In this document: positions 1 to 64,000 of the stretch, piece after piece | How the letters are laid out: the number at the start of each line of letters is the position of its first letter | Position numbering within the stretch: position 1 is the stretch's first letter | Assembly (NCBI GenBank): GCA_001603115.1 | Contig: LVBG01000006.1 | Location: 1 to 64,000 of the forward strand | From: Spirochaetales bacterium Spiro_05 | Lineage (GTDB): Bacteria; Spirochaetota; Spirochaetia; Sphaerochaetales; Sphaerochaetaceae | Direction: 5' to 3' | Length of the DNA stretch: 64,000 bases | Translations under genes and position numbers: made by a program | Notes under the pieces: model-generated | Seen by the model: only the letters and a program-made list of their open reading frames with translations | What the model was told of the DNA's origin: nothing | Databases searched by the model: none

Positions 1-59
1 CCGAACGGCACGTACGGTGGTGTGAGAGGTTGGGGCCTAATGGCCCCCGCCTACTCGAT
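1..59 (+). mobile_element. 3' end of a group II intron (domains V and VI)
   Basis: The first bases match the distal half of a bacterial group II intron domain V (CACGTACGG followed by GGTGTGAGAGG). They are followed by a domain VI hairpin, GGGGCC (32-37), loop TAAT, GGCCCC (42-47), and the typical 3' end CCTACTCGAT. The A at 53 is the likely branch-point, 7 nt from a 3' splice site at about 59/60. The intron body and any reverse transcriptase lie before the window. The boundary is good to about 1-2 bases. Confidence 0.78.
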
Positions 60-70
60 TGTTGTATACT
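41..70 (+). promoter_or_regulatory. Predicted leaderless promoter of the WYL regulator
   Basis: A -10 box TATACT (65-70) lies 6 nt before the ATG at 77 and there is no Shine-Dalgarno sequence. Any -35 element would fall at about 42-47, which is inside the intron tail. The promoter may therefore be a hybrid of intron and host DNA. Confidence 0.5.
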
Positions 71-76
71 CACCAT

Positions 77-1036
77 ATGAGCCAACTTGAACGTATCGTC
101 TTCATCAATCGCACCATCGAGGAAGAGGGTGGTGTGCACACAGCGCAAATCGCCAGTGCCTACCGCATCTCCCGCCGCCAGGTTCTGAGGGATATCGACT
201 ATTTGCGTACTCGCTTGGAGGCCCCGATCGTCTATGATGCGGCCAAGAAGTGGTACACCTATACCAAGGAGTTCACCCTCTTCTCCAATTCAAATGAGCG
301 TATTCTCGTCCTCAATGCCATGTATCGGAGCCTTGCCAAGTCACAGGGGATCATGAGCACCCTTACTGATATGCTAGGAGAGGGACTGGACAGTGGGGTG
401 GAGAAGGGCTATCGCTCTCTTTCGGAGAAGATTCTTTTCATCACTCCTGTCCAGGATTGGCCCGATTACGATATCTTCAATCAGGTGTGTTCGGCGATGA
501 AGAGTGAGCTAAGGATGACCATGCACTACCGCAATGCCCGTTCTGAGCTTTCGGTAAGGCACATCGAGCCCTTGCGCTTGGTGAATTACAGCGGGAGATG
601 GTACCTTCTCGCCTTCGATCTGCAGCATAAGCAGCTCAGAACCTTTCACCTTGCGCGAATTCTCTCCATTGCCCCCATACAGGGGGACCGCATCCTGAGG
701 CGGTTCAGCGAAGAGGACCTTGATGCATTCATTACCAGCGGCTATGGAATCTTCATGGGCAAGGAGGTTACCTATGTGACATTCCGTGTCTATGGGTGGG
801 CGAAGGAGACCCTTTCCACCCAGACATGGCATAAGGAGCAGCAGCAGAGAGTGGTAAAAGAGGATGGGCGTGAAGCACTGGAAATCACCCTCCCTGCAGC
901 AGACCTGCATGAGATTCTCTCTGCCATCCTGGCTTTTGGGGCGGCCGCCAAACCTGTTGGTCCTCCGCAGTTTGTTGAGCTCTATCGTTCGTCTCTTGCA
1001 GATATGCAAAAAAATCTGGAAACTTCCTTGCTGTGA
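77..1036 (+). CDS. WYL-domain transcriptional regulator
   Basis: This is a DNA-binding regulator of about 319 aa with an N-terminal winged helix (residues about 5-55, with the recognition segment RRQVLRDIDYLR) and a central WYL domain containing GRWYLLAF. WYL proteins sense small ligands, often nucleic-acid or nucleotide derived, and many control defence or stress genes. The ATG at 77 is chosen over an in-frame TTG at 59 because the TTG lies at the intron edge and the -10 box sits between the two. The target is unknown. A TGTGACA inverted repeat over its stop codon and two small coupled genes downstream are candidates for local control. The length is normal for the family. Confidence 0.85.
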   Translation: MSQLERIVFINRTIEEEGGVHTAQIASAYRISRRQVLRDIDYLRTRLEAPIVYDAAKKWYTYTKEFTLFSNSNERILVLNAMYRSLAKSQGIMSTLTDMLGEGLDSGVEKGYRSLSEKILFITPVQDWPDYDIFNQVCSAMKSELRMTMHYRNARSELSVRHIEPLRLVNYSGRWYLLAFDLQHKQLRTFHLARILSIAPIQGDRILRRFSEEDLDAFITSGYGIFMGKEVTYVTFRVYGWAKETLSTQTWHKEQQQRVVKEDGREALEITLPAADLHEILSAILAFGAAAKPVGPPQFVELYRSSLADMQKNLETSLL

Positions 1037-1050
1037 CATTCTGTGTCACA
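1032..1050. promoter_or_regulatory. TGTGACA inverted repeat, possible operator
   Basis: TGTGACA (1032-1038) and TGTCACA (1044-1050) form perfect 7-bp arms around TTCTG. The site overlaps the stop codon of the WYL regulator and lies about 45 bp before the small gene at 1093. Its position suits an operator for the downstream pair. The binder is unknown. Confidence 0.4.
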
Positions 1051-1092
1051 TATTCTCGGCTATCCTGTCCTTGGATACGAAAGGAGGAGAGA

Positions 1093-1248
1093 ATGGAAGA
1101 AAGAATGCAAACAAGAGAAGTGCTTCCACAGTGGTACCAGAAGATGCTCGCATCTCCGATCCTGCTGCTGCTTTTTGTGGTCGCCGTGTTCTTGGCTTCC
1201 CCCCTGTTGTTGGTATACGGGGCACTCTCTCCCTTATTCAGGAGGTAA
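1093..1248 (+). CDS. Small single-pass membrane protein (51 aa)
   Basis: A short frame starts with ATG after AGGAGGAGAG, one of the strongest ribosome binding sites in the window. The product has a charged N-terminus of about 20 residues, one hydrophobic helix (SPILLLLFVVAVFLASPLLL) and a short basic tail ending in RR. This topology fits a single-pass inner-membrane microprotein. Its stop codon is followed 2 nt later by the ATG of the next small gene, so the two are probably translationally coupled. I recognise no family. The strong binding site and coupling argue that it is real. Confidence 0.6.
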   Translation: MEERMQTREVLPQWYQKMLASPILLLLFVVAVFLASPLLLVYGALSPLFRR

Positions 1249-1250
1249 TC

Positions 1251-1469
1251 ATGCAAGAGGAAAGACAGAGACAGGTAAGACCGGGACGGAAACTGGGGGC
1301 TGAGAAGCGACGGATTGCACGGCAAATCTTGCGCGAGTTTTATGCAAGTGAGGAGTTCTCCCGTCTTGGACGGAAGGTACAGCTTGCGATGCAAGAACTC
1401 TGTCCTGCGGAAGAGAGCGGCAAGCTTGAGCTCCTTCTTTGCGGCCAAGATACACGAAGATTGGCATAG
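1251..1469 (+). CDS. Small basic protein (72 aa), unknown
   Basis: The ATG at 1251 follows GGAGGTAATC, a strong ribosome binding site that overlaps the end of the preceding microprotein gene. The product is highly charged and basic in its first half (many R and K), predicted helical, and has no signal peptide or membrane segment. It could bind nucleic acid or the cytoplasmic face of its membrane partner, but this is inference. No family was recognised. The gene reads to a normal stop and no terminator is obvious before uraA. Confidence 0.55.
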   Translation: MQEERQRQVRPGRKLGAEKRRIARQILREFYASEEFSRLGRKVQLAMQELCPAEESGKLELLLCGQDTRRLA

Positions 1470-1651
1470 TGTTGCAGTATGGTGCCGGTTTCGTACATTT
1501 TTCTGCATAAACATGCACTCAGGCGCTTCCCTTTTTTGAGCTTTTCCCGCTAGGATGGAGAGACTTCCTGCAAGTCATCATCCCCCTCTGTCTGTAGCAC
1601 ACGCATCACAGTTCTGCTTTGCTGATGTGTACAGGCTCAAGGAGCTCTCTG

Positions 1652-2935
1652 ATGGCCAATACACCATCCAAAAACGTCAAGTACGGACCGGCAGACAAAC
1701 CGCCGATGGGACAATGGATTCCTCTGAGCATCCAGCATGTCTTCGCGATGTTCGGGGCTACCATCCTCGTTCCGATCCTCACTGGGTTGAGTCCCAGTAC
1801 GGCTCTTTTCACCGCAGGTACGGGCACCTTGCTCTACATCCTGATCACCGGTGCAAAGGTTCCTGCCTTCCTGGGCTCCTCGTTTGCCTTCATCCCTGCC
1901 TTGATTGCCATCAGTTCGGCATACGGCTTGCCCTATGCAATGGGTGGTGCCTTTGTATCGGGCCTCTTCTACACCTTGGTGGCTTACATCATCAAGAAGA
2001 GTGGGTACAACTGGCTGAACAAGGCATTGCCTCCGGTTGTCATCGGATCGGTCATCGTGGTCATCGGTCTCAATCTGGCCCCGACCGCGATCGGAATGGC
2101 CATGAATGATGCCAACGGCAACTACAGCCTCTTCTTTTTGATGATTGCCACGGTAACGCTTGCGCTCACCATCATTGCAAACATCTTCTCCAAAGGCTTC
2201 TTCAGCATCATTCCGATCCTGCTCGGTCTGCTTGGTGGCTACTTTTTCGCCCTTATCATGGGCATGCTCTTTCCCCAGTACGCCTTGATCAGCTTCCAGG
2301 GGGTGAAAGATGCTGCATGGTTCGGACTGCCGACCTTCGCTCTGCCCAAGTTCAACCTGGTGGCAAGCATCACCTTCATCATCGTCTCCCTGGCCACCAT
2401 CTGTGAGCACCTCGGTGACACCCTCACGATCTCCAAGGTGGTAGGCAAGGACTTTTACAAGGATCCGGGTCTTCACAAGACCATCGCTGGTGATGGACTG
2501 GCAACCTTGTGGGCATCCTTCTGGGGCGGACCTCCGAACACCACCTATGGGGAGAACATCGGCGTACTGGCCCTTACCAGGGTCTACAGCGTCTATGTAA
2601 CCGGAGGTGCTGCCGTGGTTGCAGTCTTCCTCTCGTTCTTCCCCAAGTTCGGCGCTCTCATCCAGACCATTCCCACCCCGGTTCTCGGTGGCATCTCCAT
2701 GCTCTTGTTCGGAACCATCGCTTCCAGTGGTCTCAGGACCTTGGTTGACAGTGGAGTCAACTATGAGGATAAGAGAAATCTTACCATCAGCAGTGTCATC
2801 CTGGTCCTCGGCATCGGTGGGGGAACCCTCTCCTTCATGATCGGCAAGAATCTGACGTTCTCCCTTGCAGGGGTTGCCCTGGCCACACTGGTCGGTATCC
2901 TGCTGAACCTGGTACTTCCCAAAGAACAGGCGTAA
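1652..2935 (+). CDS. uraA: Uracil/xanthine permease, NCS2 family
   Basis: An inner-membrane nucleobase:proton symporter of about 427 aa. It has the family's QH motif in the first helix region (IQHVFAMFGATILVP) and the substrate-site segment NTTYGENIGV, with its conserved Glu, near residue 300. About 12-14 hydrophobic helices are visible throughout. UraA (uracil) is the closer match, but xanthine or uric acid carriers share these motifs. The ATG at 1652 is preceded by AAGGAG at 7 nt, so the upstream in-frame codons from 1619 are unlikely starts. The 180 bp before it show no recognisable riboswitch or pyrimidine attenuator. A long perfect hairpin follows the gene. Confidence 0.88.
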   Translation: MANTPSKNVKYGPADKPPMGQWIPLSIQHVFAMFGATILVPILTGLSPSTALFTAGTGTLLYILITGAKVPAFLGSSFAFIPALIAISSAYGLPYAMGGAFVSGLFYTLVAYIIKKSGYNWLNKALPPVVIGSVIVVIGLNLAPTAIGMAMNDANGNYSLFFLMIATVTLALTIIANIFSKGFFSIIPILLGLLGGYFFALIMGMLFPQYALISFQGVKDAAWFGLPTFALPKFNLVASITFIIVSLATICEHLGDTLTISKVVGKDFYKDPGLHKTIAGDGLATLWASFWGGPPNTTYGENIGVLALTRVYSVYVTGGAAVVAVFLSFFPKFGALIQTIPTPVLGGISMLLFGTIASSGLRTLVDSGVNYEDKRNLTISSVILVLGIGGGTLSFMIGKNLTFSLAGVALATLVGILLNLVLPKEQA

Positions 2936-2961
2936 GCAATACGGTACAACTCACTACACAC

Positions 2962-2989
2962 GATAGGCGCTGCAATTGCAGCGCCTATC
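2962..2989. terminator. Perfect palindromic hairpin, bidirectional terminator
   Basis: A 28-nt perfect palindrome, with arms GATAGGCGCTGCAA and its exact complement, lies between the converging ends of uraA (2935) and the alcohol dehydrogenase gene (3013). There is no long T run on either side. The position and symmetry suggest a shared terminator or 3'-end stabiliser. Confidence 0.7.
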
Positions 2990-3012
2990 ATATGTATTGG
3001 GTAAATGGTTGC

Positions 3013-4167
3013 TCAGTTCACGGCCTTGCCGTAGTACGCCGCCTCAAAGAGCTGTTGTACATCGGTTGGGGTAGGCTTGCCAGGGTTTGTCAGTGTGCAA
3101 GGATCCTCAAATGCATGCTGGCTCATCCTTGCAAGGACTTCCTTGAATTTTGTCTCATTGAAATCAACCTCAGTGCAATCCTTGAAACAGGAAGGGATGT
3201 CCATCTTCTTGTTCATCTCCTGGATAGCCATGGAGAGATCCTGAAGGCCGAGGAGCTTTTCAGCGTAGGCATACTTGTCCGTGAACTTGCGGTTGTAGGC
3301 TATCACATAGGGCAGCAGGATGGCATTGGCAAGCCCGTGGGTGACACCAAACTCCCCTCCGATCTTGTGTGCCATGGAGTGGACCAAACCAAGGGATGCG
3401 TTGGTGAATGCCATGCCGGCAAGAGCTGAAGCCTCATGCATGGCAAGCCTTGCTTCAAGGTTCTTCGGTTCGGCGTAGGCTATTGGGAGACTGTCCAGCA
3501 CCATTTTGATTGCCTGCACCGCATACGGGTCGGTGAATGCGGTTGCCGCAGTTGAGGCTACAGCCTCGACTGCATGGGCCATGACGTCCATACCGGTATT
3601 GGCGGTGATGTGCTTGGGCATGGTCATGGGAAGGGCTGGGTCGAGAATGGCGATATCCGGTACCATGTCAGCTGCAACGATGGGGTACTTGATGTGTTTT
3701 TGGGTATCGGTGATGACGCTGAAGGCGGTGATTTCGCTTGCAGTTCCACTGGTTGAGGGGATGGCGATGAACTTCGCCTTGTTGCGCAGAGCCGGCATGC
3801 TTCCCGGAGTTATGATATCCTCGAAACTCAGCTGGGGGTGTTCGTAGAAGCACCACATGACCTTGGCGGCATCAAGAGCCGATCCTCCTCCGATGGCCAC
3901 AATCCAGTCGGGGGCGAAGGCGAGCATGGTCTCTCCACCTTTTTTCACAGTCTCCACAGACGGATTGGGTTCAACCCCGTCAATGATGATCGACTCGATG
4001 CCGGCTTCGGCAAGAAGGGCTTGTGCCTGGTCAAGAAAGCCGAACTTTTTCATCGAACTTCCCCCAGTCACAATTGCGGCACGCTTGCCCTTCAATCCTG
4101 CAAGCTTGCCAAGCGAGCCTTCACCATAAAAGATGGTTCTGGGAATGGAAAAACTCATGGTACTCAT
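3013..4167 (-). CDS. Iron-containing alcohol dehydrogenase
   Basis: An NAD(P)-dependent group III alcohol dehydrogenase of 384 aa, probably reducing aldehydes or ketones during fermentation. The nucleotide-binding motif is IGGGSALDAAK (residues about 95-105). The C-terminal half has the iron-ligand histidines in HSMAHKIGG and VTHGLANA. The ATG at 4167 is chosen because AAGGAG lies 7 nt before it; the longer frame upstream is AT-rich and unlike protein-coding sequence. The gene stands alone between a terminator and an unusually AT-rich 300-bp control region. Substrate cannot be told from the sequence: butanol, 1,3-propanediol and lactaldehyde enzymes all look like this. Confidence 0.88.
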   Translation of the reverse strand: MSTMSFSIPRTIFYGEGSLGKLAGLKGKRAAIVTGGSSMKKFGFLDQAQALLAEAGIESIIIDGVEPNPSVETVKKGGETMLAFAPDWIVAIGGGSALDAAKVMWCFYEHPQLSFEDIITPGSMPALRNKAKFIAIPSTSGTASEITAFSVITDTQKHIKYPIVAADMVPDIAILDPALPMTMPKHITANTGMDVMAHAVEAVASTAATAFTDPYAVQAIKMVLDSLPIAYAEPKNLEARLAMHEASALAGMAFTNASLGLVHSMAHKIGGEFGVTHGLANAILLPYVIAYNRKFTDKYAYAEKLLGLQDLSMAIQEMNKKMDIPSCFKDCTEVDFNETKFKEVLARMSQHAFEDPCTLTNPGKPTPTDVQQLFEAAYYGKAVN

Positions 4168-4475
4168 CTGTTCACTCCTTACGGGAATCTGTATGAGCAT
4201 AAGATATCGATAATAATTTATCGCGTTAAGGGTTTTTCTGTAATTCACCAAAGAATTGGAGAAAAAGCAAAAATAATGAATAATTACCATAAATTAAAAT
4301 GCGATAAGTATTATTAAAAATAAAAATATCTGAAAAAGTACCAATATAACAAAGAGAATTGTTAATAAAAGTATTATAAGAATAATAATAGAATTCCTGC
4401 TGGAAGAATCTGTTCATTGGTTTCCCAAGCCTTAATGGTTCTCTCTTTGTCGGATATCTGCTATGCTCTCACCCT
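4168..4475. other. AT-rich divergent control region
   Basis: About 300 bp separate the alcohol dehydrogenase gene from RNase D. The stretch from about 4190 to 4395 is strikingly richer in A and T than all flanking DNA, with repeated ATAAT/TTATCG-like words (for example ATCGATAATAATTTATCG near 4207). No convincing gene is present. It probably holds the dehydrogenase promoter and curved or regulator-bound DNA. Confidence 0.55.
4439..4467 (+). promoter_or_regulatory. Predicted leaderless promoter of rnd
   Basis: TTCTCT (4439-4444), a 17-nt spacer and TATGCT (4462-4467) are followed by the ATG at 4476 after only 8 nt. No ribosome binding site precedes the start. The -35 box is weak, the -10 box is good. 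Confidence 0.5.
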
Positions 4476-5363
4476 ATGCTTACGTACACAATGATTGATT
4501 CTGATGCTGCTCTGGCTTCGCTTCTTGTCTCTTGGAAAGAAACGGGGATCACCTCGGTCGCCATGGACTTCGAGGGAGAGTTCAATCTCCACATCTACGG
4601 CGAACACCTCTGTCTCATCCAACTCTTCGATGGTTCAGCCTACTATCTTGTAGATCCCTTCAAGGTCTCCAAAGAAGCATTGCAAGATTTTCTTGAGGAC
4701 AAGAGTCTTGAGAAAGTCATGTTTGACTGTGCAAGCGACTCCGCATTGGTGCGCAAACAGTACGACATCCTCATGGAAGGACTCTATGACATCAGGGTGC
4801 TCGCCCTTGCTCTGGGCTACACGGGCAATCTCAGCGGGCTGGTGGAACGCTATATCCCTGAGTATGTCAAACCCAGCGGGGTAAGCAAGAAGAAGAACCA
4901 GATGACCAACTGGTTGCTCAGACCACTGAAGGATGAGCAGATCCAGTATGCCCTTTCTGACGTAGAACACCTGTTCACGCTGCGATCCCTGTTGTTTGAA
5001 GAGGTAAACAAGAAAGGGCTTGCACACGATGTTGCACATCAGATGCAAGAGGTAGGCAAGAGCAAGGGAGTGGATAAGCCGGGATGGATGAAGTTCTCCT
5101 CATGGAAATACCTCTCCAAGGAAGAGAAAGTATTTTTGAAGCACTTCTTCATCGCCCGCGATACGCTGGCACGCAAGTACAACGTGCCGGCAGTCAGGAT
5201 CCTTGAGAAGCATCTGCTGTTGCAGATGGCCAAGGATGTTCCTGCCACCGATGTGGACTTTCACATCTATTGCAGCAAGTGCTCGCCAAAACGTCTTGCA
5301 GAGTTAACCTCAGCATTGAAGCAAGCCAAGCAGGATGCCATTAGTGAGCTTGGCCGGGCCTGA
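4476..5363 (+). CDS. rnd: Ribonuclease D-like 3'-5' exoribonuclease
   Basis: A DEDD-superfamily exonuclease of 295 aa that trims 3' ends of tRNA precursors and other structured RNAs. The catalytic acids are visible as MDFEGEF (residues about 29-35), FDCASD (about 85) and YALSDVEHL (the YxxxD motif, about 165). The C-terminal third resembles one HRDC domain; the E. coli enzyme is longer and has two. The start ATG has no ribosome binding site but sits 8 nt after a -10 box. The last 23 bp overlap the end of the convergent panE gene, so the two transcripts can pair at their 3' ends. Confidence 0.85.
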   Translation: MLTYTMIDSDAALASLLVSWKETGITSVAMDFEGEFNLHIYGEHLCLIQLFDGSAYYLVDPFKVSKEALQDFLEDKSLEKVMFDCASDSALVRKQYDILMEGLYDIRVLALALGYTGNLSGLVERYIPEYVKPSGVSKKKNQMTNWLLRPLKDEQIQYALSDVEHLFTLRSLLFEEVNKKGLAHDVAHQMQEVGKSKGVDKPGWMKFSSWKYLSKEEKVFLKHFFIARDTLARKYNVPAVRILEKHLLLQMAKDVPATDVDFHIYCSKCSPKRLAELTSALKQAKQDAISELGRA

Positions 5364-6258
5364 TGCTTTCCATGGCCTCCACCAGACATGAAAGCGTGGT
5401 GCAGGTCGGGGTTGGGATTCCATGTTCCTTGCCGAGCTTGATGACCGTTCCGCAGAACCAAGGGTTCTCGGTTTTCCTTCCAGCCTCCATGTCTTGGCAC
5501 ATGGAGGTTTTTCCTGCAAAGCCAAGCGAGGTCACGATCTTATGGTTCTCCTCGATCAGATGATCGGGCAGGATGACCCCTTCCTTTGCAGCCACTGCCT
5601 GCACTTCCTTGCACACCCTCTGGGCAAGGTCCCAGACCGGCTCCTGTTTCAGGTTCCCGTAGGTTGCCCCGAGCAGGCTGCTGATCGTGTTGTAAGCGGT
5701 ATTGAGCATGAACTTGTTCCAGAGCTGCAGGTGGATATCCTCGGGCACCACATAACCGATGTGGGCATTTTCAAAGAGCTCAGCGATGGCTTTGACCCTT
5801 TCGCTTTTGCTGTTGTCCTTCTCTCCAAAGACTATTCGTCCCTCTTTTGTATAGATGATGGAGTTGCCTGTGTGGGTTGAGTCCAATCCGACTGCAAAGC
5901 TGTAGAGCACCCGATCGCTTCCAAACGCTTTGGCAAGGATGCGCTCACTTTCAATCCCATTGAGAAGCGACAGAATTGCTGTTTCAGGCCCTACTACCGA
6001 GTGCATCATCCGAATCGCCTGCTCAAGGTGGTGGTTCTTGGTGGCGAGGATGACCAGGTCGGAAACCGATGCCGTTTCAGGGGTGCAAAACGCGAATCCC
6101 GCTCTCTCCCCATTGAGGAAGATGCCATTTTGCTCGTAGCGTTCTTTCCTCGCTTCATCGACAAGAAAGCAGACCTGCTTCTTCCCCAGCAGTTGGTGCA
6201 GTCTCAGTCCGTACAGGGCTCCGACAGCCCCACATCCGATCAGGGTGATGGTTTTCAT
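5341..6258 (-). CDS. panE: 2-dehydropantoate 2-reductase (ketopantoate reductase)
   Basis: An NADPH-dependent reductase of 305 aa making pantoate for coenzyme A synthesis. The Rossmann motif GCGAVGALYG is at residues 8-17. The conserved lysine appears in ATKNHHLEQA near residue 75 and the family helix TISSLLGATYGNL near residue 195. Its ATG overlaps the stop codon of the upstream peptidase gene (ATGA), so the pair is one operon with coupled translation. Many bacteria carry several PanE paralogues with other 2-oxoacid substrates, so the exact substrate is not certain. Confidence 0.83.
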   Translation of the reverse strand: MKTITLIGCGAVGALYGLRLHQLLGKKQVCFLVDEARKERYEQNGIFLNGERAGFAFCTPETASVSDLVILATKNHHLEQAIRMMHSVVGPETAILSLLNGIESERILAKAFGSDRVLYSFAVGLDSTHTGNSIIYTKEGRIVFGEKDNSKSERVKAIAELFENAHIGYVVPEDIHLQLWNKFMLNTAYNTISSLLGATYGNLKQEPVWDLAQRVCKEVQAVAAKEGVILPDHLIEENHKIVTSLGFAGKTSMCQDMEAGRKTENPWFCGTVIKLGKEHGIPTPTCTTLSCLVEAMESIRPGQAH

Positions 6259-7325
6259 AGTGTTGCCAGCTCCATGGTCAGAAAATACAGCTTTTCCAGC
6301 TGCTCGATACTGATATACTCATCCTTGGTGTGGGCCTCTTCGTAACCGATGCTGCACACCAAGGTTGGAAATCCCAATGCATTGAGAATATTCGCGTCAC
6401 TGCCGCCGAGCGTGGGCTCCTCCCTAAGCGGAAGACTGAGCTTTTCACATGCCTTTCTGAAAACTTCAAGCACCACAGCATTGCTTTCATGGCGATAGGC
6501 ATCATAGAGGCGATCGTGCATGATTTGTACGGTACCCCCGTACTTCTCTGCACTTGCATGGAGCGCTTCCTTCATGGAAGTGACTTGCTTCTCAAGCTTT
6601 TCATTGCTCAGGCTTCGCGCCTCAAAGACCAAGGAAGCCTTGTCACAAACGATGTTCTTTGCCCCCTCTGCGATGAAGGAGCCGATGTTTGCGGTGGTTT
6701 CCTCATCGATGCGCAAGAGGTGCATGGCACTGACAGCATCACAGCCCATCTGGATGGCACTGATCCCGGTTTCAGGCTTGAAGCCCGCGTGTGCTCCCTT
6801 TCCGGTGAAGATTGCTTCGATCCGGTCGTAGGAGGGTGCTGCGGTGATGGCGAGTCCTAATTCTTGGGAGGCATCGAAGGTGAAACCGTAGTCGATGCCG
6901 TTGAGCAGGGAAACATCAATTTTCTTGGCACCCAACAAGCCCTGTTCCTCTGCGGTGGTGAAGAGCACCACCAGGTTGGGGTGGTCCAGCTTTTTCTCTT
7001 GGATGGTCTCCAAAACTAAGAGGATTGCGGCAAGCGCAGCCTTGTCATCGGCTCCGAGGGCGGTGGTACCGTCAGTTTTGATGATGCCATGTTCGACCAC
7101 GGGCTTTGCCCCCCGGGCAAGCTCAACGGTATCCATATGGGCATTGAGCAGCACTGTTGGTCCGTTTCCCGGAAGGTAGGCGTAGAGGTTGCCTGCCTCA
7201 TCGTACCGGGTGCTCAAGCCTAGTGTGAGCAGCTTGTGCTCCAGATACAGGGCCAACCGATCCTCTTCAAAGGAAGGGGAGTCGAACGAAACGAGGGAGA
7301 GAAAGCTGTCTACCAAAGTTTGCAT
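6255..7325 (-). CDS. M20-family metallopeptidase (PepT-like)
   Basis: A di-zinc peptidase of 356 aa, cytoplasmic (no signal peptide). The metal ligands and catalytic acids are visible: NAHMDTV (H and D), GADDKAALAA (bridging D), TTAEEQGLLGA (catalytic E and ligand E), FTFDAS (D) and a late H in EEAHTKDE. The order and spacing match the PepT/peptidase M20B group rather than carboxypeptidase G. The ATG at 7325 is used because a -10 box lies 6 nt upstream; earlier in-frame codons overlap the divergent gene. It is the first gene of a two-gene operon with panE. Confidence 0.82.
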   Translation of the reverse strand: MQTLVDSFLSLVSFDSPSFEEDRLALYLEHKLLTLGLSTRYDEAGNLYAYLPGNGPTVLLNAHMDTVELARGAKPVVEHGIIKTDGTTALGADDKAALAAILLVLETIQEKKLDHPNLVVLFTTAEEQGLLGAKKIDVSLLNGIDYGFTFDASQELGLAITAAPSYDRIEAIFTGKGAHAGFKPETGISAIQMGCDAVSAMHLLRIDEETTANIGSFIAEGAKNIVCDKASLVFEARSLSNEKLEKQVTSMKEALHASAEKYGGTVQIMHDRLYDAYRHESNAVVLEVFRKACEKLSLPLREEPTLGGSDANILNALGFPTLVCSIGYEEAHTKDEYISIEQLEKLYFLTMELATL

Positions 7326-7331
7326 CCTCAG

Positions 7332-7337
7332 ACTATA
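7332..7337 (-). promoter_or_regulatory. -10 box of predicted leaderless peptidase promoter
   Basis: On the minus strand TATAGT lies 6 nt before the ATG at 7325 with no ribosome binding site. Its expected -35 position coincides with the -35 box of the divergent promoter at 7355-7360, so the two promoters share that region face to face. Confidence 0.5.
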
Positions 7338-7354
7338 GCATAGGCAAAAAGAGT

Positions 7355-7382
7355 TTGACCACACCTTGCAGTGGTGTATCAT
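7355..7382 (+). promoter_or_regulatory. Predicted leaderless promoter of the aldo-keto reductase
   Basis: TTGACC (7355-7360), 16 nt, TATCAT (7377-7382), then the ATG at 7390 after 7 nt. This is one of the clearest sigma-70 matches in the window and leaves no room for a leader. Confidence 0.65.
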
Positions 7383-7389
7383 AAGAGGC

Positions 7390-8391
7390 ATGAGTTATAC
7401 AGCAAACCAGCAACGTTACGAAACCATGACGTATCGAAAGGCAGGAATGAGCGGCTTGAAGCTTCCTGTTCTCTCCCTCGGACTTTGGCACAACTTTGGC
7501 TCTGAAGCCGATGATCAGGTGTGCAATGAGGTGATCACCACGGCCTTCGACCATGGCATCACCCACTTCGACCTTGCAAACAACTATGGACCTCCGGGTG
7601 GTAGTGCAGAGACTCGCTTCGGCAAGATGCTCTCCCACCAACTCAGAGCCTATCGTGATGAGCTCATCATTTCCACCAAAGCCGGCTACTACATGTGGCC
7701 GGGCCCGTATGGTGAGTGGGGGAGCCGCAAGTATCTCATTTCCAGTTGTGACCAGAGCCTGAAGCGGATGGGACTTGAATATGTGGACATCTTCTACCAC
7801 CACCGTCCCGACCCCGATACTCCGCTGGAGGAGACCATGGGAGCCTTGGCTCAGCTGGTGAGGCAGGGAAAGGCCCTCTATGTGGGTATTTCCAACTACA
7901 AGGCAAAGGATGCAGTGAAGGCCATTGCTCTACTGAAGGAGCTTGGATGTCCTTGTGTACTCAATCAAGTGCGCTACTCCATGCTCGACCGCTGGGTGGA
8001 AGCCGATGGCCTGCTTGATGCCATGGGCAACAATGCCGGTACCATCTGCTTCTCACCCCTCGCCCAGGGCCTGCTCACCTCACGCTATCTGGATGGTTCC
8101 ATCCCAGTCGACAGCAGGGCCAATGAGAAGCGCTTCCTCAAGCCTGAGATGATTACAGAAAAGCGGGTGGAGTTGCTCAATAAGCTCAACACAATTGCCC
8201 AAACAAGAAATCAGAGTCTTTCTGAGATGGCAATCAGCTGGCTGCTGCGGGATGAGCGGGTCACCAGTGTGCTCATCGGGGCCAGAAACAAGAACCAGCT
8301 TCTGGAGAACCTGAAGGCAGTGGAGAAACCCGCCTCCTTCAGCAAGGAAGAGCTTGCCTCCATTCATGCTGTGCTTCAAGTTTGGGAGTAG
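7390..8391 (+). CDS. Aldo/keto reductase (YghZ-like)
   Basis: An NADPH-dependent TIM-barrel oxidoreductase of 333 aa. The catalytic tetrad is visible: D in HFDLANNY, Y in the same motif, K in STKAGYY and H in YHH. The extra loop GYYMWPGPYGEWGSRK and the overall length fit the YghZ/Kvbeta-like subgroup, which reduces L-glyceraldehyde 3-phosphate and detoxifies aldehydes. The start at 7390 is immediately downstream of a promoter. The DUF1801 gene follows after 3 nt, suggesting an operon. Confidence 0.85.
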   Translation: MSYTANQQRYETMTYRKAGMSGLKLPVLSLGLWHNFGSEADDQVCNEVITTAFDHGITHFDLANNYGPPGGSAETRFGKMLSHQLRAYRDELIISTKAGYYMWPGPYGEWGSRKYLISSCDQSLKRMGLEYVDIFYHHRPDPDTPLEETMGALAQLVRQGKALYVGISNYKAKDAVKAIALLKELGCPCVLNQVRYSMLDRWVEADGLLDAMGNNAGTICFSPLAQGLLTSRYLDGSIPVDSRANEKRFLKPEMITEKRVELLNKLNTIAQTRNQSLSEMAISWLLRDERVTSVLIGARNKNQLLENLKAVEKPASFSKEELASIHAVLQVWE

Positions 8392-8394
8392 AAA

Positions 8395-8748
8395 GTGGGA
8401 AGACGAAGCTCTGAAGTCGATTCCTACCTCTCTCTCCTTGATGAGGAGAAACAGAAGAGGGTTGCCTTGATACGGGACTTGGTCCATCAGATGGCACCCT
8501 CTGCTGTGGAGGTGATCAAATATCGGATGCCCACCTTTGTCCTTCCGGGCAAAGGTGACATCCTCTCGGCTGCCGCTTTCAAGACGCACATCGGCCTGTA
8601 TCCCCAGCCGGAGGCAATTGTGGCACTGCAATCTGAGCTTGCTGGGCTGAAAACCAGCAAGGGAGCAATCCAGCTGCCCTTGGACCAGGGCATGAGCTTG
8701 GCTCTGGTGGCAAAGCTCATTGCCTTTCGCCTTGAGGCACTGGCTTAG
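8395..8748 (+). CDS. DUF1801 / YdhG-like protein
   Basis: A 117-aa cytoplasmic protein with the DUF1801 core: an N-terminal helix ending in YLSLLDEEKQKRV, the motif EVIKYRMPTF near residue 42, and GLYPQPEAI near residue 65. The fold is frataxin-like in solved relatives and the biochemical role is not settled. The start is GTG, with GGGAG 6 nt before it, overlapping the end of the aldo-keto reductase gene. Its end overlaps the convergent MerR gene by 4 bp. Confidence 0.75.
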   Translation: MGRRSSEVDSYLSLLDEEKQKRVALIRDLVHQMAPSAVEVIKYRMPTFVLPGKGDILSAAAFKTHIGLYPQPEAIVALQSELAGLKTSKGAIQLPLDQGMSLALVAKLIAFRLEALA

Positions 8749-9494
8749 TTGTTGTCCAAAAAGTGATGCACCGCGTCACGCAAAAACTCTGCATTGCCTT
8801 GGTAGTAAGAGGCAAACCGCTCATCATCTACGTACATTTGCACCAGGTTCCTGTGCGCTTCTGCAGAGTACTCACCCCAGGTGTAGCCCAACCAGCGCTT
8901 GTGCATCCGAGCAACCTCCATCGCTGATACACTGGTAGGGTCTCCCAGCTTTGCAGCTTCAGAGAGCTTCTCCAAGAGCTTTTCCCCTAGGGCTGTGAAC
9001 TCGTTGTAGGCAGACTCATCCATACCCATCATCTGTGCATTGGCCCGCTGTGCGGTCTCCTTTCCATAGCGCTCCCTCACTTCCTTGCCATACTGTTTCT
9101 CATTCTCCTCAACCAGCTGTCTCTTGAATCCTTCAAAGCGTTCTTGGTCGGTCATCATTCTTTCTCCTTTCCTCTCTTGTAGTGTGTGCTCGAGGGTAAG
9201 CAGCAACCGATCAAGCTGGTCGCGTTTCTCTTGGAGCAGACGCTTCTGCTCGGTGAGCGCACTCTCAAGGTCAAAGTCTGGATCAAGGCAGATGCTCTTG
9301 ATCGTGGAAAGACCCAGATTGAGCTCTCGGTAGAAGAGAATCTGCTGAAGCCGCACCAGATCCTCCTTCCCATAGATCCGATAGCCCGACCCACTCTTGC
9401 GACGTGGGCTGAGCAGCCCCACCTGCTCATAGTGGCGCAAGGCCCTCTGGGTGACTCCGCTCAGCTTGGCAACCTGCTTGATGGTGTACTCCAT
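8745..9494 (-). CDS. MerR-family regulator, TipA type (TipAS domain)
   Basis: A 249-aa activator. Residues 1-70 form the MerR winged helix (YTIKQVAKLSGVTQRALRHY). Residues about 75-110 are the dimerisation coiled coil and about 120-249 a TipAS antibiotic-binding domain (MGMDESAYNEF, RWLGYTWGEYSAEAH). Such proteins bind cyclic thiopeptides or other hydrophobic drugs and activate their own promoter. That promoter is visible here with the expected 19-bp spacer and inverted repeat, so autoregulation is strongly predicted. GGAG precedes the ATG. No efflux pump is adjacent, although a MATE gene lies at 17250-18569. Confidence 0.9.
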   Translation of the reverse strand: MEYTIKQVAKLSGVTQRALRHYEQVGLLSPRRKSGSGYRIYGKEDLVRLQQILFYRELNLGLSTIKSICLDPDFDLESALTEQKRLLQEKRDQLDRLLLTLEHTLQERKGERMMTDQERFEGFKRQLVEENEKQYGKEVRERYGKETAQRANAQMMGMDESAYNEFTALGEKLLEKLSEAAKLGDPTSVSAMEVARMHKRWLGYTWGEYSAEAHRNLVQMYVDDERFASYYQGNAEFLRDAVHHFLDNN

Positions 9495-9510
9495 ATACCC
9501 TCCAACAACA

Positions 9511-9541
9511 GCTATACACCTTGACGCAACGTCAAGGTCAA
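9511..9541 (-). promoter_or_regulatory. MerR-type promoter and operator
   Basis: On the minus strand TTGACC (9536-9541) and TATAGC (9511-9516) are separated by 19 nt, the overlong spacer typical of MerR-activated promoters. The spacer holds a perfect inverted repeat, CCTTGACG (9519-9526), CAA, CGTCAAGG (9530-9537). It drives the tipA-like gene itself. Confidence 0.85.
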
Positions 9542-9569
9542 CAAGGGATGAAACGTTTTTTCCTTTTGT

Positions 9570-10604
9570 TCAGGACTTCTCGTGACGCTGGGCATACGAG
9601 AGCGGCTCAAATCTTCGCCAGCCATGCTTGCCGTTCTTCTTTGCACAGTACATGGCCCAGTCGGCATAGTCGATCAAATCGTAGAGATCGTCGGTGTCAC
9701 GGTTGTAGACAGCAAAGCCAACGCTGCAGCTGATGTAGAGCTTCCCGCAGGAGGTCTGCAGCGGCTCATCGGTCACCCGCTTTTCAAACTGCGCATAGAT
9801 GTCAGCAAGAAAGGAGTCATCAAATGCAGGAATGTCATGGATATACAAGCCAAACTCATCGCCTGCAATGCGCATGGCGATCACCGGGTATCCGACAGAA
9901 AGGGACTTCAGCCGCTGGGAAAACCCAACCAGATACTCATCCCCCACACCATGGCCATAGGTGTCGTTGATCTGCTTGAAGGCATCAATGTCAATGAAAG
10001 CAAAGAGCCCCAGTGCATCGGGTTTGCTTGCGATGACCGCTTGCATCTCCGATCGGTACTGATACCTGCTTATCAAGGCGGTGAGAGGATCCTTGACCAA
10101 ACGGTTGTTCAACTCCAGGTTGAGGGTTTCCAGTTTCTTATTCGCCCTCTGCAAGTCCCGTTGTGTGTTGACCAGCTGGTTGTTGAGCCGCTGGATCTCC
10201 TCAAAATGGCTGTAGACGACCTGGGAGTTCTGCAGGGAGTTTCGTGCATGCATGGCGGCAATCTGCTCGATCATGCGCATCAGCAAGGCCTTGTGCTGCT
10301 CCTGAAACTCGGAGGGAAGTTCTTTCAGATAATCCAAGGCGAGCACAAAGACGTTCTGGTCCAGGCTGAGGATGAAGAAACAGAGTTCCAGCTCCTCTTC
10401 GACCACCACTACATGGGAACAGAACACCTTGTGCTTCTCCAGCAGGGCCTTGGTGAACGTCTTCTCGAAGACAGGCTTGTGGGTTTCATCAAAGAGTTCG
10501 AAGAGGCTGGTCTTGTAAGGGATGGCCAATGAGACGGGGTCGGACCAATAGGCTTCCTGCACCAGCCCTTGGGTTGTGGTTCGTACCAGGAAGGTATTGC
10601 TCAC
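9570..10604 (-). CDS. Diguanylate cyclase with N-terminal sensory region
   Basis: A 344-aa soluble protein. Residues 1-125 form a PAS-like sensory region, about 138-168 a coiled coil, and about 170-335 a GGDEF domain with KDPLTALISR, the metal site FIDIDAFKQIND and the active-site loop AGDEF (247-251). The first Gly of GGDEF is Ala, which many active cyclases tolerate. No RxxD inhibitory site is evident before the loop. The GTG start at 10604 overlaps the TGA of the cobalamin-binding gene (GTGA), so the two proteins are made together. The likely role is c-di-GMP synthesis under control of the upstream sensor. Confidence 0.8.
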   Translation of the reverse strand: MSNTFLVRTTTQGLVQEAYWSDPVSLAIPYKTSLFELFDETHKPVFEKTFTKALLEKHKVFCSHVVVVEEELELCFFILSLDQNVFVLALDYLKELPSEFQEQHKALLMRMIEQIAAMHARNSLQNSQVVYSHFEEIQRLNNQLVNTQRDLQRANKKLETLNLELNNRLVKDPLTALISRYQYRSEMQAVIASKPDALGLFAFIDIDAFKQINDTYGHGVGDEYLVGFSQRLKSLSVGYPVIAMRIAGDEFGLYIHDIPAFDDSFLADIYAQFEKRVTDEPLQTSCGKLYISCSVGFAVYNRDTDDLYDLIDYADWAMYCAKKNGKHGWRRFEPLSYAQRHEKS

Positions 10605-11683
10605 AGCTTCTTCACCTTCTCGTCGGCCCAAGCGATGAGATCGGTTGCAAGCTCAGTGTAGATATCAACCGGCCAACGTTCATGGATTTTCCCGCTGGTC
10701 TGGAAGGCCCTGCCCCCTACGGCGATGAGCATGGAGGGGAAAGCCTTCCTGATTGCCTGCACGGCATCGTGGCAGAGACCCAGATATTGTGGCATGGTCA
10801 CCGAAAGGGCGACCAAGTCAGGCTTATGCTCTTCCAGAGCGTGCAATAGCGATGAGACAGGAACAGCCGATCCGAGATAGATGCTCTCCCACCCATGATA
10901 CTCGAACAGGTCGCTTACCATCCGTCCACCCATCTCGTGCAACTCACTGCCGATGCAACAGGTCACGATTTTGTTCTGATTCCCCGTTTGGCTGAAGATG
11001 GTTGGGTAGAAAAGGGAGAGAATCATCTGCGTGGTGGATGTGCAGTAGTGCTCTTTGTCCACCGTAATCTTGTTCTGGTGCCATAATTCGCCAACTTCCA
11101 GCATGGACAAGCGGATGATGTCCTCATAGATCTCTTCCAACCTGATACCCGAAGCTTCTGCCTCCTTGATGATCTGGATGGCCCCGGTGGTATCACTGCG
11201 CAGCAGTGCACTCAGATAGGCCCGCCGTATCTCGGCGTGACGTCCTTTCAGGAACTGTTCCGAAAGCGGGTAATCATCCACCGCCGCTTCGGTAAGGGAG
11301 CTTGCCTTTTCCAGGTATGCCCGGGCCAATGCTGCCTTGTCGGGGGAGAACAGCTGGTCGCTGAAGGTGCCGAGGATCTGGTAGTGGTGGACCATCTGGT
11401 CCTTGATCCTGTCACGGTCGAGGTCTTTCATGAGATTGCATAAGAGCTCGAAGAGCCAGACTGCATAGGACGAAAAAATCTGTTCGTCCTCCAAGGTGAC
11501 GGCAGTGGTGAGGAAGTTGAAGTTGTACAGGATATCCTGGAACATGAGCTGCTTGCGCCGCTCATCCATCTCTTGGCCAAGCTTAGGGTCTTGGGCAAAC
11601 TGTTGGTCAAAAATCTTCTGAGCCAGCGTGATCAGCTTCGGATCAACAGAGTTAAGCAATAAGCTCACAAGGGGCCCCCTCAA
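10601..11683 (-). CDS. Cobalamin-binding photosensor-like protein (CarH-type ligand motif)
   Basis: A 360-aa soluble protein. The N-terminal about 145 residues are helical and unrecognised, with no MerR helix-turn-helix. Residues about 150-235 match the four-helix cobalamin cap and about 238-335 the Rossmann B12 fold. The cap has W201 and E211-H212, the W-x9-EH arrangement of CarH light sensors. The Rossmann part has ExHxxG (E247, H249, G252), where H is the lower cobalt ligand. These residues suggest adenosylcobalamin light sensing rather than catalysis. TTG at 11683 is chosen as start because GGAGGT lies 8 nt before it. The gene is coupled to a diguanylate cyclase gene. Confidence 0.78.
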   Translation of the reverse strand: MRGPLVSLLLNSVDPKLITLAQKIFDQQFAQDPKLGQEMDERRKQLMFQDILYNFNFLTTAVTLEDEQIFSSYAVWLFELLCNLMKDLDRDRIKDQMVHHYQILGTFSDQLFSPDKAALARAYLEKASSLTEAAVDDYPLSEQFLKGRHAEIRRAYLSALLRSDTTGAIQIIKEAEASGIRLEEIYEDIIRLSMLEVGELWHQNKITVDKEHYCTSTTQMILSLFYPTIFSQTGNQNKIVTCCIGSELHEMGGRMVSDLFEYHGWESIYLGSAVPVSSLLHALEEHKPDLVALSVTMPQYLGLCHDAVQAIRKAFPSMLIAVGGRAFQTSGKIHERWPVDIYTELATDLIAWADEKVKKL

Positions 11684-11739
11684 GTTTCCGTACCTCCAGC
11701 ATAGCAGGGAAAAAGGGAAACGGAAATGAGGAAGATCCT

Positions 11740-12471
11740 TTAACCGCGCTTTTTTGGAGAAGAACCCTGCTTGTCAAAGAATTGGACGTTCAGGCTCGAG
11801 ACTTTCAGGTGGTCGGCCATCGCCTTGTGCACCGCCTCAGGATCACGCATCTGGAGCGCTTGGAAGATCTGGCGATGGCGGGAGATGGCATCCTCGATAC
11901 CTCCCTCGACCAGGATCCCTTTGCCCATGTAATCGCGAAGCAGAGAGGTGAGAACTCCGATGAACATGGTCAGCAGCTCGTTCCCTGCAGCCTGGGCGAT
12001 GGCCAGGTGGAACTGCTCGTCCAGCTTGACCCGTTCTTTCAGGGGGAGGGTCTTGTCCTCGAACTTGGAGAGAATGGCATCCATGTGGGCCAGTTCTTCG
12101 TCAGTGATTTTCTTGACTGCCAGATCCACGCTGGAGAGCTCAAGGATTTCACGAACCTGCGTCAGATCTTCGTTCCTGATACGATCTACCTGCATGATGC
12201 GGTTCACCGCATTCATGACGGTGTCTGTTTCGGGGCGGGTGATATAGGCCCCGCTCCCGTTTTTCAGGGTGATGAGACCTCGTTCCTGCAAGAGCTTCAT
12301 GGCTTCACGGATGATCGGGCGGCTGACATTGTACTGTTTTGCCAGCTTCATCTCAGATGGGAGTTTCTCTGCAACACGACTGGTAGGGGAGGAGAGGATG
12401 ACCTCTTCCAGATGGTCTGCAACCTGCTGGCTGAGATTGGTTCGAGAAAGCGAGATGTGAGAGATATCCAT
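11740..12471 (-). CDS. GntR-family regulator, FCD (FadR) subgroup
   Basis: A 243-aa repressor with a winged helix (about residues 15-75, SQQVADHLEEVI and LPSEMKLAKQYNVSRPIIR) and an all-helical FCD ligand domain with metal-binding positions (EQFHLAIAQAAGN and a later SRHRQIF). Such regulators usually bind a sugar acid or its breakdown product. It is the last gene of the TRAP operon and probably controls it. The ATG at 12471 follows AAGGAGG and is preferred; an ATG at 12519 directly after the aldolase stop would add 16 residues. Confidence 0.83.
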   Translation of the reverse strand: MDISHISLSRTNLSQQVADHLEEVILSSPTSRVAEKLPSEMKLAKQYNVSRPIIREAMKLLQERGLITLKNGSGAYITRPETDTVMNAVNRIMQVDRIRNEDLTQVREILELSSVDLAVKKITDEELAHMDAILSKFEDKTLPLKERVKLDEQFHLAIAQAAGNELLTMFIGVLTSLLRDYMGKGILVEGGIEDAISRHRQIFQALQMRDPEAVHKAMADHLKVSSLNVQFFDKQGSSPKKRG

Positions 12472-12519
12472 GACAACCTCCTTGCCGTGGTCGAGCATAC
12501 TGGATTTCGCCATTTCCAT

Positions 12520-13284
12520 CTACCTTCCGACCAGAGAGAACACCCGCTGTGAGCCTTGGTGAAGAAAGGAGATATCATCCCCGGTACTCATAAAGTCGAC
12601 ACCCAGCTGTTGATAGGTGCGGATGGTCTTCTCATCGGGTCCTATGGAGACGCCCACCGGTTTTTCAGCACGCTTTGCTGCCTCTATGATTGTGCGTGAG
12701 AGTCCCAGTACTTCAGGATGCAGGCTGTCGCCGAGTCTTCCAATGGAGGCTGAAAGATCGTTGGGACCGATGATGATGGCGTCCAACGCATCCAGGGCGA
12801 GGATGGCATCGATGTGACGCACTGCATTGATGTGCTCTATCTGGATGATGCGTACAAAGCTCTCTTCACTCTGTGCAAGATACTGCCCAGTCTCCTGGCT
12901 GTTGTAGGCAATCGCACGCCTCGGGCCAAAGCCCCGCGTTCCCTTCGGAGGATAGAGGCAGAGTTCGAGTGCACGCTTTGCCTCCACCTCATCCATCACC
13001 ATCGGCAGGATGATACCGTCGATACCCATCTCCAATACCCACTTGATGCTCTCGATCGCTGTGCTGGTTACCCGGACAAAGGCAGCAGCTCCTCCTGCAT
13101 TGGCCGCGATGACATGCAACAGCAGATTCTGCTTGTCAAAGGGCCCGTGCTCTGCATCAATCCAGATATAGTCATACCCATAGCGTGCCATCGCCTCGGT
13201 AATAGCGGGGTCGTTGAAAAAGACATGACCACCAAGTAGGTTTCCCTCTCCCAGCCTCTTTCTCAGCTCGGGTCCCCTGTTCAT
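12520..13284 (-). CDS. HpcH/HpaI-type class II aldolase
   Basis: A 254-aa metal-dependent aldolase that cleaves 2-keto-3-deoxy acids to pyruvate and an aldehyde. Family signatures are WIDAEHGPFD near residue 41, the glycine-arginine loop KGTRGFGPRRA near 115, and the metal-ligand segment IQIEHINAV (E) near 147. The closest functional relatives are 2-keto-3-deoxy-L-rhamnonate and 2,4-dihydroxyhept-2-ene-1,7-dioate aldolases. Its ATG overlaps the stop of the DapA-like gene by 4 bp. It presumably carries out the last cleavage of the substrate imported by the adjacent TRAP system. Confidence 0.82.
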   Translation of the reverse strand: MNRGPELRKRLGEGNLLGGHVFFNDPAITEAMARYGYDYIWIDAEHGPFDKQNLLLHVIAANAGGAAAFVRVTSTAIESIKWVLEMGIDGIILPMVMDEVEAKRALELCLYPPKGTRGFGPRRAIAYNSQETGQYLAQSEESFVRIIQIEHINAVRHIDAILALDALDAIIIGPNDLSASIGRLGDSLHPEVLGLSRTIIEAAKRAEKPVGVSIGPDEKTIRTYQQLGVDFMSTGDDISFLHQGSQRVFSLVGR

Positions 13285-14204
13285 TGTTTCAACCCCAGTT
13301 TGGTTCTCATCGCCTGTTCCATACGGATCAAGCTGGCAATTTCGTGACGGCCATTCTCATTGAGCAGGGAGACCGGCTTGGAGCGGGTTGTCAGGCTCAT
13401 GGGAATGTCGGTGAGGTTGTAGTGGTACTTTGCATTCACCGGGTACGATCGTGCTTCGCTCACCCCTGCGATGGTAAGAAAGTCACTGACTTCCCGGGCA
13501 AGTGCCTCATTTTCACGGAAGTGCTCATACAGCCACTTGTAGATGTCGATGTGAAAGTTGGCCATCACCCCGTTGTAGCCATGGTAGCCGGCAATCCAGG
13601 AGTCGAGAACAGTGGCGGTATTTGCATTGAAGAGGGCAAGGTTCGTTCCCTTCACCAGCTCAACCCTGCGTCTCTCTATCTCCAAGGAACAGGAGACATC
13701 CTTGAGGAAGACCAGCTTGTCCTCCTTGGCAGCCCAGGAGAGGAACTGGTCATCGAGCAGTCTCAAATAGGGGTAGGGACACTCATAGAGGCCGAAGGTG
13801 ACCGAGGGCAGCTGGGTGAAGATATCCTGTGCATTGGCATTGAAGATATCGGCTCCCTCGTCCTGCTTCGCCATCCGGTTGGAGACGAGCACCACAGCGT
13901 TGACCCCGGTTTCGGCCATGGCCCCCAGTTCAGCAATCTGCTCGTTGTGGTCGTCGCTGGTGTGGCCACTTGCAATGACCTTCACCCTCCCTTGAGCAGC
14001 CTCCACTACGGCCTTGGCGATGTCGAGTTTCTCCTGCTTGGAGAGATAGAACATCTCACTGGACTGGCAGACGGCAAAGATGCCGTCGCAACCGCGGTCG
14101 ATGTACCATTCGGTAAGTTTGCGAACCCCTGCAAAATCCACCTTGTTGTCCTCGGTGAACGGGGTAATCATGGTCGGCCAACAGCCGTGATATCGTTCTT
14201 TCAT
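13281..14204 (-). CDS. DapA/NanA-superfamily lyase or dehydratase
   Basis: A 307-aa (beta/alpha)8 class I enzyme. The Schiff-base lysine is K168 in LVFLKDVSC and the partner tyrosine is Y140 in GLYECPYPY. The substrate-carboxylate loop is CQSSE (46-50) instead of the GTTGE of true dihydrodipicolinate synthases, so it is a sugar-acid enzyme and not DapA. Candidates are 2-keto-3-deoxy-gluconate type aldolase or 5-keto-4-deoxyglucarate-type dehydratase. It lies between a TRAP permease and an HpaI aldolase. AAGGAG precedes the ATG. Confidence 0.8.
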   Translation of the reverse strand: MKERYHGCWPTMITPFTEDNKVDFAGVRKLTEWYIDRGCDGIFAVCQSSEMFYLSKQEKLDIAKAVVEAAQGRVKVIASGHTSDDHNEQIAELGAMAETGVNAVVLVSNRMAKQDEGADIFNANAQDIFTQLPSVTFGLYECPYPYLRLLDDQFLSWAAKEDKLVFLKDVSCSLEIERRRVELVKGTNLALFNANTATVLDSWIAGYHGYNGVMANFHIDIYKWLYEHFRENEALAREVSDFLTIAGVSEARSYPVNAKYHYNLTDIPMSLTTRSKPVSLLNENGRHEIASLIRMEQAMRTKLGLKQ

Positions 14205-14216
14205 GGTTTGTGCTCC

Positions 14217-15506
14217 TTAGATGAGGCCTGCTGCTTTGGGCAGGAAGAGGGTGACTTCGGGAATGTAGGTGATGATGACCAGGACGATCAGCATAACCAC
14301 CAAGGGCCAGATGATCTCCTTCATCACTCCCTTGAGCGGGGTTCCCGAGATACCGCTGGTGATGAACAAGAGCATCCCAAACGGCGGGGTGGAGAGTCCT
14401 ACCATCATGTTGAAGGTGACGACCAGGCCGAAGTGGATCATATCGATGCCCAATGCTCTTGCCACCGGGATCATGATCGGGACAAAAACCAACTGGATGG
14501 TTGAGGTATCCATGAACATGCCAAGGATGAGGATGACGATGTTCACCAGAAGCATGAACGTCCACTTGCTGGTGGTGAAGCCCAGAATCCAATTGCCGAT
14601 GTTCGCTGCCAGTTGCTCACGGGCTACAATGTAGCTGATGATGGTGGCCGCTCCGATCATGATGCTGGTTGCCCCGACGTCCTTGATGGTGGTCTTGATC
14701 ACTTCAAAGAGGTCCTTCCATCCCATTGCCCGGTAGGCAAAGACTGATACAAGCAGTGCATACAGGCCTGCAATTGCTCCGGCTTCTGTGGGTGTCATAA
14801 CTCCGGTGTAGATGCCGACCAAAAGAATGATGGGCGTCAGCAAAGCCGGCAGCGCCTTGAAGGTAAACAGGAGAAACACCTTCCAGACAATCTTCTCGCC
14901 ACGGGGATAGTTGCGCTTTTTGGCAACCAAGGCGACATAGATCATCAGAAAGAGAGCCAGCATAACAGCTGGTACCATGCCACCCATGAAGAGCGCTCCG
15001 ACTGAAGTGCTGGAAAGCATGGCGTAGATGACCAAGGGAATGGAAGGAGGGAAGATGGGGCCGATGGTTGCAGAAGCAGCGGTGATGGCACAGCTGAACT
15101 CCGGGTCGTACCCATCGTCCTTCATGGCTTGGATTTCAATCTTTCCCAACCCAGCTGCGTCGGCAATAGCCGATCCGGTCATGCCGCTGAAGATGAGCGA
15201 AGCGAGGACGTTTACCTGGCCAAGGGCGCCGCGCATCCGACCGGTAAGCCCGCCGGCGAACTTGAAGATCATATCGGTAACCTTACCCGAGTTCATCACG
15301 TTGGCAGTGAAGATGAAGAGGGGAACGGCGATGATGACATAGTTGGTATAGTAGGTGTTCATGACCTGATTGACGACCAGACTCAAGTCTGCTCCCTTTA
15401 CCAAGAGGTAGCAGGCTGCAGAAGCCAGCATACCCAAGGCGATGGGCATCCTCAGCAGGAAGATCAGGATGAATACGATGAGTGTGACTAAGAGGGGAAA
15501 ACTCAT
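14217..15506 (-). CDS. dctM: TRAP transporter large permease, DctM type
   Basis: A 429-aa inner-membrane protein with about 12 hydrophobic helices, the sodium-coupled transport subunit of a tripartite importer. Family segments include the N-terminal RMPIALGM, ANVMNSGKVTDMIFKFAGGL and SAIADAAGLGKIEI, and GIYTGVMTPTEAGAIA at mid-protein. It starts with a 4-bp ATGA overlap on dctQ. The gene for a sugar-acid lyase follows 12 nt later. Confidence 0.92.
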   Translation of the reverse strand: MSFPLLVTLIVFILIFLLRMPIALGMLASAACYLLVKGADLSLVVNQVMNTYYTNYVIIAVPLFIFTANVMNSGKVTDMIFKFAGGLTGRMRGALGQVNVLASLIFSGMTGSAIADAAGLGKIEIQAMKDDGYDPEFSCAITAASATIGPIFPPSIPLVIYAMLSSTSVGALFMGGMVPAVMLALFLMIYVALVAKKRNYPRGEKIVWKVFLLFTFKALPALLTPIILLVGIYTGVMTPTEAGAIAGLYALLVSVFAYRAMGWKDLFEVIKTTIKDVGATSIMIGAATIISYIVAREQLAANIGNWILGFTTSKWTFMLLVNIVILILGMFMDTSTIQLVFVPIMIPVARALGIDMIHFGLVVTFNMMVGLSTPPFGMLLFITSGISGTPLKGVMKEIIWPLVVMLIVLVIITYIPEVTLFLPKAAGLI

Positions 15507-16033
15507 TTCTTTACCTCCCCAAGCAGTGGGTCATAGCGATGGTCGAAGCTGTCATCCAGCTTGCCGGTGATCACCTTCCAATCCTCGATGACCGGCTTGA
15601 TCGTGTAGCCGATGATGGAGAGCAGGAAATAGGTGAAAGGGAGGAAAAGCCAGGTATAGGAGACCCTTAGGACCGGGGTCTTCTGGAAACCCAGGAAGAA
15701 TGCATACTTGAACGAGGGGACGACCATGACGGCGAAAGTCCCGATGATCAGAATGTTGCCGAGCAGACGAGCCCAGGCGGCTACCTTGGGGCTGTAGGCT
15801 TCATAGAGCATGGTGAACTGTACGTGTCCCTTTCGGCGCATCGTGTAACATGCACCAAGGATGACTGACCAGCAGAAACCGATGACGATGACATCCTGGG
15901 TCCAGGTAAGCGGATGGTTGACCACATACCGGAAAAATACCTGCAGGATGAATGCCAAAAAGAGGAAGGTGAACGAGATGATGGGAATATACACTTCCAT
16001 GACATCCCGAAGAAACAACGCTGTCTTTTTCAT
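15503..16033 (-). CDS. dctQ: TRAP transporter small permease, DctQ type
   Basis: A 176-aa inner-membrane protein with four hydrophobic helices and the family segment HPLTWTQDVIVIGFCWSVI near residue 40. It pairs with DctM. Its ribosome binding site GGAGG lies in a short self-complementary stretch GGAGGCCTCC (16037-16046), which could limit initiation. It is separated from dctP by a GC-rich hairpin, which probably sets the excess of binding protein over permease. Confidence 0.9.
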   Translation of the reverse strand: MKKTALFLRDVMEVYIPIISFTFLFLAFILQVFFRYVVNHPLTWTQDVIVIGFCWSVILGACYTMRRKGHVQFTMLYEAYSPKVAAWARLLGNILIIGTFAVMVVPSFKYAFFLGFQKTPVLRVSYTWLFLPFTYFLLSIIGYTIKPVIEDWKVITGKLDDSFDHRYDPLLGEVKK

Positions 16034-16066
16034 GGGGGAGGCCTCCGCTGTGAATGCGAGAAGAAA

Positions 16067-16088
16067 CCCGGGGCAACACAGCCCCGGG
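16067..16088 (-). terminator. Intercistronic hairpin after dctP
   Basis: Perfect 8-bp arms CCCGGGGC (16067-16074) and GCCCCGGG (16081-16088) with a 6-nt loop, followed on the minus strand by TTTCTTC. It lies between dctP and dctQ, so it is probably a partial terminator or mRNA 3'-end stabiliser and not an operon end. Confidence 0.7.
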
Positions 16089-16102
16089 CTTCAGGATTGC
16101 GC

Positions 16103-17101
16103 TTACTTGCCAGCTGCCTGGACTTTTTCGAACATAGCCTTGTCCCAGCTCTTTGCATAAGGACTGGCCAGATACTGTGCCAATACGTGTTCGGAGAAGG
16201 CATCCAGATCTGCATAATAGATCTTCATGCCTGCACTCTTGAAGTAGTCGACCAGCTCAGCTTCCGCCTTGAGGTTGGTGGTATCACAATACTCGATACC
16301 GGCCTTAACGCCTTCCATGACCCAAGCTTTCTGCTGAGCAGTAAGGGACTGCCACTTTGCTTCGTTGATGGCGGGCCATACGGAGTCAACAAGGTGGTTG
16401 GTGATGGTGATGGACTTGGTCACCTCATAGAACTTAGCGTTCTTGGTGGAGGGGAGCGGGTTGTCCTGGCCATCGACAGTCTTGGTCTGCAGAGCCATGT
16501 AGAGCTCGCTGAAAGAGATCGGGGTCGGGTTGGCACCAAGTGCTTTGCCCAGGAAGATCCAGGAGTCAGAGTTCGGCATTCTCAGGTTCACGCCTCTGAG
16601 ATCGGCCGGTGTCTTGATTTCCCTGTCCTCAACCAAGTTGAGCTGGCGGGTTCCCAAGTACTGTGCACCGAGGGGACGGATGCCCTGTTCCTTGGCAATG
16701 CGATCGAACACTTCCTGTCCTACGGGGCCGTTGAGGACGCTGGTCATGTGGTCGTAGGTCTTGAAGATGTAGCCGGCGGTGAACATAGATACCCAGGGGC
16801 TGCCATCGGTGAGCCATGAAGCTGCAGTGGCAGTCATGTCAGCCTGACCGCTCTTCACCGCAGAAACTTCCTGCTCTTGCTTGAAAAGGGATGCTGAATC
16901 ATAGGTGAGGACCTTGATCTGTCCGCCGGACACTTTCTCAACGGTCTCTTTGAAGACACGCATGGCACCGGCATGTGCATCGGTGGGGACTGCGGTCATC
17001 GTGTAGACCAGTTCAACGGGCTTCACTTCGGTGGAAGCTTGGGCGAAAGCCATGGGAAGTACCAGGGCTGCCATGAGCAGGGTGATGATTACTTTTTTCA
17101 T
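16103..17101 (-). CDS. dctP: TRAP transporter solute-binding protein, DctP type
   Basis: A 332-aa exported protein with a signal peptide (MKKVIITLLMAALVLPMAFA, cleavage after residue 20). The conserved DctP arginine region is LNLVEDREIKTPADLRGVNLR near residues 150-170. It has SFSELYMALQTKTVDGQDN near 190, where the ligand carboxylate is usually bound. It delivers an organic or sugar acid to DctQM. It is the first gene of the operon and GGAGGAG precedes the ATG. A hairpin directly downstream probably raises its share of the transcript. Confidence 0.92.
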   Translation of the reverse strand: MKKVIITLLMAALVLPMAFAQASTEVKPVELVYTMTAVPTDAHAGAMRVFKETVEKVSGGQIKVLTYDSASLFKQEQEVSAVKSGQADMTATAASWLTDGSPWVSMFTAGYIFKTYDHMTSVLNGPVGQEVFDRIAKEQGIRPLGAQYLGTRQLNLVEDREIKTPADLRGVNLRMPNSDSWIFLGKALGANPTPISFSELYMALQTKTVDGQDNPLPSTKNAKFYEVTKSITITNHLVDSVWPAINEAKWQSLTAQQKAWVMEGVKAGIEYCDTTNLKAEAELVDYFKSAGMKIYYADLDAFSEHVLAQYLASPYAKSWDKAMFEKVQAAGK

Positions 17102-17146
17102 TGTCTCCTCCTACGGACCGCATAGCGGCATAACAATGGTCGAGGT

Positions 17147-17198
17147 TTCTCAGCGTCTGCTGAGAACAAATCTGTTTAGCTGTAAAGCTGTCTTACAG
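17147..17198 (-). promoter_or_regulatory. Inverted repeats in the dctP leader/promoter
   Basis: Two inverted repeats precede dctP. One is TTCTCAGC (17147-17154), GTCT, GCTGAGAA (17159-17166). The other is CTGTAA (17180-17185), 7 nt, TTACAG (17193-17198). Further upstream on the minus strand a TTGACA box lies near 17227-17232. The second repeat is a candidate site for the operon's GntR regulator. The assignment is inferred from position. Confidence 0.45.
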
Positions 17199-17249
17199 GT
17201 TAATGGTTGCATGGGTTTTGCTATCTGTCAAACAAAATGTGCAAGCATG

Positions 17250-18569
17250 TCAGGATCGGTGCAACTCATGCAGCTCCCGACGCAAGAAAGCTATGGTCAG
17301 GATGACCGAAAGAAGATCGGAGAGGGGGAAGGAAATCCAGATTCCCAAGCTTCCAAAACGTGTTGAGAGCAAAAGCACCAAAGGTATGAGCAATAAGAAC
17401 TGGCGGCTGGTCCAGAGCAACAAACTGACAAGGCTCTTGCCGATACTCTGAAAGTAGGAGGCTCCCAATGTTTGGATTCCCACCAACATAAGAGTGGAGA
17501 GTACTATGCGCAGTGGTGTAAGCGTAGCGTTGACCAGGGTTGCATCCTTGGTGAACAGCGTGAGGATGGGAGCAGCAAAAATCTGCAGACCCGAAAGAAT
17601 GAGCAGACCGAGGGCTAGCTGTACTGTGATAGAGAGCTTGATGAGAGAAACCAACCGCTTGGTGTTGTTCGACCCATAACTGTAGCCGGCGATAGGGGAG
17701 AAGCCCATGACCAGTGCTGAAAGGGGCAGGTAGCAGAGCATGGTGACTTGGGTGATGAGGGTGTAGGAGGCAACCGCATGAGATCCTGCTCTGTGCAAGA
17801 GCAAGGAGTTGACCAAGGCTATGACAGCGCCAGTCCCTACCTGACGGATCCAGGAGGGTAAGCCAAGGGGGAATATCTCTTTCAAGAGCATCATTGATGG
17901 TTTGGCCCATGAGAAGGTTCCCTTTCTGCCCGTCAACGCATACAGACCATAGGCGACTGCGGCCAAGTGTCCCAACCCGGTTGCGAGTGCTGCTCCCCGG
18001 ATCCCAAGGCCAAGCGAGAGGATGAAGAGGCTGTCCAACGCGATGTTGACCGAGTTCCCGAGCAAGAGCAGAATAAGGGCTTTTCCTGCTTTGCCTTCTG
18101 ACCTGAGTGTTGAGGAGAGGAAGGTGCTTGCACAGAAGAACGGGGTGAAGAGCAGGAGGGCGGAAAGATAGGCACGAGCCTGAAGAGCGGTCTCACCCTC
18201 CGGGCCAAACCAGGAGAGCACAAGCGAGGGAAGTGCGAGATAGAAGAGGGCAAAAAGGGCTGTCACCACAAGCAGGGTGACAGCTGATGTGCTGAATGCC
18301 CGATTTGCCCGATCCTGGTCTCCCTTTCCCAATGCCCGGCTGATAACTGAAGCAGCTCCTGCTCCAAAGAGTTGGGCAAATGCCACCAAAAACAGTTGGA
18401 TGGGAGAGGCAAAGCCAAGCCCTGCCAGTGCTGTCGCTCCCACTGCACGACCAAGGAAGATGGTGTCGGCGATGGTGTACAGCGATGCGGAGAATAGCGC
18501 TATCATCGAGGGAATGCTCAGTTTGGCCAGCAAGGAGGAGAGGTTGTCTTTGCCCAGATTGGTGTGCAT
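17250..18569 (-). CDS. MATE-family multidrug/Na+ antiporter
   Basis: A 439-aa inner-membrane efflux protein with about 12 hydrophobic helices. It has the DinF/NorM start LSIPSMIALFSASLYTIADTIFLG and the repeated MATE elements RALGKGDQDRANR and GFSPIAGYSYGSNNTKR. The ATG at 18569 is preferred: a TATGAT box lies 6 nt upstream and the in-frame sequence before it is not membrane-protein-like. It is a single gene transcribed away from the toxin-antitoxin pair. The substrate is unknown. Confidence 0.87.
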   Translation of the reverse strand: MHTNLGKDNLSSLLAKLSIPSMIALFSASLYTIADTIFLGRAVGATALAGLGFASPIQLFLVAFAQLFGAGAASVISRALGKGDQDRANRAFSTSAVTLLVVTALFALFYLALPSLVLSWFGPEGETALQARAYLSALLLFTPFFCASTFLSSTLRSEGKAGKALILLLLGNSVNIALDSLFILSLGLGIRGAALATGLGHLAAVAYGLYALTGRKGTFSWAKPSMMLLKEIFPLGLPSWIRQVGTGAVIALVNSLLLHRAGSHAVASYTLITQVTMLCYLPLSALVMGFSPIAGYSYGSNNTKRLVSLIKLSITVQLALGLLILSGLQIFAAPILTLFTKDATLVNATLTPLRIVLSTLMLVGIQTLGASYFQSIGKSLVSLLLWTSRQFLLLIPLVLLLSTRFGSLGIWISFPLSDLLSVILTIAFLRRELHELHRS

Positions 18570-18575
18570 GGTTGC

Positions 18576-18581
18576 ATCATA
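18576..18581 (-). promoter_or_regulatory. -10 box of predicted leaderless MATE promoter
   Basis: TATGAT on the minus strand lies 6 nt before the ATG at 18569. No Shine-Dalgarno sequence is present and the -35 region is weak. Confidence 0.45.
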
Positions 18582-18602
18582 TGATGGGAGAGCGAAAAAA
18601 GC

Positions 18603-18644
18603 GAACCAAATGTACTCCCTGATCAGCAAGTACCTTGAAGACCA
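18603..18644. repeat. Left copy of the 42-bp direct repeat around hepT-mntA
   Basis: This 42-bp stretch matches 19490-19531 at 37 of 42 positions (offset 887 bp), with identical blocks GAACCAAATGTACT and AGTACCTTGAAGACCA. The right copy is the 3' end of the yhcH-like gene plus 16 bp beyond its stop; here no gene uses it. It looks like a duplicated end left by insertion or recombination. Confidence 0.75.
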
Positions 18645-18680
18645 ACAACACACCTTGTTCCAGCAAACGGAATATGCCAA

Positions 18681-18709
18681 TTGAGAGAAGCCTGTTTTCA
18701 TGTGATACT
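18681..18709 (+). promoter_or_regulatory. Predicted promoter of hepT-mntA
   Basis: TTGAGA (18681-18686), a 17-nt spacer and GATACT (18704-18709) stand 22 nt before the ATG at 18732. A ribosome binding site, AGGAG, follows. Confidence 0.55.
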
Positions 18710-18731
18710 TGCATGCAGGAGATAAAAGCAC

Positions 18732-19160
18732 ATGGAAGTACAGCAGGATATCCGTTGGATTCAGCGTTTATCGAATTACTCTCGGGCTCTCGAACAATTG
18801 GATGCCGCCGTCTCGTTGGCAAACCAACGGCCTTTGAGTGCATTGGAGCAACAAGGGATGATACAATCCTTCGAATACACCCACGAGTTGAGCTGGAATG
18901 TGCTGCGTGATTATCTCAAAGACCAGGGGACATCGCATTTGTATGGTTCGAAAGATACGGTTCGCGAGGCTTTTGCTGTAGGGTTGATCGCAGATGGCGA
19001 GACCTGGATGCAGATGATACGAGACTGCAATCAAAGCAGCCATACTTACAACATTGCGATTGCCACTGCAATTGTTGATCGTGTCATCACAACCTATATC
19101 CACGCATTCAAAGAACTGCAGCATACATTTGAGGGCCTTGCACATGAAGTCGGAACATGA
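18732..19160 (+). CDS. hepT: HEPN-domain toxin, HepT / HI0074 family
   Basis: A 142-aa all-helical protein of the nucleotidyltransferase substrate-binding (HI0074) group. Near residue 100 it has R-x6-H-x-Y (RDCNQSSHTY), the HEPN ribonuclease motif plus the tyrosine that partner MNT enzymes AMPylate in characterised HepT-MntA systems. Its own AGGAG site precedes the ATG. It overlaps mntA by 17 bp, so both are co-translated. The role as an RNase toxin is inferred from the family. An intact motif suggests the module is active. Confidence 0.85.
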   Translation: MEVQQDIRWIQRLSNYSRALEQLDAAVSLANQRPLSALEQQGMIQSFEYTHELSWNVLRDYLKDQGTSHLYGSKDTVREAFAVGLIADGETWMQMIRDCNQSSHTYNIAIATAIVDRVITTYIHAFKELQHTFEGLAHEVGT

Positions 19161-19470
19161 TCCGAATGCATTCGGCCTAAGACCTGGAATTCTCGAGCAA
19201 CTGAATATCATATTCAGATCATACAAGGAAATTGATTCTGTAGTGCTGTATGGGTCTCGTGCAAAAGGAACGTACCGCCCAGGTTCAGATATCGACATAA
19301 CCATCAAAGGAGAACAGGTCAAGGATACCTTGGTGGGCAAGCTTGCAGAAGATATCGATGATCTGCTCCTTCCCTACTCCTTTGATATTTCCTCATGGGC
19401 AGAAATTGACAACCCTGAATTGTTGGCGCATATCGATCGTGTCGGTATCGTCATCTATCAGAAGTCGTGA
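19144..19470 (+). CDS. mntA: MNT-domain nucleotidyltransferase antitoxin, MntA
   Basis: A 108-aa minimal nucleotidyltransferase with the signature GSRAKGTYRPGSDIDI (GSxAxG...SDID) and a third acid in DISSWAEID. Family members neutralise HEPN toxins by adding AMP to the toxin tyrosine. The ATG at 19144 lies inside the end of hepT. No ribosome binding site stands out, so translation probably depends on that of hepT. It ends 20 bp before the right copy of the flanking direct repeat. Confidence 0.87.
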   Translation: MKSEHDPNAFGLRPGILEQLNIIFRSYKEIDSVVLYGSRAKGTYRPGSDIDITIKGEQVKDTLVGKLAEDIDDLLLPYSFDISSWAEIDNPELLAHIDRVGIVIYQKS

Positions 19471-19489
19471 AACCCGCAAGACAAACATT

Positions 19490-19531
19490 GAACCAAATGT
19501 ACTTCCTACTCGGCCAGTACCTTGAAGACCA
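19490..19531. repeat. Right copy of the 42-bp direct repeat
   Basis: Partner of 18603-18644. It covers the last 26 bp of the yhcH-like coding sequence (minus strand, including the stop at 19506-19508) and 16 bp downstream. The toxin-antitoxin pair lies exactly between the copies. Confidence 0.75.
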
Positions 19532-19961
19532 CCTTCACCACGGTGCTGCTTTCTGCGTCGATGAGGTTCGGCCCGTGGGGCTCACCGGGAAAGAAGAGGG
19601 CGAAAACCGAAGGGTTTGCATGGAAGGTGACCATGCTCTGTGCCGGGCCGAAGAGGGCATCCTTTGTCTCATCGTACGGCTGGGTTGCTGAAAGGGTGGT
19701 GGAATCTGCAATTTCCATGCGTTCATGGCCTGAAAGAAGAATCTGTACATCGATCTCCTTCTGATGCACCTCATAGACCTCCGCGCTTTGCTTTTCGGTG
19801 GTGTAGGTGAAGAGGTTGTAGCGAACACGTGGGTCCTCGGTCTTGTAGCTACCGAATTCCTGGGTTTTCAGCACTCCGCTTGCAAGAATCGATGCAACCG
19901 TTTCAAGGGCGGGAAGAGCGGGAATGTAGCGGTGAAGGTTGGTCAGTTGGTCGAGTATCAT
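19506..19961 (-). CDS. YhcH/YjgK/YiaL-family protein (DUF386)
   Basis: A 151-aa cupin-like protein of the EbgC/YiaL family. The metal-ligand segment YEVHQKEIDVQ is near residue 63, and the late FPGEPHGPNL supplies the C-terminal histidine. Members are linked to sugar-acid or sialic-acid catabolism and to stabilising beta-galactosidase Ebg; their reaction is uncertain. AGGAG precedes the ATG at 19961 on the minus strand. Its 3' end is duplicated 887 bp away on the far side of the HepT-MntA module. Confidence 0.8.
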   Translation of the reverse strand: MILDQLTNLHRYIPALPALETVASILASGVLKTQEFGSYKTEDPRVRYNLFTYTTEKQSAEVYEVHQKEIDVQILLSGHERMEIADSTTLSATQPYDETKDALFGPAQSMVTFHANPSVFALFFPGEPHGPNLIDAESSTVVKVVFKVLAE

Positions 19962-20065
19962 CTCAGGTTCTCCTTGGTGTGAGCATACTCATTCTGTGCT
20001 GGCCGAACAAGCAGAATCTTCTTGTTCGGAATGATTCTTTTTAAAGAAGGGGGCTCATTTCCTTC

Positions 20066-20094
20066 TTGATTTTCCGCTCTAAACCTCCTACGCT
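20066..20094 (+). promoter_or_regulatory. Predicted leaderless promoter of the carotenoid operon
   Basis: TTGATT (20066-20071), a 17-nt spacer and TACGCT (20089-20094) are followed by ATG at 20101 after 6 nt. There is no ribosome binding site. Confidence 0.6.
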
Positions 20095-20100
20095 TCGGGT

Positions 20101-21576
20101 ATGGGAAAAACAGCACTTGTCATCGGGGGAGGCTTTGGCGGCCTCAGTGCAGCGGCTCTCCTTGCCCGCGATGGCTGGGGTGTCACGTTGGTCGAAAAGA
20201 ATGATCAGCTTGGCGGACGGGCACGCTATTGGCACAAGGATGGGTTTACCTTCGACATGGGACCCTCTTGGTATCTCATGCCTGAGGTGTTTGAGCGCTA
20301 CTTCAGCCTGTTTGGCAAGAAACGTTCTTCCTACTTTGACCTCAGCCCACTCGACCCCTACTACAAAGTCTTCTACGGAGAAGGGGAGACGGCAGAGCTT
20401 ACCCCACGCTTTGAGGAGAACAAGGAGTTGTTCGAATCCTTCGAGAAGGGCGGTGGAGCGGCACTGCAAGAGTACATGGAGCAGTCCACCTACAAGTATG
20501 AGGTGGCGATGGAGGATTTCCTCTATCGTGACTACAAGCATATTGGTCAGTTCTTCAACAGAAGGCTGATGACCGAAGGGTTGCGCCTCGGGGTGCTGAA
20601 CAAGCTTGATCATTTTGTCAGCGGGTATGTCAGCGACCGACGGGCCAAGCAGATCCTCGAGTACGCCATGGTGTTTCTTGGTACCGATCCCGCCCAAGCG
20701 CCTGCAATCTACTCCATCATGAGCCATGTGGATCTCAAGCTGGGGGTGTTCTTCCCTCAGAAAGGGATGGCAGGGGCTGCCGAAGGGTTTGCACAGCTGT
20801 GCAGAGAGCTTGGGGTAGAGCTGGTTACCAATGCCGAGGTAAAACGCATCCTTACCAAGGACGGCAAGGCTGTAGGGGTGGAAACGGCCAAGGGCACGTA
20901 TGAAGCGGATGTCATCATCAGCTCCGCTGACTATGAGCACACCGAGTCGACTTTGCTGGAGAAGGTCGAGCGTACCTATACTGATTCCTACTGGAAGAAG
21001 CGCGTAGTAGCCCCCTCGATGTTCATCGCGTACTTGGGAATCGGTCGGAAATTGAAGAATCTGGAGCACCACAACCTCTACTTTGCCAAGGAGTGGGGCG
21101 GACACTTCGATACCATCTTCAAGAACCCCGCTTGGCCGGACTCTCCTTGCTTCTATCTCAGTTGCATCACCAAGACCGACCCGACTTCCGCTCCCCAAGG
21201 GTGTGAGAATGTTTTTCTTTTGGTCCCGGTGGCCCCTGGTCTTGCAGACACCGATGAGCAGAGGGAGGAGTACTTCCTCCATCTTGTTGAGCACGTGAAG
21301 GAAGTTACCGGGGAGGACCTTGGCAAGGACATTTTGGTCAAGCGTCTCTATACCCATCGCGATTTCATCCAGGACTATCATGCCTACCAGGGCACTGCTC
21401 TTGGACTCAGCCATACCCTGATGCAAACAGCGGTTTTCCGTCCCCGCCATCAGAGCAAGCAGGTGAAGAACCTCTATTACACCGGACAGTACACCCATCC
21501 GGGAGTTGGAGTGCCGATGGTACTCATCGCAAGTGAACTGATAGCCAAGGATATCCAAGAGACATATGGTCGCTGA
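20101..21576 (+). CDS. crtI: Phytoene desaturase (CrtI/CrtN type)
   Basis: A 491-aa FAD enzyme that introduces double bonds into phytoene or dehydrosqualene. The dinucleotide fold GGGFGGLSAAALLARDG is at residues 9-25 and the second flavin motif QLGGRARYW follows. The C-terminal carotene-desaturase signature is NLYYTGQYTHPGVGVPMVL. C30 (CrtN) and C40 (CrtI) enzymes cannot be separated by eye. It heads an operon in which every gene overlaps or abuts the next. It probably acts at the inner membrane and needs oxygen-independent FAD cycling in an anaerobe. Confidence 0.9.
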   Translation: MGKTALVIGGGFGGLSAAALLARDGWGVTLVEKNDQLGGRARYWHKDGFTFDMGPSWYLMPEVFERYFSLFGKKRSSYFDLSPLDPYYKVFYGEGETAELTPRFEENKELFESFEKGGGAALQEYMEQSTYKYEVAMEDFLYRDYKHIGQFFNRRLMTEGLRLGVLNKLDHFVSGYVSDRRAKQILEYAMVFLGTDPAQAPAIYSIMSHVDLKLGVFFPQKGMAGAAEGFAQLCRELGVELVTNAEVKRILTKDGKAVGVETAKGTYEADVIISSADYEHTESTLLEKVERTYTDSYWKKRVVAPSMFIAYLGIGRKLKNLEHHNLYFAKEWGGHFDTIFKNPAWPDSPCFYLSCITKTDPTSAPQGCENVFLLVPVAPGLADTDEQREEYFLHLVEHVKEVTGEDLGKDILVKRLYTHRDFIQDYHAYQGTALGLSHTLMQTAVFRPRHQSKQVKNLYYTGQYTHPGVGVPMVLIASELIAKDIQETYGR

Positions 21577-22420
21577 GAAACACGAACAGATTTTCCGCAG
21601 CGGGAGCAAGACGTACTACTTCAGCTCTCGTTTCTTTCCGCCTGCAGTACGCAAAGATGTCTATGCCCTCTACGGCTTTGTCAGGACGGCAGACAACCTG
21701 GTGGATACCCAACCGGTAGACCCTGCCTTGTTCCATGCCTTTCGCAAGGCCTATACCACTTCCCTCACCACGGGGGAGGCCAGTGGAGATGTCGTCATAG
21801 ATGCTTTCTTGGAGTTGCAGAAACGCAAGCAATTCGATCCTGCCTGGACCGAGGCCTTCCTCGATTCGATGGAGCACGACCTGATCAAGTCAACCTGCGA
21901 CAGCCTTGATGAGGTCCTGACCTATATCTATGGTTCGGCTGAGGTCATCGGCCTTTATATGGCCAGGATCATGGATCTTGAAGAAGCCGCCTTTCCCTAT
22001 GCAGCGATGCTGGGCAGGGCGATGCAGTACATCAATTTCATCCGGGACATCCAGGAGGACAATGAGCTGGGAAGGCGCTATCTTCCCCTGGACACTAGCG
22101 GGATCTCCTCCCTTGAGTATGCAGATGTCGCAGTTCATCAGCAACTCTTTGCCACGTTTCTCCGCACTGAGATCAAACGCTACCAAACTTGGCAGAAAGA
22201 GGCACAGAAGGGGTACCGCTACATACCCCGTAGGTATCGCATTCCCATCATGACAGCAGCGGATATGTACTGTTGGACAGCACAACAGATCGCCCTGGAT
22301 CCCATGATTGTCTTTCGAAAGCGGGTAAAGCCGCATACGTCCAGGATCCTAAGCAGGGGCTTTGCCCACAGCCTTGGAGTGGCTTTGCCATGCAGACTTT
22401 TTCGAAAACAGAACGCCTGA
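21566..22420 (+). CDS. crtB: Phytoene/squalene synthase family enzyme (CrtB)
   Basis: A 284-aa trans-isoprenyl synthase condensing two prenyl diphosphates. The two aspartate-rich metal motifs are visible as TADNLVD (residues about 45-51) and RDIQEDNELGRRYLP (about 160-174). YALYGFVRTAD is the family substrate motif. The ATG overlaps the end of crtI by 11 bp. Geranylgeranyl (C40) or farnesyl (C30) use is undecided, but the presence of a cruF-like partner favours C40. Confidence 0.9.
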   Translation: MVAEKHEQIFRSGSKTYYFSSRFFPPAVRKDVYALYGFVRTADNLVDTQPVDPALFHAFRKAYTTSLTTGEASGDVVIDAFLELQKRKQFDPAWTEAFLDSMEHDLIKSTCDSLDEVLTYIYGSAEVIGLYMARIMDLEEAAFPYAAMLGRAMQYINFIRDIQEDNELGRRYLPLDTSGISSLEYADVAVHQQLFATFLRTEIKRYQTWQKEAQKGYRYIPRRYRIPIMTAADMYCWTAQQIALDPMIVFRKRVKPHTSRILSRGFAHSLGVALPCRLFRKQNA

Positions 22421-23034
22421 CCCTGTTTCTCCTCGTTCCCTTCTATCTGATTGGCGTGGTCTTGCACCTTGTCAATGCGACCTTCCCGCTCATGCTTGTG
22501 CTCACCCCGTTCTCCATCCTGGGCACCTCCATCCTCGGGTTCTGGTTTGAAGCCAAAGCCAAGAATGTGCCGTTGCTGGTTTGGGCCTTGGGTACGTTCC
22601 TTGTTACCCTCACATTGGAAATCGTGGGGGTAGCAACCTCACTCATTTTCGGAGCCTACACCTACGGCCCTACCTTGGGTCTCAGTGTATTGGGAGTTCC
22701 GCTTCTGATAGGCATCAACTGGACGATCATCATTCTCGGCTTGGTGGAAATCGTCGGTGACCATGTACAGAGCAAACCTCTTGTCGCCCTGGTTACCGCC
22801 ACTTTGACCGTAGTGTTCGACTATGTCATGGAACCGGTGGCCATCGCCTTCGACTACTGGACATGGACGGGAGGGGACATCCCCTTGCAGAACTACATCG
22901 CATGGTTTTGCATCGCCTTCCTTTTTGCTTATCTCTACCAGCACTACAGGCTCAAGACAACCAACCGGGTACCCACCCTGATTGTCATCGTGCAGTTTGT
23001 TTTCTTTCTCCTGCTGCGGTTGTTCGCCCTATGA
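22390..23034 (+). CDS. cruF: CruF-like carotenoid 1',2'-hydratase / DUF422 membrane protein
   Basis: A 214-aa polytopic membrane protein with 6-7 hydrophobic helices of the CruF/DUF422 family. Conserved polar residues sit in TLEIVGVATSLIFGAYTYG (residues about 77-95), GINWTIIILG and DYVMEPVAI followed by DYWTW. The family hydrates the end group of acyclic carotenes such as lycopene, allowing glycosylation; related proteins form C50 carotenoids. The ATG at 22390 overlaps crtB by 31 bp. No CruG glycosyltransferase is adjacent. Confidence 0.78.
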   Translation: MQTFSKTERLTLFLLVPFYLIGVVLHLVNATFPLMLVLTPFSILGTSILGFWFEAKAKNVPLLVWALGTFLVTLTLEIVGVATSLIFGAYTYGPTLGLSVLGVPLLIGINWTIIILGLVEIVGDHVQSKPLVALVTATLTVVFDYVMEPVAIAFDYWTWTGGDIPLQNYIAWFCIAFLFAYLYQHYRLKTTNRVPTLIVIVQFVFFLLLRLFAL

Positions 23035-23912
23035 AACGCCTGCTGCTGCTTTTGATACTCAGCATTTCTCTGCATCCCTTGGCGGCTGAGGTGCTGCCTG
23101 AGCAACAGAGTGCCCCGATGGTTGTGGAGAGACCTCCTGTTCGGTACTGGAGTCCGACCGAGCGTGGCAGCACCTTGGTACAGACCCTCCCGGGTCTTGA
23201 CCAACCCAGTCCGGTGCCCACCAGAACCGACCCCAAGCTTTTGGTAGTCCTCTACCACAATATCGTCTTCGGACGTACTGGAAACATCTATAACCGCGAC
23301 CTGTATAATTTTGAGCACGATCTGGCGTACCTGAAACGCAACTATACGATCACCAACTTCACGGATCTGGTTACCCATAAGCCCTCCACCGATTTGGCCA
23401 TCATCACCTTCGATGATGGCGATCTCTCCCTGTACGGCATCGTGTACCCGCTCTTTCGCCAATATGAGTTGGAGGCAACCATCTTTCTGGTTCCGAACTT
23501 CATCGGTGAGGTCGGTTATATGAGCTGGGAACAGGTGAGGGAGATGAGCGACTATCGGACTGAGGGGGGAAAGAAGCTCTTTCACTTCGAATCGCACAGC
23601 CTGACCCACCGCATGATGGGGTCACTGAGCGAAGAGGAGATTGTGCAGGAACTGAAGGAGTCGAAATCCAGGATTGAGGAATGGACACATGCAGAGGTAA
23701 CCGTACTTGCTCTTCCTTTCGGCAATGGGGAAGGGGACAAGAGGATCATCACCGCTGCAAAGAGACTGGGCTATACTGCGATAAGGACCTCAAGACCCCA
23801 AGCCGTTCTGTTTGAAAAGCTCAACCTTTGGTCCCTTCCAGCTTTGAATGTGGAGAACTACTCCACCGATGTCTTTGTCCAGAAGGCTTTGGACTTGACC
23901 AGGAGGTTCTGA
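23031..23912 (+). CDS. Exported polysaccharide deacetylase (NodB fold)
   Basis: A 293-aa protein with a signal peptide (MKRLLLLLILSISLHPLAA) and a carbohydrate esterase 4 domain. The catalytic and metal residues are D-D in TFDDGD (near 125) and the histidines of SHSLTH (near 185). LALPFGNGEG supplies the later loop. It probably removes N- or O-acetyl groups from an extracellular glycan. The ATG overlaps the cruF stop (ATGA), which is an unusual link between pigment and glycan genes. The opposing strand carries a GT2 synthase. Confidence 0.85.
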   Translation: MKRLLLLLILSISLHPLAAEVLPEQQSAPMVVERPPVRYWSPTERGSTLVQTLPGLDQPSPVPTRTDPKLLVVLYHNIVFGRTGNIYNRDLYNFEHDLAYLKRNYTITNFTDLVTHKPSTDLAIITFDDGDLSLYGIVYPLFRQYELEATIFLVPNFIGEVGYMSWEQVREMSDYRTEGGKKLFHFESHSLTHRMMGSLSEEEIVQELKESKSRIEEWTHAEVTVLALPFGNGEGDKRIITAAKRLGYTAIRTSRPQAVLFEKLNLWSLPALNVENYSTDVFVQKALDLTRRF

Positions 23913-23913
23913 T

Positions 23914-24660
23914 ATGACCAAACACCTAGCACCGCTTTGCCTGATTCTCTTGCTTCCCTCTCTGCTCTTTGCTGAGACCCCTACCTTGGTGCGTACCCAG
24001 CCAAGGGAACTGAAATTCGGGGGCCTTACCTGGAGGTTGAAGAGCAGCATCACCCCCACAGCTCCCGGTCCCAACTACTACCGGGCTACCGAAGATTCAG
24101 TTTGGGTGGACGATTGGGGCTTGCACCTGACGATAAAGAAGCAGAATGATGTGTGGTGGGCAAGCGAGATTTTTACACGCGAACGAGTGGGATACGGCAC
24201 CTACACCTTCAGCGTGGAGACTGATGCACGCAACTATGATCCTCATGTGGTGGCAGGTTTCTTCACCTGGGATACCGCACCTGAGGAGCATAACCGAGAG
24301 ATCGACATCGAGTTTGCGGCTTGGGGAGCAAAGAGTGGCACCACCTTCCAGTACGTAGTACAACCGTATACCGATCCCTCACGCATCCTCGTCTTCGATC
24401 CCAAGCTCAGCGGCAACCTCACCACCCACCGAATCGTGTGGACACCCGAAGGGGTGCGCTTTGCCTCTTACCATGGTCAGGTTGATCCCGACCAGCCTGG
24501 CAGTGAAACGTACCTGATCAAGCAGTGGGGCTATCCAGATGCCCCGAGCGAAGGGCGAGCGCGCTTTCGCATCAACCTCTGGCTCTTTCAAGGCAAGGAG
24601 CCAAAGGAAGCGGTGCACATGGTGGTCACTGCGTTTTCGTTTGAGCGCTGGCGGCCTTGA
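23914..24660 (+). CDS. Exported GH16-type glycan hydrolase
   Basis: A 248-aa protein with a signal peptide (cleavage after LLFA near residue 20) and a jelly-roll glycosidase domain. The GH16 catalytic motif E-x-D-x-E is present as EIDIEF (residues about 129-134), preceded by GFFTWDTAP. GH16 enzymes cut or transfer beta-glucans, agarose or related glycans; the substrate is open. It starts one base after the deacetylase stop. Its last 35 bp overlap the 3' end of the convergent glycan synthase gene. Confidence 0.8.
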   Translation: MTKHLAPLCLILLLPSLLFAETPTLVRTQPRELKFGGLTWRLKSSITPTAPGPNYYRATEDSVWVDDWGLHLTIKKQNDVWWASEIFTRERVGYGTYTFSVETDARNYDPHVVAGFFTWDTAPEEHNREIDIEFAAWGAKSGTTFQYVVQPYTDPSRILVFDPKLSGNLTTHRIVWTPEGVRFASYHGQVDPDQPGSETYLIKQWGYPDAPSEGRARFRINLWLFQGKEPKEAVHMVVTAFSFERWRP

Positions 24661-27475
24661 AACCGGTACGCACCTGGGCTCCCCACCCCCGATTCTTACG
24701 CATTGCACTGAAATATGCACTGACACGCCACAAGCTGATCACCTGGCGAACCCCGAAGTTCTCAATGATTGCCATCCAGATGAGCCTGAGCATATCCTTG
24801 TTGGTATAGAGCGCACGGTCAAACTCACTGATGAAGAGAGAAGAGAGAGAAACCATGATACCCAACAGGATGGTTGAAGTGAACAAGGCAAGGGCTATGG
24901 GTAGGTTTATCAAGCCCATCAAAGCCCCGATGAAGACAAACAGCAGTCCCTGGGCCTCCACAAAGGGGCCGAGCAACTCAAAGAGGAAATAGTAGGGCAT
25001 CCCGATCAGACCTAGTCTTCCGAACTTGGGGTTGCCGATCATGGAGCTATGGAAGAGCAGGATGTCGATCAGGCCGCGATGCCAGCGGTCCCGCTGGCGG
25101 CGCAGTACCTTCCACTTCTGTGGAACCTCGGTCCAGCAGTTTGCATTGCTTGCATACTGCACCCGATAGGGCAAGCGGCGCTCACGCATGTAGCGGCTGA
25201 GGCGCACCACCAGTTCCATATCTTCTCCCACCGTGTCCTTGTGGTATTTGCCGCTCTTGGTGAGGTAACCGCCGGTAGCGATGGTACGGTCACGATGGAA
25301 GACACCGAATGCCCCGCTGATGATCAGCAGCAGGTTCATCTTTGCCCAACCGACGCGTCCGGTCATGAAGGAGCGAATATACTCCAGGCTCTGTAATCTG
25401 GCCAGGAACTTGGGAGGAAGGGCTATTGCATCCAAGGATCCAAGTTCCACATCACAGCCGTTGATCGGGCAGATGTTTCCCCCACTTGCAATGGACTGCA
25501 CCTGGTGATCCAGCATGACGGAGACAGCACGCAAGAGGGCATCGGACTCAAGCAGGCTGTCTGCATCGATGCCGCAGAAAAACTCGCGGGTAGCTACGTT
25601 CAGGCCTAGGTTCAGTGAGTCTGCCTTGCCCCCGTTCACCTTATCCACCACTACCAGGTTAGGGATGTTCTTGTTTCGGTAGATGCCCCTCAGGGGTCGG
25701 GTTTTCAGACGCTTGGGCACCAATTGGTCACGCTTTTCCAGGTTGTAGTAGCTGATGAGCTTGGCAAGCGTATCATCCTTCGAGCCGTCATTGACTACGA
25801 TCAGCTCAAAATCGGGGTAGTGCTGGTTGAGCAGGCTGTTGGTGCTCTCGATGATGTTTGCCGCCTCGTTGAATGCCGGGGCTATGATCGAGACCGAGGG
25901 CAGGAGCCCATCGGTGAAGAGCATCTGCTTGTCCTTTGCCCGCCACAGGCGGTTCTGGACTGCAGCCCCGCGCAAAGAGACCCCGAGAACGGCTAGGTAG
26001 ATGCCGTTGATGGTCACCGAGTAGAAAACAAGCAGGTAGTTGAACCGAACCACATAGAGCTTTACCAGCTCGAGAAGTGAGAGGTCCACCAGGTTCGGCA
26101 ACTCGGTGGCCAGGATGATCAGGGGGAAGATGAGGAGCGTGAGGATGAGCAGGAGTATCAGCAGCAAGCGTTGTGGTTTCTCCTGATGTGGCTTGGCAAC
26201 CTGCTTTACCGCAGGTGGTTTGGGAATTTCGAGGGCTTGGAATACCGAGGGGTGAAGGTAGGCGAGCAAAAGCAACCTAAGATTCTTGCTCCGCTTGGCC
26301 AGGGTCTTGATAAGCTTGCCCAGTTCCTGTTGCTTCCCGCTATCCTGGTTTGTGTTGAGAAACTGTACCAGACCACTGATGTGCGCTTGGTTTACCAGAC
26401 TCGCTACCAGTGAGGTGAGCCGCTCATCCAAGGGGCCCTGATGTGATTCCAGAATGTAGGTGAGGCGGTTGTCGAGTACCTTCGACAGCACTTCCGCCTC
26501 ACTTTTTGAGCGTTTTTTCTCAAACAGGGTAAGCAGATCACCCAAGAGGCTTGGATCACGATAGGCCATCTCGCTGATGCTCTGCACAAGTTGCTGGCGG
26601 ATGTCGAGGCGCTTTGCATACTTGAGTATGGCGGGAAGCAGGTTCTTGTCCTGCCGCTGTGCGTATGCCCTGATGACAAAGGGAAGGGTGCTTCGGTACG
26701 GGCTTTCCAGAAATGGGGGAGTATGCAAGGTTGTTGGGTAGTGAAGGCAGAGTACTTCCAAAGCCGCTTTCCTGATGAGGATGTTCTTTGCCTGTGCTTG
26801 GCGGATGAGATACTCTTTCAGCACCTCGGTGGGATAGGACTTTGCATACTGTGCCACAAGCAGGGAGAAGTAGGTCCTGTCATTCTTGAGCCGACTCTTG
26901 AGGTAGGGAAGCAACATGGTTCCATAGCTCACCAACAACGCGCGATACCGTCCTGCCATCCAAGGCGTGGCCTTCCTGAGGTGCATGAGCATGGGAAGAA
27001 TGGCCTTGCGTTCCTTTGCTTTGGCCAAGGCCTCAAAGAGATAGAGCACCACAACCTGGCTCTTCTCTTGCTTGAGGGCCTCAAGCAAGGCAAGGTTCAC
27101 CTTCTCATGCTTTGCCAAGCGCTTGAGAAGCGCGATAGCCTCGATCCTTCTGAGTGCAAAAGGAGAGCGCAGATGCTTGAACTGCGAGGCAACGAGCGAT
27201 GTGGATACAAGATATGCTTGGATTTGCATCTCCTGTGCTTCTTGCAAGACCACAGAGGAAGCATATCGGGTGTACAGCTTGAGCAGTTGCTTAGGATGCA
27301 GCTTGTCAAGGGTGAGCGTGCCTTCCCCAAGCTGGCCAAGCAAGATCCCCTCGGTTTGGATGCGCTTTCTTGTGGCAACCGTACGGACCAGGCGCAGGAC
27401 CAAGAGACTGAGGATGAGCAACAAGTCCGCCCCTATGACACTGAAGGTGATGATCAGGGCAAGGTTGGACGACAT
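24626..27475 (-). CDS. HEAT-repeat / GT2 processive glycan synthase
   Basis: A 949-aa membrane protein. It begins with one transmembrane helix, then about 400 residues of HEAT-like helical repeats in the cytoplasm, two helices (about 440-520), and a GT2 domain. The synthase motifs are VNDGSKDD, GIDADSLL, TVGEDMEL and QRDRW, the last being the QxxRW of processive synthases such as cellulose or PNAG synthases. C-terminal helices follow. ATG at 27475 starts one base after the stop of the sensor gene. HEAT repeats fused to a synthase probably dock the regulator. The product is unknown. Confidence 0.85.
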   Translation of the reverse strand: MSSNLALIITFSVIGADLLLILSLLVLRLVRTVATRKRIQTEGILLGQLGEGTLTLDKLHPKQLLKLYTRYASSVVLQEAQEMQIQAYLVSTSLVASQFKHLRSPFALRRIEAIALLKRLAKHEKVNLALLEALKQEKSQVVVLYLFEALAKAKERKAILPMLMHLRKATPWMAGRYRALLVSYGTMLLPYLKSRLKNDRTYFSLLVAQYAKSYPTEVLKEYLIRQAQAKNILIRKAALEVLCLHYPTTLHTPPFLESPYRSTLPFVIRAYAQRQDKNLLPAILKYAKRLDIRQQLVQSISEMAYRDPSLLGDLLTLFEKKRSKSEAEVLSKVLDNRLTYILESHQGPLDERLTSLVASLVNQAHISGLVQFLNTNQDSGKQQELGKLIKTLAKRSKNLRLLLLAYLHPSVFQALEIPKPPAVKQVAKPHQEKPQRLLLILLLILTLLIFPLIILATELPNLVDLSLLELVKLYVVRFNYLLVFYSVTINGIYLAVLGVSLRGAAVQNRLWRAKDKQMLFTDGLLPSVSIIAPAFNEAANIIESTNSLLNQHYPDFELIVVNDGSKDDTLAKLISYYNLEKRDQLVPKRLKTRPLRGIYRNKNIPNLVVVDKVNGGKADSLNLGLNVATREFFCGIDADSLLESDALLRAVSVMLDHQVQSIASGGNICPINGCDVELGSLDAIALPPKFLARLQSLEYIRSFMTGRVGWAKMNLLLIISGAFGVFHRDRTIATGGYLTKSGKYHKDTVGEDMELVVRLSRYMRERRLPYRVQYASNANCWTEVPQKWKVLRRQRDRWHRGLIDILLFHSSMIGNPKFGRLGLIGMPYYFLFELLGPFVEAQGLLFVFIGALMGLINLPIALALFTSTILLGIMVSLSSLFISEFDRALYTNKDMLRLIWMAIIENFGVRQVISLWRVSAYFSAMRKNRGWGAQVRTGFKAASAQTKTQ

Positions 27476-27476
27476 C

Positions 27477-29477
27477 TCAAACCCCCTTTTCACTGATGAG
27501 CCTGATGAGGCCAATCAGTTCATACAAGGGTAACGGGCGGGAGAAGAAGTGACGAATACTCAATTCATAGGCACGGCTCACCGTGCGTTCCTGTTTGTTC
27601 ACCGACATAAGCAGGAACGGAATTCTTCCCAAGGAGGGCCTGGCAAGCAGATCCTTGCGTAAGGTAAGGCCACTGAGCTTGGGGACCAAGAGCTCACTGA
27701 CAATCAAGTCGGGAGGAGATTCTGAGACCAAGCGCTTTGCCTCCAGCCCATTGGAACAGACCAGGACGCGATATCCCTCTTTCTCGAGCGCTTGTTTGAT
27801 CAGGTCGCGGTCGAAACCTGGGTTGTCCACCAGCACGATGGTGAAGGCCGAACGACTGCCAACCTTGCTCTCAGAGGATGAGATGAGGACGCCTCCTCCC
27901 TGTTTTCGTGCAAGCCTAAGCCTGAAAAGGGTGGTCTGGTTGACCAGTGAGATGATTCCCGCACTGTCGTTTCGCAGTTCTGGAGGAATTTCCTCGGAGT
28001 GGAAGAGTCCCATGGACACCGTAATCGGGACAATGAAACGCTCCTCCGAAGCAATGAGATTTCTCAGGGAGTTGGCCCTCTCGATGGCCTGAGATCTGCT
28101 GAGCGAGGAGCACAGTAGGCTGAAGAGCCCCCCGCTGAGCCTGCACACCTGCACATGATCCTCCACATTGCGTACCAGAAGGTCTGCCAGGATTCGCATG
28201 GTGCGGTCTCCTTCGCTGCTCTGGAAGTCGAGATTGATGCGATCGAGGTTGTCGATGCCCAGTACGAGGATGGCAAGCCCGTGCTCTTGTTTCTCCAGTT
28301 GGTAGAGGGCTTTCTGCAGGTAGGCGAGGTAGAACTCATTGTTGTACAGGTTTGTCACGGGGTCGCGGTACAGACTCTCCTCAAGCTCCTTGAGCCGCTG
28401 CTGTGTTTCTCTCAATTCCTGGGCATTTTCCAACGCCTGCTGTTCGGTTTTCACTGCCAAGGTGGAGAACGAGAGAGGCAGTGGCAGGTCGTACTGCCTG
28501 GAGAGCAGTTCGACAAAGGAGGAGATGGAAGTGAGCCAGCCTACTCCCTTCTTCTGCTCAAGGTAGGTGAAGAACTGCTCCCACAGTGCCGACTCGCCGA
28601 TGCTTGTCTTGCTGATCACCTTCTTCTTGGTGTTGATGGTGAAGGGGCTCTGCTCGAAGGCGGTGCGGACAGCTTCCTGGCCGTGAATGGTTATCAGTCG
28701 GGTCACCACCTGGTCGAGGAGGGCACGAAGGCCTCCATCGAGGGGAAGATTCTGCTTGCGGGGTTGCAAGAAGAGTCCGCAAGGCATCTCTTTCAACGTG
28801 TCGATGTGCTCTTGGATATTCTTGCGAATGATGGAACCGTGTTGCGGGCAGATGAGCGAAATTGAATAGCTTTCAAGACCATCCATGGCGGCTTTGAGTA
28901 TCTCATGGCTGGGCATGTACACTTCATGGAAGGCTTTCATGCCGTCCAGGTAGGATTCATCAGCGTAGAGTTGCCAATCTGCGGTGATGGAGCCGAAGAG
29001 GTCTCCGCTCACCAGAGCCTTCTGTTCAGGCAGATAGCTCATGATGGCTCCGGGAAAATGGAGGTACGGGGTGAAAATGAAGCCGATGGAGCTCCCGTTT
29101 TCCATGGTGTAGGAGTACTGGTGATGGTTGACCAGGTAGAAGGTGCTCTTGAAGCCGTAGTGCTTGAGAATCATGGCAGCTCGCTCGTGGCAACAGAGCA
29201 CCCCTCCAAAGCCTGCTTCCTCAAAGAAGGAGACTGCGTAGCAGAGATCGGGGTCCTGGTGGCTGAGGACAATGGCTTCTAGCCGGTCCATGGGGATGAG
29301 GCTCATGGTCTTTGCAAGGACCTCTCTCCCATCAAGGGCGCTGCCGGGGTCGAAAAGGATTCCCGACCCATCCTTGATGAGAAGGTACGGGTTGCATTGC
29401 AGGTTCTCATAGGTGCCTTCAGATCCCACCCACCACAGGTCTTGGGCAATGAGAACGGGTTTGGTAAGGTCAATCAT
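27477..29477 (-). CDS. ODP-like di-iron MBL-fold / degenerate GGDEF / degenerate REC fusion
   Basis: A 666-aa soluble protein of three parts. Residues 1-225 are a metallo-beta-lactamase fold with HQDPD (73-77), H140, D159 and H213, the ODP/FprA ligand pattern for a di-iron centre that binds oxygen. After a helical linker comes a GGDEF domain with DPVTNLYNNEFYL but SGGLF in place of GGDEF, so cyclase activity is unlikely. The last about 110 residues are a receiver fold whose phospho-Asp position reads IVSELLVP, with Glu replacing Asp. The ATG overlaps the upstream stop by 8 bp. It probably regulates the downstream synthase. Confidence 0.8.
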   Translation of the reverse strand: MIDLTKPVLIAQDLWWVGSEGTYENLQCNPYLLIKDGSGILFDPGSALDGREVLAKTMSLIPMDRLEAIVLSHQDPDLCYAVSFFEEAGFGGVLCCHERAAMILKHYGFKSTFYLVNHHQYSYTMENGSSIGFIFTPYLHFPGAIMSYLPEQKALVSGDLFGSITADWQLYADESYLDGMKAFHEVYMPSHEILKAAMDGLESYSISLICPQHGSIIRKNIQEHIDTLKEMPCGLFLQPRKQNLPLDGGLRALLDQVVTRLITIHGQEAVRTAFEQSPFTINTKKKVISKTSIGESALWEQFFTYLEQKKGVGWLTSISSFVELLSRQYDLPLPLSFSTLAVKTEQQALENAQELRETQQRLKELEESLYRDPVTNLYNNEFYLAYLQKALYQLEKQEHGLAILVLGIDNLDRINLDFQSSEGDRTMRILADLLVRNVEDHVQVCRLSGGLFSLLCSSLSRSQAIERANSLRNLIASEERFIVPITVSMGLFHSEEIPPELRNDSAGIISLVNQTTLFRLRLARKQGGGVLISSSESKVGSRSAFTIVLVDNPGFDRDLIKQALEKEGYRVLVCSNGLEAKRLVSESPPDLIVSELLVPKLSGLTLRKDLLARPSLGRIPFLLMSVNKQERTVSRAYELSIRHFFSRPLPLYELIGLIRLISEKGV

Positions 29478-32400
29478 GTGCGTGCTCCTCGGAAAAATAC
29501 GCTGCAAGCAGGGGATAGCTTGCTTTCAGACGTTCCTGGTAGACAGGCTGGTTCCAGGTCGGCAGTGTGTAGCTGATGTTGCTTGTTGCATCAAGAACGA
29601 TGCTTCCCGCCTTGTTTGCCGCCACAACGCTTATCATCAGCGCATCGGTGGCACTGGTGCTGAGTTGATCGCGCAAGGGGTCGCTGTAGAAGGTGCGTTC
29701 ATCATCCAGCACCTGTGCAGACGAAGGGTCGCTCACATTGATGCGGGTCCAGGGAATACGTACCTCGATGTGGTTGCCATCCATCGTCCAGTGGTTGGTA
29801 GAACCTACAAGAGTCCCATATCGCAGATGGCTCGCATCCTCATACTTGGCCGGGATGGGCGTGCCATCTCCAAGGGAGCGCTGCTTGTTGATGAGCTTTC
29901 TCATCGGCAGGAATGCCGCATCCTGTTTGAGGGCAGTGGCTGTGGAGAAGCCCAGGCGGGTGTAGTCTGCCTCTGCTATGGCCAAAAGGCGTGAGCTGCC
30001 AAAGTCTTCAAGCACCACAAGGTACTCCATGCCTGATTCGGAAAGATGGTCCAACTGTGGCAAGTACTTCTGCTCACCACGATTCCTATAGAGCGTATCG
30101 ATGCCGACCAGAAGTTGCTCCGCTCCAAAGTTCAGCGGCCTTGAAAGTAAGATATCCAAGGTGAGAAAGCTGGCATCACTGCGGACTTCCACCCGTTGTA
30201 TGAACGAGTTTGAGGTATAGGTGGCACCACTGCGCGCAGGTTTGACCGCCTCATAGGCGAGTATGCCATAGTTTTGTTCAGGATCGATGCTGTTGTGCCA
30301 GAGAATCTGTCTGTCGTAGGGCACCATGAAGGGCTCTGTGGTCCATGTCTTCTTAGCCCACTCATCCATCCATTCGAAGATGATGCCTCCGCTGTAGCCT
30401 TCTCTCTTCATCGCCTCGAACATGCGGATGATGCCTTGCGCCTGGGCCTTCTCGTCAAGACCCCCATGATGGTAGCCGTCGGGACTGGTATGGGCGTTGC
30501 CCATACCGGTGGCGATGCCGAACTCTGCCACCACGGCAGGGTAGGCCTTGTGCCCATCCATAAACTCCTTGAGGTAAGCACCGTAGCGCAGTCTTCCCTC
30601 CTCATCTGCGTAGAGGTCATAGGAGGGCTCGTTGTTCATGAAGTCCGGATAGTTGGGGTAGATGTGGTAGGAACCAAAGAGACCTGCCTTGCTCTTCTCG
30701 CCCAGCACCAGATGGTTGATGTTCACCGTGGTACGGTCGTTGTACTCACGGATTTTCTTTCCCTCCTCATCACGCTCCGAGTCGTGCTCAAGGTAATCGA
30801 GGGTGGGCCAATTGACAATGGAAACGGGGGTCTGCCGGTTGTAGGTTTTCTCCTCATAGGAGAGCAGGTAGTCACAGCTCTGTGCAAGCCACGATTCAGT
30901 GGGCGTGGCATGTTTGGTAGTACTCAGATACTGGCCGATGAAGCGATACCCTTCGTGCTGGGTATCGGTTTCCTCCACCTCGTGCGGTTCAAGCTCGCGC
31001 CCAACCAGATAGCCGATGAGGTAAGGACTTACATCGGCAGTGTAGGAGCCCCACGCACGTCCTCTTCGCTCACCAATGGTTGCGTTGCCATGTACAGCAT
31101 CCACCACATTGCGGATTTCCTCTTCAAAGGCTTGCTGGTAGGCAGGCCTGAGATAGTCGTGCCCAGGAGGTTCTTCCTCCGGCCAGACTTCTTGCAACAG
31201 GTAGAGCTGCTTCTCGGGATGGAGGCGGTTGTAGAGAGAGAAGGCTTGGTAGAATTCGCTGTCCAAGAGGGTGTAGATGCGCAGGGTGTTTATTCCCAGC
31301 TCTCCCATCTGTTTCAGCCACCGGTAGTAGAGGCTCTTGTCCTGGGGGAACTCGGTAAACCACTTGCCCGGCATGGCCGTACCAAGATTCATGCCGTAGA
31401 TGAAGAGAGGTTGCCACTTGCCATCCTTGTAGACTTGGATCTCTTGGCCCTGGGTTCGAGCTACGAGCTCCACCCCCTCGTGAAGGTAGGGTTTGTTCAT
31501 CACTTGGGGAACGACAAAGTTCTTTCGTTGCTGTGCTTCATCGAGGATGGCTTTCAACAGGGGGAGGTAGACTTTCCAGAGGAAGGCCCGTTCGCCTCTA
31601 GCCACTCGCTGCATCAGCGTATGCATACCCATGGCACGGCTGAAGCGAAGGTGTTCTCTGCTGAACGCCCAATTGCCGCTGAAGTAGTAGGAGAGGTGGT
31701 GGGCTGTCTGCTTGAGCTGGATGGCTGGAAAGGATGAGGGTACGCCATAGGAGGCAAGCAGGGCATCTCCTGCGGCGGTGGTATCCAGCGCATAGGCAGC
31801 AAGTGCTTCAGTGCCTGCAAGGCTTTCGGTGATGTCAAACAGGTGAGTGTAGGGCAGTGAGCCGGAGAGTCCAAAACGTGTTGTTCCTGCTTCGGTAAAC
31901 TGGAATTGCAGGGCTTTCGGCCCCAATTCGACTCCTTCTCTGAGAACCACCACCTCATCGTGGGTGTTTGAGAGAATGATGCCTTTGCCTTGGTAGTTCC
32001 AGCTCTCTCCAAATTGCTCCAAGATCCAAGCGGGAACTTCCCCCTTGGGGGAGAGGTCGTGGACATACATACCGGTCCAGCCGGTCCATCGGGTTCCGAG
32101 CAGCTGATACATCTGAGCTTGTACGTAGGACGGGGTGGGGGTCGCAAAGGTATTGTATTCGGCAATGACCGTGCTGCTCTTCTCCCGGTTGAGGAACTGC
32201 CTGATCATCTGTACGTCACTCTCTGTAGTGCCTCCCCAGATGAGATTGCTCTCACCGGAAGGAACGGTGGTGCGGGAAAAACCCTCTGCGTTGCGGTAGA
32301 CGCCGTAGGTGTCTGCCACGTAAAGCACGTCGGTTCGTGCATCCATGAAGGTCAGGTCCTTGATGGGATCCGTATCGAGAGGACGATAGCCGAGATAGGA

Positions 32401-32652
32401 GCCGGCTCTGCCGAACAGAGAGCCATCTGGGGTCGGGTATTTGTAGTGCTGCAAAAACCACAGCAAGCTGCGATGTTGTTCTGCAGCCTTGGTGGGAACG
32501 GTCTTGTCATAGATGGTAACCGCAAGTTCTCTCGCTGGGCTCATCTGGTGCAGTGCAAAAGGAAGACTCACCACCACCAGGATGATGAGGAGCAACACCA
32601 CCAAGGTGCGCGCATCGGCGCGACCAGGCTTCTTGTTCTTGCGTCGTTTCAT
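29470..32652 (-). CDS. Membrane-anchored glycosidase-like protein (TIM barrel)
   Basis: A 1060-aa protein with a basic cytoplasmic start (MKRRKNKK), one transmembrane helix (about residues 16-36) and a long outer part. The middle resembles a GH2/GH5-type barrel: MGELGINTLRIYTLLD, YLIGYLVGRELEP, VVAEFGIATGMGNAH (the usual nucleophile region) and IIFEWMDEWAKKTW. The ends are beta-rich and unrecognised. It is the first gene of the glycan-synthase operon and could trim, transfer or guide the nascent chain outside the inner membrane. The ATG at 32652 lies 7 nt after a TATACT box. Confidence 0.7.
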   Translation of the reverse strand: MKRRKNKKPGRADARTLVVLLLIILVVVSLPFALHQMSPARELAVTIYDKTVPTKAAEQHRSLLWFLQHYKYPTPDGSLFGRAGSYLGYRPLDTDPIKDLTFMDARTDVLYVADTYGVYRNAEGFSRTTVPSGESNLIWGGTTESDVQMIRQFLNREKSSTVIAEYNTFATPTPSYVQAQMYQLLGTRWTGWTGMYVHDLSPKGEVPAWILEQFGESWNYQGKGIILSNTHDEVVVLREGVELGPKALQFQFTEAGTTRFGLSGSLPYTHLFDITESLAGTEALAAYALDTTAAGDALLASYGVPSSFPAIQLKQTAHHLSYYFSGNWAFSREHLRFSRAMGMHTLMQRVARGERAFLWKVYLPLLKAILDEAQQRKNFVVPQVMNKPYLHEGVELVARTQGQEIQVYKDGKWQPLFIYGMNLGTAMPGKWFTEFPQDKSLYYRWLKQMGELGINTLRIYTLLDSEFYQAFSLYNRLHPEKQLYLLQEVWPEEEPPGHDYLRPAYQQAFEEEIRNVVDAVHGNATIGERRGRAWGSYTADVSPYLIGYLVGRELEPHEVEETDTQHEGYRFIGQYLSTTKHATPTESWLAQSCDYLLSYEEKTYNRQTPVSIVNWPTLDYLEHDSERDEEGKKIREYNDRTTVNINHLVLGEKSKAGLFGSYHIYPNYPDFMNNEPSYDLYADEEGRLRYGAYLKEFMDGHKAYPAVVAEFGIATGMGNAHTSPDGYHHGGLDEKAQAQGIIRMFEAMKREGYSGGIIFEWMDEWAKKTWTTEPFMVPYDRQILWHNSIDPEQNYGILAYEAVKPARSGATYTSNSFIQRVEVRSDASFLTLDILLSRPLNFGAEQLLVGIDTLYRNRGEQKYLPQLDHLSESGMEYLVVLEDFGSSRLLAIAEADYTRLGFSTATALKQDAAFLPMRKLINKQRSLGDGTPIPAKYEDASHLRYGTLVGSTNHWTMDGNHIEVRIPWTRINVSDPSSAQVLDDERTFYSDPLRDQLSTSATDALMISVVAANKAGSIVLDATSNISYTLPTWNQPVYQERLKASYPLLAAYFSEEHAHD

Positions 32653-32659
32653 TTGCTTC

Positions 32660-32665
32660 AGTATA
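32660..32665 (-). promoter_or_regulatory. -10 box of predicted leaderless promoter of the glycan operon
   Basis: TATACT on the minus strand is 7 nt before the ATG at 32652. A possible TTGTAC lies 15 nt upstream (32681-32686). There is no ribosome binding site. Confidence 0.5.
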
Positions 32666-32719
32666 GAGCATGCTAGGTGAGTACAAAAGAAAAATTGGTG
32701 CAAGAGGCTTGGATATATC

Positions 32720-32733
32720 GTGACAATTGTCAC
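32720..32733. promoter_or_regulatory. 14-bp palindrome between divergent operons
   Basis: GTGACAATTGTCAC is a perfect palindrome 52 bp before the ABC operon start and 67 bp before the glycan operon start. It is a plausible operator for either; the adjacent NarL-type response regulator is one candidate binder. Confidence 0.45.
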
Positions 32734-32784
32734 TGCCCCTGCTTTGGGTGTTGGGTGTATCCTCTGCATGTGAGGAGCACAGCT

Positions 32785-33723
32785 ATGGTATTACAAGTTC
32801 ATGAGGTCATGAAGCGGTTCAATGCAACGCTTGCATTGGATGGATGTTCTCTCGAGGTCGATAAAGGTGAGGTCATCGGTCTGCTCGGCCCGAATGGGGC
32901 GGGAAAGACCACCTGCATCCGCAGTATCATCGGCCTGATTCCCATCGATGAGGGTACCATAACAGTCTTTGGGATGCATCAGGATGGGAGAAACAAGGAG
33001 ATTCGGAGGAAAATCGGCTATGTAACCCAGGAGATTACCCTCTATGAGGATATGAGTGGGAAGGACAACCTCGCCTTTTTTGCCTCACTGTATGGGATGG
33101 GAAAGGCCGAGATTGATACCCGCATGCCAGAGGTTGCGGCCATTATTGGTCTGGAAGGCCGGCTTAGGGACAAAGTCAAACACTATAGTGGGGGAATGAA
33201 GCGAAGGCTCAACATCGGTTGTGCCCTCATGCACTCCCCACCCTTGATCATCATGGATGAGCCAACGGTGGGCATCGATCCCCAGTCGCGCTCCTTCATC
33301 CTGCGTTCGGTCAAAGAGCTTGCCAAGCGTGGCTCGACCATCATCTACACCTCCCACTACATTGAAGAGGTCGAGGCGGTGGCTTCCCGTATATACATCA
33401 TGGATAGTGGACATATCATCGCCCATGGAACTTTGGCCCAGTTGGTTGCCCGTATCCAAGGGGACCACATCATTGAAGTTGAAGTGCGCCTGGGTTCGGA
33501 AGAGGTGAAACGCCGGTTGCTCTCACTAGCGGATGTGAAAGAGGTGGTGCTGGAAGGGAACCGATACCGAATTGTTGTGCCTGCAGGGATTCCCATCTTG
33601 GACAAGATTCTGGTTGCATTTGCCAACCTCCCTTTGGTTTCGATCAATACCAAGCAACCTAATCTTGAGGATGTGTTTCTTACCCTGACCGGCAAACAGC
33701 TGCGTGATGAGGTGAAGGCATGA
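32785..33723 (+). CDS. ABC-2 exporter ATPase
   Basis: A 312-aa ATPase with Walker A GPNGAGKTT (residues about 36-44), signature YSGGMKRRL and Walker B LIIMDEPTVGID, followed by a switch histidine in YTSHYIEEV. The C-terminal extension after residue 225 is typical of drug, lantibiotic or Na+ exporters. The ATG at 32785 follows AGGAG at 7 nt. It overlaps the first permease by 4 bp. Confidence 0.9.
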   Translation: MVLQVHEVMKRFNATLALDGCSLEVDKGEVIGLLGPNGAGKTTCIRSIIGLIPIDEGTITVFGMHQDGRNKEIRRKIGYVTQEITLYEDMSGKDNLAFFASLYGMGKAEIDTRMPEVAAIIGLEGRLRDKVKHYSGGMKRRLNIGCALMHSPPLIIMDEPTVGIDPQSRSFILRSVKELAKRGSTIIYTSHYIEEVEAVASRIYIMDSGHIIAHGTLAQLVARIQGDHIIEVEVRLGSEEVKRRLLSLADVKEVVLEGNRYRIVVPAGIPILDKILVAFANLPLVSINTKQPNLEDVFLTLTGKQLRDEVKA

Positions 33724-34451
33724 TTGGGTTCCACTTGAAAAGAGCTTCTCACGACCTGATCGGTCAGGTCATCCTGATTCTCTTCCCGCTCGTTCTGATC
33801 TTCTTCTTTGATTTTCTGTATCGTAATATCGGCATTGAGACGGGAATGGAAATAGGATCGCAGAATCGTGCCACGGTTCTGGCAATCGGGTTCGCCTTGA
33901 CGTTCCAGATCTACGCTTCTGCGATGAGTTTTGAGACCCTCAGTGAGGACTTGTTCACCCCGATGCACGACCGGCTCTTCTCCACTCCTGCTGAAGGCCG
34001 ATCGCTGGTACTTTCTGTCCTGCTCAGTGGTACGGTGGTGAGTTTCATGCAGTCCTGTGTCGTGCTTGTTTTCTCGATGCTGATACTGGGGGCGTCCTTC
34101 CCCAATTTTCCTTTGGTGCTGGCAATCATTCTTCTTTCGGTACTCTTCAATCAGCTGTTGGGAACGGTCCTGCTGCTCTTCTGTGGTTCGCCGAAGGCAG
34201 CAAACATCGTAACGACCGTGTATGGGTCGGTGGTTCCCATGCTGGTAGGACTCTACTTTCCGCTGCCTAAGAGTGCATTGGTTCGGTTCTTGCGGCTGTA
34301 CGGAACCCCGATGAGTCTTGCCAATACTGCCTCTCTTGGCGTAATGGAGGGTGACTGGCTGCAAGCCATCATCACCATCGGTCCGCTGGTCGGTCTTTCA
34401 GTGGTGCTTTTTGTGTTGCTCAAGGGTTTGGTAAGGAGGGTGGTGGCATGA
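33720..34451 (+). CDS. ABC-2 exporter permease, subunit 1
   Basis: A 243-aa membrane protein with six hydrophobic helices in the ABC-2 arrangement. Segment TLSEDLFTPMHDRLFSTPAE, near residue 80, is the cytoplasmic coupling region that contacts the ATPase. It starts with an ATGA overlap on the ATPase gene and overlaps the second permease in the same way. The exported substrate is not evident from sequence. Confidence 0.85.
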   Translation: MIGFHLKRASHDLIGQVILILFPLVLIFFFDFLYRNIGIETGMEIGSQNRATVLAIGFALTFQIYASAMSFETLSEDLFTPMHDRLFSTPAEGRSLVLSVLLSGTVVSFMQSCVVLVFSMLILGASFPNFPLVLAIILLSVLFNQLLGTVLLLFCGSPKAANIVTTVYGSVVPMLVGLYFPLPKSALVRFLRLYGTPMSLANTASLGVMEGDWLQAIITIGPLVGLSVVLFVLLKGLVRRVVA

Positions 34452-35125
34452 CAATTTTCTTGCTTGCCCTGAGGACAAATCTCCAGCAAAAGTTCTCTCT
34501 TTTCCTTCTGGTGGTGTTTCCTGCGGTGTTGTTGTTCATTCCTTCCACAGGAGGAAGCCTCCCCATGGGAATGAGCCTGTATGGTCTGCTCAATTTTTAC
34601 TCAGCTTTTCTTATGACCCGTCCTGTAGTTGAGGATAGGATGCGCAAGGTTGTCGTGAGAATTGCGGCCTCACCGGTCTCCCATGCCACCTACCTGTTCA
34701 GCCATCTTGGTGCCGCTCTGGTACTGCTTGCATCACAAGCGACCATCTTTGTCATTGCGAGTGTCATAAGGTTTGGACCTAGCCTCACCAACTATGCAGT
34801 GCTTTGGCTTCTCTATCTTGCCTACAGCGTGATGGTGCTCTCCTTCTCGCTTGCCTGGAACACCATGTTTCGTTCCTACACAACCAGCTTTGCGCTCTTC
34901 AGTGGAGTGGGATCCATCATGTGCCTGATCAGCGGGCTCTCCTTCCCTCTGCATCTCTTGCCGGAGAGCGTGCAGCGCCTTGTTCGGATTCTTCCGACCT
35001 ACTGGCTTGCCCATGCGCTTGGTGCCCTGTATGAGAAACAGAGTGCTGGCATCCTGCTCGCTGGTGTGGTACTCTTGGTGTTTGCAGGGATATTTCTCTT
35101 GTTGGGAAGTAAAAGGAGATTCTAG
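34448..35125 (+). CDS. ABC-2 exporter permease, subunit 2
   Basis: A 225-aa membrane protein with six hydrophobic helices and a coupling segment (VEDRMRKVVVRIAASPVSH) that parallels the one in the first permease, so the two form a heterodimer. SGLSFPLHLLPESVQRLVRILPTYW-like sequence near residue 160 is the usual ABC-2 extracellular/interface signature. Its end lies 3 nt before the sensor kinase start. Confidence 0.85.
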   Translation: MTIFLLALRTNLQQKFSLFLLVVFPAVLLFIPSTGGSLPMGMSLYGLLNFYSAFLMTRPVVEDRMRKVVVRIAASPVSHATYLFSHLGAALVLLASQATIFVIASVIRFGPSLTNYAVLWLLYLAYSVMVLSFSLAWNTMFRSYTTSFALFSGVGSIMCLISGLSFPLHLLPESVQRLVRILPTYWLAHALGALYEKQSAGILLAGVVLLVFAGIFLLLGSKRRF

Positions 35126-35128
35126 AAG

Positions 35129-36220
35129 TTGGCAGGCAAGAGGGTTCTTTTGGGGTGTGAGGTGGTGGAAACAGTGCTCGTTCTCTCCCTCTTGCTCCTT
35201 GCTCTCGTTCTTCTTTTCCCTATCCTCGATGCGGTGAGACTTCTCATTTTTCTTTTAGTGGTCCTCTCCCTCCTTTTTCGCTGGAGATTCCGCCCCAACC
35301 CTTCCTGGATGCTCATCGATGCCAGCCTCTTGGTGCTCATCTCTCTTGTTGTGAGGGATGCAGGGGTGCTCCTCGGCTTGTATGTGTGGTATTTTGCCAC
35401 TGAAAACAGGCCGCTTTTTGCTCTTCTCTATGGTTTGGTCTCTTTTTTCCTGCTTGGTCCTGTGCTCATGCAATTTCCCCTGCTTTGTTTGGTGCTCGGT
35501 CTCCTGCTATCGCGTTGGAAGGCCGAACGGCGAGTACTGCAAGGAGAAGCTGATGCGCTGCGACTCCACCTCCATCGCTTGGAAGAGGAGCAGTTGCATC
35601 TGTTGCTCGACTATCAGGATGCCCAACAGCTCTTCCGTCTGGAGGAGCGTTCCCACATTGCCCAGATTCTCCATGACAGCCTGGGGCATGAACTGACAGG
35701 GGCTCATCTTTCGGGGAAGATGGTACGCTCTTTGTTGGAGCGGGGCGAGGTGGATCGGGCCAGGGAGAGTCAGGACAAGGTCATTGATCGGCTGGAGCGT
35801 AGTCTTGGGCAACTGAAGATGGCGGTGCGTGACTTGGAGAGCGATCCAGAGGTGGAAAAGTCCCGTTTGGAAGCATTGCTCAAAGAGTTCAATTACCCGG
35901 TGGAAACCCAAATCCGGGGTGACTTGCTGCTGGTCCCTGCCTTGGTGCGCCAACTGCTCTATAGCTGTCTGACTGAGGCCCTTACCAATGTAGCCAAGCA
36001 TGCAAATCCCAGTTCAGTGGTTTTGCAGATTGACTCGAGCCAGACGATGGTACGCATGATGCTGGAAAACGATGGCCTTATCAGGGAAGATGAACATGCT
36101 GGAGGAAATGGCCTGAGGTATATGCGTCGGCGTGTGGAGGCAGTCGGAGGCAGCCTTTCGATACAGAGAGCCGCAACCTTTCGCCTGATTGTCGTCATTC
36201 CGCTGTCTGGGGGGTACTGA
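35129..36220 (+). CDS. NarL-family sensor histidine kinase (HisKA_3)
   Basis: A 363-aa kinase with 5-6 N-terminal membrane helices in the first 130 residues and no large extracellular domain, so it probably senses the membrane or the adjacent ABC exporter. A coiled coil follows. The phospho-acceptor segment is HIAQILHDSLGHELTG, the N box EALTNVAKHA and the G box GGNGLRYMRRRVEAVGG. The start is TTG at 35129 with AAGGAG 10 nt before it; a GTG about 11 codons later is possible. It pairs with the next gene and resembles DesK/LiaS-type stress systems. Confidence 0.85.
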   Translation: MAGKRVLLGCEVVETVLVLSLLLLALVLLFPILDAVRLLIFLLVVLSLLFRWRFRPNPSWMLIDASLLVLISLVVRDAGVLLGLYVWYFATENRPLFALLYGLVSFFLLGPVLMQFPLLCLVLGLLLSRWKAERRVLQGEADALRLHLHRLEEEQLHLLLDYQDAQQLFRLEERSHIAQILHDSLGHELTGAHLSGKMVRSLLERGEVDRARESQDKVIDRLERSLGQLKMAVRDLESDPEVEKSRLEALLKEFNYPVETQIRGDLLLVPALVRQLLYSCLTEALTNVAKHANPSSVVLQIDSSQTMVRMMLENDGLIREDEHAGGNGLRYMRRRVEAVGGSLSIQRAATFRLIVVIPLSGGY

Positions 36221-36221
36221 A

Positions 36222-36833
36222 GTGAGAATTGTGCTCGTAGATGATGACGAATTGGTGCTGGAGTCACTTTCTGTCTTGCTCGCTGAGGATGAGGATGTAC
36301 ATATTGTGGGGTGTGCAACCAATGGCTCTGAAGCACTCGATCTTCTTGGGCGTTTGGAAGCGGATGTGGTACTCTTGGATGTTCAGATGCCGGTAATGGA
36401 TGGCCTTGAGGCGGCTCAACGCATCAGAGCGCAGTTTCCCCGCATCAAGATCCTGATGCTCACCACATTTGCCGATTACCGCACCGTTCATCGGGCTTTG
36501 GAAGCAGGAGCCTCAGGCTTCTTGCTCAAAAGTGATCCTACTGAGAAGCAAGTGATGACGATCAAGGCTGTGCATCAGGGGCTTCCGGTTATCAGCGAGC
36601 AGGCACTGAGAAGCTTCTCCGACCCTTTGGTGTTCCATGACTTGAGCAGGGGGGAGCAGGAAGTGTTGGAGCAGTTGGCCGGCGGGCTCTCGAACAAGGA
36701 AATTGCTGCACGTCTCTGTTTGAGCGAAGGGACGGTGCGCAATGTGATATCAGTGATGTTGGATAAGCTGGCCTTACGTGACCGCACCCAACTGGCCATT
36801 GCCTATTGGCAGCGTAAAAGTACAGGGAGGTAG
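36222..36833 (+). CDS. NarL/LuxR-type response regulator
   Basis: A 203-aa regulator with a receiver domain (acid pocket LVDDDE, phospho-Asp in VVLLDVQMPVMDG near residue 52, Lys in FLLKSDP) and a C-terminal LuxR helix-turn-helix (LSNKEIAARLCLSEGTVRN). The GTG start at 36222 lies just after the kinase stop. It probably controls its own operon; the 14-bp palindrome at 32720 is a candidate target. Confidence 0.9.
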   Translation: MRIVLVDDDELVLESLSVLLAEDEDVHIVGCATNGSEALDLLGRLEADVVLLDVQMPVMDGLEAAQRIRAQFPRIKILMLTTFADYRTVHRALEAGASGFLLKSDPTEKQVMTIKAVHQGLPVISEQALRSFSDPLVFHDLSRGEQEVLEQLAGGLSNKEIAARLCLSEGTVRNVISVMLDKLALRDRTQLAIAYWQRKSTGR

Positions 36834-36834
36834 C

Positions 36835-37035
36835 ATGCGTGACCTGAGTATCCTTATCGGCATCTACACCGTGGCAGTGTTGTTGGCAGGGTTCGGCATT
36901 GTATCGCTGAAACGGCAGAAGCGTTCTCCTGCTGTCCAGGATGAGCCGATGACAAAGCAAGTGGCCAAGCCTCTGGTCTCCACCGAGGATATGCTCAGCG
37001 GATGGGGAAAGGAAGAGGAGGAGGCCAAACAATGA
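36835..37035 (+). CDS. Small membrane protein (66 aa) of the exporter operon
   Basis: The ATG at 36835 follows GGGAGG and comes one base after the response regulator stop. The product has one N-terminal helix (LSILIGIYTVAVLLAGFGIV) and a charged cytoplasmic tail ending in acidic residues. No family was recognised. It overlaps the next gene by 4 bp, so it is embedded in the operon and probably a small accessory or signalling partner of the kinase or exporter. Confidence 0.65.
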   Translation: MRDLSILIGIYTVAVLLAGFGIVSLKRQKRSPAVQDEPMTKQVAKPLVSTEDMLSGWGKEEEEAKQ

Positions 37036-37688
37036 GGCAACTCTTTCTCCTCGGCGACTCCACCTGCGCCGAAAAGGAGGCAGATAAGCGTCCTGAGACC
37101 GGGTGGGGAATGGGTATGCAAGCTTTGGTCGGCACCAGCTTCACGGTAGTGAATCTTGCCCTCAATGGACGCAGTACCAAGTCATTCATTCAGGAGGGGG
37201 TGTTTGAGAAATGCCTTAGGGCTCTGAATGCTGATGATGTGGTCATGATCCAATTCGGCCACAATGACAGCAAGGAGGATGAAGAGCGCCATACCGATCC
37301 TTGGACCACCTATCAGGGTAATCTTGCCTTCATGGCAGAACAGGTGCGCCAGAAGGGAGCCTACCCGATTCTTCTGACTCCAATCTGCCGAAGGCGTTTC
37401 AGCGTTGACGGGGTATTGGTCCAAACCCATGGAGACTATCCCTCTGCGATGAGAGCCCTTGCCAAAGGAAGGGGCTATGCGGTGTTCGACCTTACCCAGG
37501 AGACCTTTCAGATACTCACACATTTGGGAGCGGAGGCTTCCAAGCAATTGTTTCTGCACCTTAAGCCCTTGGAGCATCCGAACTACCCAGAGGGAGTGGC
37601 GGATGATACCCACCTCAACGAGGTTGGTGCCCGTGTTGTGGCACGGAGGGTGTTTCGCTTCTTGTCCCAGCATAGTCCTAGAGAATGA
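37032..37688 (+). CDS. SGNH hydrolase, rhamnogalacturonan acetylesterase type
   Basis: A 218-aa esterase with no signal peptide. The SGNH blocks are GDSTCAE (Ser, residues about 8-14), the Gly/Asn blocks NLALNGRSTKS and IQFGHNDS, and the late DDTHLNEVG with catalytic Asp and His. The GDST form and block V match the RGAE/YesT family, which removes acetyl groups from pectin-derived sugars. Being cytoplasmic, it would act on imported oligosaccharides. ATGA overlap with the small membrane gene ties it to the exporter operon. Confidence 0.83.
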   Translation: MRQLFLLGDSTCAEKEADKRPETGWGMGMQALVGTSFTVVNLALNGRSTKSFIQEGVFEKCLRALNADDVVMIQFGHNDSKEDEERHTDPWTTYQGNLAFMAEQVRQKGAYPILLTPICRRRFSVDGVLVQTHGDYPSAMRALAKGRGYAVFDLTQETFQILTHLGAEASKQLFLHLKPLEHPNYPEGVADDTHLNEVGARVVARRVFRFLSQHSPRE

Positions 37689-37770
37689 ATAGGCTTTCTT
37701 GCTGAGAACACTTTTCTCTGACGCATTTTTCTTTTACGATGGTCTGCAATGCGAAGAGGGGAGCGTGCTC

Positions 37771-38076
37771 ATGGACATACAGGCGATCAAGATAGACAGC
37801 AACGATACAGTGGCAACCTGCATGCAGGAAGCGCACCCGGGTGACCGTGTGAGCTTGCTTTTGCCTTACCAAGAGAGCTTACTCTGTGTTTCAACCATTC
37901 CTGTCTGGCACAAGATTGCCTTGGTGGATATCAAGCCGGGAGAGGAGATCTTCAAGTACGGGGAGTGCATCGGAACTGCAACCACCGCGATCAGCAAAGG
38001 CGGATGGGTGTCCCATCTGAATCTGGTGGGTGGTGACCGAAAGTATGACGATGAGCTCTGGCAGGAGGCGCTTTGA
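37771..38076 (+). CDS. uxaA: Altronate dehydratase, small subunit (SAF domain)
   Basis: A 101-aa SAF-domain protein corresponding to the N-terminal part of UxaA-type hexonate dehydratases. The family start (NDTVATCMQEAHPGDRV) and the turn HKIALVDIKPGEEIFKYGECIG are visible. ATG at 37771 has GGGGAG 7 nt upstream, which decides against earlier in-frame codons. Its TGA overlaps the ATG of the large subunit by one base. The two together match one E. coli UxaA in length. Confidence 0.83.
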   Translation: MDIQAIKIDSNDTVATCMQEAHPGDRVSLLLPYQESLLCVSTIPVWHKIALVDIKPGEEIFKYGECIGTATTAISKGGWVSHLNLVGGDRKYDDELWQEAL

Positions 38077-39236
38077 TGCAGTTTTTGGGATACAAGCGTT
38101 CTGAGGGGAGAAGCGGGGTGCGTAATCTCGTTTTGGTGCTTCCTACCTGTGGCTGTGCGAGTGAGACGGCCAGGATTGTGGCAAACCAAGTACAGGGAAC
38201 GGTGAATGTGATCATCAACACCGGGTGTGCGGATGTCGAGGCAAATACTGAGTTGACCCAACGGGTGCTCACTGGGTTTGCCCTCAATCCCAATGTATAC
38301 GCGGTGGTCATCATCGGTCTTGGGTGTGAGACGGTGGGGCATACGGAGCTGAGACAAAAAATTCAAAAAGAAACTTCCAAACCAGTCGTCTCCTTCGGGA
38401 TCCAGGAAGAGGGGGGAACCCTCAAGACCGCTGCAAAGGCGGTCTCCGCTGCCCGTGAGCTGGTTGCCCAGGCGAGTATGCAGCAACGCGTCCTCTGTGA
38501 TGTGTCTGAGATTCTTTTAGGTCTGGAGTGTGGAGGCAGCGATGCTACCAGCGGCCTTGCTGCCAACCCAGCCCTTGGGTTGTGTTGCGACCGCCTGATT
38601 GATGAGGGTGCATCCACCATGCTCAGTGAGACGATTGAGTTCATCGGGGCAGAGCATATTCTGGCAAGGCGAGCGATCAATAAAGAGGTCCACGATCAGA
38701 TCATCGGTATTTGCAAGGCGTATGAGGAGCATCTTGCTTCAGCCGGGCAGAGTTGCCGAGCAGGCCAACCTACTCCCGGCAACAAGGAGGGAGGGCTTTC
38801 CTCTTTGGAGGAGAAGAGCCTCGGATGCATCAAGAAGGGCGGTTCGCGTCCTATCGTTGAGGTGCTTGCCGAAGCTGTGCGTCCCACCAAGCAGGGTTCT
38901 GTCATCATGGATACTCCGGGCTACGATATTGCTTCCATCACCAGCATGGTTGCCGGTGGGTGTCAGCTGGTAGCGTTCACCACAGGAAGGGGCACTCCTA
39001 CCGGCATTGCGTTGGCTCCGGTGCTCAAGATAACAGGCAACCGGGATACGTACCAGCATATGCTGGATAATATGGATACCGACGTAAGTGGCATCATCGG
39101 AGGGGAGTACTCCCTTGAGGATGGGGCGAACCGCATCTATGACGACATTCTCTCTGTCTGCAACGGAAAGCTCACCAAGGCGGAGGCCTTCGGTTTCTCC
39201 GATGTCTGCATCGACCATGTGTGTAGGTTCGTCTAA
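38076..39236 (+). CDS. uxaA: Altronate dehydratase, large subunit
   Basis: A 386-aa iron-dependent dehydratase subunit that turns altronate into 2-keto-3-deoxygluconate in galacturonate catabolism. The family start (GYKRSEGRSGVRN), LPTCGCASE near residue 25, GLECGGSDATSG near residue 150 and VMDTPGYD near 275 are the usual conserved segments, rich in Cys and acidic residues near the metal. Mannonate, galactarate and sulfolactate enzymes share this architecture, so the substrate is inferred from the GH4 galacturonidase and acetylesterase elsewhere in the window. Confidence 0.83.
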   Translation: MQFLGYKRSEGRSGVRNLVLVLPTCGCASETARIVANQVQGTVNVIINTGCADVEANTELTQRVLTGFALNPNVYAVVIIGLGCETVGHTELRQKIQKETSKPVVSFGIQEEGGTLKTAAKAVSAARELVAQASMQQRVLCDVSEILLGLECGGSDATSGLAANPALGLCCDRLIDEGASTMLSETIEFIGAEHILARRAINKEVHDQIIGICKAYEEHLASAGQSCRAGQPTPGNKEGGLSSLEEKSLGCIKKGGSRPIVEVLAEAVRPTKQGSVIMDTPGYDIASITSMVAGGCQLVAFTTGRGTPTGIALAPVLKITGNRDTYQHMLDNMDTDVSGIIGGEYSLEDGANRIYDDILSVCNGKLTKAEAFGFSDVCIDHVCRFV

Positions 39237-39340
39237 GGAAAAATCAAGAAATATTTCCAGAAGACTAGGCTCTTCTCTTTCTTGCTCACAAAACCTCTTG
39301 TATGCTTTTCCTCAGAAAATAGCATGCAGGAGGTTTTTCT

Positions 39341-40690
39341 ATGCGCAGAGCCTGGATACTCGTCTGTTTGGTGATTCTCCTGATAGGATGTGATTCTGCA
39401 TCAAAACAGCCTCCGATAGGGGTGCATTCCCCGAAAATCACCTATATTCCCGCAGCAGGTTCCACTCGATCAGACTCAAGCCATTATTTCCGGGTTGAGG
39501 AGATTCAGGAAAGCAGTCGCTCATCCTCTTCTCGTGATGTGGAACCGGAAGAGCTCTATGAGCTGTGGCTGATGCCGGTGGTAAGGGGCTGGGATGAATC
39601 AATCAGTCATGAGAATGTGAGTCGCATCAAGCGGTTTACTGTTGCTTCCAACGGATATTCCATTCCAAAGGAGGAGTTGCCTGAAACCGATTCCTCGGTG
39701 GTTTTCATCATGCGCATCACCGAAGAGAACGAACGGGAGCTGATAGGCTTCCTTACCTTGCAGGTTGCTGATGGGTTGCCTGTGATTGAATTTCCGCCAC
39801 AAAATGAAATAACAGGAACTGTCAGTTTTGGCTCGGTGACATATAGTCCAGATTCCTATTTGTCGACTTCTGGCACTACGCTTCAAGAGAACCAAGAGAG
39901 CTTTTCCGCAAGTACCTACTCAGATCTTACCAATCTGACAATCTCACAGAATCTGGTTCTGATGGCCGTCAATACACTCTACAATACCGCTTCCGATGGT
40001 ACGTTTTATGCTCCCGGGATGCTCATGCAGTATGAATTGTCGAATGCAGGAACTGTTGCTTGGAGAGACCTGGAGCTCTGGGTATACAGCAACCAGTATG
40101 ATGAGCGTGCTGCCCTGATCAGTCCTTCGGGAGAGAACCTGATGAATGACCAATTCGTCCAAGCACAAGGGCCCAATAGTTCGGTACAGTGGTTTGCCTC
40201 CTTGCCGGTTGAAGAAGTGCTTTCTTCAGCCCAAAGTGGGGCTCTGTGGGGGCTGGTCAATGAGGATGGAGAGCAGCTTGCAGCTTTTGATTTCTCTGTT
40301 GCTTTTGTCCTGGATGAGGATGGCTATCCTATCATCCCCATGATTGATCCCACCTACACGGTGAGCTCTATCCATTCCGATAGGGTGGAAAGTATTGACT
40401 TCAACTGGTTCTATTATGGTCCGGATGGACAGCGAAATGCCATTCTCCCTGGATCGGGCATTGCAGACTTGCTCAGGGAGTTGTATATCGATTGCCCCAC
40501 AGGAACCTACATGATACGCAATAGCTTGGACACAACTCAGGGAGTTTATCGCATGCAAGGGGATTTATTCTCAGTCCACAACTTCGACATACCCCTTGCA
40601 ACATCAGATCTTGAGGATTTGAACGTTGGCTATACCTACACCTTCTATGGGTGCAATACCCCTATGAAGGCAAGGCTGGATACGGAATAG
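39341..40690 (+). CDS. Hypothetical lipoprotein (449 aa)
   Basis: The ATG follows AGGAGG at 7 nt. The signal peptide ends with the lipobox LLIGC (Cys at about residue 17), so the protein is anchored to a membrane by lipid. The rest is acidic, rich in Ser, Thr and Tyr, and predicted mainly beta-strand, with no motif I recognise. It stands alone and ends in a hairpin that overlaps its own stop codon. Spirochaetes carry many surface lipoproteins of this kind. Confidence 0.7.
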   Translation: MRRAWILVCLVILLIGCDSASKQPPIGVHSPKITYIPAAGSTRSDSSHYFRVEEIQESSRSSSSRDVEPEELYELWLMPVVRGWDESISHENVSRIKRFTVASNGYSIPKEELPETDSSVVFIMRITEENERELIGFLTLQVADGLPVIEFPPQNEITGTVSFGSVTYSPDSYLSTSGTTLQENQESFSASTYSDLTNLTISQNLVLMAVNTLYNTASDGTFYAPGMLMQYELSNAGTVAWRDLELWVYSNQYDERAALISPSGENLMNDQFVQAQGPNSSVQWFASLPVEEVLSSAQSGALWGLVNEDGEQLAAFDFSVAFVLDEDGYPIIPMIDPTYTVSSIHSDRVESIDFNWFYYGPDGQRNAILPGSGIADLLRELYIDCPTGTYMIRNSLDTTQGVYRMQGDLFSVHNFDIPLATSDLEDLNVGYTYTFYGCNTPMKARLDTE

Positions 40691-40713
40691 GTCTGCAATT
40701 GTATTCCGTTTTC
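40682..40713 (+). terminator. Rho-independent terminator of the lipoprotein gene
   Basis: ACGGAATA (40682-40689) pairs with TATTCCGT (40702-40709) and is followed by a short T run. The left arm includes the stop codon of the lipoprotein gene. Confidence 0.75.
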
Positions 40714-40804
40714 ATACTTTCCTCACCAGATGGCAGGAGAAATGTATCATCTCCTGCCTATTCCTATGGTATGCTATAGCTACCTAAAAATTGGAGGAAG
40801 GACT

Positions 40805-41665
40805 GTGAAACGAAGTAAGACGAAGAAGTTGCTCGCCCTCTTGGTGATTTTGTTGCTTGCTGTGGGCTTGTTTGCCCAGACAACGACTTCGGGGAATGTC
40901 AAACTTACCGCTGCCTTCGGAACCGGCATTGAAGCCAAACTGGAAGCAGGGTATCAGGTAAAAATTCCCATGTTGGTGGGGGATGGTCCGCTTACCAGTG
41001 GAAACAACCTCAAGCTGAAGGCTCTTTTGGGAGCATCTCCCATTGCTGGAACCTTCGCGATCGATGCGGTGCTGACTCCCTTGGCAGTTCTGGAAATCAG
41101 CCTTGGTGGCGGTATCGGTACCGGTTGGGAATTCGATCTCATGGAACTGCAGGGCCTGAAACTTGGCAGTGGACCGGTAGGAACTCCGCTCTCCTCTGAC
41201 AGCTTCGGAGGCACCTACTATGTAGGAAGAGCAGGAGCCGCTTTCCAGTTTGACACGGGTGTCATCTTCAAGAGCGACTGGATGAGTGTGGTTATGAGAA
41301 CCTACCACGAGCTCAACTTCAAGGGCTATTCGCATGCCGATGCTGACATTGCATGGGAGTATGAGAACGGCGGGGCCATGGTCAATGGTTTCAACTACAA
41401 GGGTGAGTACATCCTTGGCTACCAGATGCCTCTGATGGTCAATCTGGTGGGAGTGCAACTGGAAACCTTTCTCTACGACGTAGTGGATGACCGCTCAGCA
41501 TTGTTTGCAGATGCAAGCATTCTGGCCAACACCCAGATAACTGAGCAGCTTTCCGTATTGACCGCTGTCCAGTTCACCAACTACGAGAAGGACACTAACC
41601 GCAAGATTGTGACGAAAGATCCTTCCTTCAAGCGGGTTGCAGTCATGGTGAATTACGCTTTCTAG
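40805..41665 (+). CDS. Predicted outer-membrane beta-barrel protein
   Basis: A 286-aa exported protein. GTG at 40805 with GGAGGA 6 nt before it starts a clear signal peptide (KKLLALLVILLLAVGLFAQ). The mature part alternates hydrophobic and polar residues with many Gly and aromatic residues and ends in VNYAF, a C-terminal aromatic typical of barrel proteins. The size would suit 10-12 strands. I recognise no named family. It is monocistronic, with a terminator on each side. Confidence 0.65.
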   Translation: MKRSKTKKLLALLVILLLAVGLFAQTTTSGNVKLTAAFGTGIEAKLEAGYQVKIPMLVGDGPLTSGNNLKLKALLGASPIAGTFAIDAVLTPLAVLEISLGGGIGTGWEFDLMELQGLKLGSGPVGTPLSSDSFGGTYYVGRAGAAFQFDTGVIFKSDWMSVVMRTYHELNFKGYSHADADIAWEYENGGAMVNGFNYKGEYILGYQMPLMVNLVGVQLETFLYDVVDDRSALFADASILANTQITEQLSVLTAVQFTNYEKDTNRKIVTKDPSFKRVAVMVNYAF

Positions 41666-41685
41666 GTGCAGTAAGAAACTTACAA

Positions 41686-41732
41686 GGAACCAATCATAGA
41701 TGATTATGCATCGATGGTTGGTTCCCTTTTTC
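41686..41732 (+). terminator. Terminator downstream of the barrel protein
   Basis: GGAACCAA (41686-41693) pairs with TTGGTTCC (41718-41725), followed by CTTTTTC. It lies between the barrel protein gene and the convergent methyltransferase remnant. Confidence 0.75.
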
Positions 41733-42391
41733 AAGAGAAATCCCTAGTTGATGTCAACTCGCTGGCTTTTTTTAGCAATACCGCCATGGTTTCTGAGCCC
41801 TCTGTCAGGGGTTCTCCTGTTACATCACCATACAGACCACAAACCATGAAACCAACGCTCTTTGCTTCTTCGGTGATCATCGCCTCGTCGAAATACGTAT
41901 CCCAGATGTAGTAGGGAGTGGTTTCCGTATCCGTTGCTAAGGTGATATGCCTCAGACTTACTGAATCTGAGTATCGGGAGTATGCCGTAATCTCAAGATA
42001 CCGACTGCTTCTCCAGAAGCCGTTTCCTTCACAAAGCTGCCATGTTTGCTCTTCCTTGAACGTCTCAAGTTTTTGCTTGGTAAACACATCGAAGAGAAAC
42101 ATTGCCCCTGGTTTCAGGCAAGCGAATACGTTGCGCATAACCGTAGCACGGTCTTTCACAGAGAGTGCTCCGTAATCGCAGTAGATCAGGGTACAGCCTC
42201 GGATCCAGTACTTCTCTGATCCATGCTGCTGACCGCTCGATGAAGCTCAGATTTCTGCTTGCAGCATCACACTCAGGATCGAGATGGGCTTTGAGCATCT
42301 GATTTGAGATATACGGGTCGTCCCAGAAGGCAGCCTCCGATTGGTTATAGAGAGCTGGTCTTTTCAATGCTTCAAGCAACGGTACATCCAT
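41731..42391 (-). pseudogene. Decayed class I SAM methyltransferase
   Basis: Two halves of one methyltransferase lie in different frames. The N-terminal half (about 42391 down to 42205) reads MDVPLLEALKRPALYN and ends near WIREVLD. The C-terminal half continues in another frame with LIYCDYGALS, then KPGAMFLFDVFT and YYIWDTYFDE, to the stop at 41731. The frame changes near 42205. About 70-80 residues expected between these parts, including the SAM-binding glycine motif, are missing. The gene therefore has an internal deletion with a frame shift and should be inactive. It is last in an operon with VOC and YhhN genes. Confidence 0.75.
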
Positions 42392-42398
42392 GCGGCTT

Positions 42399-42806
42399 TC
42401 AGTCCTCACTCCGAAACGGCCTGTTGAATGAGCCGATTTCTATCAGATTCCCTTCAGGGTCTGCAATATAGCAGGTTCGTTGTCCCCAAGGTTCAGTGGT
42501 TGGCTCCAGGATTGAGACAGCGCCTTTCTCGATTGCCTTTGCATACTCCTGGTCCACTTCAGCAAAGGTATCGACATACAAGGCAAGCTCTGAATGCCCG
42601 TTTAGCCCCCGCACATACTCGTAGGAGTGGTTGGTCAGCTTCTCGAAGTCCTTTCTCCCGTACATCAGGAACAAGGTTCCGTCCTTGATCAGATACGCAT
42701 TGGAAGTGTTCTCTGATTCCTTGATCTCAAAACCCAAGACATCCCGGTAGAAACGAATCATTGTCGGCATGTCATCCACCAACCAGCCAAATCCATCAAG
42801 TCGCAT
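42399..42806 (-). CDS. VOC-family protein (glyoxalase/bleomycin-resistance fold)
   Basis: A 135-aa single-module vicinal-oxygen-chelate protein with the paired beta-alpha-beta units. RFYRDVLGFEI near residue 18 and YIADPEGNLIEIGSF near 113 are the diagnostic segments, and the late Glu is a metal ligand. GAGGAG precedes the ATG at 42806. Function is unassigned: relatives act in antibiotic binding, dioxygenation or isomerisation. Confidence 0.83.
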   Translation of the reverse strand: MRLDGFGWLVDDMPTMIRFYRDVLGFEIKESENTSNAYLIKDGTLFLMYGRKDFEKLTNHSYEYVRGLNGHSELALYVDTFAEVDQEYAKAIEKGAVSILEPTTEPWGQRTCYIADPEGNLIEIGSFNRPFRSED

Positions 42807-42833
42807 GATTCTCTCCTCTGTGGTGTTGCTGCC

Positions 42834-43508
42834 TCAACGCAGGAACTGCAAACTCAATCCGATCAGCAGCTGGCCGACATAGTAGAGCGAAAGGTTTGTC
42901 ACCCTCAGTTTCTGCTGTTGTTTGGGACCAAAGGTATTGAGAATCAGGACAATATCGCTGATAAGGAAGAGCAGTGCTCCGATGAAGAACACCACACTCT
43001 GTTTTGAAGGAGCTGAGAAGAGAATCCCTGCTGCAACACTGTTCATGAGCATGATGGCTCCGATATACACGATGCCAAAGATTTTGAAAGCCATGGCCAC
43101 AGTGATTTTGCTGAAAATCCAGATGAGGACCAATATGGTCAGCACCACCCCGATGCCCAGCCAAAGAAGCAAAGACGTGGAATAGGGGAGCAAGGCTGCA
43201 AGGTAGAGGACATGCCCGCTCAGGAAAACCAGAATTCCCACGAGGAAGATTTTCTTTCCACTGTTTGGAAAGACAAACCTCAGGTTGAGCAACACATCAG
43301 CGATGCCTCCCAGCATGAGGCCGATAATGATGCGCCGGGCAAAGAGAGGATCGACGCTGATGGCGCTGGAGAGTATGCCGAACACGATAAAGGCAAGGGA
43401 TGCCAAAGCCTTGAGCATCACAGCAATCCTGTATTCTTTCTTGTACTCAAAGTACATGAAGCAAGCAGCCAAGACCAAGGAGAGCAGCGCAATAGGTAAG
43501 TGACTCAC
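42834..43508 (-). CDS. YhhN-family membrane protein (lysoplasmalogenase-like)
   Basis: A 224-aa inner-membrane protein with eight hydrophobic helices. The YhhN signatures with conserved acidic residues are LMLGGIADVLLN, GHVLYLAALL and GALLFLISDIVLILN. Mammalian relatives hydrolyse lysoplasmalogens, which fits anaerobes that make plasmalogen lipids, but bacterial function is inferred. The start is GTG at 43508 with GGAGGT 6 nt before it; the upstream in-frame sequence is not membrane-like. Confidence 0.82.
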   Translation of the reverse strand: MSHLPIALLSLVLAACFMYFEYKKEYRIAVMLKALASLAFIVFGILSSAISVDPLFARRIIIGLMLGGIADVLLNLRFVFPNSGKKIFLVGILVFLSGHVLYLAALLPYSTSLLLWLGIGVVLTILVLIWIFSKITVAMAFKIFGIVYIGAIMLMNSVAAGILFSAPSKQSVVFFIGALLFLISDIVLILNTFGPKQQQKLRVTNLSLYYVGQLLIGLSLQFLR

Positions 43509-43659
43509 GAGGCAACCTCCACCTTCTGACGGGTTCTTGTAGTATAGGTTCATCCCTTTCATTTTCCAAGAATATGTGTTGAAAAATTCAAAATGCAGGA
43601 TGTATGGGAATAGCTTGGCTTCTTCTTGCACCTCTTGTCTTCATAACGCTTTTACAGTT

Positions 43660-43688
43660 TTGACTATTTTTCGATACTGAGGTATCTT
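43660..43688 (+). promoter_or_regulatory. Promoter of the transketolase gene
   Basis: TTGACT (43660-43665), 17 nt, TATCTT (43683-43688). The predicted start leaves a leader of about 80 nt. No known leader motif was seen in it. Confidence 0.7.
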
Positions 43689-43773
43689 GTTACTCATGGA
43701 CTACACCCTGGTAAATTTTTAACTCAGGGTCTTGTATTACAAGCAGTAACGACCTAGACCATTGGAGGAATAC

Positions 43774-45768
43774 ATGGACACAAAGGTACTTGCCGATGCA
43801 ATTCGCATTTTGAGCATGGATGGAGTGCAGAAAGCAAACTCGGGACACCCGGGCGCACCCATGGGTATGGCTGACATCGCCGAAGTTGTATGGAGAAAGG
43901 CAATGCGCCACAATCCCAAGAACCCTGACTGGGCCAACCGTGACAGGTTCGTTCTTTCCAACGGTCATGCTTCGATGTTGCTCTATTCACTGTTGCACCT
44001 GACCGGGTACGACGTAACGCTTGAAGACCTCAAGCAGTTCCGCCAGCTTCACTCCCGAACCGCAGGGCACCCCGAGTACAAGCTTACCCCGGGTGTTGAA
44101 ACCACCACCGGACCTCTTGGCCAGGGTATTGCCAATGCTGTTGGTATGGCACTTGCCGAAAAGAACCTTGCAACCCAGTTCAACAAGGATGGATTCGAGG
44201 TGGTGAACCACTACACCTATACGTTCCTTGGTGACGGCTGTCTCATGGAAGGCATCAGCCACGAAGCCGCTTCCTTGGCAGGTACCTGGAAACTCGGAAA
44301 GCTCATCGCTTTCTATGACAGCAATGGCATCTCCATCGATGGAGAGGTCAAGGGCTGGCTTACCGACGATACCGCCAAGCGCTTTGAAGCCTATGGCTGG
44401 CAGGTTATCCGCAACGTAAACGGACACGACAGTGCTGCAATCGCCAAGGCTCTCGAAGAGGCCAAGGCCAATACCACCGCTCCCTCCCTGATCATCTGCA
44501 ATACCACCATCGGCTTCGGTTCCCCCAACAAGGGTGGAAAAGAGTCTTGCCACGGAGCTCCGCTTGGGGCAGACGAAGTCGCTCTTGCCCGCAAGCAGCT
44601 TGGCTGGAAGTATGACGAAGCTTTCTTTGTTCCTGAGGAAATCTACCAGGCATGGGATCTGCGTGAGCAGGGCCAGGCGTATGAGAATGAGTGGAATACG
44701 CTCTTTGCTTCCTACCAGAAAGCCTATCCCGTAGAAGCCGCAGAGTTTGAACGCAGAATGAAGGGTGATCTCCCCACCGATTGGGAAGCAGCCTTCAACG
44801 AAGTGGTCAAGCAGTGGCAGAACGAGAGTGTGAAGGTGGCAAGCCGCAAGGCCAGCCAGATGACCCTCGACGTACTGGGTAAGCTTCTGCCTGAGATGAT
44901 CGGTGGTTCTGCAGATCTCTCTCCCTCGAACCTCACCCAGTGGAAGGGTGTACAGGATTTCGATCCTGAAACCGGCAAGGGGACCTACCTGCGCTTCGGT
45001 GTCCGTGAATTCGGCATGGCTGCCATTCTTAACGGCCTTGCCCTGCACGGTGGATACCTGCCGTATGGTGCAACCTTCCTGATGTTCATGGAGTATGCAC
45101 GCAATGCCCTGCGCATGGCATCTCTCATGGGCTTGAGGAACGTCTATGTCTTCACCCACGACTCCATCGGCCTTGGTGAAGATGGTCCCACCCACCAGCC
45201 TGTCGAACAGATTGCAAGCCTGCGCATGACCCCGAACATGGTCACTTGGAGACCTTGTGATGCTGTTGAGACTGCTTGTGCTTGGAAGAGTGCCGTCAAG
45301 CGCTCCAACGGACCTACTGCTCTCTTGCTCAGCCGCCAGAACCTTGCCCCGCAGGCAAGAACCGATGAACAGCTCTCCCTGATTTCCAAGGGTGCCTACA
45401 CCCTCTATGAATCGGGTGCAAAGCCCCAGGTCATCCTGATCGGAACGGGTAGTGAGGTCTCTCTGGCTCTTGATGCTGCGAAGAAGCTTGCTTCTGAAGG
45501 CAAGGCAGTCCGAGTTGTTTCCATGCCCTCTCCTGAGGTCTTCGAACAGCAGGATGCTGCGTACAAGGAATCGGTGCTTCCCGCATCGGTAAAGGCTAGG
45601 GTGGCTGTTGAGGCTGCTTTGGCTGACTACTGGTTCAAGTACACTGGCCTGGATGGCAAGATTGTCGGCATGAGAAGCTTCGGTGAAAGTGCTCCCGCTG
45701 AGAAGCTCTATGAGCATTTCGGTATCACATCCGACAAGGTGTACGAAGCAGCAGCTTCCTTGCTGTAG
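43774..45768 (+). CDS. tkt: Transketolase
   Basis: A full-length 664-aa thiamine-diphosphate enzyme of the pentose phosphate pathway. The N-terminal domain has [12 protein letters not shown] (residues about 22-33), [10 protein letters not shown] and the ThDP/Mg motif [13 protein letters not shown] (about 153-165). The middle domain has the catalytic glutamate region [14 protein letters not shown] and the D477-equivalent loop [21 protein letters not shown] lies 6 nt before the ATG. It is monocistronic between a good promoter and a strong terminator. Codon use looks like that of a highly expressed gene. Confidence 0.97.
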
Positions 45769-45797
45769 TATCTGAGTCATCTGCTATCTACTAACTG

Positions 45798-45832
45798 CTG
45801 CCCGCTTTCTTAGGAAGGCGGGCAGTGTTGTT
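45798..45832 (+). terminator. Rho-independent terminator after tkt
   Basis: CTGCCCGC (45798-45805) pairs with GCGGGCAG (45818-45825); with one wobble the stem extends to 12 pairs. TGTTGTT follows. Confidence 0.85.
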
Positions 45833-45855
45833 ATCATGCTCTTGGAGCATTTTTC

Positions 45856-45884
45856 TTGCTCCTTCATACAGAGACGGTTAGGAT
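45856..45884 (+). promoter_or_regulatory. Predicted leaderless promoter of the nuclease-helicase
   Basis: TTGCTC (45856-45861), 17 nt, TAGGAT (45879-45884), then the ATG at 45891 after 6 nt. No ribosome binding site precedes it. Confidence 0.6.
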
Positions 45885-45890
45885 GCAGGT

Positions 45891-48422
45891 ATGGCAGGAG
45901 TAATCGAGGCATTTCTGACAGCCCAATCAGCACGGAAGCAGAAAACACTTTGGTATGATGAAAAGAACTTCTCTGTTTGGTATGCACTACCTACCTGTCA
46001 TCTTATCGTGGATCATTTTGATTATGACGCTGTCGGTGAGGAGCTTTTCGATTACCGTCTGTATACCGCCTTCCAAAACACTATTGTTTCACAAGGGTTG
46101 CCTGTGTATCGCCTGCTGCTTGAGGACGTGGTTTGTGAAGCGCCCTCATGGATTGATCATTTGATTGATTTTCCCACAACCTATACATCAACACAGGACC
46201 GGTCGCTCTCTGTTGCTGACTCATCTTTGTTAGAAGATTTTTTTGAGGAACGATTCTGTGAGGTATATGGGAAGAATGCCCGCATGTATCTTGTGCGTGA
46301 GTACCCAATTCCTTCTTTGCACGGCTCAACATACTCATTGGACTATGTTGTTGAATATCTTGATGGAAGCAAGATTGCTGTCGAGGAGAACGGGCTTAGC
46401 TATCATCATCCACAGTTGATAGGTAAGCAGAGATATCGAAAGCAGTTGGAGAAGCAGAATGTCTGCGCACTATTGGGCATTCATCTCTACCGCTTTACAA
46501 CTCTCGATTGTAGCCATCCCCAATTGGTTGATGACCAGATACGGTACTTTTTTGGAGAGAAGTGTCAGTTCCGTACAGCTGGGCTGATGGTGGATCGAAG
46601 CTTTCAGCTCTATGAGCATCAGGTGGATGCAATCGAAGGAATCAGAAAGATGCGTGAGGGTGCGCCGGCACCGCATGCATTGCTTACCGTGCTACCTACA
46701 GCCACCGGTAAATCCCGGATAGTCGAGGAGGATCTGGTTCTCTATCTTGCAGAGCACCCTCAAGCCAGAGTGCTCATCGTTGGCCCAACGCATCGAGTGT
46801 GTATGGACTGGCTGAATCGGATGAAAGCATTGTTTGCGAGTAAGCCAATCTCCATTGGTACTGATCTTACGTATCAGATTGTTGTCGGTACATACCAGCT
46901 GCTCTGGCGTGCATCGAGTAGCCTGGACCCTAAGGCCTTTTCCTATCTTGTTGTCGATGAAGCCCATCATGCGGTTGCTCCGGTAATCCGTAGGAGCCTG
47001 CAATATTTTGAACCTGATTTTCTCATCGGCTTGACCGCAACCCCCCAACGGTTGGATAGAAAAAGGTTGGAAGAAGTATTTGGTGTTTTCCGCACTCCCC
47101 TTGATCTCCAACAGGCTATCGATCAAGGCATTGTAGCTCATGTCAGGGCATATCGTATTGAAACCAACCTAAATCTCAGTGAGGTTCGTTTCAATGGGAA
47201 GGATTACCTGAGTACTGACCTTGAGCGTACCTTGGTGGTGGATTCCCGCAATCGCTTGATAGCTGAGGTTCTGAAGCGTTACTTTACCGATGGACAGAAG
47301 GGCCTTGTGTTTTGCGTCAATCTGGAACATACAAAGCAAATGGCTGCCTTGTTGATTGAAGCGGGTTTGTCCGCACGTGCTGTTGATGGAAAAACACGTG
47401 ACATAGATATGGTTGTCAAGGAGTTCCGATTTGGATCGTTGCAGTACCTATGCAGTTGCAATCTGCTCACCGAGGGCTGGGATGTTCCTGAGGTGGAAGT
47501 CTTGGTAATGGCAAGACCCACCATTTCCAAGGTGCTGTATGTCCAACAATTGGGGAGGGGGCTGAGAAAAACCGCCAAGAAGCAAGACCTCTTTGTTATC
47601 GATGTGGTTGATCAATATGGCGCCTTGGCTCGTCCATGGAATGCCCACGCCCTTTTTGGTATGCCGTACTACACTCCATTCGGACTGATTCACAAGGAGT
47701 ATCATGTGGGGGATTCCGTTCATGTGCTTGGGCTCAGCGAGACTGTCCGAGCACTGGTTCCGATTGACATCACCACTTTCGAACAAGTCTATGAGGGATA
47801 CCTGGATGAGGAACAGACAGCAAGGGAGTTGTATACCGGCACTCAGACATTGCGAAATTGGGTAAAGAATGGCAGTGTGCATGCAGATCTTTCCCTTCAT
47901 CTTGGGTCCAGAACCATCTACTATTTCCATTCAGATTCAATAGACAAGATTCGGGAAACAAAAAAGTTGGGATTACACACCGATGGAACATTGAAAGAAG
48001 ACTTCCTGTCGTTCGTCAGGGAAAAGAATTACACGTTTTCCTTCAAGATGGTTTTCTTGGAAAGCTTGCTCTCTTTGATGAACCAGCATGGAGAAGCTAA
48101 ATTGGAGGATGTATTGGGGTCATATCGCTCATTCTATATCCGAAGACTGGATGCTGGCTTGCCGGTTGACAGACCGAATTGTACCTACTCACGTGAATTT
48201 CTTTCAGATACCCCTACTTTGAAACATAACATGCTGGCCAACCCGTTTGAGAAGTTCGAACGCAAGCGCTTTGTTCAGTATGTGAAGGATTTGGGACTCA
48301 TTGCCCTCAACCCCCTCCTTTTCCAAGCCCTTTCATCCCAAGAGATCAAAGAGGTGATTGCTCTCATGGACACTCATCTGCAAGAATACTATCAGGACTT
48401 GGGAGGTTTGCTCGATGCCTGA
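45891..48422 (+). CDS. Nuclease-like domain / SF2 helicase fusion
   Basis: An 843-aa protein. Residues about 115-225 resemble a PD-(D/E)xK or Vsr-like nuclease: D151, then IAVEENG (E165), a following YHHP and RYRKQLEKQN, and LLGIHLYRF. Residues about 235-600 are a superfamily 2 helicase with Walker A LPTATGKS (269-275), DEAH (356-359), TATP (382-385), TEGWDVP and motif VI QQLGRGLRK (552-560). The C-terminal 230 residues include a helix-turn-helix-like segment and are otherwise unrecognised. Its stop overlaps a methyltransferase gene by 8 bp. Base composition is visibly more AT-rich than tkt. A restriction or defence role is inferred. Confidence 0.78.
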   Translation: MAGVIEAFLTAQSARKQKTLWYDEKNFSVWYALPTCHLIVDHFDYDAVGEELFDYRLYTAFQNTIVSQGLPVYRLLLEDVVCEAPSWIDHLIDFPTTYTSTQDRSLSVADSSLLEDFFEERFCEVYGKNARMYLVREYPIPSLHGSTYSLDYVVEYLDGSKIAVEENGLSYHHPQLIGKQRYRKQLEKQNVCALLGIHLYRFTTLDCSHPQLVDDQIRYFFGEKCQFRTAGLMVDRSFQLYEHQVDAIEGIRKMREGAPAPHALLTVLPTATGKSRIVEEDLVLYLAEHPQARVLIVGPTHRVCMDWLNRMKALFASKPISIGTDLTYQIVVGTYQLLWRASSSLDPKAFSYLVVDEAHHAVAPVIRRSLQYFEPDFLIGLTATPQRLDRKRLEEVFGVFRTPLDLQQAIDQGIVAHVRAYRIETNLNLSEVRFNGKDYLSTDLERTLVVDSRNRLIAEVLKRYFTDGQKGLVFCVNLEHTKQMAALLIEAGLSARAVDGKTRDIDMVVKEFRFGSLQYLCSCNLLTEGWDVPEVEVLVMARPTISKVLYVQQLGRGLRKTAKKQDLFVIDVVDQYGALARPWNAHALFGMPYYTPFGLIHKEYHVGDSVHVLGLSETVRALVPIDITTFEQVYEGYLDEEQTARELYTGTQTLRNWVKNGSVHADLSLHLGSRTIYYFHSDSIDKIRETKKLGLHTDGTLKEDFLSFVREKNYTFSFKMVFLESLLSLMNQHGEAKLEDVLGSYRSFYIRRLDAGLPVDRPNCTYSREFLSDTPTLKHNMLANPFEKFERKRFVQYVKDLGLIALNPLLFQALSSQEIKEVIALMDTHLQEYYQDLGGLLDA

Positions 48423-48999
48423 CTATTATGAACACCATGCTGACCTGTTTCTTTCCACCACCAAAGATATCGATATGGATAAGCAATATCAGATGTTTCT
48501 TCCTCATCTCAAGCCCGGCGCCCGTATCTTGGATGCGGGATGCGGCAGTGGGCGTGACAGCCTTGCTTTTCTTTCCCGGGGTTTTCGTGTGGACGCCTTT
48601 GACCTGAGTCCGGCTATGGTGGATGCAGCAAAGGCTTTGACAGGGCTTCCGGTACGCTGTCTTTCCTTCCAGCAAATGGACCATGAAAGGGAGTTTGATG
48701 GTATCTGGGCCTGCGCATCCTTGCTGCATGTTCCAAGAACAGAGCTCTTGTCTGTATTCCATCTGCTGAGCCGAGCACTCAATGATGAGGGTATCCTGTA
48801 TTGCTCGTTCAAGCATCGTGACACTGACTTCTCCCAGGATGGCAGGAGCTTTACCTGTTTCACTGTAGATTCATTTCTATCCTTCATCGCTCAGCTTCCA
48901 GCTTTCACCTTGCTGGCACTCGAGCAGAGTGCAGATGTGCGCAAGGGCAGGGAAGAGGAACTCTGGTTGAATGCAGTACTTAGGAAAACACCTGTTTAG
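48415..48999 (+). CDS. Class I SAM-dependent methyltransferase
   Basis: A 194-aa methyltransferase with motif I ILDAGCGSGRDSLAF (residues about 39-53), acidic motif II VDAFDLSP and motif post-III GIWACASLLHVPRTEL. It lacks DNA-methylase motifs such as DPPY or NPPY and resembles small-molecule or TehB-like enzymes. It starts inside the end of the helicase gene, so the two are co-translated. Whether it modifies DNA, a nucleotide or a metabolite is open. Confidence 0.83.
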   Translation: MPDYYEHHADLFLSTTKDIDMDKQYQMFLPHLKPGARILDAGCGSGRDSLAFLSRGFRVDAFDLSPAMVDAAKALTGLPVRCLSFQQMDHEREFDGIWACASLLHVPRTELLSVFHLLSRALNDEGILYCSFKHRDTDFSQDGRSFTCFTVDSFLSFIAQLPAFTLLALEQSADVRKGREEELWLNAVLRKTPV

Positions 49000-50171
49000 A
49001 GCCAATCTCCAAGAGGGGTGGAATCCACTCCTCGCTGAGGGAGAGCAGGGTCTTGCGACCGGGATCAATCAACCGCTTCAGGCAGGATGAGAGTTTCACT
49101 TGGCCATACCAGCGTTTGGGGATGTTCTCCGTAGTGGCAAAAGCACCGGCCAATGCCCCATAAATAGCAGCATTCGTATCGGCATCGCCTGCATGCATTA
49201 CCACGTCCACCATGCCTTGTTCGAAGGAAGGGGCATGCAACAAGGTGTAGAAGGCAAGCTGGAAGGCTATCAGAACCCACCCTTTCAACGGGCCGTCAAT
49301 ATCGGTAGGTAACTCTGTTTGAGCCTTGATGAGCGTGTCGATAACTACCATTTCTGTCACATAGGATGGTCCAGACTCAACCAAATAGTCAAAGACAGCC
49401 TGCTTATCCCAACCCTTGCCAATATGTAAACTTCTCAAGTTTTTTCCACTCAAAACACTAGATTGATCATTTTGTCCTAAATAAAACTTTGAATCATAAT
49501 GATTTCCTCGTTTTCCTTCATCTAAAATATCGGGAATCGTGCATCCTAATTGAGTGTAACCGTTAAACTCATATAGGAGACTGGATTCACTACGATTTCG
49601 CTATTATCAGCATCCCAGACGGCTCTAATGACGTTTGAGTGGAACTTTTGTGCAAAGTTCACACAATAGCTAGACTGAGAGCAAGTACAAAGAGGCGATT
49701 GCAGTCCCTGCAGACCGGATGTACATGCGTGATGGCGCAATCGAGATCAGAAAGATGCATCAGCTTCTTGAAGCTCGTGGCACTTCCCATAATCCCCAAG
49801 GGAACTGCGCGCATCAACGCGCCGTTTGCTTGGCTCGTGGGACTTTGAAGGCCTTCCAGAGCCCCATAGATGGTAACCCCGATGTCCAGTGGGCCAGCAT
49901 CTCTCCAACGTCGATAGGATTTTCTTACAGCTTCCTGAGAGTAGCCTCCCTCTTCGAGGATGCTGAGTATCATCATGATGACCATCTCACTGTCATCGGT
50001 TATCTGATCTGAATTTCCAACTGAGCGTGAAGCCGCATCCATCTCCCAGATTCCATCGGGAAAGGCTTTTCGTACATCTTTCTCTCGCTTGAACTCTGTT
50101 TGGGCTCCAAAGGCATCCCCGACAAAGCTTCCCAACAATGCACCCAACGCACGGTCATAGACTGTTGTCAA
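48980..50171 (-). pseudogene. ADP-ribosylglycohydrolase (DraG family), interrupted
   Basis: The N-terminal half (50171 to about 49660) starts at TTG with GGAG upstream. It has the metal motifs SFVGDAFGAQTEF and ITDDSEM and stops at TGA in 49659-49661. The C-terminal half (about 49445 to 48980) has KGWVLIAFQLAFYTLLHA and AGDADTNAAIYGALAG, the second metal site. Between them lie about 200 AT-rich bases of different character with 11-bp inverted repeats at both edges. All catalytic motifs survive in the halves, so the disruption looks recent. The intact enzyme would remove ADP-ribose from protein or nucleic acid. Confidence 0.72.
49444..49644. mobile_element. About 200-bp inverted-repeat-bounded insert
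   Basis: TTCCACTCAAA (49444-49454) and TTTGAGTGGAA (49634-49644) are exact 11-bp inverted repeats bounding an AT-rich segment that separates the two halves of the glycohydrolase gene. The interior has a short minus-strand reading stretch (GYTQLGCTIPDILDEGK) that I do not recognise. No clear target duplication is visible. A MITE-like element or decayed gene fragment are the options. Confidence 0.4.
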
Positions 50172-50253
50172 TGTGCTGCTCCTTGGTCTTATTCTAGCAT
50201 GAAACCATCTGAGAGTATAGAAATCAGTGCTCAGTGGGAATAATTTGTCTCCA

Positions 50254-51129
50254 TTAGGAAGAAAATAGCTGGATTGGGTGCTTTACCGAAATTTCCCAGC
50301 TATGATTAAGCACCGTATCCTCACACCCAAGGGCGATCCCGTTGCTTCTTAAGGTAAACTGTTGCGTATGGAACCTCCGATGGCAAGTCGGGCAAAGACA
50401 AAGAAGGTTCTCCATTCTGTCCGGACCCTCCTCGTGCAAGGAAAGAATATGATGAGCATCTGCGTTGAGGAACTTCCACTGTTCGGTTCGAGACAGGGAT
50501 TGTACCCATCCGGGACGATAGACCCGAGCACCACAAACTTGACACTGGTAGTCGTAGAGACATTTCACCGCTTCCTTCAGAGATGTCTTGCTGTAGTAAT
50601 AGGTACGTCTCCCAAGCTTTACGGATTGGGTTCTATCGTCAGCGCTGATCATGCTCAGCAACTTCTCATCCACCGTCTCCTTCCTTGATTTTTGCAACAA
50701 AGTCTCCGCAATCCAGTAAGAGGCTTCCACACGGTCGGTACGATAGTCGGGATCCTGTTCTTTGAGCATCATGGGGGGAATGCGTTCCTCCGACGGGTGC
50801 GAGAGCAGCCAATCGCGTACATAACAATAGAGCAAGGAGTATGCTGAGTCTTCGGAAAGATGCTCAAGCAAGGTGGAAAGAGCGAGGGAGAAGGGGCATT
50901 GCTGGAAGTACCCATGATGATCCTGAGTTAATCCTAGGTAGTGGGCGATACCCATCGACTGATAGCCATGGGAACTATTGCTGTCCAAACCGAGACAGAT
51001 TTCGTCCAGCTTCCTAAACCCATACCTTGTGAACAACCAGTGATATACCACCGATGATCGCATCTCATCGGTATAGAGGGCATATTCTCGTTTTCTTTCT
51101 GATCGCTTGAGTTTCGGAAACATAACCAT
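50254..51129 (-). CDS. HNH endonuclease-domain protein
   Basis: A 291-aa protein whose C-terminal about 90 residues form a zinc-stabilised HNH nuclease. It has CQVCGARVY, DAHHI, EGPDRMENLLCLC and CPTCHRRFH, giving two CxxC pairs and the His-Asn-His catalytic set. The N-terminal 190 residues are helical and unrecognised, probably for target recognition. The ATG at 51129 lies 6 nt after a TAAGAT box. Together with the nearby helicase-methyltransferase genes it could be part of a defence cluster; this is inference from position. Confidence 0.8.
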   Translation of the reverse strand: MVMFPKLKRSERKREYALYTDEMRSSVVYHWLFTRYGFRKLDEICLGLDSNSSHGYQSMGIAHYLGLTQDHHGYFQQCPFSLALSTLLEHLSEDSAYSLLYCYVRDWLLSHPSEERIPPMMLKEQDPDYRTDRVEASYWIAETLLQKSRKETVDEKLLSMISADDRTQSVKLGRRTYYYSKTSLKEAVKCLYDYQCQVCGARVYRPGWVQSLSRTEQWKFLNADAHHILSLHEEGPDRMENLLCLCPTCHRRFHTQQFTLRSNGIALGCEDTVLNHSWEISVKHPIQLFSS

Positions 51130-51135
51130 GGAATC

Positions 51136-51141
51136 ATCTTA
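51136..51141 (-). promoter_or_regulatory. -10 box of predicted leaderless HNH promoter
   Basis: TAAGAT on the minus strand ends 6 nt before the ATG at 51129; no ribosome binding site. In the same intergenic region ATGCCA (51235-51240) and TGGCAT (51246-51251) form a small inverted repeat. Confidence 0.45.
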
Positions 51142-51358
51142 GCAGCCCATAGCTGGGAAGACCAGTTTTTTCCAATAAAAGCTATGACATCTGTACTATA
51201 GGTATAAAGTAATTTTTCAGAAAAGCATCAAATCATGCCACATTCTGGCATTTACCTATGACATACCTGATTGTATCATTTGGATGTAAGTGTTTTTTGA
51301 CAGGAGTACTCCATTTCGTGAAAGAGGGGAACCGATCACTCCCCAGGTGAGGTGTCTC

Positions 51359-52750
51359 ATGCATACGAAACAAAGCGTTGCTCTAATTTTGTTGATCTTG
51401 CTGTTCGTCGCACCACTACTTTTTGGTACCGGTGCAGTTACCGTGGACTCCTTCGTTTTCAAAGGCCTTGCTGATGACAAAGTGGGAAGTGGAGGGAATA
51501 CACGGCCTGATGGGGTGCAGGATGCTCATTTTATCCTGACGCTGAAGCTCTCCTCCCCAGCCCAGATCCGAAGCCTGAAGCTCCAGTTGACTGACAAGCA
51601 AGGCAACCTGCTTGATGCCTACTACCAGAGCAAGGAGTACGGGTATGCATGGATTCTGGGAGTGTATCAAGGCCGGCAGATGCTCAACCCGATTCCTACG
51701 AATAATCTGGGAGTCCAGATTGGAACGGTGACCTATGATCTGTATGCCAATGACAGCGGGGTGTTCCAGCAGGGGGCAACCTTCAGATTGGATATCGAGA
51801 CCTCCCAGGGAAATGTGCAGACAACCGTTACCATCGGGGATGAGAACAAGAGTGCGGAACCAATTCCCACTCCGCAGAAAGTCTACTCCCAAGCCAACAT
51901 CGAAAGGGTCCTCTTCCGTGGTTTTGATGCCGACAAGGTTGGCAGTTGGGCTGGAACAGAACCAGACGGCACTCGTGATGCACATTTCACCGCCTTGTTG
52001 CAATTGCCGCCCTCCACCGAAATCCAAAGCATGACCTTGTTGCATGCAGATGCACGCGGCAACTCACTTGGCTCCTTCTGGGAGAGCCGAGACTATGGAT
52101 CGGCATGGATTTTGGGAACCTATGTGGAGGGGCGCTTTCTCAATCCAACCCCCGGCTCCTCACATGGTCGTTATTCAGGAGATGTTGTCATTGAACTCTA
52201 TGCCCAAGACAATGGTGCATTCCAAAAGAATGAGTATTTCGTGCTGGATATCATTGCAGACAAAGCAAGACTGCGTTCACACTTCATCCTGCTCGACCCT
52301 GTGGCTTCTCCACCAAGAGCCTCAGCCCAACCAAGTACTCCCTCACAGCCAAGCATCACCAGTCTGCGATGGGCAGGCCATGATGCAGACAAGGTGGGAT
52401 ACTGGGACCAAGTGACAGCAGATGGAAACCGCGATGGGCATTTTGTACTTACCCTCTCCTTGCCCCCAAACAGCACCATCGATTACCTCTCGCTCCATCT
52501 CTCAGACCGTGCAGGAAACCGATACGGTTCGTTCTGGTATACCGACAGCACCTACAGTTGGGTCTTGGGAGCCTTTATGCGTGGCAACCTGCTCAATCCC
52601 TATCGGCAGACACCCTTGGCGCGGTCATTGTCAGGAACAGTGATGCTTGACCTGTATGCGGCCGATGACGGAAGCCTGGTACCGGGAAGCTACTATTTGA
52701 TGGATGTATCGATCAACGGGAAGGTGTATACCGCATCGACAGCAATCTGA
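51359..52750 (+). CDS. Exported protein of three tandem modules
   Basis: A 463-aa exported protein with a signal peptide (about residues 1-25). The rest is three copies of a module of about 130 residues (about 31-160, 181-312, 332-463). Each has DADKVG or a variant, DGxxDAHF, a hydrophobic strand pair, DxxGNxxGSFW, YxxAWILGxY and LNP, in the same order. The pattern of acidic residues and Gly-Asn turns suggests a metal-stabilised beta-sandwich adhesion or glycan-binding domain. I know no family by these signatures. It is monocistronic with a hairpin downstream. Confidence 0.8.
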   Translation: MHTKQSVALILLILLFVAPLLFGTGAVTVDSFVFKGLADDKVGSGGNTRPDGVQDAHFILTLKLSSPAQIRSLKLQLTDKQGNLLDAYYQSKEYGYAWILGVYQGRQMLNPIPTNNLGVQIGTVTYDLYANDSGVFQQGATFRLDIETSQGNVQTTVTIGDENKSAEPIPTPQKVYSQANIERVLFRGFDADKVGSWAGTEPDGTRDAHFTALLQLPPSTEIQSMTLLHADARGNSLGSFWESRDYGSAWILGTYVEGRFLNPTPGSSHGRYSGDVVIELYAQDNGAFQKNEYFVLDIIADKARLRSHFILLDPVASPPRASAQPSTPSQPSITSLRWAGHDADKVGYWDQVTADGNRDGHFVLTLSLPPNSTIDYLSLHLSDRAGNRYGSFWYTDSTYSWVLGAFMRGNLLNPYRQTPLARSLSGTVMLDLYAADDGSLVPGSYYLMDVSINGKVYTASTAI

Positions 52751-52780
52751 CGATTCTGATCGTCATCAAGACCCAAGGAA

Positions 52781-52817
52781 CCCCGCTTACCAGCAGTTCT
52801 TTCTCTGCCAAGCGGGG
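52781..52817. terminator. Bidirectional hairpin between converging genes
   Basis: CCCCGCTT (52781-52788) pairs with AAGCGGGG (52810-52817) between the three-module protein gene and the TudS/YbgA gene. Confidence 0.7.
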
Positions 52818-52821
52818 ATGA

Positions 52822-53805
52822 TCAGCTCTCCTGTTGCTCAGTAGAACCAGCAGCTCTCTCTTCCTTGGCTTTCAGCCGGTGTGGATCGCGATAGATGACC
52901 GGGCTTGCCCCGAAGAGGAAGTCATCATCAAACGCGGTCCGTTCCATCTTCATCAGCTCCTTGGCGATGGTAGTGACATTGCGTTTGAACTCCGGGCTGT
53001 TGATCTCTTCCACCTTCTTGCCCCGCTGTTTGCGGTAGTGAGAGTAGTGCTTCCACAGGCTGTTGGTCATTTTGACCGTAGTGGAGGGACGGCGCAGAAG
53101 GTCCAGAACCTGAGCGCGGAAACTCGGTTCGAATTGGGCGAAATCGGCCTTGCCCAGAGAGGCCAAGGTGCGTCCCATCTCCCTAGCCCAGGTGTTGTCG
53201 AGCTCTTGGCAGATGAACTTGAGTGCGTACCAAGCCTCGTACAACTCTTGCATGGAGGAGAGCTTGTGGCTACTGAACCAGGTGAAAGCCAACAGCCTTC
53301 GTCTCCAGTCCCACCACTTCAGAGGGCTTTGCAGGTCGCTTGAGGGGATAAGAAAGAACCCCTCACTGAGCAACAGCGAGCCAAAGACCCCGGGAGGATT
53401 TCCTCTTCTGGTATTCTTCAGAGTCGTGCGATAGACACCACAGGAAGGACTGCCATCCATATAGATGAAAGCCTTTGCATTACAGCGGCGAAGTACTTCC
53501 AGACTTTCCAGCGAGCCCTCCTTCATCTCTTTGGTGACCAGTCTCCCCGCGCGGTTTTTCACCTCGGCTTCCCCGGTCCAGACCTGTTCACCGGTGCCCC
53601 CAGAGAGATGGACTGGATCACGGGTAACCCCAAGACCCGCCTGACACTCTGGACAGACCGGGCAGAAGATGAAATCGTTTTTCTCTCGTCCCAAGGCAGA
53701 AAGGACATCAATGCCCTTGCCGTTGTAGCGTACAGGCCCGCCCATGGCACAGAGGCTGATGCCGATGGGAATCTTCTCAGTCAGTACGATGGTCTTGTGT
53801 TCCAT
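52822..53805 (-). CDS. TudS-like (DUF523) / YbgA-like (DUF1722) fusion
   Basis: A 327-aa cytoplasmic protein. Residues about 10-160 are DUF523, the fold of thiouracil desulfidase TudS, with C19 in ISLCAMGGPVRYNG, CPVCPEC (48-54) and the late DGSPSCG; three cysteines hold a [4Fe-4S] cluster in TudS. Residues about 185-300 match DUF1722 (YbgA), with LLAFTWFSSHKL. The fused form is common in bacteria. Desulfuration of a thiolated base or a nucleobase-salvage role is inferred. ATG at 53805 follows GAGGA. Confidence 0.83.
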   Translation of the reverse strand: MEHKTIVLTEKIPIGISLCAMGGPVRYNGKGIDVLSALGREKNDFIFCPVCPECQAGLGVTRDPVHLSGGTGEQVWTGEAEVKNRAGRLVTKEMKEGSLESLEVLRRCNAKAFIYMDGSPSCGVYRTTLKNTRRGNPPGVFGSLLLSEGFFLIPSSDLQSPLKWWDWRRRLLAFTWFSSHKLSSMQELYEAWYALKFICQELDNTWAREMGRTLASLGKADFAQFEPSFRAQVLDLLRRPSTTVKMTNSLWKHYSHYRKQRGKKVEEINSPEFKRNVTTIAKELMKMERTAFDDDFLFGASPVIYRDPHRLKAKEERAAGSTEQQES

Positions 53806-53870
53806 AGGGTTCCTCGCTTGTACACATTGTAGCATCGGCACAATGAGAGGGAAACAGAAATCCCTCGGCT

Positions 53871-53898
53871 TTGCAGATTCGATGGAAGGGTGTAGGAT
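53871..53898 (+). promoter_or_regulatory. Predicted leaderless promoter of the DUF5655 gene
   Basis: TTGCAG (53871-53876), 16 nt, TAGGAT (53893-53898), ATG at 53904 after 5 nt. No ribosome binding site. Confidence 0.55.
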
Positions 53899-53903
53899 AG
53901 AGT

Positions 53904-54269
53904 ATGGATATCCAAACGTTTTTCGAATCGTTTCCTCAATCCTACAAGATTTACCTAGTGGTCAATGAGGTCATTGAAGCACTTGGACCCTCCACCGTGC
54001 AGATAACCAAGAGCCAGATCAGGTATACAGCGTCCCACCACTTTGCCTACCTGTGGATACCAGGCAGGTACCAGAAGGGCAGGGTTGCTCCCTTGGTCCT
54101 GAGCATCCCCCTTCCCTATGTCGACGAAACCGTAGACTGGAAAGAGGTGGTTGAGGTGCGTAGCGCTGTCTTCATGCACCATAAGGAACTTTGGACAAGC
54201 AGCGACCTCGATTGCCATGTGGTTCATACTCTCCGCTCTGCTTACTCGGGAGAGATCCATGCGCGATAA
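53904..54269 (+). CDS. DUF5655-like protein
   Basis: A 121-aa soluble protein with the DUF5655 pattern: IQITKSQIRYTA-like start of strand 1, FAYLWIPGR, then PLVLSIPLPY and the late WKEVVEVRSAVFMHHKEL. Such domains are found alone or attached to predicted nuclease-fold proteins; their function is not known. It overlaps the next gene by 11 bp, so the two are co-translated. I place it in this family by pattern and am not certain. Confidence 0.65.
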   Translation: MDIQTFFESFPQSYKIYLVVNEVIEALGPSTVQITKSQIRYTASHHFAYLWIPGRYQKGRVAPLVLSIPLPYVDETVDWKEVVEVRSAVFMHHKELWTSSDLDCHVVHTLRSAYSGEIHAR

Positions 54270-54732
54270 GCGCTTTGTAGCCGAACATCGGGGAGGACTT
54301 CTGGCAATTGGGGACCACCGCAACCTGATGAAGTGGGCCCTTGTGATGACAGAACACCTGCAAACATATCTTCCCCAGCCCATCGATTCCCTTCTCAACG
54401 ACGCCCTCATTGTGGGAAAGCTGTGGAGCGAGGGTTTGGTTGGAACCGGAGAAGCCATCAAGCAGAGCAGGGCGGTGCATAAGTATGCACAAACCGTTGA
54501 GGATCCGGTATGCAAGGCTTTCTGTCGTGCAGTCGGCCAAGCGGTGGCAACCGCCCACATGGCCGACCACTGCCTGGGACCGGTGTACTACGGCAGGAAG
54601 CTGATGAACCTTCTTGCTCTGGATTCAGAGCAGGAGTTTGCTTGGCAAACAGAAAAACTTGAGGAAGTGTGCCCGAATCTCTACTTTTTCATCCTGCAGG
54701 TGATGACAACAAATCTACAAAGTCGGAAGTAA
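54259..54732 (+). CDS. Imm5-like putative immunity protein
   Basis: A 157-aa helical protein with the Imm5 pattern: FVAEHRGGLL at the N-terminus (residues about 6-15), KWALVMTEHL, then AVGQAVATAHMADH near residue 100. Imm5-type proteins are predicted to neutralise polymorphic toxins but are also often found alone in genomes. GGGAGAG precedes the ATG. No toxin gene is visible nearby. Confidence 0.7.
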   Translation: MRDKRFVAEHRGGLLAIGDHRNLMKWALVMTEHLQTYLPQPIDSLLNDALIVGKLWSEGLVGTGEAIKQSRAVHKYAQTVEDPVCKAFCRAVGQAVATAHMADHCLGPVYYGRKLMNLLALDSEQEFAWQTEKLEEVCPNLYFFILQVMTTNLQSRK

Positions 54733-54779
54733 AAATGACATAATCTCGGAAGTAAAACGCTGATATTTTCGGTAAGTAG

Positions 54780-54914
54780 GCTCCACTCGAAGTGAAACGT
54801 GGAACCAAGAAGATGAGAGAACCTTCGTTCCTGATGATACTCACAGGGACAGAATTTGCCTATCGACGCCCTGATGGTGTCTTTGTAGTTCCCATTGGAT
54901 GCCTGAAGGATTAG
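54780..54914 (+). pseudogene. 3' remnant of a DUF4143-type AAA ATPase gene
   Basis: The 45 codons before a TAG at 54912-54914 read PLEVKRGTKKMREPSFLMIL, then TGTEFAYRRPDGVFVVPIGC, LKD. This is the characteristic end of AAA/DUF4143 ATPases (EVK of the nuclease-like fold and a final VVPIGCL). An in-frame stop at 54777-54779 and no further match upstream show that only the tail survives. A full relative of another subgroup lies at 63050-64000. Confidence 0.75.
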
Positions 54915-54976
54915 TGTACCCACGTTCCTTTTTCCATGAACACTGAGGGCTTGCTTGTATCTAGGTGCCTTATTCC

Positions 54977-55879
54977 TCACCCCTTGAAATAGATGCGCTG
55001 GGCGTTGGAAAAGAAGACCAGCTTTTGCTCTTCCTCGGTGAAGAGCGCACGCTGGTAGTCTATCAACTGCTGATAGCTGTACTGCACCAGGGTGGATGGG
55101 GCATCGGTGCCCCACATCAGATGCTCACAGCCCACCTTGTTCTTTGCTAGGGTGATAAAAGCTTGTGCGGTAGGGAAGGGATAGGCTTCGGGACGTACCT
55201 TGTGATGGAGAGCTGCCAGATCGAAGTGGATGTTCTCTGTTTTCAGGAGGGCAAGTGCCTCTTCCAACTGGCTCTTGTGATGTCGCCTCGGACTTGCCAA
55301 ATGGCAGATGACGATGTTCATGGCGGGAAAGGTTCGGCCAATATGCTTGATGGCATGGATCTGGTGGCTGCCGTCACCCGGGCTTCCCAGGTCGAAGACC
55401 AAGGTGCCCCCTTTTGCAGCGATACGCTCGTAGAAGCCCATCATGAGCTTGCCGTCGAGGGGAAAGTCGGGGTGGCTTCCCATGATGCCGCAGCCGGTAG
55501 ACATTTCGAACTTGAAGAGGGAGAACCCAAGCCGGTCCTGCAGGTTGTCCAGGATCTTGTCTGCATTGCGGCAATAGGGGTCGAAGGTGGCTGCAACGGC
55601 AAAGCGGTCGGGATGAATTTTCCCTACCTGATGAAGGTAGTCGTTGGCAAAGCCAAGAAAGCCTCCCTGCAGCAGCACGGCTTTCTCGATGTGATGGTTG
55701 TCCATCACCGACAGAAAGCGTTCTGCAGAGAAGGTGGTGTCGCCATAGTGGGAAGGAATCAGGTCTATGACCTCACCGGTAGCCCATCGTGCCTGTCCAC
55801 CACCGATGGACCTGAGTTCTCCGTCGGCTCCGAAGCCGCAGAGCTGGGTAAAGCAGTGTGCATGTGCATCAATCATCAT
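54977..55879 (-). CDS. Amidohydrolase-2 family (TIM-barrel) hydrolase
   Basis: A 300-aa metal-dependent hydrolase starting with the metal motif MIDAHAH. Later ligands appear in VICHLASPRR (His near residue 200) and LMWGTDAPS (Asp near 260), the usual amidohydrolase-2 set found in lactonases and decarboxylases. GGGGGA lies before the first of two adjacent ATGs. It is divergent from the sugar importer operon and shares its control region, so a sugar-lactone or uronate step is plausible. The reaction is not certain. Confidence 0.78.
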   Translation of the reverse strand: MMIDAHAHCFTQLCGFGADGELRSIGGGQARWATGEVIDLIPSHYGDTTFSAERFLSVMDNHHIEKAVLLQGGFLGFANDYLHQVGKIHPDRFAVAATFDPYCRNADKILDNLQDRLGFSLFKFEMSTGCGIMGSHPDFPLDGKLMMGFYERIAAKGGTLVFDLGSPGDGSHQIHAIKHIGRTFPAMNIVICHLASPRRHHKSQLEEALALLKTENIHFDLAALHHKVRPEAYPFPTAQAFITLAKNKVGCEHLMWGTDAPSTLVQYSYQQLIDYQRALFTEEEQKLVFFSNAQRIYFKG

Positions 55880-55953
55880 CTCGTCACGTTCCCCCGTATG
55901 GTGTACGCTACAAGGGTTTAGCGTTGGCGTCAACCAAGGAATATTTGGCTGGG

Positions 55954-55982
55954 AATGTCAAGAAATGATACCACTTTGTCAA
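55954..55982. promoter_or_regulatory. TGTCAA direct-repeat operator, copy 1
   Basis: AATGTCAAGAAATGATACC (55954-55972) is followed by a second TGTCAA (55977-55982), 21 bp after the first. A near-identical site lies at 61546-61573 before the GH4 gene. It is a likely binding site for the YesN-type response regulator and sits between the amidohydrolase and importer genes. Confidence 0.7.
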
Positions 55983-56053
55983 AACTCTCGTGCTGGGCAA
56001 GGTGGTTTTTCCCCCCTAGGCTTGGATTACAAAGCTAAAAATGGAGGCTTGTT

Positions 56054-57325
56054 ATGAAAAAGACACTTGTATTGCTTCTCATCGCCCTTCTGGCCATGGG
56101 AACCGTGTTTGCAGCAGGATCGAAGGAAGCTGCTAAGCAGGACGGACCGGTAACCCTTCGTCTCTCCTGGTGGGGCGGTGACTCACGCCATACCCCGACG
56201 CTCAAGGCCATGGAGGCCTATAGTGCAGCGAACCCCAACGTCAAGCTCGAAGGCGAATACGGCGGCTGGGACGGCTACTACCAGAAGATCGTAACCCAGA
56301 TCGCCGGCGGAACTGCCGCTGACATCATCCAGATTGACCAGCCCTGGCTTGCAGAGCTTGCCTCCAAGGGTGACGTCTTCGCCGTAATCGACAATTCCAT
56401 GGTCGATTTGAGCCAGTTCGACGCAGACTTCCTCAAGAACTACTGCACCTATGACGGCAAACTGCTCGGCCTGCCCACTGGAACCAACGTCAACACCTTC
56501 ATCGTGGACGATCAGATGCTCACAAGCTTCGGCATCGACCCGAACACCAAATGGACCTGGGACAACATCATCACCGAAGGAAAGAAGATCAACCAGAAAG
56601 ACAAGAGTGCCTACTTCAGCGGCGCTTCCCCTGACATCATGCGCTACTGGTTTGAAATCTACATTGCCCAGCTCGCCGGTGCAGTGGTGGACAACAACAA
56701 GAAGGTTGCTTTCACCGAAGCTCAGGGAACCGAGGCGTTCACCTACTTCAAGCGTTGGTTCGATGAAGGCATTGTGGCTCCCTTCAGCCAGACATCCCTT
56801 TTCTACCAGAAGTTCCAGGAGAACCCGAGCTGGATCAACGGCAAGATGGCCACCTCTTGGACTTGGGTCAGTTCCATGGACAAAGACATCGGCGCAAGGA
56901 AGATGTCCACCCGCCAGTTCCCCGTCATGGCCGGAGCAAAGAACACGGGTGTGCTCATGAGACCCTCCCAGATCATGGTTGTGAACAGCAATTCCAAGAA
57001 CAAAGCTGAGGCTGTCAAGGTTCTTAACTACCTGTTCACCGATCCCCAGGCTCTTGAGCTGCTCGGTCTTGCCCGCGGTATCCCTGCCACAGTCATCGGA
57101 AGAAGCACCCTAGCAGCAATGGGCGCCATCAGCACCATGGCTGAGAAGGCTACCAACGAAGGCATCGCACAGGCTGGACTTCCCCAGTCCACCTACCAGA
57201 TGAACAGCGAGGTCATCCAGGTCATGCAGGACGTCATCGACGAGTTCGGCTTCGGCAAGCTGACTCCCGCCGAGGCTTCCGCAAAGCTCATCAAGAACTT
57301 GAACGCTATCTTGGCCACACTGTAA
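56054..57325 (+). CDS. ABC sugar importer, substrate-binding protein (CUT1)
   Basis: A 423-aa family 1 binding protein with a signal peptide (MKKTLVLLLIALLAMGTVFA) and an AGSKEAA start of the mature chain typical of spirochaete binding proteins. There is no lipobox cysteine. LSWWGGDSRHTPTLKAMEAY, at residues about 35-54, is the usual first-domain entry. GGAGG lies before the ATG. With the two permeases it resembles the LplABC system for pectin-derived oligosaccharides; the ATPase is not in the window and is presumably shared (MsmX type). A 9-bp hairpin follows. Confidence 0.92.
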   Translation: MKKTLVLLLIALLAMGTVFAAGSKEAAKQDGPVTLRLSWWGGDSRHTPTLKAMEAYSAANPNVKLEGEYGGWDGYYQKIVTQIAGGTAADIIQIDQPWLAELASKGDVFAVIDNSMVDLSQFDADFLKNYCTYDGKLLGLPTGTNVNTFIVDDQMLTSFGIDPNTKWTWDNIITEGKKINQKDKSAYFSGASPDIMRYWFEIYIAQLAGAVVDNNKKVAFTEAQGTEAFTYFKRWFDEGIVAPFSQTSLFYQKFQENPSWINGKMATSWTWVSSMDKDIGARKMSTRQFPVMAGAKNTGVLMRPSQIMVVNSNSKNKAEAVKVLNYLFTDPQALELLGLARGIPATVIGRSTLAAMGAISTMAEKATNEGIAQAGLPQSTYQMNSEVIQVMQDVIDEFGFGKLTPAEASAKLIKNLNAILATL

Positions 57326-57340
57326 ATCACCAGAGATTGA

Positions 57341-57363
57341 GGGCCACCCATCTCGGGTGGCCC
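57341..57363 (+). terminator. Intercistronic hairpin after the binding-protein gene
   Basis: GGGCCACCC (57341-57349), loop ATCTC, GGGTGGCCC (57355-57363): a perfect 9-bp stem between the binding-protein and permease genes without a T run. It should stabilise the upstream mRNA or stop part of transcription. Confidence 0.75.
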
Positions 57364-57383
57364 CCTTGAAAAAGGGTAATGAG

Positions 57384-58268
57384 ATGCTCACACGCAAACG
57401 CTACACATACATAGGATACCTGTACATCCTACCCTGGATCATTGGGTTTCTGGTTCTCCAGCTCGCACCCCTGATCAACTCCTTTTGGTACTCCTTCACC
57501 AATTTCCAGCTGTTGGGAGACCCCAAGTTCCTCGGTCTGGACAACTACAAGAAGATTTTCACCAACGATCCCACCTTCCTGCAGTCGCTGAAAGTGACCT
57601 CCTACTACGTCCTGATCGCCGTTCCCCTGAAGTTGGGCTTCGCCCTGCTCATTGCGATCATCCTCAACCAGAACATCAAGGGTATCAACTTCTTCCGTAC
57701 CCTCTACTACATACCGTCCATCCTCGGCGGAAGCGTCGCCATCAGCGTGCTGTGGAAGTACCTGTTCATGAACCAAGGCATCGTCAACAACCTGCTTTCG
57801 GTCGTGGGCATTCCCGCAACCGACTGGCTTGGCGACCCGCGTTACGCTTTGGGAACGATCAGCCTGGTCACGGTGTGGCAGTTCGGCTCCTCGATGCTGC
57901 TCTTCCTTGCCGGCCTGAAACAGATACCGGTCAGCCAATATGAGGCTGCCCGCATCGATGGGGCGGGAAGGCTGCGCATCTTTGCGCAGATCACCATCCC
58001 AGAACTCTCCCCGATCATCCTGTTCAACCTCATCATGCAGATGATCAACGCCTTCCAAGACTTCACCAGCGCCTTTGTCATCACCCAAGGGGGACCTCTG
58101 AAGTCAACCTACCTCTATGGGCTCATGCTCTACGATCAGGGCTTCAAGTTCTTCAAGATGGGCTACTCCTCAGCCCTCTCCTGGATCTTGTTTGTCATTA
58201 TCCTTTTCTTCACCAGCCTGACCTTCCGGAGCTCGGAGTCCTGGGTACACTATGGAGACTCGCTATGA
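57384..58268 (+). CDS. ABC sugar importer permease 1 (LplB/MalF type)
   Basis: A 294-aa inner-membrane protein with six hydrophobic helices and the EAA coupling loop EAARIDGAGRLRIFAQITIP at residues about 190-209. The ATG at 57384 has AAAGG upstream. It ends with a 4-bp overlap on the second permease. It belongs to the CUT1 family for di- and oligosaccharides. Confidence 0.92.
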   Translation: MLTRKRYTYIGYLYILPWIIGFLVLQLAPLINSFWYSFTNFQLLGDPKFLGLDNYKKIFTNDPTFLQSLKVTSYYVLIAVPLKLGFALLIAIILNQNIKGINFFRTLYYIPSILGGSVAISVLWKYLFMNQGIVNNLLSVVGIPATDWLGDPRYALGTISLVTVWQFGSSMLLFLAGLKQIPVSQYEAARIDGAGRLRIFAQITIPELSPIILFNLIMQMINAFQDFTSAFVITQGGPLKSTYLYGLMLYDQGFKFFKMGYSSALSWILFVIILFFTSLTFRSSESWVHYGDSL

Positions 58269-59110
58269 TCAAGAGCAAGAAAAGCGTCAGCCGCATCATC
58301 TCCTATATCTTTTTGATTGTCTTGGCCTACGTCATGGTCTATCCGCTCTTATGGATGGTGGGAGCCTCCTTCAAGAGCAACCAGGAGATCTTCGGGACTT
58401 TGGGCTTGTTGCCCAAGAGCCCCGTATTCGGTGCCTTTGGAGCCGGATGGACCGGTACCGGCCAGTACGGCTTCTCCACCTTCCTGTACAACACCTTCCT
58501 GATGGTCATCCCCACCGTCCTGTTCACTGTCATCAGTGCAACCCTGGTTGGGTATGGATTCGCCCGTTTTGACTTTCCGCTGAAGAAAGTGCTGTTTGTC
58601 ACCATGCTTGCAACCATGATGCTGCCGGCCACGGTCATCATCATTCCCCGCTACATCTTCTTCAAGCGGCTTGGCTGGCTGGATACCTACCTGCCGTTCA
58701 TCGTTCCTGCGATGCTGGGGTGTTTTCCTTTCTTCAACTTCATGATGGTGCAGTTCTTCCGCGGCCTGCCCTTGGAAATCGACGAGTCGGGAAAGCTTGA
58801 TGGCTGCAACAGCTTCGTCATCCTCAAGGACCTTTTGCTGCCCCTGTGCAAGTCGGCCATTTTCTCGGTCATTGTCTTCCAGTTCGTCTGGACATGGAAT
58901 GACTTCATGAATGTATTGATCTACATCAGCAGTGTGGCAAAGTACCCGGTGGCATTGGGGCTTCGCATGACGATGGACATCTCCACCGAGTTCGATTGGA
59001 ACCAGATCATGGCGATGAGTGTCATCTCGATTCTTCCTCCGGTGATCCTCTTCTTCGCCGCACAGAAGTACTTTGTCGAAGGCATCGCCACCACCGGCAT
59101 GAAAAACTGA
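58265..59110 (+). CDS. ABC sugar importer permease 2 (LplC/MalG type)
   Basis: A 281-aa inner-membrane protein with six hydrophobic helices. The coupling loop is DESGKLDGCNSFVILKDLLL, near residues 172-191, with the first EAA residues changed to DES. The C-terminus FVEGIATTGMKN is typical of MalG-like permeases. Its stop codon is immediately adjacent to the stop of the convergent sensor kinase gene, with no space for a terminator. Confidence 0.92.
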   Translation: MIKSKKSVSRIISYIFLIVLAYVMVYPLLWMVGASFKSNQEIFGTLGLLPKSPVFGAFGAGWTGTGQYGFSTFLYNTFLMVIPTVLFTVISATLVGYGFARFDFPLKKVLFVTMLATMMLPATVIIIPRYIFFKRLGWLDTYLPFIVPAMLGCFPFFNFMMVQFFRGLPLEIDESGKLDGCNSFVILKDLLLPLCKSAIFSVIVFQFVWTWNDFMNVLIYISSVAKYPVALGLRMTMDISTEFDWNQIMAMSVISILPPVILFFAAQKYFVEGIATTGMKN

Positions 59111-60781
59111 TCAGCTTCTCCTGAGCGGAAGGACGATCGTGACGGTCACCCCCCGATCCTTCCCGCTTGCAACGACGATGGGGGATTTCCCTTGGGTAAA
59201 GAGCATCAGGCGTTTGTTGATGTTCATCAGCCCAAGGGAATTTTTTCGCTTCAGCACATCCACTTTTGCCGTATTGAGCTGAGTCACTTCCTTTTCGCTG
59301 AGGGCTTTCCCGTCATTGGACACCACCATCTGCATCATCCCGTTTTTCTCGGTGATGGTCAGTGCGATTCCCAGCACATCTCCTTCGACAAACCCGTGGT
59401 TGAAGGCGTTCTCCAAGATGGGCTGGAGGAGCATGGAAGGGACACGGACATCAAGCAGGGATGGGTCTACCGTCTCTTGATAGGTGAATCGGCCGGGGAA
59501 CCGGATCTGTTGCAATTGCAGGTAGTACCCGTTCTGTTCCAGCTCCTTGGAGAGCGGTACACCGGAAAAATCGTCAACCTGCAGCGAGTACTTGAGCAGG
59601 CGTGACAAGAGCAAGATCATGCGTGAAACATCATTCTCCCCCTCAGCCAGCTTGATTGCCTTCCAGTTGATGGTATCGAGGGTGTTGAAGAGGAAGTGGG
59701 GGTTGATCTGCATCTGCAGGGCACGGTACTCCATCGCCTCTTTCTGCCACCTGAGGTAGTCCTGCTCAAGGAAGGTCCTGATCACATGGTGGTTGAGGTA
59801 GTCGAAGATGTTCCGGTACTCCTCAGGGCCTTCTCCCTCAAGGTCTGCGTCGGCAACCTGGGAGAGCTGGTTCATCACATTGGCAAGGAACTTGCGTTCC
59901 TGCCGGTTGGTTCGGTGGGTAAGGTAGAGTCCCAGAAGCAGAGCCACCACCGTAAGTCCGATGGTGTAGTACATGAGTGTGGTGGAGAGGGCGTAGAGCT
60001 TCACCTTGTACATGCCCAGGCTGTATTCCCACCCGTACTTGTTCGATTTGGTCTGGAAGAACTGCATATCCTCCTCAGGATAGGGGAAGGGGAAGGAGGG
60101 GTTTGCAAACAGAAGTTCTCCTGAGCGGTTGCGCACAGCAAGCACTTCCCCTTCGATCAGATTGTAGGCTCCGGAAAGAGCTTCCTCCTTGATGTCGAGC
60201 ACGATGACCCCGACCTTGGTGTTCGCCTCACGGATGATGGGCCTGAGGATCCGGATCACCGACTGCTCGGTGGGAGTTCCCTCCTTGAGGGTGACACGTT
60301 CGGAAAAACTCTGGCTGGTCGGGGAGAGCTGTTGATAGGTGGAAAACCAGGAGCTGTCCTCCAATTGGCTGAGGGGTATGAAGGCCAAGTCGGCGGAAAG
60401 CACCAGACTTTGGGGATTCTCCAGATAGACATAGATGTTGTGGATATAGGGCCTTGCATTGGCGGGGGCGGAGAGGAAAGAGCGGATGAGACGGATCTCC
60501 CGGTAGTTATCCAGATCGACCCTGCCTCCTTCAGCAAGCACCCGCTGAAGGCGTGCCATCATTTCGGGGTTGGTGCTGAACATCAGGCTGAGGCTGTCCA
60601 TCTCGTCCAGGATGACGTCGTAGTAGGCCCGAACCTCACCAAGCTTCTGGTTTGCCTGCAGGACTGAGTTGCTGCGGATGAAGTTGCGTGACAAGGCCAT
60701 GGCGCCTCCCCCGAGCAGGAATGCCACGATGACCAAGGGAAGACTGTGACGGAAGAAGATCCTGATGACACGGTTTTTCAT
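59111..60781 (-). CDS. YesM-type sensor histidine kinase
   Basis: A 556-aa kinase with one N-terminal membrane helix, a large extracytoplasmic sensor (about residues 30-270), a second helix (about 275-295), a HAMP-like linker and a His_kinase/HATPase module. The phospho-acceptor segment is QINPHFLFNTLDTI and the N box LLQPILENAFNHG. The ATG at 60781 overlaps the regulator stop (ATGA). YesMN/LplR-type pairs sense extracellular oligosaccharides and activate the neighbouring importer, which is exactly the arrangement here. Confidence 0.9.
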   Translation of the reverse strand: MKNRVIRIFFRHSLPLVIVAFLLGGGAMALSRNFIRSNSVLQANQKLGEVRAYYDVILDEMDSLSLMFSTNPEMMARLQRVLAEGGRVDLDNYREIRLIRSFLSAPANARPYIHNIYVYLENPQSLVLSADLAFIPLSQLEDSSWFSTYQQLSPTSQSFSERVTLKEGTPTEQSVIRILRPIIREANTKVGVIVLDIKEEALSGAYNLIEGEVLAVRNRSGELLFANPSFPFPYPEEDMQFFQTKSNKYGWEYSLGMYKVKLYALSTTLMYYTIGLTVVALLLGLYLTHRTNRQERKFLANVMNQLSQVADADLEGEGPEEYRNIFDYLNHHVIRTFLEQDYLRWQKEAMEYRALQMQINPHFLFNTLDTINWKAIKLAEGENDVSRMILLLSRLLKYSLQVDDFSGVPLSKELEQNGYYLQLQQIRFPGRFTYQETVDPSLLDVRVPSMLLQPILENAFNHGFVEGDVLGIALTITEKNGMMQMVVSNDGKALSEKEVTQLNTAKVDVLKRKNSLGLMNINKRLMLFTQGKSPIVVASGKDRGVTVTIVLPLRRS

Positions 60782-61515
60782 CCTTTCATCTCCACCCTGT
60801 ATTGCTGAGGACTCTTCCCCCAGTACTTGCGGAAGGTTCTGCAAAAATTCTGGGTATCCTGATAGCCCAGGGCACGAGCAATATCCTTGTTCTTGTACCC
60901 AACCTTGCCCGCAAGCATGGCTTTGGCCATCTCCATTTTCTCCTTCAGCAGGTACTCCTGGAAGTTCTGTCCTGTCTCCTCCTTGAAGAGCCGGGAGAGG
61001 TAACTGGTCGTCACCCCAAGTTCGGAGGCAATGTTCTGCAAGGAACAGGAGCCAAGGCGTTTCTCCACCAGGGCAAAGGTCTTGCCTACCAAGGGGTTTC
61101 TTCCCTCAACCTCGTGCTTGGAATTCTCCTTGGGCAAGGTCCCATCAAGGTTCTCCCTGATCTTGAGGAAGGTCTTGGTGATCTCCTCAAAGGAGGCGGG
61201 CTTCACCAGATAGTCCTGCACCCCAAAACTGATGGCCTGCTTGGCATATTCGAAATCGTTGTAGGCGCTCATGATGCAGAACAGCGGGGGCGAGGGGAGC
61301 TGCTTGAGTGAAGCGATCAGCTCCAGCCCACTCATGAAGGGCATGCGGATGTCGGTCAAGAGGACGTCGATCTTGTGCTGCTTGCAATAGGAGAGTGCGC
61401 TTCTTCCCTCCAAAAAGGAGGCAGCAACCACAAAGCCTATCGATTCCCACGGAAAATAGTGGGACAAGCCTTCCAAGAGTTCTTTCTCATCGTCTACAAT
61501 CACCAAGGTATACAT
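60778..61515 (-). CDS. YesN-type response regulator (REC + AraC HTH)
   Basis: A 245-aa regulator with a receiver domain (LVIVDDEKE, phospho-Asp in VLLTDIRMPFMSG near residue 55, Lys in DYLVKPAS) and a C-terminal double helix-turn-helix of AraC type (IASELGVTTSYLSRLFKEET, ALGYQDTQNFCRTFRKYWG). The ATG at 61515 is preceded by a possible -10 but no ribosome binding site. The -35 TTGACA on its strand is the first half of operator copy 2, which suggests autoregulation. AraC-type regulators bind direct repeats like those found here. Confidence 0.9.
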   Translation of the reverse strand: MYTLVIVDDEKELLEGLSHYFPWESIGFVVAASFLEGRSALSYCKQHKIDVLLTDIRMPFMSGLELIASLKQLPSPPLFCIMSAYNDFEYAKQAISFGVQDYLVKPASFEEITKTFLKIRENLDGTLPKENSKHEVEGRNPLVGKTFALVEKRLGSCSLQNIASELGVTTSYLSRLFKEETGQNFQEYLLKEKMEMAKAMLAGKVGYKNKDIARALGYQDTQNFCRTFRKYWGKSPQQYRVEMKG

Positions 61516-61545
61516 AGCTCTACTCTACTACACTATTTGGGCGAA

Positions 61546-61573
61546 AATGTCAAAAATTGATACCCGATGTCAA
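61546..61573. promoter_or_regulatory. TGTCAA direct-repeat operator, copy 2
   Basis: AATGTCAAAAATTGATACC (61546-61564) and a second TGTCAA (61568-61573), 20 bp after the first. It matches copy 1 at 17 of the first 19 positions. It lies between the divergent response regulator and GH4 genes. Confidence 0.7.
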
Positions 61574-61638
61574 GCTATTCGTTCTGGTGTTTTGCCCAAA
61601 TGGCCAAGAGAATGGGGATACTGAGAAGGAGGGAGTAC

Positions 61639-62982
61639 ATGAAAGAGACTCGAATCTGCATCATTGGTGGCGGTGGACGCCTCTGGGCCATCCAATTCAT
61701 GAAAGATCTTGCGTACAATACCATGACCCATGGGACACTGGTGCTCTACGATATCGATAAGCAGGCAGCACGAAACAACGTAGCAGTAGCCGAACAGGTG
61801 CTGCGGGTGAACAACAGCGAAGGCCGGTTTGCAGTGGTGGCCATCGACGACCTTGGCCAGGCGCTCAGCGGCTGTGACATGGTCATCATCTCCATTGAGC
61901 CCGGCAAGACCGAATGCCGCTACGGAGATTTGGTCCTCCCTGAAGAGTACGGCATCCTGCAGTCTGTCGGTGATACCACCGGACCTGGCGGCATCATGCG
62001 CGCCCGTCGCGCTCTTCCCATTTTCTTCGACCTTGCAAAGAACATCGAGCAGTTCTGCCCTAATGCATGGGTGATCAACTACACCAACCCGATGACCCTC
62101 TGCACCGCAGCCCTCTACAAGGCATTTCCGGCCATAAAGGCGCTGGGGTGCTGTCATGAGGTGTTCCATACCCAGAACTTCCTGGCCAAGAAAGTGAGTG
62201 CCTGGTTCGGCGTCCCGACTCCCGACCGAAGGGAGATCAAGATAGATCTGACCGGGGTGAACCACTTCACCTTCGTGACCAAGGCCACCTGGCATGGTCA
62301 TGATCTTATGGAAAAACTCGTTGAAGACATCAAGGACCCCTCCACCTTTGCCGATGGCACTGAAGTTGCCCTCAAGCGCCTTGACGAAGAGAAGTGGTTT
62401 GATTGCGACCAGAAGATAGCCCTGAGCTTCCTCCGGGACTTCAACACCCTTGGTGCTGCAGGCGACCGCCATCTTGCCGAGTTCGTACCCTGGTTCCTCA
62501 CCAGTGATGAGAACCTCCACACCTATGGTGTCATCCGCACCCCGTATGCATGGAGAATGCGCAGCGCAAAGGAAAAGCGTGAGAAAGTATTCAAGGATGA
62601 GGACCTGAAGGCTTCCCTCTCCGACGAGGAAGGGGTGGATATCATGCGCTGTCTCATGGGAGACAAGTCCATGGTCACCAACATCAACCGTCCCAATGAG
62701 GGGCAGATCAGCTACCTGCCTTTGGGAAGGATTGTGGAGAGCAACGGGGTAATCGAAGAAGATACCATCCGTCCGATCGTCGCTTCCGATCCCCCGCTTT
62801 CCATCCAGAATCTGGTTCGGCAGGTGAGTGATGTGCAGGAGATGACCCTCCAGGCAATCTGGGAGCAGGATGATGAACTGCTGTTCACCGCCTTCCTCTC
62901 CGATCCCCTGATGAACCTCTCCCGTGACAAGGCCCGTGAGCTGTTTGACAAGATGCTGAAGGCTTCCGAGCTGGCATACTGA
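61639..62982 (+). CDS. lplD: GH4 family alpha-galacturonidase (LplD-like)
   Basis: A 447-aa NAD- and Mn-dependent glycosidase. The Rossmann motif IIGGGGRLWAIQF is at residues 8-20 and the metal-site signature CHEVFHTQ near residue 175. The CHEV variant marks the alpha-galacturonidase (LplD) subgroup, while melibiases and 6-phosphoglucosidases have other residues there. INYTNPM and GVNHFTF are the other family blocks. The ATG at 61639 follows GGAGGGAG, which decides against the longer frame. It releases galacturonate from oligosaccharides delivered by the adjacent importer. Confidence 0.87.
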   Translation: MKETRICIIGGGGRLWAIQFMKDLAYNTMTHGTLVLYDIDKQAARNNVAVAEQVLRVNNSEGRFAVVAIDDLGQALSGCDMVIISIEPGKTECRYGDLVLPEEYGILQSVGDTTGPGGIMRARRALPIFFDLAKNIEQFCPNAWVINYTNPMTLCTAALYKAFPAIKALGCCHEVFHTQNFLAKKVSAWFGVPTPDRREIKIDLTGVNHFTFVTKATWHGHDLMEKLVEDIKDPSTFADGTEVALKRLDEEKWFDCDQKIALSFLRDFNTLGAAGDRHLAEFVPWFLTSDENLHTYGVIRTPYAWRMRSAKEKREKVFKDEDLKASLSDEEGVDIMRCLMGDKSMVTNINRPNEGQISYLPLGRIVESNGVIEEDTIRPIVASDPPLSIQNLVRQVSDVQEMTLQAIWEQDDELLFTAFLSDPLMNLSRDKARELFDKMLKASELAY

Positions 62983-63008
62983 CCAATAGATCAAACTGCA
63001 CAGTATTT

Positions 63009-63038
63009 CAGATGAGGCCGAGCAGTCGGCCTCATCTG
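63009..63038. terminator. Hairpin between lplD and the convergent ATPase gene
   Basis: A 13-bp perfect stem, CAGATGAGGCCGA (63009-63021) and its complement (63026-63038), with loop GCAG. It has no T run and may serve both converging genes. Confidence 0.75.
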
Positions 63039-63049
63039 CATATTCGCGC

Positions 63050-64000
63050 TTATGTTGTACCTCTTTCTTCCAATAGCCATGTATAGGCAGGAATCACATG
63101 GATGATTCGCCCAGATTCCTCATCGATGATTTCTTCTTCCTCGAATGCTGTGATAATCCATCCTTCACGCAGTTCCAATTCTCTCATACCATCAAACAGA
63201 GCGTCACATTCACGTTCTCTGGTACCATTCTGACTTTGCATGGTCCAACACACCTGCAGCAACCGGATATCCGAATCAGGGCCAACAGCGAAATCAATCT
63301 CGTCCCCTTTTTCGGTTTTGTAGTACCAGATCTCTTTCATGCTTCGCCTAAGTTCAATGAACACCATATTCTCAAGAATAAGGCCGGCATTATCTGAAGT
63401 TGCCTGGCTGAATGCTTGTGCTATTGCATGATCGATTGCGTATACTTTTTTGGGATTCACAGCTTGGATTGCAGTATTGTAGGAGCGAATGGGTACGGTG
63501 AACAACAGGTAGCTGTCTGCAAGTTTGTCCAGATAGTCGCTGATCAGGGCCGGGGAGAGCATTTGTCGCTCCCCTGCCAACCTTTGCTTGAGCTTGTTCA
63601 CCGAACTAAGGCGGCTCATGGTTCCCATCAGCAGCTGTACCATGCGCTTGAGTTGGGTAGGGTGAGGTATGTTGTACCGAAGGATCAAATCTCTGGTAAG
63701 TACATCGTTCACGAGATTCTGAAAGTACATGGGAGCCATACTATCTTTGGGAAGTAAAAGGCGTTCCGGCATCCCTCCTTTCTTGAGATACTCGTTGAAA
63801 GCTTCGATGATTCTATCCCTACTTGCTATATCAGCAATTGCTTCGTGTATGTTGGAAGCACGGAGAAACTCCCGAAAAGAAAAGGGAAACAGTTCCCAGG
63901 TGAATGTCCTTCCACCCAGTTCTGTGGCAATCTCTTTGGAGAGAAGCTTTGCAGACGAACCAGTAATATAGATTTCGCATTTCTCAGTTGATTGTAATCT
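63050..64000 (-). CDS. AAA+/DUF4143 ATPase, N-terminus outside the window
   Basis: The frame stays open from 64000 to the stop at 63050 (316 codons shown). It contains the end of the AAA domain (IYITGSSAKLLS, GRTFTWELFPFSFREFL) and the DUF4143 part. The latter has a winged helix region and a restriction-fold-like core ELRRSMKEIWYYKT followed by GDEIDFAV. The family is widespread and often duplicated in spirochaetes and anaerobes; its role is unsettled. An internal ATG at 63772 is not the real start because the family sequence continues upstream. Walker motifs lie beyond the window. Confidence 0.83.
   Translation of the reverse strand, partial: RLQSTEKCEIYITGSSAKLLSKEIATELGGRTFTWELFPFSFREFLRASNIHEAIADIASRDRIIEAFNEYLKKGGMPERLLLPKDSMAPMYFQNLVNDVLTRDLILRYNIPHPTQLKRMVQLLMGTMSRLSSVNKLKQRLAGERQMLSPALISDYLDKLADSYLLFTVPIRSYNTAIQAVNPKKVYAIDHAIAQAFSQATSDNAGLILENMVFIELRRSMKEIWYYKTEKGDEIDFAVGPDSDIRLLQVCWTMQSQNGTRERECDALFDGMRELELREGWIITAFEEEEIIDEESGRIIHVIPAYTWLLEERGTT

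Follow-up and report, generated by a model that had tools for sequence, protein, structure and literature searches.

Control of the known synthase-dependent exopolysaccharide systems is exercised mainly by c-di-GMP. In two of them, ydaJKLMN of B. subtilis and Pel, a regulator with a degenerate GGDEF domain is encoded beside the synthase genes; these regulators, YdaK and PelD, reside in the membrane and bind c-di-GMP via an intact RxxD I-site (PMC7064775, PMC8461298). The ODP protein of Treponema denticola (TDE2498), in turn, consists of a single domain and is coupled to a chemoreceptor (PMC7666581).

The window analysed here (the whole stretch of 64,000 nucleotides from Spirochaetales bacterium Spiro_05) contains three consecutive genes on the minus strand, which we call gene1, gene2 and gene3 (Table 1). 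Gene2 shares with YdaK and PelD a degenerate GGDEF domain and a position beside a synthase gene, but its product is soluble, lacks the I-site and carries ODP and receiver (REC) domains. Its ODP domain has the same di-iron fold and ligand set as the T. denticola protein; here, however, it is fused to a pseudo-GGDEF and a pseudo-receiver and appears coupled to a polysaccharide synthase. The C-terminal half of gene2 aligns with PleD, yet its order is GGDEF and then REC, the reverse of PleD-type REC-GGDEF cyclases, and both active sites are dead.

The PNAG systems (pgaABCD, icaADBC) are similar in another respect: PgaC is the nearest named synthase to gene3, and a PgaB/IcaB-like deacetylase is encoded next door. 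In contrast to PNAG, the unit has a HEAT arm, a GH16 enzyme and a gene1-type enzyme, and PgaA, PgaD and a two-domain PgaB are all missing from the genes around it. Gene3 scores 105 bits with the NCBIfam PgaC_IcaA model, for which the cut-off is 422 bits, and is 26% identical to E. coli PgaC. We therefore reject gene3 as a PNAG synthase (PgaC/IcaA) on this score and, given also the missing partners, do not file the unit under PNAG. Cellulose synthase (Bcs) is likewise rejected: gene3 reaches 28.6 bits with the CelA equivalog, whose cut-off is 699 bits, and a domain search found no PilZ domain in it. In composition the unit differs from the pga, bcs, pel and yda operons; the earlier note had said the same of the known alginate, cellulose, Pel and PNAG operons. 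Its suggestion of a candidate new system calls for a wider frame, as the system is not confined to this lineage: HEAT proteins paired with GT2 synthases occur in several phyla and in archaea. What is new is, in our best reading, a variant composition among synthase-dependent exopolysaccharide systems.

Table 1. Positions in the window of the unit, its domains and the two neighbouring enzyme genes
Feature	Positions	Strand	Remarks
gene1, membrane-anchored glycosidase-like protein	29470..32652	-	1060 aa from Met at 32652; homologues adjoin HEAT-GT2 in other phyla
gene1 parts			residues ~30-380, N-domain; ~385-803, TIM-like; ~805-1055, C-domain
gene2, ODP di-iron + degenerate GGDEF + degenerate receiver	27477..29477	-	666 aa, no TM
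ODP domain of gene2	28836..29402	-	ligands H73, D75, D77, H140, D159, H213; aligned to T. denticola ODP 6qrq
pseudo-GGDEF of gene2	28038..28370	-	SGGLF replaces GGDEF; no RxxD I-site, one metal Asp missing
pseudo-receiver of gene2	27504..27839	-	phospho-Asp position is E595
gene3, HEAT-GT2 polysaccharide synthase	24626..27475	-	949 aa
HEAT region of gene3	26186..27358	-	residues ~40-430; lies between TM1 and TM2, predicted to be cytosolic
GT2 catalytic domain of gene3	25076..25891	-	residues 529-800; DGSxD 563-567, DxD 637-639, GED 750-752, QRxRW 794-798
GH16-type beta-glucanase gene	23914..24660	+	convergent with gene3; ExDxE intact
polysaccharide deacetylase (PgaB/IcaB-like), accessory	23031..23912	+	adjoins unit in most, not all, carriers

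A conserved unit of three genes

The open reading frames lie where the earlier note, which proposed an operon, had placed them: the stop of gene1 (29470) and the ATG of gene2 (29477) give an overlap of 8 bp, while the stop of gene2 ends at 27477 and gene3 begins at 27475, a gap of 1 nt. Promoter and terminator scans did no better than shuffles. The deacetylase and GH16 genes, in this order, converge on gene3 as had been described, and the latter overlaps it tail to tail by 35 nt (24626-24660). This overlap is exactly 35 nt in 9 of 13 relatives checked and 26-32 nt in the other four, which is unusually fixed for convergent genes. A further neighbour of the unit, conserved so in most of the genus, is a carotenoid gene set at 20101-23034, comprising a CrtID-type desaturase (above the curated cut-off), a member of the phytoene synthase family and a CruF-like hydratase.

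The co-occurrence check that the earlier note had suggested was run on 139 genomes of the family, 75 of them good genomes, and did not find the scattered occurrence that would speak against a system. Gene2 is present in 21 of the 139, and the GH16 gene in exactly the same 21. At the cut-off applied, gene3 is detected in 20 of these carriers; the remaining one (G024) has it as fragments at contig ends. Gene1 occurs in all 21 and additionally in G008 and G054, both of them fragmented assemblies. Gene2, gene3 and GH16 stand together in 15 of the 75 good genomes. Wherever a contig permits checking the unit is contiguous, and it persists with its GH16 gene while the flanking genes change from genus to genus. 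The carriers span five genera, with non-carriers interspersed; they are related, so their presences are not independent events. Given the joint presence and absence of the three genes and GH16 across 139 genomes, the arrangement is not due to chance: gene1-gene2-gene3 is a real and strictly conserved gene unit. The deacetylase gene adjoins it in most carriers, the exceptions being G016, G029, G039 and G056.

In a set of 100 relatives, gene2 and gene3 are neighbours in all 25 that possess them; these 25 span five families of the class, four of which have no detected gene1. Relatives of the GH16 gene are found beside or near the synthase in G064, G370, G343 and G335 as well.

Putative sensor, synthase and enzymes

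Gene2 matches ODP (E 2e-50; 172 bits with PF19583, cut-off 27), a GGDEF-like domain and REC, in that order. All six di-iron ligands align to the T. denticola structure 6qrq, and the H-D-D-H-D-H set is identical to it in 15 of 17 gene2 relatives. The signalling domains fare differently. GG[DE]EF is degenerate in all 17 (SGGLF/GGSAF/AGGTF/SGPAF-like), with one metal Asp missing; no aligned row has an RxxD I-site ahead of the GGDEF position; and the phospho-acceptor of the receiver is Glu in 17 of 17, although the fused receivers of L113 and L114 retain Asp. A distant ODP protein (L078, 6608-8377, genome G080) provides a control: it combines ODP with a GGDEF domain whose RYGGEEF is intact, so the decay in the gene2 family is real and the activity lost. 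L078 itself is a candidate for an oxygen-sensing diguanylate cyclase.

The three signatures together indicate that gene2 is neither a cyclase nor an ordinary response regulator. An active diguanylate cyclase is rejected because GG[DE]EF and the metal Asp are absent from all 17, a c-di-GMP receptor of the PelD/YdaK/BcsE type because the RxxD I-site is absent, and a phospho-accepting response regulator because Glu occupies the phospho-Asp position throughout. Thus the description of gene2 in the earlier note as an ODP/GGDEF/REC protein survives for the ODP ligands, which are kept, but not for a working GGDEF or REC, as their defining residues and the I-site are gone. The ODP domain is probably a sensor of O2 or redox state. 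Still, oxygen sensing is not essential to the module, because several lineages have lost the ODP site and kept the rest (L076, L077, L109, L114, L116). In the two members of the 17 without the ligands, G063 and G064, a PAS-SpoIIE gene lies upstream in place of gene1. PAS-SpoIIE-HATPase genes stand directly before gene2-gene3 in three cases of such loss (L076 25-1638, L077 7202-9076, L116 5905-8094), and we suggest them as an alternative input.

The product of gene3 has what is expected of a processive GT2, namely D, DxD, (T/G)ED and QxxRW with flanking TM helices, and its motifs DGSxD, DxD, GED and QRxRW are intact and invariant in 16 of 16 relatives. Hydropathy places TM segments at residues 8-26, about 437-465 and 481-499, with more after the catalytic domain. 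Roughly 390 residues between TM1 and TM2 are HEAT: 15 of the 16 family members have a HEAT_2 match (the best at 6e-13; weak, at 0.008, for the window copy alone), and the family profile hits the alphaRep proteins, which are designed HEAT proteins, at 1e-18. The processive type and the N-terminal HEAT repeats proposed before are thereby borne out. From the placement of the TM segments, a topology read from hydropathy, region 40-430 is predicted to lie on the cytosolic side. Predicted structure models were poor (pLDDT 32 and 41, at alignment depths of 1 and 3). In a GT2 tree a single clade (99/100) unites the HEAT-GT2 fusions of spirochaetes, while HEAT-linked GT2s as a whole split from PgaC/BcsA/YaiP weakly (80/84) and on long branches, and hence we place no strong claim on the tree.

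Gene1 has one N-terminal TM segment (residues 16-34) followed by about 1000 residues outside. Its full profile finds no match in Pfam, NCBIfam or PDB. Homologues that flank HEAT-GT2 genes in Paenibacillus, Deinococcus, Planococcus and spirochaete G329 were used to widen the profile of the TIM region, which then matches the GH2-type structure 9fz9 (E 5e-4); to this extent gene1 looks glycosidase-like, as the earlier note had it. E710 aligns to a Glu of 9fz9 for which the sibling entry 9g4n has Ala, and on this ground we take it as the candidate catalytic nucleophile; it is kept in 8 of 9. The candidate acid/base, E553, lies outside the 9fz9 match and is conserved in 7 of 9; neither residue is present in the Planococcus copy. 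By these residues and this match, gene1 is a probable glycosidase or transglycosylase. In Paenibacillus cellulosilyticus (L132, 7723-13036) two gene1 paralogues precede HEAT-GT2, and in the one with an N-domain Asp replaces the candidate acid/base Glu. The N-domain of gene1 shows no similarity to the deacetylase fusions encoded next to HEAT-GT2 elsewhere.

Concerning the two convergent genes, the ExDxE motif of GH16 is invariant in 11 of 11. By itself the window protein gives no match in Pfam, and the family profile finds 1,3-1,4-beta-glucanases as its nearest solved relatives (1e-7), a hint of a beta-glucan. The deacetylase scores 71 bits with PF01522 (CE4; cut-off 23); together with a glmS gene in one archaeon it hints at an amino sugar. 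As regards the sugar of the polymer, both are hints.

HEAT-GT2 pairs in other phyla

Sampling of other phyla drew on one genome scan and on plasmid records. GT2s 31-43% identical to that of gene3 and encoded beside a HEAT protein occur in several phyla as well as in archaea, among them Bacteroidota, Alphaproteobacteria, haloarchaea, Legionella and Deinococcus, often with a receiver gene. The sets read hybrid kinase, Hpt, REC, HEAT, GT2 in Bacteroidota; REC, TPR, HEAT, GT2 in other spirochaetes and in Erythrobacter; kinase, REC, REC, YaiO, HEAT, GT2, Hpt in Mesorhizobium; UDP-sugar enzymes, YaiO, HEAT, GT2 in Legionella; and REC, HEAT, GT2 in haloarchaea, one of which continues with a sugar nucleotidyltransferase and glmS. 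The haloarchaeal sets (replicons L136, L139 and L142) are apparently undescribed. The pair also occurs in Bacteroides, and no receiver was seen beside it in Legionella, Bacteroides, Paenibacillus or Deinococcus. YaiO/TPR-type export genes and a deacetylase accompany HEAT-GT2 in other lineages. In another spirochaete family, a deacetylase with a weak GH42M-like match (L121, 4391-6223) lies just upstream of REC-TPR-HEAT-GT2.

Two things set these apart from the unit: HEAT and GT2 are separate genes, and the stand-alone receivers keep the phospho-Asp, the sole exception seen being Emticicia (Asn). Homology of the separate HEAT proteins to the HEAT region of gene3 is detectable in 8 of 18. The upstream input part varies (ODP, PAS-SpoIIE, kinase), while receiver-HEAT-GT2 is constant. 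The annotation of these genes goes no further than 'response regulator / HEAT repeat domain-containing protein / glycosyltransferase', and searches of open-access papers turned up no named HEAT-GT2 or receiver-HEAT-GT2 system, though one may be described in subscription papers. The gene2-gene3 core is an unnamed synthase module common to many bacteria and some archaea.

Proposed mechanism and competing explanations

Very probably, the unit builds and trims a surface sugar polymer. Gene3 would polymerise an activated sugar and push the chain through the inner membrane, with its HEAT solenoid on the cytosolic side acting as a regulatory arm. Gene2 would be a soluble regulator that itself catalyses nothing, in which ODP brings in an O2 or redox signal independently of phosphorylation and the dead GGDEF and dead receiver form the contact surface for the HEAT arm. 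We propose receiver-HEAT control from gene order, as the receiver goes with HEAT and HEAT with the synthase. Gene order thereby lends some backing to the suggestion of the earlier note that the sensor may dock on HEAT. In the fused spirochaete forms the receiver is kept in fold and in place beside HEAT-GT2, its phospho-site has mostly been lost to Glu, and the input in front of it differs (ODP; PAS-SpoIIE upstream; none); most simply read, the receiver fold serves as a docking piece for HEAT. As gene2 would replace the phosphorylatable receiver of other phyla, control may have passed from a phosphorelay to the direct sensing of a ligand, an ancestral receiver input having been rebuilt here into a phosphorylation-independent, probably O2/redox-gated regulator. 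Gene1, membrane-anchored and periplasmic, and the secreted GH16 would cut or remodel the polymer, and the deacetylase, where present, would modify it.

What the data show is the gene content, its co-inheritance, the state of the motifs, the homologies and the gene neighbourhoods. The whole reading built on them (a synthase-dependent polysaccharide system with a HEAT arm regulated by gene2 and a product trimmed by gene1 and GH16) is in our opinion somewhat more probable than not. From these data we infer the contact between gene2 and HEAT, oxygen as the signal, the identity of the sugar and the direction of control. The unit contains no outer-membrane exporter gene, which counts against this reading and suits a rival one: that the glycan is not an exported matrix polymer but stays in the periplasm or bound to the membrane, as a cyclic or short glucan might, and is shaped by gene1 as a transglycosylase. 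NdvB is an example of such a GT2-GH pairing and would be a model for gene1 in this role. Gene1 is membrane-anchored; among the enzyme partners it is, GH16 apart, the most constant; it accompanies HEAT-GT2 in monoderm Bacillota too, and the beta-glucanase likeness of the GH16 profile fits as well; yet deacetylase and TPR/YaiO-type export genes go with HEAT-GT2 elsewhere, and we regard a retained glycan as unlikely, though deserving of attention. We give similar, limited credence to the idea that synthase control is as proposed but that gene2 senses NO, iron or redox instead of O2, or that its ODP is an O2/NO-consuming enzyme. ODP is kin to flavodiiron NO/O2 reductases and its site has been lost in several lineages, but gene2 has no flavodoxin domain and the nearest solved relative of its ODP is the T. 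denticola O2 sensor (PMC7666581).

More doubtful is ordinary c-di-GMP control, in which gene2 would make or bind the nucleotide and act on the synthase like YdaK, PelD or BcsE. A GGDEF-fold domain in the regulator of a GT2 synthase does have precedent in yda and pel (PMC7064775, PMC8461298). Against it stand the decayed GG[DE]EF and lost metal Asp, the absence from gene2 of the I-site by which those three proteins bind c-di-GMP, and the absence of PilZ from gene3. Least probable of all, in our judgement, is that the genes are merely co-transcribed and the target of gene2 lies elsewhere. Physical contact between gene2 and HEAT is our deduction, which leaves room for such a view; but mere co-transcription would hardly explain why gene2 and gene3 are neighbours in every relative that possesses them, over five families and also where gene1 is not detected, or why receiver genes adjoin HEAT-GT2 in other phyla.

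Returning to the regulated synthase, we tentatively offer a broader proposal, to which we give somewhat less than even credence: receiver, HEAT and GT2 may constitute an unrecognised class of polysaccharide synthase in bacteria and archaea, switched post-translationally by docking of the receiver on HEAT, and in this spirochaete family the receiver would be the phosphorylation-independent arm of a di-iron O2 sensor, so that the synthase is gated directly by oxygen. Here is a widespread synthase family without PilZ or I-site, whose neighbours point to receiver-HEAT control in archaea and bacteria alike, and a spirochaete branch of it where the receiver slot is filled by an O2-sensor domain with two dead signalling domains. 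It would offer a compact system for learning how a signalling protein acts directly on a polysaccharide synthase, and a possible route by which anaerobes couple their surface glycan to oxygen.
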